Positions 1-40,456 of a stretch of DNA of 40,456 bases are shown here, piece by piece. This DNA is from a virus. Position 1 is the first letter of the stretch. Every line of letters begins with the position of its first letter. The stretch lies in IMG/VR virus record IMGVR_UViG_3300039191_000106, positions 1 to 40,456 of that record, one strand, 5' to 3'. Under the pieces are notes generated by a model. The model was given only the letters and a program-made list of their open reading frames with translations. It did not search any database and was not told the DNA's origin. Made by a program: the position numbers and the translations under genes.

Positions 1-652
1 GACGGGAGTGTGCTAGGGTTTGAAACTTTACTCCAATCAGACGTATTATAAATAGTTACATAAGGACTGCTAGAATGTGCAACTGCCATTAAACTACCGC
101 CATTATTAAAGGCGACTCCGAAACCAGTAAGAGTCGGGAGTGTGCTAGGGTTTGAAACTTTGCTCCAATCAGATGTGTTATAAATAGTTACATAAGGACT
201 GCTAGAATGTGCAACTGCCATTAAACTACCGTCACTATTAAAGGCTACGCCGTTGCCAGTACCAGACGGGAGTGTGCTAGGGTTTGAAACTTTGCTCCAA
301 TCAGATGTGTTATAAATAGTTACATAAGGACTGCTTATATGTGCAACTGCCATTAAACTACCGTCGTTATTAAACGCTACTCCGAGACCAATAAAGGACG
401 GGAGTGTGCTAGGGTTTGAAACTTTGCTCCAATCAGATGTGTTATAAATCATTACATAAGGACTGCTTGCAAGTGCGACAGCCATTAAACTGCCGTCGTT
501 ATTAAAAGCTACGCCGTAACCCGCACCAGACGGGAGTGTGCTAGGGTTTGAAACTTTGCTCCAATCAGATGTGTTATAAATAGTTACATAAGGACTGCTA
601 GAATGTGCAACTGCCATAGTCGTTGATAACGCAGTTCCCCCCGCTGCTGAGC
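1..652 (-). repeat. Tandem 132-bp repeats (propeller blades), left part
   Basis: The motif GTGTGCTAGGG starts at 8, 140, 272, 404 and 536, exactly 132 bp apart. It continues at the other end of the window at 40182, 40314 and 40446, the last being the same copy as 8. Each unit encodes 44 residues. Positions 1-99 are identical to 40307-40405. This is coding repetition, not a CRISPR array. Confidence 0.95.
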
Positions 653-680
653 TAAAATGTGCGACTGGAAATGTAAGCAT
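1..680 (-). CDS. Seven-bladed beta-propeller (WD40/YVTN-like) tail protein, N-terminal part; continues at 40144-40456
   Basis: The frame starts at ATG 680 and runs off the window at position 1. Joined to 40456-40144, with the 18-bp terminal overlap counted once, it gives a 324-residue protein. After about 21 N-terminal residues it consists of seven 44-residue repeats, each with the core YNTSDWSKVSNPSTLP followed by GxGVAFNxDGSLMAVAH. Seven repeats of this size fit a closed seven-bladed propeller; that fold is inferred from period and motif, not proven. A strong AGGAGG at 685-690 precedes the ATG and overlaps the stop of the upstream gene, so translation is probably coupled. The position among fibre genes suggests a virion surface or receptor/glycan-binding role. 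The blades are nearly identical at DNA level, indicating recent amplification. Confidence 0.8.
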   Translation of the reverse strand, partial: MLTFPVAHFSSAAGGTALSTTMAVAHSSSPYVTIYNTSDWSKVSNPSTLPSGAGYGVAFNNDGSLMAVALASSPYVMIYNTSDWSKVSNPSTLPSFIGLGVAFNNDGSLMAVAHISSPYVTIYNTSDWSKVSNPSTLPSGTGNGVAFNSDGSLMAVAHSSSPYVTIYNTSDWSKVSNPSTLPTLTGFGVAFNNGGSLMAVAHSSSPYVTIYNTSDWSKVSNPSTLP

Positions 681-688
681 ATAGCCTC

Positions 689-1174
689 CTAGCTAAAATT
701 AAGTTGTGAAACGCCGTACAAATTCGTACCATCGCAAACAAAGGTTAAAATATCGACTGCGTTATTGGTAGCCGTCACCGTTGGAGCTGTACCGCCAGGG
801 AACTTAAACACCGCATTAAAAGCCAGTGTCTTAGGTGCTGACGCATGTTGCTTCCAAGTAAAAATATAAGTTGCACCGTCTACAAGGTTGGTTGGGGCTG
901 CAATAGTAGTATTCTCGGTTGCTGTGTGACTAACTACTTGATTAGACTCCGCATCCCATGCGATGCTATTAGAAGAGCTTGTCAAGGTAGTTGCATTGAA
1001 GTTTTGAGTTTTTGTGTACTCTCCCGCAACACTTCTTATCAAGGTAAGCAAGTTCGCAAGTGTGCCCTTCTCGGAGAGGGGTGTTCCTCCGGGGTCTCTC
1101 ACAAACTCCAACAAGTCAGTATTGACCAACGCACCAGTAAGTGCGTCTAAGTCGGTTATCTTCTTGTCAGCCAT
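689..1174 (-). CDS. Phage tail/fibre structural protein, 161 aa
   Basis: The opening MADKKITDLDALTG is typical of small phage tail-fibre or head-fibre proteins whose N-terminal segment attaches to the virion. The rest is Thr/Ala/Asn-rich and predicted to be beta-structured, with no enzymatic motif. It lies in the fibre gene block, between the 140-aa tail protein and the propeller gene, and its stop overlaps the propeller ribosome binding site. Assignment as a structural protein is from composition, N-terminal motif and context; the exact role is unknown. Confidence 0.65.
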   Translation of the reverse strand: MADKKITDLDALTGALVNTDLLEFVRDPGGTPLSEKGTLANLLTLIRSVAGEYTKTQNFNATTLTSSSNSIAWDAESNQVVSHTATENTTIAAPTNLVDGATYIFTWKQHASAPKTLAFNAVFKFPGGTAPTVTATNNAVDILTFVCDGTNLYGVSQLNFS

Positions 1175-1254
1175 GTCGAACCTCTAAATAAAACGGAATA
1201 AAGATTGACATTATCACACCCCACGCCAACCAATTAACTTCGGAGAAAGTTATT

Positions 1255-1677
1255 TTATAATTCTATTATTGCGGATGCAGTTGTTAATATCGGTGTTACA
1301 CCACTTGAAACAACTATGTTCGGTGTAACAGTTCCCGAATACTTCATATCATCGCTAACCCCACTGCCTACGCTAAAATGTGTAATTGTTTCGCTACCGC
1401 CCGTTGCGGCTGCGAACTCAATATTAGCTGCTGGCGAAACACTGTTGTCTGTTACTGTCCAACCACCTGAAGTCCTTGCAATAGTTTTACGAACATAACT
1501 TGTGTAAGTCGCCTCGTTAGTTGACATATCGCCAGCTTCGCCGGGATCAGATGTGTGCAACGCAACAGTTATTGTTGTGGCGGGTGATGTTGTATCGTTT
1601 TCCGCTATGTCAGCTATTGCAATAGCATTAAATATTAAAAGAAGAAGTGAGTTCTCGAAAGCGTTTGATTTAGACAT
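1255..1677 (-). CDS. Phage tail-fibre-like protein, 140 aa
   Basis: The protein contains LHTSDPGEAGDMSTNEATY, then YVRKTIARTSGGWTV and a region around ITHFSVG. This order matches a widespread family of small phage structural proteins encoded among tail and fibre genes, of unknown precise function. It follows the Gly-rich fibre gene, separated from it by a non-coding or decayed stretch of about 180 bp. I am confident that it is a phage structural gene and less sure of its location in the virion. Confidence 0.7.
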   Translation of the reverse strand: MSKSNAFENSLLLLIFNAIAIADIAENDTTSPATTITVALHTSDPGEAGDMSTNEATYTSYVRKTIARTSGGWTVTDNSVSPAANIEFAAATGGSETITHFSVGSGVSDDMKYSGTVTPNIVVSSGVTPILTTASAIIEL

Positions 1678-1736
1678 GATATTACCTTTTTTTAAATTGC
1701 ATATTATAGTAACAAAAAATTATTAATTAGTAAATT

Positions 1737-1855
1737 CTATTTTATAGCTAAGTATTGTATCGTTCCGGTGGACATTGAGCCAGTTAAGCTTGTTACTGTT
1801 AATCTAATTCTATTTATGTTGGTCTTTCTAGTGCTGCACGAAGTATCACATAGCC
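1737..1855 (-). pseudogene. Possible remnant of a tail-fibre C-terminal domain
   Basis: Directly after the stop of the Gly-rich fibre gene, the -1 frame stays open to a TAG at 1737-1739 and reads as a protein-like tail ending NINRIRLTVTSLTGS and about 14 more residues. It has no plausible start of its own. To my eye it resembles the end of beta-sandwich fibre domains in other phages. The upstream gene ends in GEVRVFVW, a usual terminus of the Gly-rich domain, so this is more likely a leftover of a replaced module than a frameshift extension. The interpretation is tentative. Confidence 0.3.
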
Positions 1856-4069
1856 TTACCAAACAAATACTCTTACTTCACCCCGACCACCAGCACCACC
1901 AGCACCACCTACACCAGCACCACCGCCACCAGAAGGTGCTGAACCAGCTCCACCAGCTCCACCGTTTGCCCCTCCATTTCCTCCAAAAGTAGATACGCCA
2001 CCAGCTAAGGGATTTGCACCGCCACCAGTACCACCACCGCCACCATAAACAGAGCCACCGCCAGCAGATGCCAGAGATGAACTAGTTAACCCGCCACCAC
2101 TACCACCGCCCAGCATAACACCAGAAAAGCCTACTTCAGCAGATCCTGCCTTTGCACCTGTACCTTCCATATATTCAACACCATCAGACATATCATTAAA
2201 TTGAGATCCAGCAGCTGATGTAGATTGAACCCCGCCACCAGCAACGCCAGCAATAATAGCATTCGGAGCTGTGTAATTACCTCCGACACCTCCGTATGAC
2301 GTTACATGTGATCCGACAGAAGAAATTCCTCCATTTCCACCCTTTGCACCAGTTGAACCGCCTGCTCCACCAGCCCCGACTGTTACCGCTTCGGTTGATC
2401 CCAAAGATGACAAGAGAACCGTCATTTCTTTATATGACCCACCACCACCGCCAGTTGCGCCAAACCCAGTAGAACCAGAACCGCCACCGCCACCGCCCCA
2501 CACCTGAATCTTTGCAAATGTTCCGCTGGCTGGCTTTGTCCACGTTCCAGATGCTGTAAAAGTTTGGGAATTATTTTGCACTCCCAAAGTGTCCCGCATT
2601 GCTGATGCACTAGAATCATCTAGCAAGGTTCTTGCAAAGCTTGTAAGAGTTGTTAATGCACCAGCGATAGCACTTGTAAAATAAAACAATTTATCAGATG
2701 CTGGTGTCAATCCATCTTGCGCCCTTATATTACTTATGCCTTGTTCTGACATATTAAGAACATTTTCAGCATAGTAATTAAATAGTGTTGTTGCTTCAAA
2801 GTCACTTGAACCATCGTTAAAAATATAACCGATTGCCCTCCAACTGTTATACGGATGATACCAGCCTTTTAATGTACCTCGTAGGTCATAAGGTTTTTTA
2901 TCACTTAAAACCGCTTTTCCTGTTTCTGTAATGTAAGCAAAATACGTTGTAGACGCTCCTTCAGATACACCAGTTTCAAGATCTGTTGCAATATCCCATT
3001 CTAATTTACTGCTTCTAGAATTTACTGCAATTCCGTAAACACTTATATCAAAGTCAAAATCCTTTGCGGCTAAAACGGTTGTGCTTATGTATTTTGACGA
3101 TATAGGATTATCAGAATTGAACACTTTATTTAGATCAAAAGATCGTGAAGCTATACAATTTGTTTCATCAACAACTGCTATTCCTATAGGTATTCTATTT
3201 ACTTCCGCAAATGCCGAGCCTCCATAACGCTTCCACTTTCCAGCCACCAGATCGAACCAATAATCACCAGTTGCAGGGGAAGAAGGTTCTGTTACTGAAT
3301 AAATAGGCGAAGTGTATGTTACATCTACTGTAAGGCTATCATCTTCAACAAACACCCAGCCACCACTCATAATTGTCAGAGTATCATTATTTGTTAGTGC
3401 TACACGTTCAATAGGCGCACCAGAGCTATTTAAGAAATATCCCCTATATACATTTGATAGCTCGGTTGCTGATTCAATGTAAGCAAGTAAATATTCAGTT
3501 GAGGTTTTGAAAACTGCATATTGTCCAACACGATTAGATATTTCAGTTCCAACAGTGTCAATTGTAATTATAGTACCATCTTCACCCTGCCATTTACTAG
3601 ATTCTTGCCCTGTAAGAGCTGTATCATCAACTAATGCTGTATTATTTGAAGATGGTGCAACTGTAAGGCTTGTTTCTGCAAGGTCTGCTGCAATTGTGGT
3701 GCTTGTTCCATCTATATTTAAAACTAAGCTTGTCGAAGCTCCTTCAACTGTTACGGTTGCTGCTGATCCGGCAGCACGTAAGAAATCAGGTCTTATGCTG
3801 GTGCTTACTGTTTGTCCAGATAAAATAGCATTTTCTGCGCCAGTTAAATTTCCTAAATCCACTGTAGAACCGCCTATAACTAGGCTAGTTGCGTATAAAG
3901 CTCCCCACGGCGTAACGGCACTACCTATATCTTGACCAGAAGCCACAACACCGGTTGAGGGATTGCGCCCGACTACGGCACCGATTAATGCACTTCTGAA
4001 ATCATTATACCAACTTTCATCTTGGACATCACCGGAACTTTTAACCGCTGAAATATTTGTTGTTCCCAT
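1856..4069 (-). CDS. Large tail fibre with C-terminal glycine-rich domain (receptor-binding candidate), 737 aa
   Basis: The N-terminal roughly 100 residues (VVGRNPSTGVVASGQDIGSA) resemble fibre attachment regions. A long beta-rich shaft follows, and from about residue 500 the FTASGTWTKPASG motif begins a domain dense in GGGG runs ending in GEVRVFVW. This Gly-rich domain is widespread in phage fibres, and in some it carries loops that bind the host receptor. The gene starts 5 bases after the upstream tail gene (TAGTATAATG arrangement), so it is translated with the tail tip genes. Its role as main host-recognition fibre is inferred from domain and position. Confidence 0.8.
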   Translation of the reverse strand: MGTTNISAVKSSGDVQDESWYNDFRSALIGAVVGRNPSTGVVASGQDIGSAVTPWGALYATSLVIGGSTVDLGNLTGAENAILSGQTVSTSIRPDFLRAAGSAATVTVEGASTSLVLNIDGTSTTIAADLAETSLTVAPSSNNTALVDDTALTGQESSKWQGEDGTIITIDTVGTEISNRVGQYAVFKTSTEYLLAYIESATELSNVYRGYFLNSSGAPIERVALTNNDTLTIMSGGWVFVEDDSLTVDVTYTSPIYSVTEPSSPATGDYWFDLVAGKWKRYGGSAFAEVNRIPIGIAVVDETNCIASRSFDLNKVFNSDNPISSKYISTTVLAAKDFDFDISVYGIAVNSRSSKLEWDIATDLETGVSEGASTTYFAYITETGKAVLSDKKPYDLRGTLKGWYHPYNSWRAIGYIFNDGSSDFEATTLFNYYAENVLNMSEQGISNIRAQDGLTPASDKLFYFTSAIAGALTTLTSFARTLLDDSSASAMRDTLGVQNNSQTFTASGTWTKPASGTFAKIQVWGGGGGGSGSTGFGATGGGGGSYKEMTVLLSSLGSTEAVTVGAGGAGGSTGAKGGNGGISSVGSHVTSYGGVGGNYTAPNAIIAGVAGGGVQSTSAAGSQFNDMSDGVEYMEGTGAKAGSAEVGFSGVMLGGGSGGGLTSSSLASAGGGSVYGGGGGTGGGANPLAGGVSTFGGNGGANGGAGGAGSAPSGGGGAGVGGAGGAGGRGEVRVFVW

Positions 4070-4073
4070 TATA

Positions 4074-5249
4074 CTATGCCTCTCTTAATCGTAGTGCGGT
4101 TAAAAATGTTTTTGTTTCGTATTCAATGCCAACCACTTTCCATACTACATTAGGTGATATTTTTACGCCACCTACAATATATGGCGTTTTCTCACTTCCC
4201 GCAATACTTGAGCCTGCTAACGGTATTTTATTTGTTTTGTATTGTTTATGGCGTTTACGATAATCAACCGAAACCGGATCTAGAATATTCGTTCCAGTGG
4301 AAATATCAGTTGTAATGTAAACCTTTAGTTCTGCTTTCGGAACTTTGAATTGTGCAAGGTAATAATCCGCTATAGCTGTTGCTGTAAGGGTGTTTGTAAT
4401 AAATTCAAATGTGTATGTTTTTAAACCGATTCCATATCGTTCAACAAAAGTTTCATCAGTTGATGTTATATCGTTAACCGTTATAGTGTTAAAAGTTCGT
4501 TGCAACCCATTGTTATAGTTTATGATTCTTGTTATATTATCTCTTTGCAAAGAATCGCCAGCGCCAAACAACTCCAAGCTTGCCCCACCTGAAACCGATC
4601 TATCTGAAACGACCATATCACCAGAGTCGTCGATATAAAAAACACTACCCGATGCGTTTAAGAGTTGCTCTAAAACGGTTCGAGAATCCTTTTGTGAAAA
4701 CGCCGCTGAATCGTCAATTGTTCCATCGTAGCCAACTGTGACTTTTGCGGCATCGTAACCCAGAAGTGCCGTTATTTTCGGGCGGTTTAAAACAGCCTTA
4801 ATAGCAGCAGAAAAAGTTATTCCATCATTGATTAAACCACCAATAACTTTAACTTTCCGAAATATAGAATCTTGCGATAATACCCGAAGTTTTACAGTAT
4901 CCTTTTCAAAATCCTGAAGCGTTGCTTCATCATTTATCAAGCCATTATAAATCACGCTAACAACACCAGCATCATTAGTGTACTTGACCTGTATCTTTGC
5001 CCTATCTCTGGTAAAATAAAACATACTTGAAGAATCTGTTTCATCATTAAACCGACCATCATAATTAGTTAGTGTCAGGCTTAAATCCGCATAGGTATAT
5101 ATGCCTATATCATACGATCCAGAATCAACCGATTGTTTTATTTTATTAAACTTTCTAACAATTACAAAATCAGAAATATCTACTTGATCACCATAAGTAG
5201 TGTTTGTTTGTAGTGGTGTTACTAAAATTGTATAAAACGCAATACTCAT
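4074..5249 (-). CDS. Tail tip / baseplate hub-like minor tail protein, 391 aa
   Basis: The protein is beta-rich, with an N-terminal region reading VDISDFVIVRKFNKIKQSV followed by LTLTNYDGRFND, a pattern common in phage tail tip proteins. No catalytic motif was recognised. It sits between the 271-aa tail protein and the Gly-rich fibre, downstream of the tape measure gene, which is where distal tail and hub genes are found in siphoviruses. The spacing to its neighbours is 3-4 bases. The general role is likely; the exact equivalent of a lambda protein cannot be stated. Confidence 0.65.
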   Translation of the reverse strand: MSIAFYTILVTPLQTNTTYGDQVDISDFVIVRKFNKIKQSVDSGSYDIGIYTYADLSLTLTNYDGRFNDETDSSSMFYFTRDRAKIQVKYTNDAGVVSVIYNGLINDEATLQDFEKDTVKLRVLSQDSIFRKVKVIGGLINDGITFSAAIKAVLNRPKITALLGYDAAKVTVGYDGTIDDSAAFSQKDSRTVLEQLLNASGSVFYIDDSGDMVVSDRSVSGGASLELFGAGDSLQRDNITRIINYNNGLQRTFNTITVNDITSTDETFVERYGIGLKTYTFEFITNTLTATAIADYYLAQFKVPKAELKVYITTDISTGTNILDPVSVDYRKRHKQYKTNKIPLAGSSIAGSEKTPYIVGGVKISPNVVWKVVGIEYETKTFLTALRLREA

Positions 5250-5252
5250 TAA

Positions 5253-6068
5253 TTACACTTCCTCAGCAAATTTTATACTTGTTATCGGAGAACCAATATA
5301 GCTATTATTTCTCCAAGTGGTTTTGATGTCGTTATAAGTTTGCACCTGATATAAATCTTTCAAACGCCAGTTTTTAAAGTCCACAGAAAAATTATCTGTT
5401 CCATATTTTCCACCACAAAGCCAAATTAAAAAAGGATCTTGGCTTTCATACATCGACTCAATTATATTAATATCACCTTGCTCAGTATGCTGAAGTTTGA
5501 GTTGAGCTTGAAAGGTTTCAAAATTCTTTTGCGTTATATATTTGCCTGTAAGGACTTGTGACCTTTTTTCATTGGCATCAGTTGCGGGTTTAACGTCAAC
5601 AAATCCTTCAAAAGTTCCTATTTCATCAGTTGTAACAAATATTGTTATATATTTTTGAGCGTCAACACTTTGTGTTTTTGTGGCTGTTATATTTATTTGC
5701 GTTGTCGTGACAGAATCAAATTCATAATAAGAAGTATTCTCAGCAAAGACCGTTTCAACAATGCCAGATTTACTACCATCAACACCAACCACATTCGCAA
5801 AAGAAGAAGCCCCTGCTCCATATGTGATAGCAAAATCTTTCAGGTTATGATCGACAATGAAAATTCTACTTATTGTGGCGCTTGCAAATGTAATAGCGAT
5901 GGTTTCAGCAGTCGTATCATCAGAGCCTACCGAGTCCCACCTTGTAAACCGATTCATAGATAGTATGTTATCAATAGAGCCATCCGCCGAAGAAGCCGTT
6001 GCATTACCACCGTCTTTAAATAAACTTGAACTTTTTTCAAGAACTTTTATACCGCCTGAAATTGTCAT
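5253..6068 (-). CDS. Distal/minor tail protein, 271 aa
   Basis: This is a beta-rich protein of 271 residues directly after the tape measure gene, its ATG lying 2 bases beyond that gene's stop. Its order (tape measure, this gene, hub-like gene, fibre) matches the distal tail protein position of siphoviruses. The segment around FTRWDSVGSDDTTAETIAI looks like a carbohydrate-binding-type beta-sandwich, which occurs in tail tip proteins, but this is a visual impression only. No enzymatic motif is seen. Confidence 0.6.
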   Translation of the reverse strand: MTISGGIKVLEKSSSLFKDGGNATASSADGSIDNILSMNRFTRWDSVGSDDTTAETIAITFASATISRIFIVDHNLKDFAITYGAGASSFANVVGVDGSKSGIVETVFAENTSYYEFDSVTTTQINITATKTQSVDAQKYITIFVTTDEIGTFEGFVDVKPATDANEKRSQVLTGKYITQKNFETFQAQLKLQHTEQGDINIIESMYESQDPFLIWLCGGKYGTDNFSVDFKNWRLKDLYQVQTYNDIKTTWRNNSYIGSPITSIKFAEEV

Positions 6069-6069
6069 T

Positions 6070-8640
6070 TTATCCCCTATCCGTCCCTAGTGTTGTATTT
6101 TCAAGTTGTCTAGCCGTGATAAATTCAGCAGCATCATCAGTAAAGCTTATTTCAATTCTTGCGACAGATCCACCACCTTCAGATTCATCTTCTTTTACAA
6201 ATCCCCTTTGTCGTGCCGTTCCTTCAACCACCTGTTCAAAGTTCTTGCGAGGTGCTACTATTTCACCATCTGCAAGCAATGCCCTGTGTCTATCTCCTGA
6301 CCTTGATGCGCCAGCACCGCCAACCATACCCCCATCTTCTAATCCAGATATTGTAGTGCCAGCTATAACTGCCCCCCTTAGAATCCCCGCTGTCAGCTCT
6401 GCGGCTTGAAATGGGGGGGCGGCAATACCAAGCTGTCTTCCTATCAGTGCCATAGCAGCCTGCGTGTTCATTATATTACTAGCAAATGCAAGCCCCTGCT
6501 GCATCAGAAAGAACGCTTTTCCCGCGGCGCTGCCTTCTTTGAATAACGCCCGCCCTGATGCGATTGCAGAGGTCAACGTGTCTTGCAAAGTTTTCTTCTT
6601 AAAGTCTAGAATCTCGGTTGCAGTCGCTAGTTCGCCTTTTTGGATTGCAGCCAAATGAGTAAAGGTTTCTTTTTGCGTATCTGTGAAATCTTTTGTTAGT
6701 AGCTTCTTTTTATCTGCTATTTGCTTTTTAAGGGTTAATATTTCTTTTATATTACCCTTCTTTTCCATAGCAGCTAAAAGAGATATTTCCAACTCACGCA
6801 AAGCTAAAACCGCATTAGATGCAGAAATATTTTGTTCTTGCAATCTTGCTTTAGTTTCTCCTTCTGCTATAATTTTATTGCCATCTGCAACAAGCTTTCT
6901 ATCCGCTTCTTCTTGTGCTGCTATGGTTCTTGCATCCAAAGCAGCAGCTGCTTCTTCTTCTAATTTTCCACGCATTTTTTCAGCATCTATAGCATCATAA
7001 ATTTCTTCAAAACTTTGCTTAACGCTTTTATTATCTTGTATGAGTGTTTCGTTTGCCTCCATTAATAAAGCAATTGATCCTTTTATTTGCGAAACTTTTG
7101 TTCCGTATGCGCTGGCTGGTAAAGCCTCGAACATTGCAAGCTGAACTTTGCGTAGTGTTATTATTAACTCATTAAGCCCAACCTTCATTTTATTAACATT
7201 TACAGTAAAATTTTGCCCTGCGATTGTAAAAAGCGTTTGAATGCCGATTAATAACGCCCTAAAAGATTCTAAATTTGTTGTTATCCCCGCTATTGCTATT
7301 CCAATTCCTATAAAAGCAGTTCCAACCACACCTAGTGGAACAGCCAAACCTCCTATTACCAAAGCGACGCCCGCAAAGCCAACTTTTAAAGCAAGAACGC
7401 CTATTCCTAAAGTTGCTATCGCAGCGGTTATGCCAAAAAAAGCAGTTGCGCCTGCTAAAACTTTCGCAATAAGCCTTTTTGTGTTTTCGTTTAATCCTAC
7501 GAATTCTTTGAGCAAGTCTTTAGTGGCAACTGTTGCATCCTTAACGGCTGGGGTAAAGAAGCCGCCTATTTGAGTTGAAATAACCCCAATAGTATTTGAT
7601 AACTTCTTTGTTTCGTTATCTAAAGTTTTAGATTGCGCGGCAAACTCTTTTTCTAATGCCGTTGCGTTTTGCACTTCTGTGCCTGCAATTCTTAACGCCC
7701 GCCCTAATTCATCACTGTTTTTTGCCAAAACCGGCAATACATTTAATATTTCTGTGCCTTCTAACCCGAAATCAGCAAGGGTTGCGGCTACACCTTTTGT
7801 GGTTTCTCCGGCTCGTGACAGCCCTTCTACAAACTTTTGGAACACAACAGCAGCATCATCTTGAAAAGTCTTTTTTAAAGCGTCCCCTGTTAATCCTGTG
7901 ATCTTTTGAAGTTGTTTAAAAGATTCGCCACCACCTCGAATAGCTTCATCTATCGCCTGAAAGGATCTGCCAACAGCCGAGCCACCTCCTTCAGCTTCTA
8001 TCCCTACTGACTTCAATGCGGCACCAAAAGCCGCAGCCTCAGCAGAAGAAACCCCGAATTGAGTCGTAGCCCTTGCAACTCGTGTAGTAACGGCGGCTAT
8101 TTCCCGCTCCGAAGCCGCAAAGCTGTTCCCCAGTGCGACTATTACAGATGCAAACTTATCTATATCACCTGTTCCTTCCCTAGTGATATTCAATATTCTT
8201 GTTAAAGTTGTTGCGGCTTCCTCACCTGAAAGATCTGAAGCGGTTCCCAGTTTCGCTATTGTTTCAGTAAATTTTATAAGGTTATCTTTTCCTTTAACCC
8301 CTAATTGACCCGCTGCTTGAGCTATTGCCAATAGTTCTTTTGTTGCAAAAGGAAGCCGTGTAGATAACTTCTGAATATCCTTACCAAAATCAGTAAGGCT
8401 TTTTCCTGTTAAATCCGCTGTTTTACCTACGCCAATAAGCCCTGTTTCATAAATAGCAAATGACTTAACGGTTAAGCCTATCGTTGTTGCGAGTGCTGCA
8501 AAGGCTATTGTTGAGCCTTTAGCAACACTTTTTAAGGTATCATCAAGGTTCTTTGTTTGCCCTTTTATACGATCAAATTCGTCTCTTAATGCCTTAGAGT
8601 TCCCTTCAATCTTAATAACAACTGATCTATCATCTGCCAT
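6070..8640 (-). CDS. Tail tape measure protein, 856 aa
   Basis: This is the largest gene of the window and lies in the canonical place after the tail chaperones. The N-terminal half, with IAQAAGQLGVKG and GVSSAEAAAFGAALKSVG, matches the TP901-type tape measure domain. A long hydrophobic stretch lies at about residues 393-455 and an Ala/Lys/Glu-rich helical region at about 530-720. Tape measure proteins set tail length and are threaded into the host at injection; the hydrophobic stretch suits membrane passage. The ATG at 8640 overlaps the end of the frameshifted chaperone frame (8630). The length suggests a siphovirus tail of ordinary size. Confidence 0.92.
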   Translation of the reverse strand: MADDRSVVIKIEGNSKALRDEFDRIKGQTKNLDDTLKSVAKGSTIAFAALATTIGLTVKSFAIYETGLIGVGKTADLTGKSLTDFGKDIQKLSTRLPFATKELLAIAQAAGQLGVKGKDNLIKFTETIAKLGTASDLSGEEAATTLTRILNITREGTGDIDKFASVIVALGNSFAASEREIAAVTTRVARATTQFGVSSAEAAAFGAALKSVGIEAEGGGSAVGRSFQAIDEAIRGGGESFKQLQKITGLTGDALKKTFQDDAAVVFQKFVEGLSRAGETTKGVAATLADFGLEGTEILNVLPVLAKNSDELGRALRIAGTEVQNATALEKEFAAQSKTLDNETKKLSNTIGVISTQIGGFFTPAVKDATVATKDLLKEFVGLNENTKRLIAKVLAGATAFFGITAAIATLGIGVLALKVGFAGVALVIGGLAVPLGVVGTAFIGIGIAIAGITTNLESFRALLIGIQTLFTIAGQNFTVNVNKMKVGLNELIITLRKVQLAMFEALPASAYGTKVSQIKGSIALLMEANETLIQDNKSVKQSFEEIYDAIDAEKMRGKLEEEAAAALDARTIAAQEEADRKLVADGNKIIAEGETKARLQEQNISASNAVLALRELEISLLAAMEKKGNIKEILTLKKQIADKKKLLTKDFTDTQKETFTHLAAIQKGELATATEILDFKKKTLQDTLTSAIASGRALFKEGSAAGKAFFLMQQGLAFASNIMNTQAAMALIGRQLGIAAPPFQAAELTAGILRGAVIAGTTISGLEDGGMVGGAGASRSGDRHRALLADGEIVAPRKNFEQVVEGTARQRGFVKEDESEGGGSVARIEISFTDDAAEFITARQLENTTLGTDRG

Positions 8641-8941
8641 TAATTCTGTGCCTCCCTAGCCTGTGATCTATGCCCGCTTCAATTTCAAGCCTTTCTTCTT
8701 CTGTTAAAGGCTTTGATGTAGGGGCTCTTTTTGGTTTTATTATGTCTTTTCGTTTATCGTGACCATGAAGCATAGCATCGTAACAAAATGAATTGTTTTC
8801 TCTTATATCAATAATTTCTATAAGTCTGTTCGCTAATTTTGGAGTTACTTTATCTAAGAACAATTCATAGGTGTATGGATAGTTCGAGCCGATCTTGTCG
8901 TAAATTTCTTCAACATCATAAACAACCGAATCGCCAGTGTT
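8630..8941 (-). CDS. Tail assembly chaperone extension (gpT-like), made by -1 frameshift from the upstream gene
   Basis: This frame has no good start of its own (only a TTG at 8863) but stays open up to the A10 run at 8940-8949. A -1 slip there joins about 132 residues of the upstream chaperone to NTGDSVVYDVEEIYDKIG and on to the stop at 8630, giving about 235 residues. Lambda G/GT and many siphoviruses make a long and a short chaperone this way just before the tape measure gene. The reading frame, the slip site and the gene order are visible; the frameshift itself is inferred. Confidence 0.75.
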   Translation of the reverse strand, partial: NTGDSVVYDVEEIYDKIGSNYPYTYELFLDKVTPKLANRLIEIIDIRENNSFCYDAMLHGHDKRKDIIKPKRAPTSKPLTEEERLEIEAGIDHRLGRHRINGR

Positions 8942-9336
8942 TTTTTTTTCGTTTCTTGTTGGCTGGTGCTATCTTTTACTTGATCAACTATTACAGATAA
9001 AATCTTATTATTATTTTGAATTCCATCCGTAACATTGCTTTCGCACATCATGCAATATAATTTATGTGCATTAGAAGTTGGCTCAACCTCTCCATCAATT
9101 TCGACCGTCATACTATCAATTGTTTTCTTGCTTTCTTCATCAAGTAAACAATAAGTAGTTATAGCCAAGTCTAAAGGTGTAGGCTCTTGCATTACAGAAG
9201 ATAAATCTTTCCCTTTTGGAAGGGCTGCATTGATGTCAATAAGCTTTCCAAAAGTCATAGGTACGATTGTTAAATTAACAACCGCACCCGAACAAACAAT
9301 TGATAGCTTTTTGTCTTTAACTACGCAATTTTTCAT
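8854..9336 (-). CDS. Tail assembly chaperone (gpG-like), 160 aa
   Basis: The gene lies between the tail tube and tape measure genes and starts 2 bases after the tube gene's stop. The N-terminal sequence with VNLTIVPMTFGKLIDINAAL is compatible with the short tail chaperone that coats the tape measure during tail assembly. The last ~28 residues after the KKK codons (8949-8941) are basic and unlike the rest, as expected for the unshifted product of a programmed frameshift gene. The assignment rests on position plus frameshift architecture. Confidence 0.75.
   Translation of the reverse strand: MKNCVVKDKKLSIVCSGAVVNLTIVPMTFGKLIDINAALPKGKDLSSVMQEPTPLDLAITTYCLLDEESKKTIDSMTVEIDGEVEPTSNAHKLYCMMCESNVTDGIQNNNKILSVIVDQVKDSTSQQETKKKTLAIRLFMMLKKFTTRSARTIHTPMNCS
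8940..8949 (-). promoter_or_regulatory. Slippery A10 run for -1 programmed frameshifting
   Basis: On the minus strand, codons ACG AAA AAA AAA ACA of the chaperone gene contain ten consecutive A residues. A -1 shift at the last AAA continues in the open frame 8941-8630. The zero frame ends at 8854, so both products contain the common N-terminus. Polymerase slippage or a sequencing length error in the A run would give a similar picture. Confidence 0.7.
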
Positions 9337-9337
9337 A

Positions 9338-10219
9338 TTAACTCGCTATTATATCACGATATTTCATAATTCCATTTTTAGCGATATCTCTATACATGGA
9401 GATAGTTATGGAAGCTTCAGAAAAGGCGTTTTCGGTAAAGTTTATCGGAAGTCCCGCACCCGCACACCTAAAGCAATCAAGCTCTGACATAGTGCCATCA
9501 CCTTGGCGACCTGAAGATATAATCAATCCAAAGTCATTAAATACATCAGTTGAACCGCCAACTGTTACTTCACGGCTTCCTGTATTAATCGGTCTTGTGT
9601 CAAAAGTAGCGGTATCGCCTGTCACTAATGCTATAGTTCCAGATCCACCAGTTAATTCAACGCCTGTGTTTGGAATAGTCACCGCCGTGGAAGAAGTTAT
9701 TGTTAATGGTGAAGCTGTTATTTTCAGTAAATCGTTTTGATAAACAAGATCATCGCCATTAGCAAAATCGACATCATTTCCCGCATAAACATCAACTGTT
9801 GTTGAAGAGGCTGCGACAACTACGAATTTACTAAACTTCAAACTGGCTTCTTCACCAGATTCAGCGGTTGCAGTCGCTACACCAGTTGCGGCAACAACAG
9901 AAACTCCGTTTTTATTTGTAAGAGTGCTTACATTTCCAGAAGTTTCTGCTGCGTTTATTGTCATTGCTTTTCCAAGTAAAGTTTCAAACAAGAAAGACGG
10001 ATATTCTCTTAATGTTAAGGAAACTTCCGCAGTAATTAAACCACGTTCTACTTTCCAAGCATATTTTGAAGAGCCGCCGTTTAAAGGAAAAAGCTCCCCT
10101 TCAGACGATACTTCAGCAGAAGCATCAACTCTTGCCCGACCTAAGTAGTTTCCAGTTGTTACATTGTACGCTGTTAGCGTGTGGATGCCGAAAATGGCAT
10201 TCGGTTGTGATTCTGTCAT
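9338..10219 (-). CDS. Major tail tube protein, 293 aa
   Basis: A beta-rich, Thr/Ser/Ala-rich protein with the N-terminal segment NAIFGIHTLTAYNVTTG and a C-terminal part including CFRCAGAGLPINF. It lies immediately before the tail chaperones, the position of the major tail protein in siphoviruses. The central part (about residues 90-200) is low-complexity and could be an inserted Ig-like surface domain, as in lambda gpV, but I cannot demonstrate that. No sheath gene is present nearby, in agreement with a non-contractile tail. Confidence 0.75.
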   Translation of the reverse strand: MTESQPNAIFGIHTLTAYNVTTGNYLGRARVDASAEVSSEGELFPLNGGSSKYAWKVERGLITAEVSLTLREYPSFLFETLLGKAMTINAAETSGNVSTLTNKNGVSVVAATGVATATAESGEEASLKFSKFVVVAASSTTVDVYAGNDVDFANGDDLVYQNDLLKITASPLTITSSTAVTIPNTGVELTGGSGTIALVTGDTATFDTRPINTGSREVTVGGSTDVFNDFGLIISSGRQGDGTMSELDCFRCAGAGLPINFTENAFSEASITISMYRDIAKNGIMKYRDIIAS

Positions 10220-10232
10220 TTTTAGAAGCTCC

Positions 10233-10400
10233 TTAAATTACTTGCTCTGTTGTTAAATTGGTGTGAAATCTTTTAGGTATTTTTAAGCTTATTATATCAT
10301 CGCCTTTTTTTATCTCATAACGCTCGTGATTCTGAACGATTAAGAAATCTTTCTTTGCAATGATTTTATCGTTTCTTGGTTCTGTTTTTTTATCTGCCAT
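10233..10400 (-). CDS. Small basic protein of the head-tail region, 55 aa
   Basis: ATG at 10400, stop at 10233; the product begins MADKKTEPRNDKIIAKK and continues with FLIVQNHERYEIKKGDD. It fits tightly between the tail tube gene (start 10219) and the tail terminator-like gene (end 10405) on the same strand, which supports its being real. Mu-like phages have a short gene in about this position (the gp38/DUF2635 place); similarity in sequence is not evident to me, so the function is unassigned. Confidence 0.65.
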   Translation of the reverse strand: MADKKTEPRNDKIIAKKDFLIVQNHERYEIKKGDDIISLKIPKRFHTNLTTEQVI

Positions 10401-10404
10401 AAGC

Positions 10405-10875
10405 TTATCCTATTATTGTTGAAACTACCGTTATACCGCCTACTTTAAAGTCTGCGCCTTCGTTCAATGATGCGTTCGCTGGGAGCAATTCCGTTACTTT
10501 TAGATTCGTATGCCTGCCACTTTTAAAACTCTCTTGCACGACCTCTCTTAAACAACGTGAATAACGTAAAACTTTAGTTAATGTGCCTTCACAATTTGAG
10601 TTATTAAAAACAACTTCAAAGTTTACGCTTATCTGTAATGCCGTTTTGTTGCCGCTGGCATTAGCTGTTAAGTCAACAATTCCGTAATAAATAAAAGGAT
10701 CAACATTAAAGACTTGATCGTTTGCGTTATTAAAATAACTTTCATTCGCAACAGGCAATAATTGAATAGAGTCGGCTTTTTCAGCGTTTATTTCTGTTAT
10801 TTTCGCTGGCAATTTTGATTGCATCTTTGCTAAAATATCAGCTAAATAACTTTCTATATCGTATTTATTTGACAC
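10405..10875 (-). CDS. Tail terminator / head-tail joining protein (Mu gp37-like position), 156 aa
   Basis: I place the start at GTG 10875, preceded by GGAGGT at a spacing of 8 bases; the longer frame up to 10905 would need a TTG start without such a site. The sequence has FIYYGIVDLTANASGNKTAL and a C-terminal part with LKVTELLPANASL. It follows the gpG-like gene with an 11-base overlap and precedes the tail tube gene, the usual place of the tail terminator that caps the tube. The identification is positional. Confidence 0.55.
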   Translation of the reverse strand: MSNKYDIESYLADILAKMQSKLPAKITEINAEKADSIQLLPVANESYFNNANDQVFNVDPFIYYGIVDLTANASGNKTALQISVNFEVVFNNSNCEGTLTKVLRYSRCLREVVQESFKSGRHTNLKVTELLPANASLNEGADFKVGGITVVSTIIG

Positions 10876-11341
10876 GTCCGAGCACCTCCAATTTTGAGGC
10901 AACAAAATCAGCTATCAACCTTTGGAACCTTAAAGATTGAGCGTCATCAATAAATAAATATTTCCTTGCTGGCATCTTCTTTGTGCCTCTTTGGATATAC
11001 CCGCTATATTTAACATTTGTACCTTGAACAAGTGATTGCCTGCCGATATGACGTATTGTGTCGCTATTTCCACGACCTGTTACTGAATCCCTTAACGCAC
11101 CGCTTGATACAAGAATAGGCAAACTTCCAAGTGTCGCAGCTTTGCGTTTTGCATAGGCTTTGCTTAACGACGGATATTGACCATCGCCTTTTAAAATAAA
11201 GTTTTGCTTTGTCGTTTTGAATATATCTCTTGATATCTCGCCCATGACAAAACGCAAATCTCCAACAGATTTAATTGCTGAATCAAGATTAGCTTTAAAC
11301 TGTATATCATTCTCTATTTTATAAGAAACTTGACCTACCAT
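10865..11341 (-). CDS. Virion morphogenesis protein, Mu gpG-like, 158 aa
   Basis: The protein carries SKAYAKRKAATLGSLPILVSSGALRDSVTG in outline, followed by QRGTKKMPARKYLFIDD, the pattern of the phage virion morphogenesis family (Mu gpG, tail completion). In this family the LRDS and P-x-R-x-[FY]-L/F elements are conserved. The gene overlaps the DUF1320 gene start-to-stop (11335-11341) and the next gene by 11 bases, so the connector genes are translationally coupled. The gpG family acts in joining or completing tails and heads. Confidence 0.8.
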   Translation of the reverse strand: MVGQVSYKIENDIQFKANLDSAIKSVGDLRFVMGEISRDIFKTTKQNFILKGDGQYPSLSKAYAKRKAATLGSLPILVSSGALRDSVTGRGNSDTIRHIGRQSLVQGTNVKYSGYIQRGTKKMPARKYLFIDDAQSLRFQRLIADFVASKLEVLGRVK

Positions 11342-11793
11342 TGATCAACCCCCTTTTCAAAAAAAGGAACTATCCCAGCATTGCCCGATTCGGTATGAAA
11401 AGAAGAAAGCCCACTAACACTGTCAATTTCTGTTTCATCAGGTAAATCAAGTTTATTATCTCGCAGCATGGTTAGTGTCTTTATGCTTTCACGGTATGCG
11501 CTGCCTGCTGTCATTTCTTGCGGAATATTGCTATCAGGAATAGGAACTGATTTTTTTAGATTTAATATTTTAGAGGCTCGGTATACTACTAAATCAACCG
11601 CTATTTTCTTCACGATTAAAAGGCTGGAAGCTCCGGTTATAGGTGTATCGTAACGCTTGCCTAAATACATGTTTATTTGTGCATCAGCTTGATCTAAAAA
11701 ACCCGCTATAGCATCAGACGTAACTTGCCCCGCTGAGCCAAAAGCAATTCCTTTCATTTCTTCTATAATATCGGATTCCAGCGCATAGGTCAT
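11335..11793 (-). CDS. Head-tail connector, Mu gp36-like (DUF1320), 152 aa
   Basis: The N-terminus MTYALESDIIEEM, the segment IAGFLDQADAQINMYLGKRY and the following helical part with KKIAVDLVVYRASK are typical of the DUF1320 family exemplified by Mu gp36. These proteins are head-completion or adaptor components. It lies between the gp35-like and gpG-like genes, the same order as in Mu, with short overlaps. Confidence 0.85.
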   Translation of the reverse strand: MTYALESDIIEEMKGIAFGSAGQVTSDAIAGFLDQADAQINMYLGKRYDTPITGASSLLIVKKIAVDLVVYRASKILNLKKSVPIPDSNIPQEMTAGSAYRESIKTLTMLRDNKLDLPDETEIDSVSGLSSFHTESGNAGIVPFFEKGVDQW

Positions 11794-11796
11794 ATC

Positions 11797-12153
11797 TTAA
11801 ACTTCCTTAATGAATCCAAGTTTGCCAAATTCTGTAAGTTTACTTTCAGGGCAAGCTTTACCTTTAGCATAAAATAAACCGTTTCTTTTTAGATTCTGTT
11901 TTAGCACCCAACATTTACCAGTTATTTTAATATCTTTTTGCTCTACATCCAATTCTGCAATATCTGATTCACTTGCTTCTGTAGCAGCTTCATGTTCTTC
12001 ATCTAGTTTTGAAGCTTCTTCTTCAGCCTCTATTGCTTTTGCGTCTTCTGCTTCCATTTCTGCAAGTAATGCGGCGTCTTCTTGAACTTTAGCTGCTTTT
12101 TCTTCTTTTTCTTGTGCTAGTTGTTTTGCTTCTGCGTCTGTTTTTTTAGTCAT
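11797..12153 (-). CDS. Mu gp35-like head protein with acidic Ala/Glu-rich coiled-coil N-terminus, 118 aa
   Basis: Residues 1-70 are almost only Ala, Glu, Lys and Asp and predicted helical or coiled-coil. The C-terminal part, KDIKITGKCWVLKQNLKRNG and on to FGKLGFIKEV, resembles the small domain of Mu gp35-type proteins. The order capsid, gp35-like, gp36-like, gpG-like matches Mu-type head modules. It is separated from the capsid gene by a hairpin terminator. The function in the virion is not established; assembly adaptor or capsid accessory is plausible. Confidence 0.6.
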   Translation of the reverse strand: MTKKTDAEAKQLAQEKEEKAAKVQEDAALLAEMEAEDAKAIEAEEEASKLDEEHEAATEASESDIAELDVEQKDIKITGKCWVLKQNLKRNGLFYAKGKACPESKLTEFGKLGFIKEV

Positions 12154-12183
12154 TTCATTACCTAGTTTAGAATTTAAAAAGTT

Positions 12184-12207
12184 GGGGTAAAGCCAAAGCC
12201 CTACCCC
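12184..12207. terminator. Hairpin terminator/attenuator just after the major capsid gene
   Basis: GGGGTA (12184-12189) pairs with TACCCC (12202-12207) around a 12-base loop. On the minus strand it lies 6 bases after the capsid stop codon and is followed by AACTTTTT; on the plus strand it is followed by eight T. A partial terminator here would leave capsid message more abundant than the downstream connector genes. Confidence 0.6.
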
Positions 12208-12213
12208 TTTTTT

Positions 12214-13146
12214 TTATTGAATCGCATCTTTAATTAGATATCCAGCGTCTGGATTTGCAATCAGTTGATCATAACTATCATCAACCATTATTTTCATTGC
12301 ATTTGCAGGATCTTTAACCTCATGCTTAAACACTCTACGAGAATCAGCAAATTGTTGAAATCTATAACCTAGTGAAACTTGACGCTTTGAAGCTTTTTGA
12401 GGAGCAACACAAAATACAATATGCTTTCCCCATACAGGCAATATGTTAGAAGTTTGCCCTTGCTTGGCAGCTTCGTAAATCGCCTTAGCAACTAGAACCC
12501 TTTTAACATCTAGCACATGTGCTAAATCTTCAGTGGTTAGCTGTCCGGAGCGGTTATATTTATAACCTACTTCTAAGATCTTTGGGTGATAACGCAAAGT
12601 GTCCCATACAGCCCAAGGTAAAATAACAGTATCGGGAGCCATACCAACCTTGTTATAAGTTGCAGCTCTTGCGGTTTTAAAATCACCTATTGGATCTGAA
12701 TTGGCATAATCATTATATTGATCAGTTCCTGAAAGTGTTACATTATTTGTCAAAATAGCTGTATCAGATAATGTATCTGCTAACCCTTTTTCTTTCGATA
12801 GTAATAATAAACCAGTTAGTTCATCAGTTGTATCAACTTGTGCGTCAAAGGGCTTATCTACGTTAGCAAACTCTTCTTCTGTAATAATGTCTTTCAAACC
12901 ATGCTTATCAACACTATATGTGTCGGTTGAATAATGGCGTGTGTCAACTTGTGGATATTGGTTTTTTCCACCAGTTAACGTAGTCACTATGCGCATGTGA
13001 CCAGAGCCATAAGACCCTAGCTTGCCAGATGATTGCTTTACTTTTACCATCGGCAAAATTTCTTCTGAAACAAACCCATCAGGAACTATTTTATTTGATA
13101 CTTCCGTTAAAAGTTTATCGACTTGTGCAGTCTGTTGTGAACCCAT
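12214..13146 (-). CDS. Major capsid protein, 310 aa
   Basis: The sequence opens with a helical N-terminus (QVDKLLTEVSNKIVPDGFV) followed by EEILPMVKVKQSSGKLGSY. It contains ADTLSDTAILTNNVTLSG and PDTVILPWAVWDTLRYHP, segments found in phage major capsid proteins of the HK97 fold with this gene size. It sits between the decoration protein and the gp35-like gene and is followed by a terminator hairpin, as expected for the most abundant late product. It lacks a long N-terminal scaffold domain, in agreement with a separate scaffold encoded in the protease gene. Confidence 0.88.
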   Translation of the reverse strand: MGSQQTAQVDKLLTEVSNKIVPDGFVSEEILPMVKVKQSSGKLGSYGSGHMRIVTTLTGGKNQYPQVDTRHYSTDTYSVDKHGLKDIITEEEFANVDKPFDAQVDTTDELTGLLLLSKEKGLADTLSDTAILTNNVTLSGTDQYNDYANSDPIGDFKTARAATYNKVGMAPDTVILPWAVWDTLRYHPKILEVGYKYNRSGQLTTEDLAHVLDVKRVLVAKAIYEAAKQGQTSNILPVWGKHIVFCVAPQKASKRQVSLGYRFQQFADSRRVFKHEVKDPANAMKIMVDDSYDQLIANPDAGYLIKDAIQ

Positions 13147-13189
13147 TTTAAAAACCCTCGTTTTTATAATTAAAAAAATTTATATTGTA

Positions 13190-13870
13190 CTACGTGCTTA
13201 GTCCTACACTTCCAACATTTGCAAGAATAAAGCCGTTTCCACTAACATCTACATAAACCGCCAAGGCTTCATCTGGTGCGTTAAAAGTTGCAATGTTGTT
13301 TGTTCCGTCAAATGTGCCAGAAGCCAACGTTAGTGTGTGAGAAGCCGTTCCTGATGCGCTTGTGTCTTTTGCAACAAAAAGCCCTTTATGGTTTGCGAAA
13401 TCCGCTATAGTGGCAGCAATAACAACTGAGTTGTGAGCCAATTCAACCGATTGAATACCAGAAGAAACCGCACCCGAAGCTGTTAACGCCTGAACGTTAG
13501 TTGCTGTTGAAGTTGGTTGTATCACTAACACACTAAATTGATCGTTATCAACTGCGCTTGATAGCGCCATTGCACAATAATTATCACCACTTGAAGCCGT
13601 TACAACGTCACCCGCTGAATCAGTTTTAAGTAGATCGCCAGCTGTAATTGTTCCGCCAGCTATGGCAGTTGCACCACCAGCAGCAGAAGCAATTTCTGCG
13701 GATTTTCCTGCGGCTGGCAAGTTTTGCACAAAACCAACAATAGAAGCGTTAGCACCGGCAACATCAACTGCGCCGTCTGCTGATAATATAACGGCTTTGT
13801 ATTGTTTAGCAGAAAGATCAGATCCAGCTGCTAGATTTAAAATTCTTGAAAGGGTTGCTGTAGAAGCCAT
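13190..13870 (-). CDS. Capsid decoration/cement-like protein, 226 aa
   Basis: A Gly/Ala/Ser-rich beta protein that lies between the protease/scaffold gene and the capsid gene. The region SADGAVDVAGANASIVGFVQ and GGTITAGDLLKTDSAGDVV resembles the small beta-barrel of phage decoration proteins (DUF2190 type), in which each turn ends in G-D. The C-terminal half is a second beta domain. Position and motif together suggest a cement protein stabilising the mature capsid. Confidence 0.65.
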   Translation of the reverse strand: MASTATLSRILNLAAGSDLSAKQYKAVILSADGAVDVAGANASIVGFVQNLPAAGKSAEIASAAGGATAIAGGTITAGDLLKTDSAGDVVTASSGDNYCAMALSSAVDNDQFSVLVIQPTSTATNVQALTASGAVSSGIQSVELAHNSVVIAATIADFANHKGLFVAKDTSASGTASHTLTLASGTFDGTNNIATFNAPDEALAVYVDVSGNGFILANVGSVGLST

Positions 13871-13922
13871 ATCCTTAAATCCTTAATTTATGTTAAAAAT
13901 AGTTAACTATTATTAGTTAGTC

Positions 13923-14426
13923 TTAGTTAGTTACGATCTTTGCGGCTTCTGAAAATGATATTCCATCAGACTTTACTAAAGCACTACACTTTTCAGAAAA
14001 TGATTTAGCTGCAATATCTGCTTCTGCATCTGCTGGATTTTCACCACTTCCCGCACCTTCTAAATTAATACCGGCTACCGCTTTTTCTGCAAAAGTAGCA
14101 AAGTCGTTCTCCATGAAAGAAACACGCTGCGCTTCTACGACTTTGCCATTTGTAAACATTGCGTTGAACGTAGCTTCTTTTACTTGCTTTGCATTTGATT
14201 CCGTCAAAGTCTTAATTTCCGTAGAAAGCTTTTTAACCGTATCTGTTAAAAGAATTACATCAGCAGTTTTATCTGCAAGCTTTGTATCAGCTAGTGCTTT
14301 TGCGTCTGAAAGTGTTTTGGTTTCAGCTTCGATATTTGCTTTCAAACCCAATGCTTCACCTATTTTTGTTTTTTCTGCGTCTGTAAAAGTAGCAATAGAT
14401 TTTAGAACGTCTTTTAAGTCAGCCAT
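13923..14426 (-). CDS. Scaffold protein from an internal start (Mu gpZ-like), 167 aa
   Basis: In the same frame as the protease, codon 162 is an ATG beginning MADLKDVLKSIATFTDAEK, directly after an Asn-rich linker (NNKDRVNN). AGGG lies about 8 bases upstream. The product is a helical, charged protein of scaffold type. Expression from the internal start is an inference by analogy with Mu gpI/gpZ and lambda C/Nu3. Confidence 0.5.
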   Translation of the reverse strand: MADLKDVLKSIATFTDAEKTKIGEALGLKANIEAETKTLSDAKALADTKLADKTADVILLTDTVKKLSTEIKTLTESNAKQVKEATFNAMFTNGKVVEAQRVSFMENDFATFAEKAVAGINLEGAGSGENPADAEADIAAKSFSEKCSALVKSDGISFSEAAKIVTN

Positions 14427-14909
14427 ATTATTTACCCTGTCTTTATTGTTAAAAATTGTTTCTGAAAATATAGGCTGCATGTCTTTCACATGCGGTCTAT
14501 TCGTTATCCCAGCGCCAAATAATGCAGCGCCGTATTCTTTGCCTGTTTCTGAGTCTTGATAATCAAGAGTAAATTCAGCAGATATGTATTTTATTTCTTT
14601 TGCTTTGATCTTTGCCTTTGCTTTATCTGTCCACTCAATACGTGCGAAAAGCTTTTTTCCATCATCTTCAAGTTTTATTTCTTTAAACCACCCCGCTGCT
14701 TCTGCATAGGCATCGTGAAAATAATCAATTGCTATATCTACACGCATCGCCTTGTTATCAAAGTTAGCTTTAAACTGTTTTAAAACATCTTCATTAATAT
14801 CGAACTTGCCAAAAAAACTATGATCAAATTTGCCTTTACGGATTATTTCAACCCATTCAAGATTATCTTCTGTTACCTCTTGTAAAGCGAAATGAATGTT
14901 TTTTGACAT
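13923..14909 (-). CDS. Mu gpI-like prohead protease with C-terminal scaffold domain, 328 aa
   Basis: The N-terminal ~155 residues, with IIRKGKFDHSFFGKFDINED, IDYFHDAYAEAAGWFKEI and IKYISAEFTLDYQDSETG, match the phage I-like protease family (Mu gpI). Residues after ~162 form a Lys/Glu/Ala-rich helical region typical of an internal scaffold. In Mu, gpI and the scaffold gpZ come from one gene through an internal start, and the same layout is seen here (ATG 14426). The protease would process scaffold and portal-associated proteins during head maturation. It lies between portal and decoration genes. Confidence 0.85.
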   Translation of the reverse strand: MSKNIHFALQEVTEDNLEWVEIIRKGKFDHSFFGKFDINEDVLKQFKANFDNKAMRVDIAIDYFHDAYAEAAGWFKEIKLEDDGKKLFARIEWTDKAKAKIKAKEIKYISAEFTLDYQDSETGKEYGAALFGAGITNRPHVKDMQPIFSETIFNNKDRVNNMADLKDVLKSIATFTDAEKTKIGEALGLKANIEAETKTLSDAKALADTKLADKTADVILLTDTVKKLSTEIKTLTESNAKQVKEATFNAMFTNGKVVEAQRVSFMENDFATFAEKAVAGINLEGAGSGENPADAEADIAAKSFSEKCSALVKSDGISFSEAAKIVTN

Positions 14910-14957
14910 GTAAATATACCCTAAATATTACCAGCATCTTAAATAGTAACTATATAT

Positions 14958-14985
14958 AGTATATTAACAGAATAGAATTGTACAA
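14958..14985 (-). promoter_or_regulatory. Possible sigma70 promoter upstream of protease/capsid genes
   Basis: On the minus strand TTGTAC (14985-14980), a 16-base spacer and TATACT (14963-14958) precede the protease ATG at 14909. The -35 match is poor and the region is AT-rich, so a chance match is possible. A promoter would make sense in the only sizeable gap of the head gene block. Confidence 0.35.
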
Positions 14986-14994
14986 TAAAATTAA

Positions 14995-15011
14995 TTACAA
15001 CTAAATGTTGT
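14995..15011. repeat. Small perfect hairpin in the portal-protease gap
   Basis: TACAAC and GTTGTA flank a five-base AT-rich loop. It is one of several inverted repeats in the gap 14910-15165; function unknown. Confidence 0.5.
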
Positions 15012-15054
15012 AGATTGCGATTAACCACAATTTTCTTTTGTATTTAGATTCTAA

Positions 15055-15159
15055 ATGGCTTTCAATAATAACGTACAGGGATGGTGGCAGGATGCAATCC
15101 GTACATTCAAACCTGATAAGCGATTTGAATGTACTGATTATTTAATTAGGAAAAATTAA
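15055..15159 (+). CDS. Possible 34-aa peptide on the opposite strand of the head operon
   Basis: ATG at 15055, TAA at 15157-15159; the product begins MAFNNNVQGWWQDAIRTF and ends DYLIRKN. Its composition is protein-like, with a Trp pair, and it occupies the gap between portal and protease genes in the opposite direction. No clear ribosome binding site is seen, and a perfect inverted repeat lies inside it, so it may instead be part of a structured RNA element. No function can be assigned. Confidence 0.3.
   Translation: MAFNNNVQGWWQDAIRTFKPDKRFECTDYLIRKN
15101..15134. repeat. Perfect 11-bp inverted repeat with 12-base loop
   Basis: GTACATTCAAA (15101-15111) and TTTGAATGTAC (15124-15134) are exact reverse complements. 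A GGAT-GCA-ATCC mini-hairpin lies just before it. No T-run follows on either strand, so a simple intrinsic terminator is unlikely; an operator or RNA structure is possible. Confidence 0.8.
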
Positions 15160-15165
15160 CTCTAA

Positions 15166-17397
15166 TTAGAAAGTTTTACTTTTAAGTATTTTTTCTATTT
15201 CTTCGCTAGATCCAGTTGGTCTTAATCCTATTGGATCAATAGGTTTTATATTCTTTTGCCCTATTAGCTGCGCTCGAACCGTAGTTTCACAGTTATGATG
15301 ATAAGGCGGTAAATCTTCAGTGTCATATTGAGCCTTGCTAAATACACGCCCTGTTAGCTCTTTACATATAGCCGCATCAGGTGAAGGGTTTACAATTACA
15401 AAAGATTCTATTTCTTCAAAAACCTCAGGCGTTTGAAACACTGCATTTCTTGCGCTATTTACGGCGCTTGACGTTACATTTGTTGCCGTTGTTTGTAGAA
15501 CTCCTGTTGCTGTATATGATGCTGCGGCTTTGTCCATATCGGCAATCAAGGCTGCCACGCTATCTGTTGTATCGAGTTTCTGCGAGGCAATAAAGAACAT
15601 ACGTTTTCTTAATTCTACATCTTGATCCTTTACCAGTTCATCAATATTTGAGGTTAATTGATCCCTTAAAGCTTTTGGCAATGTTTTTAACAAATCTGTG
15701 TATTCATCAAACTTTAGATTTTCTTTGTTAACTTCCTTCAAAACGTTTTTTGTCGCAACTTCTGAAAGTTGAGCCATTTCTAAACGTAGTTCTTTTTTAT
15801 ATTGTGTCTTTGAAGGAATCTCGGTTTCACTTAATATTTTTCTTCTTTTGGCAATGTTATCTTCTGCTTTAAATGATTTGGTTATTTTCGTTAAATATTT
15901 TGCAACTCTTTCTTCTAATTGTGTTTGCATTAAGACGTGAACAGCTTTTGCACGCTGCTTAATAAACAAAGAGGCATTATCTGCATCAGCAAATTTTGCT
16001 ATATCATTTAGCTTTTTTTTTACAGGCTTTTCTTTTGGTTCTTCTTCGTCTTTTGAATCTTCGTTAGGGTTAATCTTTCCTGTTGCCTTTCTGCCTTTTC
16101 CAGCAGCTTCATCTGCATCTTTCTGTTTTTGCGTTATTACAGGGAAATCATATGCACGATTCATTTCATCTTCTAACTGGTCAGATTCTCTTGTTATGCC
16201 AGCATTCTTCAACATAACCGCAATTTCAGCACGTTCTTTGCCGTTTTTGTTATTAACGTCAGCAGCTTTTATTTGTGGATATTGGACTCGCTTTCCATAT
16301 TTCGCATCAACCAACTTCTTAACAATATGATTTTCTAATGCGTCCGCTATGGTTTCAGCATATATTTCAATGCCGTTCAAAAACAATGTTGATAAGTCTT
16401 GCCCTAATGACTGACTGCCTGCCTGCCCGCCCATGCCGAGCTCTAAAAAGCCCGCAAGGAAAGCTTTCGCCATTGCTTGATCCTCAAACTTTATGCCATC
16501 AAGTACATCTTTTGCGTCAAAGTCTATTTTTGTCACGTCAATTTCAAAGCCTTCGGGCTTTAGTAAATAAGTGCTTTGATGGGACGTGTAGAACTTCAGC
16601 ATTTTTTTAAATAAGGTCATTTGCTCTTCGTCTTCTTGAGAAGAAGTCGGAACGGTTCCAACCAAAACGCCTGTTGCGTTTCTCTCAATACCCATCGCAT
16701 ATATTTTTAAATAAAAATCTTTCCTAATATAGTTGCCGTAAATCGGGCGCAACATGCTTATTCCTTCGTAATTGTCACCTTCTTTTTTAAAGGTGATAGG
16801 CATTAAATGTTTGCCTTCTATATGAACATCAACCGCTAAATCACCATTGACAAGTTGCCTTACATCTTTAATTGATCCGTTGCGGTTTAAATTCCATTCA
16901 TATATGGTTTTCTGGGATCTGTAACCGATATCTTTTAAGCCAGTATAATTTCCGTATTTAGGATGATTCATAACCACCTTATAGACAGGCTCAAACAAAG
17001 AATAGCCAAACTCTATAGAAGTTAATGCTTCTGTTAAAAACTCTCTAAATGTCTTTCTTTTCGATTCATCAGGATAGGAAATATCTTCAAATAGGGCAAA
17101 CCTTATAAACTCCGCAATTTCTACTTCTTCATCAGAATCATCAACCGCTTCAACCCCCCAGCTTGCTGAAATAATAGGATTCTTTACAGCAGATAAAAGC
17201 ATTTGGGTTTGATAATCCGAACGCCTCATTTTATCGAAAACATCCATCCCTTCCGGCATTGATACAAACTTATCAAGATATTCTTCGTTGTATATGCCGG
17301 AAAATATCTCAATACCTGTTGAGCCTTCTTCTTTGAAGTGTTTAGGTGAAGGGGCATCTTTACCTAAAATTCTATTTATCACATCCTTAACAGCCAT
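15166..17397 (-). CDS. Portal protein (Mu gp29/DUF935-like) fused to a Mu gpF-like minor head domain, 743 aa
   Basis: Residues 1 to about 430 follow the DUF935 portal family: a helical N-terminus, DYQTQMLLSAVKNPIISASW, a YSLFEPVY segment and a C-terminal part with QSLGQDLSTLF. A charged, Lys/Glu-rich linker (about 435-475) is followed by a helical region and, near residues 695-706, LPPYHHNCETTVRAQ, the signature of the Mu gpF/SPP1 gp7 minor head family. Mu encodes these two functions in separate genes (gp29 and gp30), so here they appear fused. The portal would form the packaging channel; gpF-like proteins are minor capsid components involved in assembly or ejection. It starts 14 bases after the terminase gene. 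Confidence 0.85.
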   Translation of the reverse strand: MAVKDVINRILGKDAPSPKHFKEEGSTGIEIFSGIYNEEYLDKFVSMPEGMDVFDKMRRSDYQTQMLLSAVKNPIISASWGVEAVDDSDEEVEIAEFIRFALFEDISYPDESKRKTFREFLTEALTSIEFGYSLFEPVYKVVMNHPKYGNYTGLKDIGYRSQKTIYEWNLNRNGSIKDVRQLVNGDLAVDVHIEGKHLMPITFKKEGDNYEGISMLRPIYGNYIRKDFYLKIYAMGIERNATGVLVGTVPTSSQEDEEQMTLFKKMLKFYTSHQSTYLLKPEGFEIDVTKIDFDAKDVLDGIKFEDQAMAKAFLAGFLELGMGGQAGSQSLGQDLSTLFLNGIEIYAETIADALENHIVKKLVDAKYGKRVQYPQIKAADVNNKNGKERAEIAVMLKNAGITRESDQLEDEMNRAYDFPVITQKQKDADEAAGKGRKATGKINPNEDSKDEEEPKEKPVKKKLNDIAKFADADNASLFIKQRAKAVHVLMQTQLEERVAKYLTKITKSFKAEDNIAKRRKILSETEIPSKTQYKKELRLEMAQLSEVATKNVLKEVNKENLKFDEYTDLLKTLPKALRDQLTSNIDELVKDQDVELRKRMFFIASQKLDTTDSVAALIADMDKAAASYTATGVLQTTATNVTSSAVNSARNAVFQTPEVFEEIESFVIVNPSPDAAICKELTGRVFSKAQYDTEDLPPYHHNCETTVRAQLIGQKNIKPIDPIGLRPTGSSEEIEKILKSKTF

Positions 17398-17411
17398 ATC
17401 TACTACCTAAT

Positions 17412-18869
17412 TTAATCGTCAAAAAAACTTGCATTCATTTTAGCTACACCACCACCAACCCAATTTAAAAACTGCGAAGTTGAATCAACCTGATCATCAT
17501 GTGGTGCGTTTGGAAAAAGAACCATTTCATCAATGTAATCTTGAACCCAAGGCGCACCCTTTTTTAGAAAAATCTTACCATCTTCAACTAGTGGACTGCA
17601 TGTGGAAGCCCTTGTAACCTTATCACTTTCGGGCTCAATAGCTACTATATTAAACATTGTATCATTTTTCATGTCTTGAATTAAAGAAATTCCACTTGAT
17701 TTATCTTCTATTAAATTGGTCAATAATTTGTGTGCCTTGTAAACTTCATCTTTACCTTTCCACTTTTCCGCTAACTTTTTGCACTCACGCCTTAACCTTG
17801 GATATAGCATTTTATCTCTTACTACTTCCAGCAAATCATAGCCGGCTTCATGCTCACCCCATACCGTTGCAACTGTTGGATCGTTTAATTGATTTGCTTT
17901 GCTTGCAGTGTCCCATGAAATAACAATTCTTTTATATTTTCTGTAATGACTATACCATCCAAAATCTTCTTCTTTAAATATTGATCCACCTTCCTCCTGC
18001 GGGTTTTGTTGATATAAGGCTTCAAAGTTTGCAATGCCCTGTAATTTTTTCCTTGCAAGAATGAACTCTAATGATTTTAATTCAGGAAAAAGAACTTCTC
18101 CTTTTTTTCTATGCTTTTCATCTTTAGATGCAATAGCTTCATATTTCAATAGCCTTAAATTATCAGGATTGCCTTTTATTAACCTACCTATTGGATCATC
18201 TATACTCCATCTGGTTCCTATTATAAGAAGTCCGGCAAGCTCTGAAAAGCGTGTAAAGAAATCATCCGTGAACCATTCCCACGTTTTATCCTTTATAAGG
18301 TCGCTGTTTGCTGCCTCCCGTCCTTTCATCGGATCGTCAATAACACCAAAATCAAGAGATTCACCAGTAACCGAACCGCCTACTGTTGTATTTCTAAAAG
18401 AACCCTCTTCACCGAAAAATTCTATCAGCTCCATATTTTTGGTGTAACCCTCATCTTTTCGTGTCGGTAAACGGAATTTAGGAAATATTTCTTTATACTC
18501 TTCAGAGTTTATTATTCTTTGAAGTCGCAAGTTTGCACGTACTCCAAGCCTTTTGGAAAATGAAGCAAATATATGTTGTAAATGTGGATACTTTCCAATA
18601 GCCCACGCTATGAAGTCGATTATTTGAACTGACTTACCATGTTGAGGTGGTGCTTGTATAATTAAGATGGGCTTTGTTCCAGCAATCATATCTTTCAGGA
18701 GCTGCTGCAATTCTTCAGCAATTTCTAGTTGCCACCAGCCAACCTTGAGCTTTTTATTTATCCTAGTTCTAAACGTCCAGAAGTTTCTTCTAGCTTTCGC
18801 TTGATGAATCTTCTTTTCCTTTGGGTTTAATTTTGGCAACAAGTCTTTCATATTCTTCAAATTCTTCAT
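17412..18869 (-). CDS. terL: Terminase large subunit (packaging ATPase/nuclease), 485 aa
   Basis: Walker A motif QAPPQHGKS at residues 72-80, Walker B-like region FGVIDDP at 174-180 and a coupling region around LLIIGTRWS. The C-terminal RNase H-like nuclease shows ISWDTA (Asp320), EDKSSG (Asp389) and PHDDQVDS (Asp458/459/462). It packages DNA into the prohead through the portal encoded next. The frame overlaps the small subunit by 80 bases; an ATG at 18851 (codon 7) is an alternative start that shortens the overlap slightly. All expected catalytic residues are visible. Confidence 0.95.
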   Translation of the reverse strand: MKNLKNMKDLLPKLNPKEKKIHQAKARRNFWTFRTRINKKLKVGWWQLEIAEELQQLLKDMIAGTKPILIIQAPPQHGKSVQIIDFIAWAIGKYPHLQHIFASFSKRLGVRANLRLQRIINSEEYKEIFPKFRLPTRKDEGYTKNMELIEFFGEEGSFRNTTVGGSVTGESLDFGVIDDPMKGREAANSDLIKDKTWEWFTDDFFTRFSELAGLLIIGTRWSIDDPIGRLIKGNPDNLRLLKYEAIASKDEKHRKKGEVLFPELKSLEFILARKKLQGIANFEALYQQNPQEEGGSIFKEEDFGWYSHYRKYKRIVISWDTASKANQLNDPTVATVWGEHEAGYDLLEVVRDKMLYPRLRRECKKLAEKWKGKDEVYKAHKLLTNLIEDKSSGISLIQDMKNDTMFNIVAIEPESDKVTRASTCSPLVEDGKIFLKKGAPWVQDYIDEMVLFPNAPHDDQVDSTSQFLNWVGGGVAKMNASFFDD

Positions 18870-19338
18870 CTGTTAAAGCGTCAAGGGCATCATCATCAAT
18901 TTCTTCTGGCTCCTCTATTGTATCTATTCGCCTCACCTCGCTACTATCCACAAGGCTTAGTTCCCTAGCTATAATGCTTGCATTTAACATATCAGCAGCA
19001 GCCCCTGTAAGCTTTTGGTTCCGCATTATCGCACCCGCCCACGCTACGACTTCCGATAAACCATAGGCTTTTTTATCTTTCCACTCATACCACGTAGAGA
19101 TACTTATATCAAGAAAGGTACACATCCCCTCAATTGTCATAGCTCGCATCTTGTTTACTTTCCCATGACATATATCACCTTTAGAGCAAAATATCCTTTC
19201 TTCCTCTAAGGGGTTATTATGTACCCATTCAAAGTATTCTTCACATGCTTCTTTTAATAATTCAGGATCTTTAAATATTTGATCCCTTCCGTGTTTTGTT
19301 CTTTGCTTCCAGAATTCATTTCCTTTTTTAAAATTCAT
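18790..19338 (-). CDS. terS: Terminase small subunit (P22 gp3-type), 182 aa
   Basis: The central part, MTIEGMCTFLDISISTWYEW, is a helix-turn-helix-like DNA recognition segment, and the surrounding layout (DPELLKEACEEYFEWVHNNP at the N-terminus) matches the P22 gp3-like DNA-packaging protein family. The C-terminus is very acidic (EEPEEIDDDALDALTDEE). It would recognise the packaging site and recruit TerL, whose gene overlaps its end. The P22-type affinity and apparent circular permutation favour headful packaging; no cos site was recognised. Confidence 0.85.
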   Translation of the reverse strand: MNFKKGNEFWKQRTKHGRDQIFKDPELLKEACEEYFEWVHNNPLEEERIFCSKGDICHGKVNKMRAMTIEGMCTFLDISISTWYEWKDKKAYGLSEVVAWAGAIMRNQKLTGAAADMLNASIIARELSLVDSSEVRRIDTIEEPEEIDDDALDALTDEEFEEYERLVAKIKPKGKEDSSSES

Positions 19339-19344
19339 AATTCT

Positions 19345-19674
19345 TTAACCTCTTATTGTTTTAATGGCTGCTCGTGCCGCTAAATCTAACGTTCTTTCTT
19401 GCGTTTCTGGCGTTGAGTTTGAGCAAGGAACTAGACCAAACTCACAATTTAAAACCTCCACTATATTGCTAACCAACTCATCAGACTCTAACCTCGCCTC
19501 ATAAGCCTTTAGGGCGGTTAAAGCTTGTTTTGCAGTTGCTATGTACCTACTTGCTATATACTCACCCTCGTCCAAACCTTGGGATTCTACTCCGTTCTTA
19601 AAATCTGCTTGGTCTTCACATATTCCTATTAAACCTACTAAAGCATATTTAACTTGTTCTAGTTCTTTATTCAT
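19345..19674 (-). CDS. Hypothetical phage protein, 109 aa
   Basis: A mainly helical protein with two central basic/acidic helices (YIATAKQALTALKAYEARLE) and a C-terminal part with two Cys. No family recognised. It lies directly before the small terminase gene and shares its first base with the stop of the upstream gene (19674), so it is part of the same transcript. Confidence 0.6.
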   Translation of the reverse strand: MNKELEQVKYALVGLIGICEDQADFKNGVESQGLDEGEYIASRYIATAKQALTALKAYEARLESDELVSNIVEVLNCEFGLVPCSNSTPETQERTLDLAARAAIKTIRG

Positions 19675-20009
19675 CAGTCTCGCTCCTTTGGTGGCTCTGG
19701 TAAATCTATAAAAAAATCTAACTCCCTCAGTCCCATATGGGATTTACTCATATACTCTCGGCTTAGTCCAGATCTGCCAATAACCGATGGGGCGAAAGTA
19801 TATAGCCTGACGTGATTAGTTCTAATTTTTTTGGTTTTTTTAATTGCTGGTTGCCACTCCCTACACCGCAATTCATCGGCAAGGGCTTTAATAAGCTCCG
19901 CTAACCTCTTGCCTGTTTTTGGCTCTATATTTAACATATCAAAAGCTTCCGAAGCATCTAGCAATACCGCTACTTCTTCATCTGCCTGTTTCAATAATTC
20001 TTCTGTCAT
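19674..20009 (-). CDS. Hypothetical phage protein, 111 aa
   Basis: The N-terminal half is helical and acidic (LLKQADEEVAVLLDASEAF); the C-terminal half contains KKTKKIRTNHVRLYTFAPS, a basic patch. No family recognised. It overlaps the end of the Dam-type methyltransferase gene by 32 bases and ends at the start of the next gene, which supports a coupled real gene. Confidence 0.6.
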   Translation of the reverse strand: MTEELLKQADEEVAVLLDASEAFDMLNIEPKTGKRLAELIKALADELRCREWQPAIKKTKKIRTNHVRLYTFAPSVIGRSGLSREYMSKSHMGLRELDFFIDLPEPPKERD

Positions 20010-20448
20010 AATCCTTCACCTCATCTTGTTTTAATTGTTTGAAAATAACAATCATGCTATCGTGTTTTCCTTTCTTCGTTGCTTTCGAGTCTCTCGGTTT
20101 GTCCGCTTCAACAAAAGCAATCCTGCCTTTTAGAAATCTTATTTCAGCATTGGGTAATATCAAATCGTGGAAACTCTTTGTTCCTGTTGCAGAAGGTATC
20201 AAGAGAACACAAGTTTTTCCTTTCCTCCATTCATCGTAAGCTTTCTGAATAAATTTAGGTTTGTCTTTTCTATTGTAAGGTGGGTTTATAAAATTGCTTT
20301 TACCCCATTCCACAACAAGTCCGTCAAAAGTTGAATGTATGGGACAAGGATCGAAATCAAAGTGAAATTCATCATCTAACTCATCATATAACCACGATGG
20401 TGTTTGCCAGTGGTCGTTATCTGGTTCTCCGCTCCTATCTTGGCTCAT
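19978..20448 (-). CDS. Phage DNA N6-adenine methyltransferase (Dam-type, PF05869-like), 156 aa
   Basis: The sequence contains WQTPSWLYDEL, FDFDPCP, the catalytic motif NPPY at residues 55-58, and LLIPSATGTKSFHDL followed by ARIAFVE-like GRIAFVEADKP. These are the hallmarks of the compact phage Dam family that methylates adenine in DNA. I choose the ATG at 20448, which has AAAGGAG a few bases upstream, over the longer frame to 20496 whose first 16 residues look non-coding. It would protect phage DNA from host restriction or mark it. It is one of three methyltransferase genes in the genome. Confidence 0.88.
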   Translation of the reverse strand: MSQDRSGEPDNDHWQTPSWLYDELDDEFHFDFDPCPIHSTFDGLVVEWGKSNFINPPYNRKDKPKFIQKAYDEWRKGKTCVLLIPSATGTKSFHDLILPNAEIRFLKGRIAFVEADKPRDSKATKKGKHDSMIVIFKQLKQDEVKDYDRRIIETGR

Positions 20449-20512
20449 TACTCTTTCTCCTTTGGTGTTAATTGATTTAACGCCTCTACCACCCACCCTG
20501 CAAACTGTTTAC

Positions 20513-20746
20513 CTAGACTTCCAACCCTTCCTCTAGGAAGTCTATAGCGTATTGTATCCATTGTTCATCCTCGGCTGAATACCAATCTTCGTCAATTCCA
20601 TTACTCAAATAACTTGCTACCTCTTGCTTGGTAGGTTTGTTTGCAGCCTTTAAACGAGTTATTGCTGTGGTTATGTTTGTAGCACGCCCAGTATCCCAAG
20701 CGGTTAAAAATTGTTCTACTGCTTCTTTTAGTTTATCTTTGTCCAT
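20513..20746 (-). CDS. Hypothetical small acidic protein, 77 aa
   Basis: A helical protein, KLKEAVEQFLTAWDTGRA at the N-terminus and an acidic Trp/Tyr-rich C-terminus (EDWYSAEDEQWIQYAIDF). Its start overlaps the end of the HTH regulator gene by 14 bases, so the two are probably translated together. No function is recognised. Confidence 0.6.
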   Translation of the reverse strand: MDKDKLKEAVEQFLTAWDTGRATNITTAITRLKAANKPTKQEVASYLSNGIDEDWYSAEDEQWIQYAIDFLEEGLEV

Positions 20747-21032
20747 CTTTACTCTCCTTTATTTCGTACATAGCTTTTAAACAAGCGTCTGTCTCCATTA
20801 ATAATAAACTACTCATCCACTTTGGAATCCGCCCCGCTTGCAACGTCATTACATCACTATCAACACCTAATGCATGGGCTATCTTCTCGACAATCTCAAT
20901 GGACGGTGGCGCTTGCTTTTCTTTCTCCACCAACGAGATATAAGTATTACTCACCCCCACCTTAACTGCCAACTCGTTTAATCCTATACATTTCAACTCT
21001 CGCAACAGTCTCATATTTTTACCAAATGCCAT
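20733..21032 (-). CDS. XRE-family helix-turn-helix regulator, 99 aa
   Basis: Residues 5-60 form a Cro/CI-type HTH: LRELKCIGLNELAVKVGVSN then TYISLVEKEKQAPPS and IVEKIAHALGV. The C-terminal 35 residues may dimerise. A well-matched promoter lies 28 bases upstream of the start (21060-21088), so this gene heads its own transcript toward the Dam and terminase genes. It may control the middle/late switch or its own promoter, which is an inference from position. Confidence 0.8.
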   Translation of the reverse strand: MAFGKNMRLLRELKCIGLNELAVKVGVSNTYISLVEKEKQAPPSIEIVEKIAHALGVDSDVMTLQAGRIPKWMSSLLLMETDACLKAMYEIKESKDGQR

Positions 21033-21059
21033 ATATATATCCTGTTTATTGTTTTGTTG

Positions 21060-21088
21060 ATTGTATGCTCAATTTATATACTTGTAAA
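21060..21088 (-). promoter_or_regulatory. Strong sigma70-like promoter for the HTH regulator transcript
   Basis: On the minus strand: -35 TTTACA (21088-21083), 17-base spacer, -10 TACAAT (21065-21060); each hexamer matches consensus at 5 of 6. The expected start is near 21053, followed by the ATG at 21032. Confidence 0.65.
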
Positions 21089-21226
21089 CAGTTATTTTCA
21101 TAAAGAGGCGGCTAATTTGCTGTACAACTTAAGTGCCGATTATGCCGCCCCTATCCATCATGGATTCTTAAAGTTCAAATGTGTCTTGCTTGAGCCTCAA
21201 CGCCTTTTAGATATATTTTATTTTCT

Positions 21227-21406
21227 TCAGTCAATGTCTTGCCCTCCTTTGTTTTCAAGGCATATAACAACACCTATTGAATTTACAACAACACCTTTGC
21301 AAGTGATATAGGTGTAGGTTGTATGGGCTATACTAACTGCACATATTACCAACAAAGTTAATTGGACTATTATCAGTAATGGTCTTTTAAATATTTTGTT
21401 CCTCAT
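21227..21406 (-). CDS. Small single-span membrane protein, 59 aa
   Basis: ATG at 21406, stop at 21227. The N-terminus MRNKIFKRP is basic, followed by a hydrophobic segment of about 20 residues (LLIIVQLTLLVICAVSIA) and a C-terminal part with two Cys and GVVVNSIGVVICLENK. Predicted to be an inner-membrane protein with its N-terminus inside. It fills the gap between the C5 methyltransferase and the HTH gene. Right after it, AGGAGGG precedes a TTG-started 19-codon frame that I do not count as a gene. Function unknown. Confidence 0.6.
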   Translation of the reverse strand: MRNKIFKRPLLIIVQLTLLVICAVSIAHTTYTYITCKGVVVNSIGVVICLENKGGQDID

Positions 21407-21493
21407 TTTCTACCTTTTTTCATTATTGTAACATATTTTCGGTTAAAAGCCGTTTATTTTCTAACTTTTGACTCGCTTTCGCTACGTTTATTA

Positions 21494-21512
21494 CTCTATC
21501 CTTTGTTGTTAA
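21494..21512 (-). repeat. Gene-junction element, copy at the end of the C5 methyltransferase gene
   Basis: Matches 18 of 19 bases of the element at 23552-23570 and 23966-23984 (TTAACAACATAGGATAGAG on the minus strand). Here it contains the methyltransferase stop codon TAG. Confidence 0.7.
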
Positions 21513-22701
21513 TTCTTTTTCCTAACCACGCCATTACAGGTACAGCCATGCTATTCCCTAACGCTGCGTATCGTTTGCCGTCTGTAGTTTTTTCATGTAG
21601 TTTTGTAAAACCATCAGGGAAGCCTTGCAACCTTTCGCACTCTAAAGGGGTTAATCTTCTCACCACGTTGGAATAATTAACACTCATCGAACGCGACTTA
21701 GTTAATGTTGGCACGCCCTCAATCGTGTATGCAATATCAGACTGAACACCAGCACTTTCAGAAAAACCCGCTGCTACTGCGTGGCTATGCCCTTTTGTTA
21801 TTGTAGGGCATGGGTCGCCAACTTCGCCAATACCAGAACCCATACGAGGGTTTAAATCGTCACTAGGTCGGCCCATCATTGTCATAGTGTTAATAGGTAT
21901 TGCTGTAACTGCGTGTCTATCCGTTTTTGTTAACGTGAAAGATAAATCCTCACTAACGCCTGTTCCATTTCCTCCGTTCTCTGGCTTTCTGTCTATTGTG
22001 TTCCCAGCTAATCCGTAGGTTATAAAAGTTTCGCTTCCGCCACTTAATACCCCCCCACTTTTTTTCATAGTTCCTGACAACTCATCTGAGCGGTATCCTC
22101 CAAAGATACTTTCAGCAAAGGAGGTAATATTTTTCCCCTTTTTTCGCTCCGGCGTAATATTCCCTGACAAGCTCTCTGGCTCAAATAATACTTTTGCAGG
22201 ACTTCGCCAGTCTCCAAGACATCCGACAACGAACACACGCCGCCTTCTTTGTGGCACTCCGAAATATTGAGCGTCAAGAACCCTGTAGGCGAACCCATAC
22301 CCGAGTTCCCCCAACCCTCCGAGGAAACTTCCAAAAGTGCGTCCTTTGTCATGTGACAAGACCCCCGGAACATTTTCCCAAACCACCCACTTGGGACGTT
22401 TTCTTTTAAGTAGCTGTAAAAAGGCAAGTGTGAGATTCCCTCTATCATCTTCAAATCCTTTCCGAAGTCCTGCAACGCTAAAGGCTTGGCAGGGAGTTCC
22501 CCCCACGAGAAGGTCGATTGTTCCATAGTCTTTTGCTCCTATTGTTGTGAAGTCACCATGATTTGGTGTGTTGGGGTATTTTTTTAATAATAACTCACTT
22601 GCAAATTTATCAATGTCTGCATAAGCCACAAACTCCCAACCTAGGGGCTTCCAAGCTACTGTCGCAGCCTCAATCCCACTACAAACTGACATAACCCTCA
22701 T
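21496..22701 (-). CDS. DNA (cytosine-5) methyltransferase, 401 aa
   Basis: All key motifs are present: motif I VCSGIEAATVAW at residues 6-17, the catalytic PCQ at 70-72 (Cys71), ENV at 109-111, QRRRR at 151-155 and the C-terminal RLTPLECERLQGFPDGF and YAALGNSMAVPV. The region of about 190-330 would be the target recognition domain. The enzyme methylates C5 of cytosine in a defined site, probably protecting phage DNA from restriction. It starts within the HNH gene stop (ATGA overlap) and ends in a repeated junction element. A second, orphan copy of its first 15 codons lies upstream of the HNH gene. Confidence 0.93.
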   Translation of the reverse strand: MRVMSVCSGIEAATVAWKPLGWEFVAYADIDKFASELLLKKYPNTPNHGDFTTIGAKDYGTIDLLVGGTPCQAFSVAGLRKGFEDDRGNLTLAFLQLLKRKRPKWVVWENVPGVLSHDKGRTFGSFLGGLGELGYGFAYRVLDAQYFGVPQRRRRVFVVGCLGDWRSPAKVLFEPESLSGNITPERKKGKNITSFAESIFGGYRSDELSGTMKKSGGVLSGGSETFITYGLAGNTIDRKPENGGNGTGVSEDLSFTLTKTDRHAVTAIPINTMTMMGRPSDDLNPRMGSGIGEVGDPCPTITKGHSHAVAAGFSESAGVQSDIAYTIEGVPTLTKSRSMSVNYSNVVRRLTPLECERLQGFPDGFTKLHEKTTDGKRYAALGNSMAVPVMAWLGKRINNKG

Positions 22702-23162
22702 TTACTTTGCTCCAGATATTTTATTGCAGATAATAAAGTTTTCTTGCAATCATTTAGACTTCCTATGGCGGTGTTACATTTTATACACAACAACCCCCTA
22801 ACTTCTTTACTTCTATGGCAATGGTCGACATGAAGAACGCCAGTTTCTTTTGTGCAGATAGCACATGCGTTTTTCTGTTGGCGTACTAGCGACTCGTATT
22901 TATCAATCGTTATTCCATACTTGTATTTTAAAGTTGTATTCTTTCTGCTTCGAAGATTTGTTTTTCGGTACTCCTTAGCTTGCAAAAGAAGCCTCTCTTT
23001 ATGCTTCTCATACCTAATGCTTGATAGCTGAGACATGCAATCTTTACAAAAGGCGTGTAAACTGTCCCAATTACATTTATTTTTATGGTAGGATGTTAAA
23101 CCCTTCCATAAGTTGCATCTAGCGCAATGCTTCGTATTACCTTTGTGTTTCTTTTTATTCAT
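22698..23162 (-). CDS. HNH endonuclease of the endonuclease VII type, 154 aa
   Basis: An N-terminal zinc-finger-like part has HCARC (residues 12-16) and CKDC (39-42). The C-terminal domain has CAIC (100-103), the catalytic HVDHCH (111-116), LLCIKCN (125-130) and the region SLNDCKKTLL, which matches the recombination endonuclease VII family. Such free-standing nucleases are often homing endonucleases in phages. Its location directly in front of the cytosine methyltransferase gene, with an orphan methyltransferase 5' end on its other side, fits past mobility. Confidence 0.85.
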   Translation of the reverse strand: MNKKKHKGNTKHCARCNLWKGLTSYHKNKCNWDSLHAFCKDCMSQLSSIRYEKHKERLLLQAKEYRKTNLRSRKNTTLKYKYGITIDKYESLVRQQKNACAICTKETGVLHVDHCHRSKEVRGLLCIKCNTAIGSLNDCKKTLLSAIKYLEQSK

Positions 23163-23174
23163 AGAGTGATTTTA

Positions 23175-23240
23175 CTATAATGAATGGAAGCTGTCAACCG
23201 TTGCAGCTTCAATTCCACTGCACACTGATAAATACCGCAT
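23175..23240 (-). pseudogene. Orphan 5' end of a cytosine-5 methyltransferase gene (15 conserved codons)
   Basis: The frame from ATG 23240 reads MRYLSVCSGIEAATV and then loses similarity and stops at 23175. The first 15 residues align with MRVMSVCSGIEAATV of the intact methyltransferase at 22701. The DNA differs at many third codon positions, so this is a diverged homologue rather than a fresh copy. A good GAGGAA site precedes it. The HNH gene follows, then the intact methyltransferase. Confidence 0.8.
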
Positions 23241-23243
23241 AAT

Positions 23244-23543
23244 CTATTCCTCTTTCCTGATTTCGCACAACTCATAATCATCGTACGAAAAGTGTTTCTC
23301 TACATGTAAATCTGCTAATTCCTCCGCCTCCTCTTCTGAATAAGCTTGAACAGTGAATTTCTCATATGTTGGATCTTGTTGTAACTCCACTTCAATTTTA
23401 TACATTTGCTTTGTTTCACCTTCCTCAATAACCTTGCCCCAATTTTTATTTACATACTTTTGCATGTGCTTCCGTAGCTGCAAAGTAGGCAAGTTTTGTA
23501 TTTGTTGAAGGTTTAAACCTCCGTATGTTTGTGCTTGGCTCAT
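23244..23543 (-). CDS. Small phage protein with DpnD/PcfM-like C-terminal domain, 99 aa
   Basis: The C-terminal half, MYKIEVELQQD then FTVQAYSEEEAEELA, has the beta-strand then D/E-rich helix pattern of small phage/plasmid proteins such as the DpnD/PcfM type. A similar pattern is seen in the 56-aa product at 35115. The N-terminal 45 residues are Gln-rich. Its function is unknown. Translation starts from a repeated leader element (23541-23571) that also contains the stop of the preceding gene. Confidence 0.6.
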   Translation of the reverse strand: MSQAQTYGGLNLQQIQNLPTLQLRKHMQKYVNKNWGKVIEEGETKQMYKIEVELQQDPTYEKFTVQAYSEEEAEELADLHVEKHFSYDDYELCEIRKEE

Positions 23544-23571
23544 AATCTATCCCTCTATCCTATGTTGTTAA
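23541..23571 (-). repeat. Gene-junction/RBS cassette, copy 1
   Basis: On the minus strand this 31-bp segment runs from TTAACAACATAG (end of the Lar-like gene, stop TAG) through GGATAGAGGGATAGATT to the next ATG. The second copy at 23955-23985 differs at 2 positions. It carries the ribosome binding site of the following gene. Confidence 0.85.
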
Positions 23572-23730
23572 ATTAATTTCATTCCATCTGCTTATAGCCT
23601 CTGCTTTTGTTGCACAACATTGAACCACTAAACAATATCCATGGTCACAACGCACTTTCCACCAGCCACTATGTTGCCCAATGTATATTTCATCTGTGTC
23701 ACAATAACGGCAATTCTCAATTTTTTTCAT
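23560..23730 (-). CDS. Lar-like restriction alleviation / zinc-ribbon protein, 56 aa
   Basis: The product begins MKKIENCRYCDTDEI and has CRYC near the N-terminus (Cys7, Cys10), a GWWKVRCDHGYC segment (Cys28, Cys33) and the terminal pattern TKAEAISRWNEI. This order (CxxC, W..V.C, EAI..WN) is that of the Lar family of small zinc-ribbon phage proteins, of which Rac prophage Lar modulates type I restriction. Anti-restriction function here is inferred by family. It lies among other DNA-modification genes. Confidence 0.75.
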   Translation of the reverse strand: MKKIENCRYCDTDEIYIGQHSGWWKVRCDHGYCLVVQCCATKAEAISRWNEINLTT

Positions 23731-23780
23731 AATCTATTCCTCTTAACTCCCTAAACATTCTTGTAATTCTAATGGGTTTT

Positions 23781-23957
23781 TTACTCATCTATACACTCTT
23801 TAGAAAACTCCATAGCCGCTATATACAACCTTGTATTTGTCGAGGATTCGGAAGTTGAGATGTTCACTAATTTCCACCCATACCCTCCTAAATCATTTAT
23901 TTGGCTATTAATTTCAGCTACGCTCATTGCTTGTAATATGCGGTACATTCTCTTCAT
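23781..23957 (-). CDS. DUF4177-like small protein, 58 aa
   Basis: The sequence MKRMYRILQAMSVAEINSQI continues with NDLGGYGWKLVNIS, the LN-x-x-GWxLV pattern of DUF4177-like proteins, which are small, widespread and of unknown function. It is preceded by the second copy of the junction cassette (23955-23985) after the P-position gene. A 23-codon frame overlapping its end is not counted. Confidence 0.6.
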   Translation of the reverse strand: MKRMYRILQAMSVAEINSQINDLGGYGWKLVNISTSESSTNTRLYIAAMEFSKECIDE

Positions 23958-23985
23958 AATCTACTCCTCTATCCTATGTTGTTAA
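23955..23985 (-). repeat. Gene-junction/RBS cassette, copy 2
   Basis: Same element as 23541-23571, 29 of 31 bases identical. It contains the stop region of the P-position gene and the GAGGAG ribosome binding site of the 58-aa gene. Shorter versions of its end occur at 23728-23741 and 23238-23249. Confidence 0.85.
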
Positions 23986-24530
23986 TTAACTAAATATCCG
24001 TATTTTTCAAATAATTGTTTATTCCGCTCTAACTGACTCTGCCTAAAATTTAACAAGCCAGCAGCGCCGTTTAATAGTCCAGCGTGACTTAACATCTCTT
24101 CGCATTCCCTCTGGGCTACAACTGCGTTATGTTGCCCCTTTTGAAACTGCATTAGAACTACATCATCTTGCTCTGGTACGCCTTTATCTTTGCAATGGAT
24201 GTAATAACTAGCTGAAAAACCTTGAGTTAAAGATAGCTTGCCAATATACGTAGAAAAGATTTGCTCATGTGTTAAATTCTTTCTACGTGTAGCCTCCGCC
24301 TCCTCGATAGTTATCACACGTACCTTTGTAACCGTTTTAGAGTATTCCTTAAGCTTGCCTATGCTTGGTTGGGACGTTGCTATATGGGCTTCCATTGTTG
24401 CCGTCCACAACTCTTCTAACTGATTATCTGTGTACGCTTCTAAGAACTTCGAGTAAAAAGGCATCTGTCCATGGTTTAAAGCGGGTTTGTATAAATCGTT
24501 CATGTTGGCTATAAAATCTGATATTCTCAT
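23982..24530 (-). CDS. Replication accessory protein in the lambda P position, 182 aa
   Basis: A helical protein, YSKFLEAYTDNQLEELWTA in the N-terminal part and QSQLERNKQLFEKYGYLVN at the end. It starts inside the stop of the initiator-like gene (ATGA overlap). No catalytic motif or Walker box is visible. Phage genes immediately downstream of an O-like initiator usually encode a helicase loader or recruit the host helicase; I propose that role from position only. Confidence 0.5.
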   Translation of the reverse strand: MRISDFIANMNDLYKPALNHGQMPFYSKFLEAYTDNQLEELWTATMEAHIATSQPSIGKLKEYSKTVTKVRVITIEEAEATRRKNLTHEQIFSTYIGKLSLTQGFSASYYIHCKDKGVPEQDDVVLMQFQKGQHNAVVAQRECEEMLSHAGLLNGAAGLLNFRQSQLERNKQLFEKYGYLVN

Positions 24531-25357
24531 TGGGCTTCTCCTGTTATTTGTAGATTGTTTTGCTTAGCATTAATAACATCTTCAATCTCTCTTAGCTTTT
24601 CCTCTCTGGTTAGCTCTCTATCGTACTCATCATTCCAACAACTACCATTTAACCAAGTTAACGGTCTTTTGATAAATTGCCTTTCAACTTGGCTTTGAAT
24701 ACATTCCTGTTGATACCCATCTAAACCACGCATAATCAAATCGTGACTAACACCGCTTTTAACAACTCGGTTATATAAAACCTCGCATTTCTTTCTATCT
24801 TTTTTTATGCCGTACTTATTCCAAAACTCCTCAAAACCTGCTTCTTTCACTACTAAATCCATAGGTGATTTACTCACCGTTCTTTCTTTCTTCTTTTCCT
24901 TCTTTATATTCTTTACGTTCTTGTTTAAGAGAAGTGCGGTCTGGTGCTTTGATGGTGCTTCATTGGTGCTTTCGTTGGTGCTTTCGTTGGTGCTTTCGTA
25001 GTTTTTGGGCGTTTGATATTTGTCGTAATTACAGATGGTTATCAACATACCTCTGGTGCTTACGTCGGTAGCTATCATAGAGGCTTTCTTAAGGGCTTTC
25101 ATTGCCTTCTTCATGTGGTCCTTCGTGTAAGACGCTTTTCTATAGCCAACGTACCAAGAAAGCCCCTGCCTAATATCATCTAAAGACGTGAATAATTGCC
25201 CTCTCAGTATCTCTTTTCCTGACGATTTACTTTGTGAATGATTAGCGTTCATTAACAACCAATCCCAAACCTCCCTTACATGTGGTGGCTGCGTCATTAT
25301 GCAACTTTCCATTATGCAACGTGCTTTTATGTAATAGCCGTTTTCTATATGAGTCAT
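24527..25357 (-). CDS. Replication initiator-like protein (lambda O type), 276 aa
   Basis: The N-terminal ~115 residues (WDWLLMNANHSQSKSSGKEI, then GYRKASYTKDHMKKAMKALK and MLITICNYDKYQTPKNY) have the winged-helix layout of phage replication initiators. A Ser/Thr/Asn/Glu repeat (ESTN x3, about residues 119-130) follows, encoded by iteron-like DNA. The C-terminal part (FEEFWNKYGIKKDRKKCEVL and FIKRPLTWLNGSCW) is that found in many phage replication proteins. It would bind the origin and recruit the P-position protein. It is preceded by a structured leader. Confidence 0.75.
   Translation of the reverse strand: MTHIENGYYIKARCIMESCIMTQPPHVREVWDWLLMNANHSQSKSSGKEILRGQLFTSLDDIRQGLSWYVGYRKASYTKDHMKKAMKALKKASMIATDVSTRGMLITICNYDKYQTPKNYESTNESTNESTNEAPSKHQTALLLNKNVKNIKKEKKKERTVSKSPMDLVVKEAGFEEFWNKYGIKKDRKKCEVLYNRVVKSGVSHDLIMRGLDGYQQECIQSQVERQFIKRPLTWLNGSCWNDEYDRELTREEKLREIEDVINAKQNNLQITGEAQ
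24942..25061. other. Candidate replication origin: iteron-like TGGTGCTT repeats inside the initiator gene
   Basis: TGGTGCTT occurs at 24942, 24953, 24964, 24976 and 24988 (spacing 11, 11, 12, 12) and again at 25054. Three copies form an almost exact 12-mer tandem (TTGGTGCTTTCG). A very pyrimidine-rich, AT-rich stretch (about 24870-24925) follows in the direction of transcription. Lambda-type origins have iterons within the O gene followed by an AT-rich segment, the same layout. Binding by the encoded protein is inferred. Confidence 0.6.
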
Positions 25358-25407
25358 AATACCCCCTTGGAACTTTTACAAGAGCGGCATACTGCGGGTT
25401 TTGTCAT
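25354..25407 (-). CDS. 17-residue leader peptide with a CxxC motif, overlapping the initiator start
   Basis: ATG at 25407 with AGGAGG 9 bases upstream; the product is MTKPAVCRSCKSSKGVL, and its stop overlaps the initiator ATG (ATGA). The strong ribosome binding site and stop/start overlap suggest that it drives translation of the initiator, possibly as a coupled leader. Whether the peptide itself has a function is unknown. Confidence 0.5.
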   Translation of the reverse strand: MTKPAVCRSCKSSKGVL

Positions 25408-25515
25408 TTGAATATCCTCCTACGACAAGGTTAATGAAACGACTATTCCCTAAAGAAAGGTAGGGCAGGAGAGTCGTAGTCTCCTTTTGTCGTCAATGCC
25501 GCTAAACATTAACCT
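25383..25515 (-). promoter_or_regulatory. Structured leader upstream of the initiator gene
   Basis: Three inverted-repeat pairs lie here: AGCGGCAT (25383-25390) with ATGCCGCT (25496-25503); CTACGAC (25420-25426) with GTCGTAG (25473-25479); AGGTTAATG (25428-25436) with CATTAACCT (25507-25515). The third crosses the other two, so they form a pseudoknot or alternative folds. A 6-bp AGGAGA/TCTCCT hairpin (25467-25485) followed by T residues on the plus strand lies within. A regulatory RNA leader or OOP-like antisense region is possible. Confidence 0.45.
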
Positions 25516-25568
25516 AGCCCCGATATTGTTTTATTATTATAGGCTATTCAGTGGGCTTTACAAGTGGT

Positions 25569-25580
25569 TTTACACACCCC
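25569..25580. repeat. 12-mer shared with the intergenic hairpin (possible operator half-site)
   Basis: TTTACACACCCC here is the exact reverse complement of GGGGTGTGTAAA at 25877-25888. It overlaps the last codons of the Cro-position gene. Two copies flanking that gene could be protein-binding sites. Confidence 0.5.
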
Positions 25581-25788
25581 AACTTTGCAACGCCTTTTCA
25601 ATACTTTCTAAAGATGATTTGTGTGGATTCTTAGACTTCAAGCCTAGTATTTGTGATATAGTCCCGCTATTTAGTCCGGTGGATTCAGCAAGTTCATATT
25701 TCTTTTTTCCAGCACGAATCAGCCGAACAGAAAACTGCTCTACGCCATGTTTTACAAATTGATTAAGCTCGTGTTTCTTCTTTGTCAT
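25570..25788 (-). CDS. Cro-position helix-turn-helix regulator, 72 aa
   Basis: A small, basic protein with an HTH: RLIRAGKKKYELAESTGLNS then GTISQILGLKSKNPHKSS and LESIEKALQSWGV. Size and position (first gene of the leftward transcript, directly before the initiator) are those of Cro-like regulators. It probably binds in the divergent promoter region 25789-26112, where a hairpin sequence shares a 12-mer with its own 3' end. An additional repressor candidate is encoded at 35363. Confidence 0.75.
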   Translation of the reverse strand: MTKKKHELNQFVKHGVEQFSVRLIRAGKKKYELAESTGLNSGTISQILGLKSKNPHKSSLESIEKALQSWGV

Positions 25789-25823
25789 TGTGTACGTCCA
25801 TAAAATAAATGTTGATATCTACG

Positions 25824-25852
25824 ACTTTAAACAAAAGAAAACGGGATTGCAA
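25824..25852 (-). promoter_or_regulatory. Candidate promoter for the leftward early transcript
   Basis: Minus strand: TTGCAA (25852-25847), 17-base spacer, TAAAGT (25829-25824), each 4 of 6 to consensus, upstream of the ATG at 25788. An alternative is TACAAT (25956-25951) with a weak -35 at 25978-25973. Both are moderate matches in AT-rich DNA. Confidence 0.35.
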
Positions 25853-25876
25853 TATAAATATAATCAGATTTGTGTC

Positions 25877-25906
25877 GGGGTGTGTAAACTAGGAGAAACA
25901 CACCCC
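25877..25906. promoter_or_regulatory. Perfect 9-bp inverted repeat between the divergent promoters (operator candidate)
   Basis: GGGGTGTGT (25877-25885) and ACACACCCC (25898-25906) flank a 12-base loop AAACTAGGAGAA. The 12-mer including the first arm recurs inverted at 25569-25580. Its place between the two divergent early transcripts suggests a regulator-binding site. Confidence 0.5.
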
Positions 25907-26038
25907 ATAGCAACCACATGAAGGACGAGTTCACAAAGTGCCTACTAAATATTGTATATCGTTTGATCTTTAATGCAATGTACAATAATTAATTGTGTAT
26001 ATAGCTCGAGCAAATCAAAAGAATTGCCGATTAGGCGG

Positions 26039-26067
26039 TTGACAGGTTATAAAATATACCGTATAAG
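26039..26067 (+). promoter_or_regulatory. Strong sigma70-like promoter for the rightward early arm
   Basis: TTGACA (26039-26044), 17-base spacer, TATAAG (26062-26067): -35 perfect, -10 5 of 6. Transcription would start near 26074 and reach the first plus-strand gene at 26113. This is the best promoter of the window. Confidence 0.75.
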
Positions 26068-26112
26068 TTTTAACAGGCAATTAACGCCATAACTTAAAAT
26101 TAAGGTAATAAA

Positions 26113-26379
26113 ATGATTAGAGCTAAAGTATTTGAATCGCACAAATTCCACATTTCACCGGCAGAATTAAATGCTGCTTATGGTGAACAAGGGCGTTCTT
26201 TCCCATCGCAATCAGGTGCGGAATCGCATAAACGAAACTTGCTTAAAGAAGGTAAGAAGTCGTATATCACGCCACTATTCAGCTACAACCCTAAAGATAT
26301 TTACCTAGACGGCGAAAAAGTCAAATTAGCAGAATGCGCAGAAAAGCAAAAAAAAGGATATCTTGTAACGGTTGTATAA
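26113..26379 (+). CDS. First early gene, hypothetical protein, 88 aa
   Basis: The gene lies 40 bases after the predicted start of the strong rightward promoter, preceded by AAGGTAATAAA. The protein is basic and mixed, with SFPSQSGAESHKRNLLKEGK and FSYNPKDIYLDGEKVKLAE. No family recognised. As the first product after infection it could act on host or regulator functions, but this is speculation from position. Confidence 0.65.
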   Translation: MIRAKVFESHKFHISPAELNAAYGEQGRSFPSQSGAESHKRNLLKEGKKSYITPLFSYNPKDIYLDGEKVKLAECAEKQKKGYLVTVV

Positions 26380-26439
26380 ACTATTGAACCTTGGCATGTT
26401 TTAAAAAGGCTTTCTTTAATCTTAAACTAGGTATTAAGT

Positions 26440-26754
26440 ATGTCAAATAGTCACACCCCCGCACCTTGGATATTGTGTAAACAAAAACATGGTATGGATG
26501 GAGCGCAAACAGCTATAGCTTTTTCAGCACACGATGAAGGCGATAGAAGCCTGTTAATATATTCTGAAAGCGAAAACGTAGCATCAGATTCTGATTCGGA
26601 TCATGCAAATATGAACCTAATCAAAGCAGCTCCAAAGATGCTGGAAGCTTTAAGGGGGGTTAAGATGCACAAGATCATGTTTGATGATTATGAAGAATTT
26701 CATGCAGCTTGTAACGCTGTTCAAAAAGCAATCAATGAAGCAGAAGGTAAATAA
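26440..26754 (+). CDS. Conserved phage protein of unknown function, 104 aa
   Basis: The N-terminal TPAPW and the segment ANMNLIKAAPKMLEALRGV form a signature (HTPAPW, then A.LI.AAPELLEAL) seen in many small phage proteins from diverse hosts. The function of the family is unknown. It begins with MSNSHTPAPW and its stop overlaps the next start (TAATG). Confidence 0.75.
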   Translation: MSNSHTPAPWILCKQKHGMDGAQTAIAFSAHDEGDRSLLIYSESENVASDSDSDHANMNLIKAAPKMLEALRGVKMHKIMFDDYEEFHAACNAVQKAINEAEGK

Positions 26755-26867
26755 TGTCAGAATCTATCATAAAAGCAGCAGCAATAACTTTAACAGTGGT
26801 TATTATAACAGGCTTAATTGCTGTTCGTTATAGCGATTGTGTCGGGGCTTATTGCCCGGCTTTTTAA
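26754..26867 (+). CDS. Single-span membrane microprotein, 37 aa
   Basis: ATG at 26754 overlapping the previous stop (TAATG). The product MSESIIKAAAITLTVVIITG continues to LIAVRYSDCVGAYCPAF: one hydrophobic span and two Cys at the end. Translational coupling supports it. Function unknown. Confidence 0.5.
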   Translation: MSESIIKAAAITLTVVIITGLIAVRYSDCVGAYCPAF

Positions 26868-26888
26868 TCTAATTAATATAGGTGAAAT

Positions 26889-26990
26889 ATGAAAAAGTTA
26901 TTTGTACCAATCGTAATATTTACAGGGCTAGGGCTTATGGCTCTTACTTTACGAATAGTCTATGAAATATCGTGGTTAATTCCATATTAA
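26889..26990 (+). CDS. Single-span membrane microprotein, 33 aa
   Basis: ATG at 26889 preceded by AGGTGAA. The product MKKLFVPIVIFTGLGLMALT ends in RIVYEISWLIPY, with one hydrophobic span. It fits exactly between two genes on the same strand. Function unknown. Confidence 0.5.
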   Translation: MKKLFVPIVIFTGLGLMALTLRIVYEISWLIPY

Positions 26991-27014
26991 ATTAATTAAA
27001 GGACGGTCATAGTA

Positions 27015-27506
27015 ATGGCAAACAAAACAGTAGAAAAACACTTTAAAGATTTTGATATATATCTTGATTGGATAGGCGCAGAAAAGAAGCCTAAAACTAA
27101 CCCTTATGAGGCTTTCCGCTTTATTGCTAATGAAATAGTTTGTGTTATTTATAATAATAAAAAGGGTCAGTTCTCTTATAGCAATGAGGAGGCTCACAAA
27201 GTCTATTATAGCTTTTTGGATAAAAAGAAAATTAATGTTTCCGGAACGGCAAGAAAAAGGTTTGATGCTAAAATGAAAGAAAATATTATTGTGCGTGATG
27301 GGTTATCTTGTTTTTATACAGCGCTAACTTTAAAGCCGGAAAATATGAGCATTGAACATTTAATACCAGTTTCAAAAGGCGGTAAAAACAATCTTGATAA
27401 CCTTGTTCTTTGCGCTAAAGAAATCAATTTAGAAATGGCGGATAAACCGCTTGTTGAAAAGTTAAAGATTCGAGATCAATTATTAAGCGAGGTAAAAAAT
27501 GATTAA
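27015..27506 (+). CDS. HNH endonuclease, 163 aa
   Basis: The C-terminal half contains MSIEHLIPVSKGGKNNLDNLV (His115, Asn-rich loop, DNL at 128-130), the HNH fold core, with CAKEIN following. The Cys pairs of many HNH zinc sites are not complete here (Cys99 and Cys133). The N-terminal ~85 residues are unrelated to known domains. It may act in DNA processing or be a homing nuclease. The ribosome binding site AAAGGACGG belongs to a set shared by genes of this arm. Confidence 0.8.
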   Translation: MANKTVEKHFKDFDIYLDWIGAEKKPKTNPYEAFRFIANEIVCVIYNNKKGQFSYSNEEAHKVYYSFLDKKKINVSGTARKRFDAKMKENIIVRDGLSCFYTALTLKPENMSIEHLIPVSKGGKNNLDNLVLCAKEINLEMADKPLVEKLKIRDQLLSEVKND

Positions 27507-27681
27507 AAGATTATTAAAGGCAATTACCGTAACGGCTTATATATTCACCATGTGCTTTCTAGCCATGATGGGCGTGAAGTTTATACTAGCATATATAAGC
27601 GTTAAGATTGTATTGCTTGCTCTTTTGGTGGCTCTATTCGCAGCTTTAACGGCATTTTTCTACTTAACCCAAGGTAAATAA
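27499..27681 (+). CDS. Membrane protein with two predicted spans, 60 aa
   Basis: Starts within the end of the HNH gene. Two hydrophobic segments of about 20 residues each (VTAYIFTMCFLAMMGVKFIL and VKIVLLALLVALFAALTAFF) with a short loop. No family recognised. A holin-like role cannot be excluded, but its early-arm position argues against it. Confidence 0.6.
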   Translation: MIKRLLKAITVTAYIFTMCFLAMMGVKFILAYISVKIVLLALLVALFAALTAFFYLTQGK

Positions 27682-27682
27682 T

Positions 27683-28102
27683 ATGAACGATAAACAAACA
27701 ATAATTGCAATGCAAAAACAAACTGATTTAAGAGATAAAGTGGCAATAGCTGCAATACAGGGGTTTTTGGCAAATGGAAACGGTCCAAGTAATCCATGGG
27801 TTGATGACGGTGATTATATGCCAGTAGTTACAGATGCATTCCAAGTCGCAGACGAATACTTAAAACAAAGAGATAAACCCCTTGAAGCTGGGAGTGCTGA
27901 AATGGGTGATAAAGTTTTAATATGGAGTAAAAAAGATAAGGCTTACTGGAAAGATGGCAGTAATGGATATACTCCTTATTTGTCACACGCTGGACTGTTT
28001 GACAGAAAAAAAGCTGCTACTATTTGCCCCCAACTTAATAATATAATTGAACTAGAAGATGCTATTACAACTTTGCAAATTGAATGTAAAATGAAGAAAT
28101 AA
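27683..28102 (+). CDS. Phage protein with a W-x-YW/GYT motif, 139 aa
   Basis: The central part KVLIWSKKDKAYWKDGSNGY then TPYLSHAGLFDRKKA resembles a motif found in many small phage proteins (W..e...w.....gYt....AG.y...eA). The function is unknown. Its end and the RBS of the next gene form one copy of a repeated junction cassette. Confidence 0.6.
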   Translation: MNDKQTIIAMQKQTDLRDKVAIAAIQGFLANGNGPSNPWVDDGDYMPVVTDAFQVADEYLKQRDKPLEAGSAEMGDKVLIWSKKDKAYWKDGSNGYTPYLSHAGLFDRKKAATICPQLNNIIELEDAITTLQIECKMKK

Positions 28103-28125
28103 CCACATAAAAGGACGTGAAAATG
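28094..28125 (+). repeat. Gene-junction/RBS cassette of the plus arm, copy 1
   Basis: The segment AAGAAATAACCACATAAAAG then GACGTGAAAATG contains the stop of one gene and the RBS and ATG of the next. It recurs at 28681-28714 with one or two extra A. Confidence 0.85.
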
Positions 28126-28689
28126 ACCACATGGATTAAAGACAAGGACGGCAACAGATGCTCAATTGAGCATTTTGGAACTAAGGAAAAAGCACAAGCT
28201 GCATTAGATAGCCTTGTTGATTGCAAGAACTGCGTTAATTGCATCGATTGCGTCTCTTGCATCGATTGCGTCTCTTGCTGCTCTTCCAGCTCTTGCGTCT
28301 CTTGCCGCTATTGCATCTTTTGCAGACATTGTAGCTCTTGTAGATCTTGCATCTATTGCAGATCTTGCAGCTCAGACGTAAATAAAGAAGGAGAAAAGCC
28401 AAAAATACCCTCGATAAAGAATATACACAAAGTTGTTTACGCTGCGGCTAATAAGCCAGATGCGCTAGATATGCAGGATTGGCATACATGCAGTACTACG
28501 CATTGTCGGGCTGGCTGGGTTGTAACTTTAGCAGGTAAAGAGGGTTTGGAGTTAGAAGAATACTTTAATACAGCTCTTGCAGCACAATTAATTTATCGAG
28601 AATCGGGGTATCGAATAAACCCTGCAGAATTTTACGGTAGTAACGAGGATGCGATGGCAGATATGAAGAAACTAGCCGAAAAGAAATAA
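28123..28689 (+). CDS. Cys-every-third-residue repeat protein with a conserved phage C-terminal domain, 188 aa
   Basis: I start at ATG 28123, after AAAAGGACGTGAAA. Residues 34-82 carry Cys at every third position (34, 37, 40 and so on to 82, only position 55 being Ser), plus Cys53, giving 17 Cys. The C-terminal ~95 residues contain MQDWHTCSTTHCRAGWVV then LAGKEGLELEEYF, a domain that I recognise from several phages, often linked to pentapeptide-like repeats. The function is unknown; the Cys helix could bind metal or be disulfide-linked. The DNA contains an 18-bp tandem repeat around 28239-28277. Confidence 0.7.
   Translation: MTTWIKDKDGNRCSIEHFGTKEKAQAALDSLVDCKNCVNCIDCVSCIDCVSCCSSSSCVSCRYCIFCRHCSSCRSCIYCRSCSSDVNKEGEKPKIPSIKNIHKVVYAAANKPDALDMQDWHTCSTTHCRAGWVVTLAGKEGLELEEYFNTALAAQLIYRESGYRINPAEFYGSNEDAMADMKKLAEKK
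28239..28277 (+). repeat. Tandem 18-bp repeat coding Cys-Ile-Asp-Cys-Val-Ser
   Basis: TGCATCGATTGCGTCTCT occurs twice in tandem and is part of a longer, less perfect TGCxxx 9-bp periodicity. It reflects expansion of the Cys-tripeptide array. Confidence 0.8.
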
Positions 28690-28714
28690 CCACATAAAAA
28701 GGACGTGAAAAATG
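28681..28714 (+). repeat. Gene-junction/RBS cassette of the plus arm, copy 2
   Basis: Same as 28094-28125 apart from one extra A at two places. It contains the stop of the Cys-repeat gene and the RBS/ATG of the exonuclease gene. Confidence 0.85.
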
Positions 28715-29848
28715 TGTGAATTAATCCAAGAAAAAAAACCAACAGAAGAAAATTCATCTACGCCATACAAAGAAGGTTTATATTTTAATATGCCTGAAGC
28801 CGAATATTTTAAGATTCCTTATTTCAGCAGATCAGGAGCCGATAAGCTGCTTTTTAGCGTTGAACAATTCTGGGAAGATTCCGCTATGAATCCGAACTGC
28901 AAGCCGCAAAAAACAACACCGGCGATGGAGCTAGGAACAGCAATCCATAGTATGTTACTAGAGCCGATTAAGTTTAAATCTTTATACGTACAACCCCCCA
29001 CTCCTTCTGATTATCATGGAAAGGAAATATTAGAAACATCTAAAGATATAAAAGCATTTCTTACTTTAGTTGGAGAAAATATAACGGGCAAAAAAGAAGA
29101 TTTAATAGAAAGGGCATTAGGATATCTTAACCCAAAGACACACATTATCTGGGATGAAGTCATAAATGATTTTAATTATGACGTTGAAAAGACGGGTAAA
29201 CGAATTTTATCAAGTGGAGATGTTGAAATTTTAGAGGGAATAAAAACATCTCTAAAAAGAAAAAAACGCATTCCAACTATCTTGGAAAACTCAATGTCTG
29301 AAGTTGTGATTATATGGAAAGATGAAGAAACTGGCATCATGTGCAAGTGCATGATTGACGCCGTGCGACCTGAGGCAATAGGTGAAGTTAAGTCTTTTTC
29401 TGTTCAAGACTACAACTTGCCGTTAGAGCGTACCATGCTAAATGATATTCGGTATAGAAAATACAATCATCAATTTTATGTTTACAGCCAAGCCTTAAAA
29501 ACCATCATCAAAAAAATAAACGCTGGAAAAGCAAAAGTTTTTGGTGAGGTTGATAATGCTTGGTTAAAAGAGTTTCTTAAAAACTCAAACAAACAATTCT
29601 TCATTATGTTTTTCAGAACACAAGCGCCCTATCAATGCAAAACCTACGAGCTAGAAAAATCCTGTGTGCCTGATGCAACTTCAAATGCCTATTTTGAGCA
29701 AGGAGAGCTTCTTTGGAGAACTGCTATAACCAAATTGCAAGCTTGTTATGAGAGGTTCGGAACATCTAGGTGGATTGATGAAGACGAAGTTACTATTTTA
29801 GCTGATGAGCATATTCCTAATATTATATATCAAACAGTGGATATTTAA
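28712..29848 (+). CDS. PD-(D/E)XK exonuclease (RecE-like, DUF3799), 378 aa
   Basis: N-terminal GLYFNMPEAEYFKIPYFSRS and LGTAIHSMLLEP (His79) are characteristic of the phage DUF3799/RecE C-terminal nuclease. The catalytic core shows Asp216 (CMIDAVRP), Glu225 and Lys227 (GEVKS) and QFYVY (Gln254, Tyr258), the QxxxY motif. The enzyme would resect double-stranded ends 5' to 3' to feed phage recombination. Its partner annealing protein is probably the ATPase at 33805. It starts from a repeated RBS cassette. Confidence 0.88.
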   Translation: MCELIQEKKPTEENSSTPYKEGLYFNMPEAEYFKIPYFSRSGADKLLFSVEQFWEDSAMNPNCKPQKTTPAMELGTAIHSMLLEPIKFKSLYVQPPTPSDYHGKEILETSKDIKAFLTLVGENITGKKEDLIERALGYLNPKTHIIWDEVINDFNYDVEKTGKRILSSGDVEILEGIKTSLKRKKRIPTILENSMSEVVIIWKDEETGIMCKCMIDAVRPEAIGEVKSFSVQDYNLPLERTMLNDIRYRKYNHQFYVYSQALKTIIKKINAGKAKVFGEVDNAWLKEFLKNSNKQFFIMFFRTQAPYQCKTYELEKSCVPDATSNAYFEQGELLWRTAITKLQACYERFGTSRWIDEDEVTILADEHIPNIIYQTVDI

Positions 29849-29878
29849 GCTTTATAACAACATTTCTTTTGATAAAGG

Positions 29879-29907
29879 TTGACTATCTTTCTATTCTCAA
29901 CTACAAG
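29879..29907 (+). promoter_or_regulatory. Possible promoter for the methyltransferase segment of the plus arm
   Basis: TTGACT (29879-29884), 17-base spacer, TACAAG (29902-29907). The -35 is 5/6 and the -10 is 4/6, within the 91-bp gap before the gene at 29940. Confidence 0.4.
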
Positions 29908-29939
29908 TAACTAACACAATCAAAAAGGACGGTTTAAAC

Positions 29940-30227
29940 ATGTGGAATGCAGATACAGATAATTCAGGAGGCTTTGAAGCAAAAACTTTAGATGATCTTT
30001 CATGGACTATTGCCAATCATTACGCTGAAAATATGCAAGATTTACCTTCTATAAACCTTGTTTATTATGAAAATGCACATAGTGCTAGATCAACTTTATC
30101 TACTATTGGAATTGTAGAGTTTACAGAATCATGTGAAGTTGATTTTCAGAATGAAATTGAAGAAATTCAAGCAGAAGATAACCATAGGGATCAAGTAAGA
30201 TCTGATTACCTTGCCAATTTATTATAG
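29940..30227 (+). CDS. Hypothetical acidic protein, 95 aa
   Basis: The ribosome binding site AAAAAGGACGG matches others in the arm. The product begins MWNADTDNSGGFEAKTLDDL, has mixed helical/beta character, and ends acidic. No family recognised. It is separated by 10 bases from the methyltransferase gene, so a common transcript is likely. Confidence 0.55.
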   Translation: MWNADTDNSGGFEAKTLDDLSWTIANHYAENMQDLPSINLVYYENAHSARSTLSTIGIVEFTESCEVDFQNEIEEIQAEDNHRDQVRSDYLANLL

Positions 30228-30237
30228 AGGATAAACA

Positions 30238-31044
30238 ATGGCGATTAAAAAAGAGGTAATAATAGGCGATTGTAGGTTGATACTAGGTGATGCTTTAGAG
30301 GTTATGCCAACTCTTGATAAAGTTAATATGGTTTTAGTCGACCCCCCGTATGGTACAACAGCCTGTAAGTGGGATGCTATTCTACCACTCAAGCAAATGT
30401 GGGTGCAGCTTAAAGAGATAACAGAGCCAGCAACAGCTATTGTTATGATGGCAAGTCAACCCTTTACCACTCAGCTGATAGCTAGTAATTATGATATGTT
30501 TAAGTATTGTTGGGTGTGGGAAAAATCACAAACAACAGGTTTTTTAAATGCGTGGAAAATGCCACTTAAGGCGGTAGAGGATATTTGTATATTTTACGAA
30601 CGCCCTGCAGTATATAATCCAATTTTACGAGAAAAAGACAAGCATAATATTAGACCAGTAGCAGCACGCCCCAAATTAAGTAACTGTTATGGAAAGCACA
30701 AATTAAATGTTCATAAATGCCCCCCAGATAAAACCATGCCTAGTAATTTAATAAAATTTAACAATGCGCAAAATACAGTTCACCCAACGCAGAAACCAGT
30801 TGCACTAATGGAATACCTAATAAACACCTACACAAACGCTGGTGACACAGTCCTTGATTTTACAATGGGAAGCGGAACAACCCTAGTGGCATGTGCAAAG
30901 ATGGGGCGTAAAGGCATAGGAATAGAACTTGATGAGGATTACTTCAATATCGCTTGTAAACGTGTTGCTGACGCTTACAAACAGCCTGATATGCTAATTG
31001 AACAACCAAAAGCTAAACTAGAACAAGATACAATGGAACTTTAA
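30238..31044 (+). CDS. DNA methyltransferase (N4-cytosine/N6-adenine), 268 aa
   Basis: Catalytic DPPYGTT at residues 35-41 (motif IV) precedes HPTQKPVALMEYLI and DFTMGSGTTLVAC (motif I, around residue 208), so motif order is that of beta-class methyltransferases (PF01555 type). It methylates exocyclic amino groups in a specific sequence. It lies among recombination genes, and its likely job is protection of phage DNA. It has no linked restriction enzyme, so it is a solitary enzyme. Confidence 0.92.
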   Translation: MAIKKEVIIGDCRLILGDALEVMPTLDKVNMVLVDPPYGTTACKWDAILPLKQMWVQLKEITEPATAIVMMASQPFTTQLIASNYDMFKYCWVWEKSQTTGFLNAWKMPLKAVEDICIFYERPAVYNPILREKDKHNIRPVAARPKLSNCYGKHKLNVHKCPPDKTMPSNLIKFNNAQNTVHPTQKPVALMEYLINTYTNAGDTVLDFTMGSGTTLVACAKMGRKGIGIELDEDYFNIACKRVADAYKQPDMLIEQPKAKLEQDTMEL

Positions 31045-31064
31045 TTTAAACTAGGAAAACGAAA

Positions 31065-32303
31065 ATGACTAAAAATACAGAAGTAATTTTATATGAAGAA
31101 AAAGATGCAAATGCAGTCACCCTTTTTAATGGCGATGGTTTAGATCCGTTCATTGAAAACATTAGGAAAGTTGCAGAAGAATTTGAAGCTGATGTAACTA
31201 CTGAAAAAGGGCGCAAAGCTATAAGTTCCCTTGCTTACAAAGTCAGCAATGCAAAAAGCCTAGTTGAAAGACTAAGACTTGAAGAAAATGAAAGCCACCA
31301 AGCGCAAATTAATAAAAACAACGCAAAAGGCAAAAAGGCAAAGAATGCCCTGCAAGAAATTCAAGATAACGTTAAACAGCCTCTTACCGATTGGAACGCT
31401 AGGATTAAGGGGCATCAAGACGCTATTGCAGCCATCCAGCAAACATCTTTATCAATTCAATCACGATGGGATATCATTGATACTGTAGAAATTGATAATT
31501 TTACATTGCAATTAAAGAGTGATGATAGGGATTGGCAAGAATTTTCTTTTAAAGCGGAGGGTGTAAAGAAGCAAGCTATTGAAGCTATTGAATCCACCAT
31601 TGCCAAGCGCAAAAAGCAAGCTGATGATAAATTAGAATTTGAACGTTTGCAAAAAGCCGAATCCGACAGATTACAAAAAGAACGTGATGATGCTATTGCT
31701 TTAAAAGCTGCTGAAGCTGCAAAACAAGAGGCAGAAGCGCAAGCGGAACAAAAGCGCATAGCAGAGGCTGCAAAAGCAGAAGCGGCACGTTCTGAAGCCG
31801 CCGCTGTACTTTTAAAGGCTCAACAGGATAAGGACAAAGCAGAATCAGAAAGAAAAGCTGCTGTGATAGCCGCTGAAGAAGCTAAAAAACAAGCCATTGT
31901 TGATAAGGCTCTTGCTATTAAACAAGCTGCTGAAGCTGCGGAAGCCCTTGTAAAACAGAAAGCCCTTGCTGATGAACAAGCAGAGGCTGCTAAACAACTG
32001 GCTATCGAAACAAAGGCTATTAATGCAGCCGCTGTAATTGCCGCTGAAAAAAAGGCTGCTGACCAAAGGGAGGTCGATAGATTAAAAGTTGTTGCTGATT
32101 TGCAAAAGCAAGCTGATGATAAAAGGGCTGCGGATTTGGCTGTAATAGCAAAACGTGAAGCCGATGAAGAACATAAAAAGAATGTGATTCTTGAAGCTGA
32201 AAACGCTCTTGTGGCGGTTGAGGGGTTTTCGCATAGATTAGCGTCGGGAGTAATTGAAGCTATTGTTAGTGGTAAAATTCCACATGTGAGTTTTAACTAT
32301 TAA
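31065..32303 (+). CDS. Ala/Lys/Glu-rich coiled-coil phage protein, 412 aa
   Basis: The N-terminal ~130 residues (TTEKGRKAISSLAYKVSNAK and KAKNALQEIQDNVKQPLTDW) match a conserved phage protein near recombination genes. Residues ~180-380 form a very long Ala/Lys/Glu coiled coil. The C-terminal end (LVAVEGFSHRLASGVIEAIV) has a typical helical tail. Similarity to TolA in such proteins is compositional and misleading. The function is unknown; association with phage replication or recombination is inferred from position. Confidence 0.7.
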   Translation: MTKNTEVILYEEKDANAVTLFNGDGLDPFIENIRKVAEEFEADVTTEKGRKAISSLAYKVSNAKSLVERLRLEENESHQAQINKNNAKGKKAKNALQEIQDNVKQPLTDWNARIKGHQDAIAAIQQTSLSIQSRWDIIDTVEIDNFTLQLKSDDRDWQEFSFKAEGVKKQAIEAIESTIAKRKKQADDKLEFERLQKAESDRLQKERDDAIALKAAEAAKQEAEAQAEQKRIAEAAKAEAARSEAAAVLLKAQQDKDKAESERKAAVIAAEEAKKQAIVDKALAIKQAAEAAEALVKQKALADEQAEAAKQLAIETKAINAAAVIAAEKKAADQREVDRLKVVADLQKQADDKRAADLAVIAKREADEEHKKNVILEAENALVAVEGFSHRLASGVIEAIVSGKIPHVSFNY

Positions 32304-32352
32304 CTTTTATGGGGCTTTCCACCCCACCAACTAATCAATAATAGGTTTTAAC

Positions 32353-32811
32353 ATGGATGTACCAATGCCAGAACTACCAAGCCGAAACAGTAAATATATA
32401 GAAAAACAGAATCCAAAGCCTTTTTATACCCACGAAATAAAAGAAGGGCGGGAGGTTATAGGATATTTGCAACTAGTGGAATATTTCAGAAAGGGATCTA
32501 TTCCACATCTTGAATATAAGCTTAATGAAGAATGCTGGAATAAAGGCGTTATGAGTAAAGAGCTACCTAAATATTTAAAGATGATTGCTAGAGATGGTTA
32601 TAATAAAATGCTTGCCCTTGTAACCCCTGATAATGTTGCAAGCAAGCGACTATTAGATAAAAATGGATTTGTTTTTGTTGCAGATATTGGAGGAAAGCAA
32701 AGCTATATAATTGATTTAAACCACACTAAACAAGATATAGAATTTGTAACAAATGTTATGGCTTGGCACTCTGAAAACCGTAGACGATTTGAAGAAAGAC
32801 ATGGTAAATAA
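32353..32811 (+). CDS. GNAT-family acetyltransferase, 152 aa
   Basis: The segment LEYKLNEECWNKGVMSKELP then KYLKMIARDGYNKMLALV and PDNVASKRLLDKNGFVF follows the RimJ/RimL-like GNAT pattern (NxAS, K.GF) that binds acetyl-CoA. The protein is short for the family. It could modify a host or phage protein; the target is unknown. Its end overlaps the Ref-like gene start by 11 bases. Confidence 0.7.
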   Translation: MDVPMPELPSRNSKYIEKQNPKPFYTHEIKEGREVIGYLQLVEYFRKGSIPHLEYKLNEECWNKGVMSKELPKYLKMIARDGYNKMLALVTPDNVASKRLLDKNGFVFVADIGGKQSYIIDLNHTKQDIEFVTNVMAWHSENRRRFEERHGK

Positions 32812-33127
32812 AAAACCGCCCACAAAAGAAGAATCTGAATACATGGGAAAGGTAGCTGATTTGGGTTGTTATATTGGCAATCACTACCCGGAACACAAAA
32901 AAGATTGTTCTTATAAAATAGAAGTTCACCACAAAACAGGGTGCGGCATGGCACTAAGGGCAAGCCATTATTTGACAATAGGTTTGTGTGTTAACCACCA
33001 TTCAGCGCAAACACCATTGCCTTTTGGATATGCAGTTCACAAAGGAACCAAGTCTTTTGAAGCTCTATATACCACACAAGATAATATGATTGAATGGACT
33101 AAACAACAAATTAAGAGGATCGTATGA
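32801..33127 (+). CDS. Ref-like HNH nuclease (recombination enhancement family), 108 aa
   Basis: ATG at 32801 gives MVNKKPPTKEESEYMGKVAD then LGC, followed by IEVHHKTGCGMALRASHYLT and IGLCVNHH. This HH...G.G...RASH...LC..HH series is characteristic of the Ref family, of which phage P1 Ref is a RecA-dependent nuclease. Longer upstream start options overlap the previous gene too far. It probably cuts D-loop DNA when RecA-type filaments are present, acting with the other recombination genes. Confidence 0.75.
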   Translation: MVNKKPPTKEESEYMGKVADLGCYIGNHYPEHKKDCSYKIEVHHKTGCGMALRASHYLTIGLCVNHHSAQTPLPFGYAVHKGTKSFEALYTTQDNMIEWTKQQIKRIV

Positions 33128-33420
33128 CAGAAAAAACTACTGGTGAAAAAATCAGAATAAGAGCCGTTATGCTTTGTAAAAACGTGAAGTTTCAGGAGTT
33201 TTGCTATACCAAAAAGATTACGTTTCAAGTAGACCCTAAAAACCCATATACCGAAGAACTAGCGAAATTTGTTATATGTAATACTTGCAAAATATATTCA
33301 CGCTCGGAACTTGCAACCTCGCAAATTGCACAAGATAAATTCAAATTACTATATAAAGAATATCAAAACTGGGAAAACCCAGTAGAAAAACAATATGCCG
33401 ATATCTTGAGCAGGAATTAA
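33124..33420 (+). CDS. Hypothetical protein, 98 aa
   Basis: Starts within the stop of the Ref-like gene (ATGA overlap). Basic N-terminus (KIRIRAVMLCKNVKFQEF), five Cys in pairs (CxxC at 91-94 of the coding order, ICNTCKIYSR), suggesting a small zinc-binding site. No family recognised. Confidence 0.6.
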   Translation: MTEKTTGEKIRIRAVMLCKNVKFQEFCYTKKITFQVDPKNPYTEELAKFVICNTCKIYSRSELATSQIAQDKFKLLYKEYQNWENPVEKQYADILSRN

Positions 33421-33633
33421 ATGGATATAGAAGAACTAGAATACGAATACAAGGAGCGTGTCTCAAGAATGACTGTTGACGGTGGCGAAGATGATGAGGT
33501 TTCAAAGCGTAAAGTTCGGGAGCAAATCGTGCCACTTATGCTAAAAATAATGAAGCATAGCGAGGTAACAAAAACATTGAGCAAGTGGAATAGCGAGCTT
33601 GTGCCTATGGATATTATAAACAAACAAGAATAG
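33421..33633 (+). CDS. Hypothetical acidic protein, 70 aa
   Basis: ATG follows the previous stop directly (TAAATG). The N-terminus is acidic (MDIEELEYEYKERVSRM) and the remainder helical. No family recognised; coupled to the preceding gene. Confidence 0.55.
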   Translation: MDIEELEYEYKERVSRMTVDGGEDDEVSKRKVREQIVPLMLKIMKHSEVTKTLSKWNSELVPMDIINKQE

Positions 33634-33648
33634 CGTAAGTGCTATCGG

Positions 33649-33705
33649 GGGAGGGCGTTCTTAACTGACACTTGAGTTATAGCCGTTTTGGTTTATTGCC
33701 CTCCC
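33649..33705. repeat. 8-bp GC-rich inverted repeat with 41-base loop in the gap before the ATPase gene
   Basis: GGGAGGGC (33649-33656) and GCCCTCCC (33698-33705) close a loop that holds a smaller TAACT/AGTTA hairpin. It stands out in an AT-rich arm and may be a terminator or a structured RNA. A possible extended -10 promoter (around 33737-33766, weak) for the next gene lies after it. Confidence 0.55.
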
Positions 33706-33804
33706 TTGTAAAAATTTAATACCATAAGTTATAAATTAAAGCTTGCTTTTATAATCTATAGTGGTAATAATAGTGTATTAACAAAAAAGGACGGGTTTTA
33801 AGTT

Positions 33805-34767
33805 ATGGCGTATGAAATAGCAAAAAGGGAAGCTGTACCCTTATTAATATCACTATCAGGAAAATCAGGAACCGGTAAAACGTACAGTGCATTACAGATT
33901 GCTGGTGGTATTGCTGAGGGCGTTGATGGTGGCAAGGTGGCTTTTATAGACACAGAAGCCGGACGTGGTAGCATGTATGCAGATGATCCAGATATAATAT
34001 CTGCTATGCCTAATGGACAATATTACAGGCAAGCTTTAACTGAACCGTTTACGCCTCTAAGATATGTTCTTGCAATTCAAGAGGCGATCAAAGAAAAAAT
34101 GACTGTTTTAATTATTGATTCTGCCTCGCATGAATGGGAAGGTTCCGGCGGTTGTCAGGATATAGCCGAAAATAATAAATTGTGTGGAATGCCTAACTGG
34201 GCAATGGCTAAAATGGCACATAAGAAATTGATCAATCTTTTAACACAATGCCCCATGCACATTATCTTTTGCCTAAGAGCAAGAGAAAAAAGCAAGCCTA
34301 TAAAAAATCCCGAAACAGGTAAAACCGAAGTTGTTGATTGTGGTACACAGCCAATTCAAGAAAAAAACTTTATGTATGAAATGACTTTATCAATGATGAT
34401 GGATGAAAATGTTGCGGGAAAACCAATTATAACAAAATGCCCTAAACCACTAAGGCATCTTTTCAATGGTGAACAAGCTCTTATTACTAAAGATATAGGT
34501 GTAAAGCTTCGTGAATGGTCTGAAAGTGGTGAAGCGGTTGATATGAGACTAAGAAACTTAATGAGGGAATGCAAAGATGTTGCCCTTACAGGCTCTGTTG
34601 CCCTTGATGGTTTTATGAGATCTTTGGAATTAAATGATAAAGCCATTATAGGAAAACTAAGCACAAAAGATTTTCAGGCAGAAGTTCGTTCACTAGCAGC
34701 TGAAGCTGATCTTATGATTGCAACCACAACTGAAGATGATAAACCAAAACCACTTTTTAACACTTAA
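33805..34767 (+). CDS. RecA/Sak4-like ATPase (AAA_24), 320 aa
   Basis: Walker A GKSGTGKT at residues 19-26, Walker B-like MTVLIIDSASHEWEG, and AMAKMAHKKLINLLTQCP with IIFCLRAREK following. This matches the phage AAA_24/Sak4 family, related to RecA, which assists single-strand annealing and strand exchange. It is the likely partner of the exonuclease at 28712. It has its own RBS (AAAAAAGGACGG). Confidence 0.8.
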   Translation: MAYEIAKREAVPLLISLSGKSGTGKTYSALQIAGGIAEGVDGGKVAFIDTEAGRGSMYADDPDIISAMPNGQYYRQALTEPFTPLRYVLAIQEAIKEKMTVLIIDSASHEWEGSGGCQDIAENNKLCGMPNWAMAKMAHKKLINLLTQCPMHIIFCLRAREKSKPIKNPETGKTEVVDCGTQPIQEKNFMYEMTLSMMMDENVAGKPIITKCPKPLRHLFNGEQALITKDIGVKLREWSESGEAVDMRLRNLMRECKDVALTGSVALDGFMRSLELNDKAIIGKLSTKDFQAEVRSLAAEADLMIATTTEDDKPKPLFNT

Positions 34768-34779
34768 TATAGGTATAAC

Positions 34780-35112
34780 ATGGCAAAAGGACATAATTCA
34801 GGCGCATTTTATGGCGGTCTATCTGCTGAACATTTAAAGCAGTTTATAGAACGCCTAGAACGCTTGCAAGAAGAAAAAAGCAACGTAACCAATGACATCA
34901 ACGAGGTTCTAGCAGAATCAAAAGGTGCTGGATTTGATGTTAAAACGCTTCGTGAAATATTAAAGATACGAAAAATTGAAGCAAGCGATTTAGAAGCACG
35001 AGAATATCTTTTATATACATATAAAAAAGCGTTGGGAATGTCACCAGATTTATTTGATGAAGATGATAATCCGGCAATCAAAGAAAATAAATCAGAAACT
35101 AAAAAGGCTTAA
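34780..35112 (+). CDS. GapR-like DNA-binding protein (DUF2312), 110 aa
   Basis: The N-terminal core LKQFIERLERLQEEKSNV then NDINEVLAESKGAGFDVKTL and EILKIRKIE is the DUF2312 signature found in alphaproteobacterial GapR. Caulobacter GapR binds overtwisted AT-rich DNA and stimulates topoisomerases during replication. This copy is slightly longer, with an acidic tail. In the phage it could help replication fork progress or compete with the host protein. It also gives the best host clue in the window. Confidence 0.85.
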   Translation: MAKGHNSGAFYGGLSAEHLKQFIERLERLQEEKSNVTNDINEVLAESKGAGFDVKTLREILKIRKIEASDLEAREYLLYTYKKALGMSPDLFDEDDNPAIKENKSETKKA

Positions 35113-35114
35113 AA

Positions 35115-35285
35115 ATGGCAAAGTTTAATATTGATGTAGAATACTACGCAAAGTATAAAAAGAGCCTTACAATATACGCTGATAGTGATGATGAAGCTGA
35201 ACAAAAGGCTTTGGAATTAGTTACCAGTTGGAATAATGTAACTGAAGATATAGATCCAGAAGTTGTAAGCATAGCCGAGGAATAA
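35115..35285 (+). CDS. Small DpnD-like protein, 56 aa
   Basis: ATG at 35115, stop at 35283-35285. The product MAKFNIDVEYYAKYKKSLTI then YADSDDEAEQKALEL has the beta strand and D/E-A-E helix pattern of DpnD/PcfM-type proteins, similar to the C-terminal half of the product at 23244. It starts 2 bases after the GapR stop, so it is in the same operon. Function unknown. Confidence 0.6.
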   Translation: MAKFNIDVEYYAKYKKSLTIYADSDDEAEQKALELVTSWNNVTEDIDPEVVSIAEE

Positions 35286-35303
35286 TAAAGAACGCCTGAA
35301 GGC

Positions 35304-35330
35304 GGGGGGTGGTTTAATACCTTTCCCCCC
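35304..35330 (+). terminator. G6/C8 hairpin, possible terminator after the GapR operon
   Basis: GGGGGG (35304-35309) pairs with C residues at 35325-35332 around a loop that contains a GGT/ACC pair, next to a CGCCT/AGGCG hairpin at 35293-35304. There is no U-tract, so it may be only a weak terminator or RNA stabiliser. Confidence 0.45.
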
Positions 35331-35362
35331 CCAACAAACCATTAGTCATAAGGGAAAATCAA

Positions 35363-35692
35363 ATGGCAAGTAAATCAACAGAAAAAGATATATTGTTTGG
35401 TGAAAAAGTAAGAGCCATCAGGAAAAAGGCTGGCAAAAGCAGAAGGCAAGTTTCTGAAGTTTTAAATGTGACATCACAGCAGCTTTGCAAATATGAGACC
35501 GGTGAAAACCGTATTTCATCTGGAAAATTGGTTGAGCTTGCAAACGCTCTTGACATTGATTTTCTTGAAATAATACCTGAAGAATTTCTTGATCTTCATA
35601 AGATTGATAATGATGCTCTGTGTTTATGGAAAAGGTTATCACCAGAAAATAAAATTCTAGTGATAAATGTAATCCGTGAAATGGTTAAATAG
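35363..35692 (+). CDS. XRE-family regulator (CI-type candidate), 109 aa
   Basis: HTH segment KVRAIRKKAGKSRRQVSEVL then NVTSQQLCKYETGENRISSG and LVELANALDIDFLEIIP. The C-terminal helical tail resembles alphaproteobacterial XRE proteins with a short dimerisation part. It lies behind a hairpin, near the end of the rightward arm. It may repress the early promoters; its position away from them is unlike lambda cI. A 15-codon frame follows directly. Confidence 0.8.
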   Translation: MASKSTEKDILFGEKVRAIRKKAGKSRRQVSEVLNVTSQQLCKYETGENRISSGKLVELANALDIDFLEIIPEEFLDLHKIDNDALCLWKRLSPENKILVINVIREMVK

Positions 35693-35779
35693 ATGGATGA
35701 TCAAGTAGAGATTCTAAAGAATAGCCTGAGTAAGCTTTAAAAGGCTCAATTTTTTAATAATAAACTAGGAGTTTATAAA

Positions 35780-35929
35780 ATGTTTGCACTAATTATGATT
35801 ACATTAATTTCTTTTGGAGCTGTTACTTCCGCACACTGTCAAATTGAAGGTGTTGCACCGGATAAGTGCTTTACGAAGGAAAACATAAGCGTGGTTAATG
35901 AGTACCCCAGCAGCCGCGGCAGAAGATAA
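35780..35929 (+). CDS. Small secreted protein, 49 aa
   Basis: ATG at 35780 preceded by TAGGAG. Residues 1-18 (MFALIMITLISFGAVTSA) are a plausible signal peptide ending in TSA, followed by a 31-residue mature part with two Cys (20, 30). It is followed by a hairpin terminator. Possible periplasmic role; unknown. Confidence 0.5.
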   Translation: MFALIMITLISFGAVTSAHCQIEGVAPDKCFTKENISVVNEYPSSRGRR

Positions 35930-35942
35930 GGCTTCGGTCTTT

Positions 35943-35973
35943 GGGTGTAGGTTTCTTATCCATCCCTACACCC
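35943..35973 (+). terminator. Perfect 9-bp hairpin terminator
   Basis: GGGTGTAGG (35943-35951) and CCTACACCC (35965-35973) with a 13-base loop, followed by an AT-rich run with TTTT. A competing pair GATAAG (35925-35930)/CTTATC (35955-35960) exists, so it could act as an attenuator. Confidence 0.55.
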
Positions 35974-36005
35974 TAAACTTTTAAAACTAATAGGAAAAAA
36001 GGAAA

Positions 36006-36185
36006 ATGTTTTCTGGAATTTTACCTCTTTTAATTGCAACTGGCGTTTTAAACAAAGAGCAAAGAATATTTAAAAGCCGCCATAAACAAGCTATAAAAAT
36101 TTGTTTAAATTATGGGAAATCGCACGATCATAACAACTCTTTTTGTTCTGCTTTCTGCTGCAAAAAATTTAAGGAATTAAAATAA
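36006..36185 (+). CDS. Hypothetical small protein, 59 aa
   Basis: ATG at 36006 with AAAGGAAA upstream, stop at 36183. N-terminal hydrophobic part (GILPLLIATGVLNK), basic middle and Cys-rich end (SFCSAFCCKKF). The ATG of the HExxH gene follows 1 base after its stop, which supports it. Function unknown. Confidence 0.5.
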   Translation: MFSGILPLLIATGVLNKEQRIFKSRHKQAIKICLNYGKSHDHNNSFCSAFCCKKFKELK

Positions 36186-36186
36186 G

Positions 36187-36603
36187 ATGGAAATTATACA
36201 CACCCGCCCACCTAATTTTGATGAAATTCTTGCAGTTTTCCCAAAAGCTATAAGCAAGGATATTGTGTTTGCTTACAATGGTAAAATATACGTTCCATCA
36301 AAAAAGCCTTTATCTCAGGCAATCATAGAGCATGAAAAAACACATCTTATCAGGCAAGGTAAAACCAAAGAAGATGCTGATCGGTGGTGGTATAACTATC
36401 TTAATGATATAAGCTTTCGATATTATGAAGAACTGCTGGCTCATGCAGCCGAATACAAAGCAATGACGACTTGCGCATCTAGGCAACACCGAAGATCCGC
36501 ACTAAAAGAAACGTCAAAGAAATTATCCGCCCCACTTTATAACAATATGGTTTCGCAAAAAATAGCCGCGTTGCAAATAAAGGATGTGTTACGCCGTGTA
36601 TAA
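36187..36603 (+). CDS. HExxH zinc-metalloprotein, 138 aa
   Basis: IEHEKTHLIRQG contains His49-Glu50-x2-His53, the zincin motif, followed by a helix with EELLAHAAEY (Glu81, Glu82, His86, Glu89) that can provide the third ligand. The size agrees with small phage-encoded putative metallopeptidases found at early-arm ends. Protease activity and target are not known. The next gene overlaps its end. Confidence 0.6.
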   Translation: MEIIHTRPPNFDEILAVFPKAISKDIVFAYNGKIYVPSKKPLSQAIIEHEKTHLIRQGKTKEDADRWWYNYLNDISFRYYEELLAHAAEYKAMTTCASRQHRRSALKETSKKLSAPLYNNMVSQKIAALQIKDVLRRV

Positions 36604-37042
36604 AAAAGACTTACATAGAATAGAAGATTCCATTATTCCATTCATTTTAGAAGGCTTGCTTTTCGCTCAAATAAAGCAACGCCCACAAAATGAAAAGCTT
36701 TATGCAGATGCTTTAAATATTCTTAGAAAAGGATATATACAAGATCTTAATTCAAGGCAGCTTTTGAGAAGGGCAGAACGGATAGAAAAAAAAGTATTGA
36801 AATATTGGAGCGATAACGATTATATAATTAGAAAATCAATTATGGTTTTAAGCTATCTAGCAGCGGCTTTAAATGCTAGTGAGGCTTTAATTTTGCAACC
36901 AGAAACACAGCAGCTATTTAAAGAAATAAATGAAATTATTACTGATGCTTATGGCGATGAAGATATTTTAAAACAAGATAAAAGTGCTGCAAAGCAAATG
37001 CCTAAGATTTTAGATATATTGCAAGCTGAGGGATTGTATTAA
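36596..37042 (+). CDS. Hypothetical helical protein, 148 aa
   Basis: I choose GTG 36596, with AAGGA 11 bases upstream, although ATG 36584 would also work. The sequence is helical (DLNSRQLLRRAERIEKKVLK and LSYLAAALNASEALIL). It overlaps the HExxH gene by 8 bases and is the last gene of the plus arm. No family recognised; it may act together with the HExxH protein. Confidence 0.6.
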   Translation: MYKKDLHRIEDSIIPFILEGLLFAQIKQRPQNEKLYADALNILRKGYIQDLNSRQLLRRAERIEKKVLKYWSDNDYIIRKSIMVLSYLAAALNASEALILQPETQQLFKEINEIITDAYGDEDILKQDKSAAKQMPKILDILQAEGLY

Positions 37043-37326
37043 CATGAAAAACTTTTTAAAATTACTTATTGCCGATTAGCATTAAGGCACTAATCAAAAC
37101 ACAATCAAATAGCTAAGGTGCTGTTATATCATGCAAAATAACATGTCAGCGAAATCAATATCGTGAACAAATCATAAAAGAAACGCATTGCTCTAAAGCA
37201 CTTTTTCCCCGTTACAACAATGTAATATTAACGGCTTGAAAACTGCAAGTTTTGTACGGGCGCATGATAACAAGGGGCATCCGTCCACTCCCAGCGCAGC
37301 TTTTTTGTAACATCAAATTGATTCTA
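37043..37326. other. Convergent intergenic region between the two arms
   Basis: No gene longer than 11 codons was found. Inverted repeats: GATTAG/CTAATC (37074-37079, 37090-37095), CCGTTA/TAACGG (37209-37214, 37229-37234) and AAAACT/AGTTTT (37239-37244, 37248-37253). Transcripts from both sides should end here, but none of these hairpins is a convincing intrinsic terminator. A GC-richer patch (37255-37310) stands out and is unexplained; I did not recognise a tRNA or attachment site. Confidence 0.6.
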
Positions 37327-37734
37327 CTAATTCTTACTTTCTATGATTTCAACAACTAACTTGCCATATGCCACAACAGCAGTATGTGCATATTCAGCAC
37401 GTATTCGTGGCATATCATCTTCTATACAGATAAGATAAAACATATCATCACCCTTGCGCCTATAAGATAGTGGTAGGATGCTATTTAAGACGTTTGTACA
37501 TACCCAATCGTGAAATAATGAGGCACGCATAATAGAAGGTGTATCTATTGCCCCTGTTGCACCATCCCACCAAAACCCTGCGAATAATGTTAACATACCA
37601 TCAGGGTTTAAGTGTCCAAACTTGGTACGGATATCTTGGTCAAATATACTAGTTTGATAAGATTGATTCTGCAAAAGCCTGTATGACCTAAAACCCACCT
37701 GCTCATAATCTTTATCTTTTATCAATCTTGCCAT
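37327..37734 (-). CDS. DUF1353-like phage protein, 135 aa
   Basis: The segment FWWDGATGAIDTPSIMRASL then FHDWVCTNVL with YRRKGDDMFYLI matches the DUF1353 family: W-D-G-A, S-L-x-H-D and D-x-x-F. These proteins are common in tailed phages near tail or lysis genes, and the conserved Asp/His suggest an enzymatic site of unknown type. It is the last gene of the late transcript. Confidence 0.8.
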   Translation of the reverse strand: MARLIKDKDYEQVGFRSYRLLQNQSYQTSIFDQDIRTKFGHLNPDGMLTLFAGFWWDGATGAIDTPSIMRASLFHDWVCTNVLNSILPLSYRRKGDDMFYLICIEDDMPRIRAEYAHTAVVAYGKLVVEIIESKN

Positions 37735-37736
37735 AA

Positions 37737-38144
37737 TTAACTCGTAATTAAAAGTTGGAAGGAACTAGGATAACCCAGTACGTTTTTCATATTTCTAAAT
37801 GCACTCCGACTTTGATGCACTGCTTTTGCAGGCTTTCCGTTTTGATGTATATATCCGCCAGACATACCCACCAAAATGCAACCCTTAGTCTCAGACGCCC
37901 AATTACCGATATGAAATAATATATCAGTCCTACCCTTTACGTTCTCAACTTTCCAAACGTTCTTATGTTTCGGTGATTCATGCGTAATAACAGAATACAC
38001 ACCCTCTGGTATGCAGCTTATTTTTTTCTGATTACCCAAATTAGGCAACTCTAAAGTGTGCCAAATCGGATTGTCTTCATCTAAAATAGACAAAGTGCCG
38101 ATTGTCGCATCATTGAAATAAGTTCTTTTTAGTATTAACTCCAT
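37737..38144 (-). CDS. DUF5675-like protein (possible lysis or peptidoglycan-related), 135 aa
   Basis: The sequence GTLSILDEDNPIWHTLELPN then SCIPEGVYSV and FHIGNWASETKGCILVG with a conserved His-Cys pair matches DUF5675, encoded in many phages near lysis genes. The H-x-G-N...G-C-I-L arrangement resembles YkuD-type transpeptidase cores. No canonical endolysin is seen elsewhere, so this is the best lysin candidate; unproven. Confidence 0.7.
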   Translation of the reverse strand: MELILKRTYFNDATIGTLSILDEDNPIWHTLELPNLGNQKKISCIPEGVYSVITHESPKHKNVWKVENVKGRTDILFHIGNWASETKGCILVGMSGGYIHQNGKPAKAVHQSRSAFRNMKNVLGYPSSFQLLITS

Positions 38145-38378
38145 TCATTCACTCCTATCTCGACTGTTTTCTAGCCTTGCAATCCGTTTTTCATTGTAAT
38201 ATATCTTAGTCTCATTCTCTCTTAAACCAATAAGTAAATCTTGGACAACTACATTTTGATGGTTTAATGCGTTAGCAACCTCTTTTACATCGGTGCGCAT
38301 ATCATTGACAAAGAAAGTACATAGCGATGCTATGATAGCAATCGACCATTGAAATAATGTTTGCCATATATTTTTCAT
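38145..38378 (-). CDS. Small membrane protein with coiled-coil tail (holin or spanin candidate), 77 aa
   Basis: One N-terminal span (WSIAIIASLCTFFV, residues 10-24) and a long charged coiled-coil C-terminus (VKEVANALNHQNVVVQDLLI, then GLRENETKIYYNEKRIARLE). It lies directly before the DUF5675 gene. The topology suits an inner-membrane spanin or a class III holin; a single span does not decide between them. Confidence 0.6.
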   Translation of the reverse strand: MKNIWQTLFQWSIAIIASLCTFFVNDMRTDVKEVANALNHQNVVVQDLLIGLRENETKIYYNEKRIARLENSRDRSE

Positions 38379-38391
38379 AGAATTTCATTCA

Positions 38392-38727
38392 TTATTCGAC
38401 GAACCCCTGTTCATTTATTCTTACATCCAAATGGTATTCTTTTTTATAATCTAACCCACTATTGATAACCTGAACAATTCCTTTGTAAAATCCCGCTATT
38501 ATTCCCGCCGTATCAGCCGGTAACAAAGTTGAACGAAATGTATTTGTAACCTCGGTTAGTGTTTTTGTTACCAATGGCGTGGAACCAAGGGATGCCACAA
38601 TACTAAATGTGCCGGTGTACCCAGCCGCTATTAATCCCGTAACTTGAGCGCCATTCGATAAAACTTTAACTTGTATCGTATCGCTAGAATCACCTTGAAA
38701 AATTGCTAGTTTGTTCACTTTTGCCAC
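38392..38727 (-). CDS. Phage baseplate/fibre-associated beta protein, 111 aa
   Basis: A beta-rich protein, AIFQGDSSDTIQVKVLSNGA at the N-terminus and TLLPADTAGIIAGFYKGIVQ. Q-G-D-[ST] at the start followed by a beta-sandwich is seen in the N-terminal domain of BppU-like phage proteins. Its place after the repeat-rich fibre gene (3-base gap) supports a structural role. Confidence 0.6.
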   Translation of the reverse strand: MAKVNKLAIFQGDSSDTIQVKVLSNGAQVTGLIAAGYTGTFSIVASLGSTPLVTKTLTEVTNTFRSTLLPADTAGIIAGFYKGIVQVINSGLDYKKEYHLDVRINEQGFVE

Positions 38728-38729
38728 GC

Positions 38730-39695
38730 TTATTTTGTTGATACTATCAGTTCTAATTCTTTTACTATGCTAATGTTTAAACTGTTATTTAGCAAGGTTA
38801 TTTGCAACTGGAGATCAAGCGTATCTAAAGTTATGATGCCTGTTGAGTCACTTATTCCTATTACTGTTGACAATCCTGTAGAGCTTGCCAAGGATTTAAA
38901 CTTAGATCTTCCAACCGCTGCGACTGTTGATAACCCAACCGCTGCGGCTGTTGCAGCGAATTTGCTTGAACCTATTCCACTTACCGCCGATGCACCAGTT
39001 GAAGCACCAACCGACTTGATAGCAGCCGTACCAACTCCGCTTGACGTGCTTGATCCTGATGAACTTGCTACACCTAAGAATTTTGACACCCCTATTGCGG
39101 AAGTTGTTGAAGTTCCGTTACTTGCTGCAACAGCATGGAAGTCAGCACCCCCAACACCTAAAGTTGTAGAGCTTCCTGCTGCGTTTGCAACCGATCCACT
39201 AACAAATGAAACGCCTGTGACCGTGGAAGTGCCGCTCGTGACCGCCACGGCTTTAAACGCACTTGCTCCAACTGCAAGAGCTTCTGACGTGCCTACTGAG
39301 CTTGCTACCGCTTCCGTTCCTGCTGTTGTGGAATCACCTGTTGCTGCTGCGGAGCTTTCCCCAGTTGACGATGCAATCGCTGCAAACTTACTAGCACCAG
39401 TAGCGGTTGAGGTTGATGTTCCTGTTGACGATGCGAGTGCTGCAAACTCGCTTGAACCTGTTGCGGCTGCGGAGCTTTCCCCAGTTGACGATGCAATCGC
39501 TGCAAACTTACTAGCACCAATAGCGGTTGAGGTTGATGTTCCTGTTGACGATGCGAGTGCTGCAAACTCGCTTGAACCTGTTGCCGAAGCTGTAGATGTA
39601 CCAGTGGCTGAGGCTACAGAGCTAGTGTATTCCACCACCCTGACATCACCAGATTCGGTTATCCTCCTGTCACCAGCTTCGGTTATTCGTGCCAT
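38730..39695 (-). CDS. Ser/Thr/Ala-repeat tail fibre protein, 321 aa
   Basis: Starts with MARITEAGDRRITESGDVR, a common fibre attachment sequence. I choose ATG 39695, with AAAGG 9 bases upstream; the longer frame uses a TTG. About residues 25-285 consist of ~20-residue units such as FAALASSTGTSTSTAIGASK, ending with a Leu-rich helix (LDLQLQITLLNNSLNIS). A 40-residue block is duplicated almost exactly. The function is probably a shaft or adhesin on the virion surface. Confidence 0.7.
   Translation of the reverse strand: MARITEAGDRRITESGDVRVVEYTSSVASATGTSTASATGSSEFAALASSTGTSTSTAIGASKFAAIASSTGESSAAATGSSEFAALASSTGTSTSTATGASKFAAIASSTGESSAAATGDSTTAGTEAVASSVGTSEALAVGASAFKAVAVTSGTSTVTGVSFVSGSVANAAGSSTTLGVGGADFHAVAASNGTSTTSAIGVSKFLGVASSSGSSTSSGVGTAAIKSVGASTGASAVSGIGSSKFAATAAAVGLSTVAAVGRSKFKSLASSTGLSTVIGISDSTGIITLDTLDLQLQITLLNNSLNISIVKELELIVSTK
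39346..39585 (-). repeat. Tandem 120-bp duplication in the repeat-rich fibre gene
   Basis: 39346-39465 and 39466-39585 are identical except at one base (39400 G versus 39520 A). Each encodes 40 residues, which are two 20-residue subunits. Recent duplication is evident. Confidence 0.9.
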
Positions 39696-39756
39696 CTTCA
39701 AATGCCTTTGTATCAGGTCTCGTTAAAAACTAAGTAAATTCGTGTTTCAATTGTTA

Positions 39757-40131
39757 TTACGCTTTTGGGTATTTTAGTTTAACAGCTTTTATATGGTCTT
39801 TGAATACCGAGGTTCCATTAGTTAAGTCGTGGTAAAACATGTCTAACTGCTCCTCCACAGAACCATACGCCGCCCGCCTGTTCTCATAAACCACGTTTAA
39901 AGCCTCTTCTGCAAGCTCCTTTTTGGTCTTGTCCCTAGACTCCCAAACTTGGGTATTATTCGTGTTTATCGAATAGCCAGCTACTACCTTGCCATCAGGA
40001 GCGGCAACCGTTTTAACCTTTGTCAATTCCGCTATCTCATCCTTTGGGTAATTTGCTGGGTATTTTGTGCCGTCCATTGCAGTATAAGACTGCTTGTCAT
40101 GCACAATTTCTTTATTCTGGTTTATATACAT
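39757..40131 (-). CDS. Fibre-associated protein with a conserved phage C-terminal domain, 124 aa
   Basis: The C-terminal part NRRAAYGSVEEQLDMFYHDL then FKDHIKAVKLKYPKA matches a widespread phage domain (RR.EY.s..dQLD.ly....g....w..hi..vk..yP). The family is found next to tail fibre genes and may have an assembly or chaperone role. The N-terminal part (YSINTNNTQVWESRDKTKKE) is variable. It lies 12 bases from the end of the propeller gene. Confidence 0.7.
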   Translation of the reverse strand: MYINQNKEIVHDKQSYTAMDGTKYPANYPKDEIAELTKVKTVAAPDGKVVAGYSINTNNTQVWESRDKTKKELAEEALNVVYENRRAAYGSVEEQLDMFYHDLTNGTSVFKDHIKAVKLKYPKA

Positions 40132-40143
40132 AATCCTCTCCTC

Positions 40144-40456
40144 TTAATTAAAAGCTACTCCGATACCAGTATTAGGCGGTAGTGTGCTAGGGTTTGAAAC
40201 TTTACTCCAATCAGACGTATTATAAATAGTTGCATAAGGACTACCCGAATGTGCGACTGCCATTAAACTGCCGTCACTATTAAAGGTTACTCCGAGACCA
40301 GTACCAGACGGGAGTGTGCTAGGGTTTGAAACTTTACTCCAATCAGACGTATTATAAATAGTTACATAAGGACTGCTAGAATGTGCAACTGCCATTAAAC
40401 TACCGTCACTATTAAAGGCTGCGTCGTTGCCAGTACCAGACGGGAGTGTGCTAGGG
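40144..40456 (-). CDS. Seven-bladed propeller tail protein, C-terminal part; continues at 1-680
   Basis: The open frame runs from the window end to TAA at 40144 and carries the last two full repeats and part of another. After merging the 18-bp overlap with position 1, total length is 975 bp, or 324 codons and stop. The last repeat lacks only its five terminal residues (NDGSL). The separate ATG at 40395 inside the frame is a repeat codon, not the gene start. Confidence 0.8.
   Translation of the reverse strand, partial: PSTLPSGTGNDAAFNSDGSLMAVAHSSSPYVTIYNTSDWSKVSNPSTLPSGTGLGVTFNSDGSLMAVAHSGSPYATIYNTSDWSKVSNPSTLPPNTGIGVAFN
40168..40456 (-). repeat. Tandem 132-bp propeller repeats, right part
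   Basis: The repeat marks at 40182, 40314 and 40446 are spaced exactly 132 bp and align with those at 8-536. 40307-40405 is identical to 1-99. Confidence 0.95.
40439..40456. repeat. 18-bp terminal overlap with positions 1-18
   Basis: GACGGGAGTGTGCTAGGG is present at both ends. Merging it keeps the reading frame (18 is a multiple of 3) and the exact 132-bp period, so the window is a circle of about 40,438 bp. An alternative is that the assembly broke in this repeat and circularity is artefactual. Confidence 0.75.

What the first reader, a model, noticed from the sequence alone, without database searches (positions are those of the whole stretch)
1..680. Phage propeller made of seven near-identical blades
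Seven 44-residue blades with almost the same DNA sequence make a closed beta-propeller on the likely virion surface. Such homogeneity implies recent amplification or continuous homogenisation by recombination, and a surface for multivalent glycan or receptor binding. Blade-to-blade differences cluster in the segment after TLP and around AVAH-x-SS, which could be the binding loops. I know no phage fibre of exactly this design, but I cannot search.
Basis: partly seen in the sequence, partly recalled or inferred. Interest (0 to 1): 0.7.

Follow-up and report, generated by a model that had tools for sequence, protein, structure and literature searches.

The report
Shuffled seven-blade propeller on phage tails
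A bacterial virus carries a ring-shaped, seven-bladed protein whose near-identical blades keep a fixed framework and vary at a few residues on one face; the same ring has been plugged into many different tail proteins of other phages, so it looks like an interchangeable, fast-changing binding head for recognising host cells.

Summary
The window is a tailed-phage record. One minus-strand gene, joined across the record's ends (680→1, 40456→40144), encodes 324 aa: a 21-aa leader and seven 44-aa blades (mean identity 88% DNA, 86% protein). AlphaFold2 of a relative with the same layout gives a closed 7-bladed propeller (pLDDT 96.5). About 150 viral loci encode relatives; 72 of 85 analysed arrays have exactly 7 blades, four have 14. 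In other phages the propeller is a cassette inside unrelated virion proteins (tail tubular proteins A and B, baseplate proteins), with clean empty sites in relatives. Array ends always lie on the bottom face; variation concentrates at four top-face positions per blade (pN/pS 1.57 against 0.28 elsewhere). Two phages 99.2% identical over 13 kb share blades 1-3 but differ in later blades at paralogue level: block replacement. A 99%-identical relative of the window phage carries an unrelated protein in place of the propeller module. Best reading: a modular host-recognition head diversified by blade recombination without a reverse transcriptase, convergent with fungal HET-D/E WD40 repeats. Binding and virion location are inferred; the window's count of seven rests on joining record ends.

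The parts
1..680 (-). 5' part of the propeller gene: ATG at 680, 21-aa leader, partial blade (617-531), four full 44-aa blades (530-399, 398-267, 266-135, 134-3)
40144..40456 (-). 3' part of the same gene: two full blades (about 2..1+40438-40309 and 40308-40177) and the closing A strand PNTGIGVAFN plus stop (40176-40144)
40439..40456 (.). 18-bp direct overlap with window 1-18 (GACGGGAGTGTGCTAGGG), lying inside the 132-bp repeat; the record end, not a biological end
   Evidence: L095 is contiguous across it
689..1174 (-). 161-aa protein directly upstream of the propeller gene; weak matches to C-termini of tail fibre proteins; similar domain upstream of the free-standing propeller in L059/L060
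   Evidence: phrog_3904, phrog_9017 tail fiber; 33% identity, 2e-7
39757..40131 (-). 124-aa protein directly downstream of the propeller gene, phrog_9114/1787, function unknown
   Evidence: no Pfam match
38730..39701 (-). protein with 20-aa (60-nt) Ala/Ser/Thr repeats; its repeat region is the downstream border of the swapped module and is shared with L095
39470..40456 (-). downstream half of the swapped module (absent from the 99%-identical phage L095)
1..1218 (-). upstream half of the swapped module; identity to L095 resumes at 1219

Best explanation
The gene encodes a free-standing WD40/YVTN-like 7-bladed beta-propeller that serves as the exchangeable host-recognition head of a siphovirus tail. 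Mechanism: (1) seven 44-aa blades close into one ring, the last strand A coming from the C-terminus and strands B-D of the same blade from the N-terminus; (2) the ring is attached to the virion by its bottom face (A-B and C-D loops), leaving the top face outward; (3) four residues per blade in the D-A and B-C loops of the top face (about 28 per ring) form a multivalent binding surface under diversifying selection; (4) the DNA-similar framework lets blades recombine in register, so blocks of blades or whole arrays are replaced while the count stays at seven because only a closed ring folds; (5) the whole cassette moves between genes and phages and can be swapped for an unrelated adhesin. Shown by computation: repeats, fold of a relative, family-wide count of seven, insertion into several virion proteins with empty sites, bottom-face attachment, pN/pS excess at top-face loops in the family, block replacement, module swap in a near-identical phage. 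Inferred: presence on the virion of this phage, receptor binding, recombination as the cause of block replacement, exactly seven blades in this gene.
For: Repeats and in-frame join. Fold: model of the L018 array (same permutation, 70% identical in the best segment), pLDDT 96.5, seven blades; Z 40.1 to 7bid, 39.1 to 1l0q, 35.1 to 2ymu. Family: 150 relatives in IMG/VR; 72 of 85 non-edge arrays have 7 blades and 4 have 14. Host proteins: TTPA phrog_394 and TTPB phrog_376 in L005/L019; baseplate wedge, Baseplate_J, collar, virion structural. Empty sites: TTPA flanks joined align in one piece to pelagiphage TTPA; two TTPB sites, loops that hold other domains in HTVC010P. Termini: 55 arrays end at the C-D loop, 32 at the A-B loop, none at a top-face loop. 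Selection: positions chosen in 37 diverged arrays, tested in 24 homogeneous ones: pN/pS 1.57 against 0.28; 16 of 24 arrays have pN above pS. Homogenisation: nearest blade lies in the same array for 331 of 512 and in the same genome for 45 more. Block replacement: L038/L032 99.2% identical over 13.1 kb, one difference in the first 536 nt of the propeller, then blades 4-6 at 0.81-0.88, the paralogue level. Module swap: L095.
Against: No experiment; no virion proteomics. In the window array alone, pN does not exceed pS at the four loop positions (pS 0.489, pN 0.356; few sites). The pN/pS method is simple pairwise counting, with a bootstrap lower bound of 1.13 and non-independent blade pairs. The window's own full protein could not be modelled because it spans the record ends. 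No second phage sharing the window's propeller at high identity was found, so shuffling was not seen in this very gene. The model of propeller plus TTPA was poor (pLDDT 66.5). Replacement of blades 4-7 could in part be misassembly of repeats in metagenomes.
Confidence: 0.7

Rival explanations
1. The propeller is a structural or decoration domain (stability or adhesion to surfaces, particles or mucus) with no role in receptor choice; top-face variation is relaxed constraint.
For: The L007/L022 array lies beside a head-decoration match (phrog_20658); propellers occur in many kinds of virion protein, not only at tail tips.
Against: pN/pS of 1.57 at four top-face positions, chosen in one set of arrays and tested in another, is more than relaxation would give; residues enriched at position 4 are Tyr, Arg, Asn, Phe, Gln, Trp; the module is swapped for a different protein in an otherwise 99%-identical phage.
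Confidence: 0.15
2. The blades are near-identical simply because of a recent one-off amplification from a single blade, as described for many bacterial and eukaryotic propellers, with no continuing exchange.
For: Independent recent amplification is common in beta-propellers (PMC9218822); most blades are closest to blades of their own array.
Against: Framework synonymous differences of about 24% in the window array show age; L038/L032/L044 share flanks at 96-99% but differ by blade blocks at paralogue level, which a one-off amplification does not explain.
Confidence: 0.12
3. Variation is written by a diversity-generating retroelement acting on each blade.
For: In the window, positions 2 and 5 of the 44-aa unit vary in the first two codon bases with a fixed third base; one of 20 records carries an RVT_1 reverse transcriptase.
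Against: No reverse transcriptase in the window record or in 18 others; third bases do vary at the loop positions across the family; differences are block-wise.
Confidence: 0.03
4. The array is a metagenome assembly artefact.
For: The record ends lie inside the repeat; some records have odd counts such as 3-4 blades (L043).
Against: Blades are not identical copies, the frame is kept, and 72 of 85 analysed arrays, from many samples, have exactly seven; blades also occur in GenBank phage records, isolates among them.
Confidence: 0.03

Closest known systems
WRAP, highly repetitive WD40 propellers of Npun_R6612 (PDB 2YMU; PMC6805158, PMC9218822)
   Same: 7-bladed ring of near-identical blades; best solved relative by sequence profile (E 1.1e-42) and among the best by structure
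   Different: Cellular cyanobacterial protein, 14 blades in one chain, no synonymous differences reported; no insertion into virion proteins. PMC9218822 and PMC6805158 hold no mention of phages, though PMC9218822 mentions some viral members
Fungal HET-D/HET-E/HNWD WD40 allorecognition repeats of Podospora anserina (PMC1805685, PMC2873952)
   Same: Concerted evolution by exchange of repeats; four codons per repeat under positive selection, two in the d-a loop and two in the b-c turn, all on the top face, the same places as here
   Different: Eukaryotic intracellular NLR-type receptors, variable repeat number, fungal hypermutation discussed; here viral, seven blades held fixed, carried on virion proteins
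Receptor-binding propellers of phages: phi11 Gp45 (5 blades), PRD1 P2 (5 blades), PhiKZ gp131C (7 blades) (PMC4901313)
   Same: Beta-propellers at the host-facing end of a phage, proposed receptor binding
   Different: Not described there as repetitive arrays, inserted cassettes or shuffled blades; no sequence test of kinship was made here
T7/SU10 nozzle protein (tail tubular protein B type; PMC9509320)
   Same: A tail-tip protein that contains a propeller and accepts inserted domains
   Different: That propeller is part of the nozzle itself; here extra WD40-like propellers are inserted into such a protein in L019
phrog_19311 (PHROGs, unknown function)
   Same: The window protein and most relatives match its propeller region (8.8e-33 for the window part)
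   Different: Family has no assigned function; the 1023-position profile includes other domains
Diversity-generating retroelement targets
   Same: Fixed scaffold with a few hypervariable surface positions on phage tail proteins (own knowledge)
   Different: No reverse transcriptase in 19 of 20 records

Membership tests
Beta-propeller fold, 7 blades | Closed ring of four-stranded blades | tested here: met
   Model of the L018 relative with the same layout: pLDDT 96.5, pTM 0.93; Z 40.1, rmsd 1.8 over 286 residues to a 7-bladed design. The window's own full protein was not modelled.
WD40 superfamily | Profile kinship with solved WD40 propellers | tested here: met
   2ymu E 1.1e-42, PkwA 5yzv E 1e-8
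WD40 superfamily | Pfam WD40 (PF00400) over its curated cut-off in the window protein | tested here: not met
   17.2 bits against a cut-off of 27; a relative, L005/L019 TTPB, exceeds it (43 bits). PF12894 (ANAPC4_WD40) does exceed its cut-off in the window (25.7 against 22.9). Hence 'WD40/YVTN-like', not canonical WD40.
Highly repetitive propellers (blades above 60% identity, as in PMC9218822) | Pairwise blade identity above 60% | tested here: met
   86% aa mean
Phage receptor-binding protein | Part of the virion | not testable with these tools
   Indirect only: tail-gene position and relatives in tail proteins
Phage receptor-binding protein | Binds a host surface structure | not testable with these tools
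Diversity-generating retroelement target | Reverse transcriptase in the same genome | tested here: not met
   No PF00078 match in the window record or 18 of 19 relatives' records; records may be incomplete
HET-D/E-type repeat diversification (mechanism, not homology) | Positive selection at top-face d-a and b-c loop codons | tested here: met
   pN/pS 1.57 at positions 2, 4, 20, 21 in 24 arrays, against 0.28 elsewhere; not shown in the window array alone
HET-D/E-type repeat diversification (mechanism, not homology) | Exchange of repeats within and between arrays | tested here: inconclusive
   Genome-wise grouping and block replacement fit exchange; no direct observation, and metagenome assembly is a caveat

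The most novel reading that the evidence does not exclude
Phages own a reverse-transcriptase-free diversification system: a portable seven-blade ring, plugged into permissive loops of tail and baseplate proteins, whose DNA-similar blades are continually reshuffled by recombination so that only the outward face changes. It would be the viral counterpart of the fungal HET-D/E repertoire.
Probability: 0.5. Interest if true: 0.85.

Novelty: new variant of a known kind. Interest (0 to 1): 0.7.

Why it matters
How phages change host range quickly is a central question. Diversity-generating retroelements and tail-fibre swaps are known answers; a recombining repeat ring under diversifying selection would be another, present in about 150 viral loci that carry little annotation. 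It also gives a natural, testable case of a symmetric repeat protein used like an antibody scaffold, and suggests that two very different systems (fungal allorecognition, phage tails) put their variable residues in the same two loops of the same fold.

Tried and rejected
Silent cassettes: L084 and L061 seemed to carry broken extra arrays, but the breaks are in-frame TAG or TGA codons, which fit stop-codon reassignment rather than a donor store. DGR: no reverse transcriptase in 19 of 20 records. Bacterial origin: the genome-contig scan gave only three remote matches at 26-36% and the plasmid collection one tail fibre record. A search for a propeller-bearing close relative of the window phage found L095 (module swapped), L096 (ends before it) and L097 (no blade match in the stretch held). 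TTPA plus propeller model: alignments mixing arrays and short TTPA fragments misaligned; with TTPA homologues only, the model was poor (pLDDT 66.5) and is not used. Literature: searches for WD40 or propeller cassettes inserted in phage tail proteins found nothing describing them; subscription papers are not covered.

Full report
OBSERVATION. The window is a whole virus record of 40,456 bp. It is a tailed phage, probably a siphovirus, with a Mu-type portal, terminase and Mu-like protease and a tape-measure protein at 6070-8640. Tandem repeats of 132 bp lie at both ends, 1-617 and 40147-40456. They belong to one minus-strand gene cut by the record's ends. The ends share 18 bp; with this overlap removed the gene is 975 bp, in frame, 324 aa: leader MLTFPVAHFSSAAGGTALSTT, strands B-D of one blade, six full 44-aa blades, then PNTGIGVAFN, which supplies strand A of the first blade. 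A second phage, L095, 99.1-99.8% identical to the window, is continuous from window 1219 to 39469, so the ends are truly adjacent. Because the record breaks inside the repeat, the count of seven is an inference for this gene.

FOLD. The full window protein could not be handed to the predictor because it spans the ends. L018 (the same record as L004) has the same circular permutation and is 70% identical in its best segment. Its model, with 56 arrays as alignment, has pLDDT 96.5 and seven blades. Solved structures closest to it are 7-bladed WRAP-T designs (Z 40.1), an archaeal surface-layer YVTN propeller (Z 39.1) and natural WRAP 2YMU (Z 35.1); by sequence profile the best is 2YMU, E 1.1e-42. 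The window itself falls short of the Pfam WD40 cut-off, so I call it WD40/YVTN-like.

FAMILY. One profile scan of IMG/VR gave 150 relatives, of which 78 loci were kept. Counting blades by span over period in 85 non-edge arrays gives 72 with 7, four with 14, and nine others; several of those nine are divergent or possibly collapsed assemblies. Relatives occur in GenBank phages. In 84,980 cellular genomes only three remote matches were found, so the close family appears viral.

CASSETTE. In other phages the same ring sits inside unrelated virion proteins. In L019 (the same record as L005) one array splits tail tubular protein A (phrog_394) and two split tail tubular protein B (phrog_376). With the array removed, TTPA aligns in one piece with pelagiphage TTPA, and an eight-sequence alignment places the gap cleanly. 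The two TTPB loops are empty in HTVC028P and hold other domains in HTVC010P, so they are permissive sites. L017 has two arrays in one 1,667-aa tail protein. Other host proteins match baseplate wedge, Baseplate_J, collar, LamG and virion structural families. Array ends are at the C-D loop (55) or the A-B loop (32), never at a top-face loop: the ring is always tethered by its bottom face. Lineages are not independent, so no p-value is given.

VARIATION. Per-blade variability was ranked in 37 diverged arrays; the top four HMM positions are 2, 4, 20 and 21. In 24 homogeneous arrays these have pN/pS 1.57 (bootstrap 1.13-2.27) against 0.28 for the rest and hold 36% of amino-acid differences in 9% of positions; 16 of 24 arrays have pN above pS. 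In the L018 model they fall in the D-A loop or start of strand A and in the B-C turn (strands against the sequence), the top face in WD40 terms. In the window array the four positions hold 41% of differences, but pN is not above pS there.

EXCHANGE. Nearest-blade analysis: 331 of 512 in the same array, 45 in another array of the same genome, 136 in another genome, many of them near-identical relatives. L038, L032 and L044 share a 595-aa protein with 96-97% identical N-terminal DNA. L038 and L032 are 99.2% identical over 13.1 kb; in the propeller the first 536 nt have one difference, then blades 4-6 drop to 0.81-0.88, no higher than between paralogous blades, and the C-terminal tail is shared again. 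L038 and L044 are 96.8% identical over 8.5 kb but their blades are at paralogue level throughout. This fits replacement of blade blocks in register. Misassembly of repeats remains a caveat. No reverse transcriptase was found in 19 of 20 records.

MODULE SWAP. L095 lacks the window's 161-aa protein, propeller and 124-aa protein; 1,826 bp there encode a 126-aa protein and an unrelated N-terminal part fused to the same 20-aa-repeat region, neither with a Pfam or PHROG match. So an otherwise near-identical phage lives without the propeller, as expected of an exchangeable recognition module. L059/L060 carry a domain like the window's 161-aa protein just upstream of their free-standing propeller.

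MECHANISM AND COMPARISON. Best explanation: a seven-blade ring anchored by its bottom face to a tail structure, reading the host surface with a variable top face, renewed by blade recombination and moved between genes as a unit. Binding, virion location and recombination are inferred. The nearest parallel in mechanism is Podospora HET-D/E, where two codons in the d-a loop and two in the b-c turn of each repeat are under positive selection and repeats evolve in concert (PMC1805685; instability shown directly in PMC2873952); spacing within the repeat is alike (7, 9, 25, 27 there; 2, 4, 20, 21 here), though the registers were not aligned. Phage propellers proposed as receptor binders exist (phi11, PRD1, PhiKZ; PMC4901313), and repetitive propellers are well known (PMC9218822, PMC6805158). 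I found no paper describing a repetitive, inserted, blade-shuffled propeller in phages; only open-licence papers were searched.

Noticed in passing
window 39336-39605 (gene 38730-39701, minus): 20-aa (60-nt) repeats, two 120-bp units 98% identical, forming the downstream border of the swapped module.
   Followed up: partly
L084 7975-9084 and 9712-10677: Propeller genes interrupted by in-frame TAG codons, suggesting TAG reassignment in this phage.
   Followed up: partly
L061 1685-2809: Propeller gene with in-frame TGA at two places where the family has F or W, suggesting TGA read as Trp.
   Followed up: partly
L065 (record G020), 106412-106984 of the record: The only reverse transcriptase among 20 records checked, in a 168-kb phage with three propeller ORFs; whether it is a DGR was not examined.
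   Followed up: no
L120 (HTVC010P) tail tubular protein B, 1501-4065: Other domains inserted at the same two loops that hold propellers in L019: general insertion hot-spots.
   Followed up: partly
window 21496-22701 and 30238-31044: A C-5 cytosine methylase (PF00145) and an N6/N4 methylase (PF01555) in the same phage.
   Followed up: no
L039 5957-8068: Two tandem genes with the same N-terminus, one with about 5 blades and one with 7.
   Followed up: no
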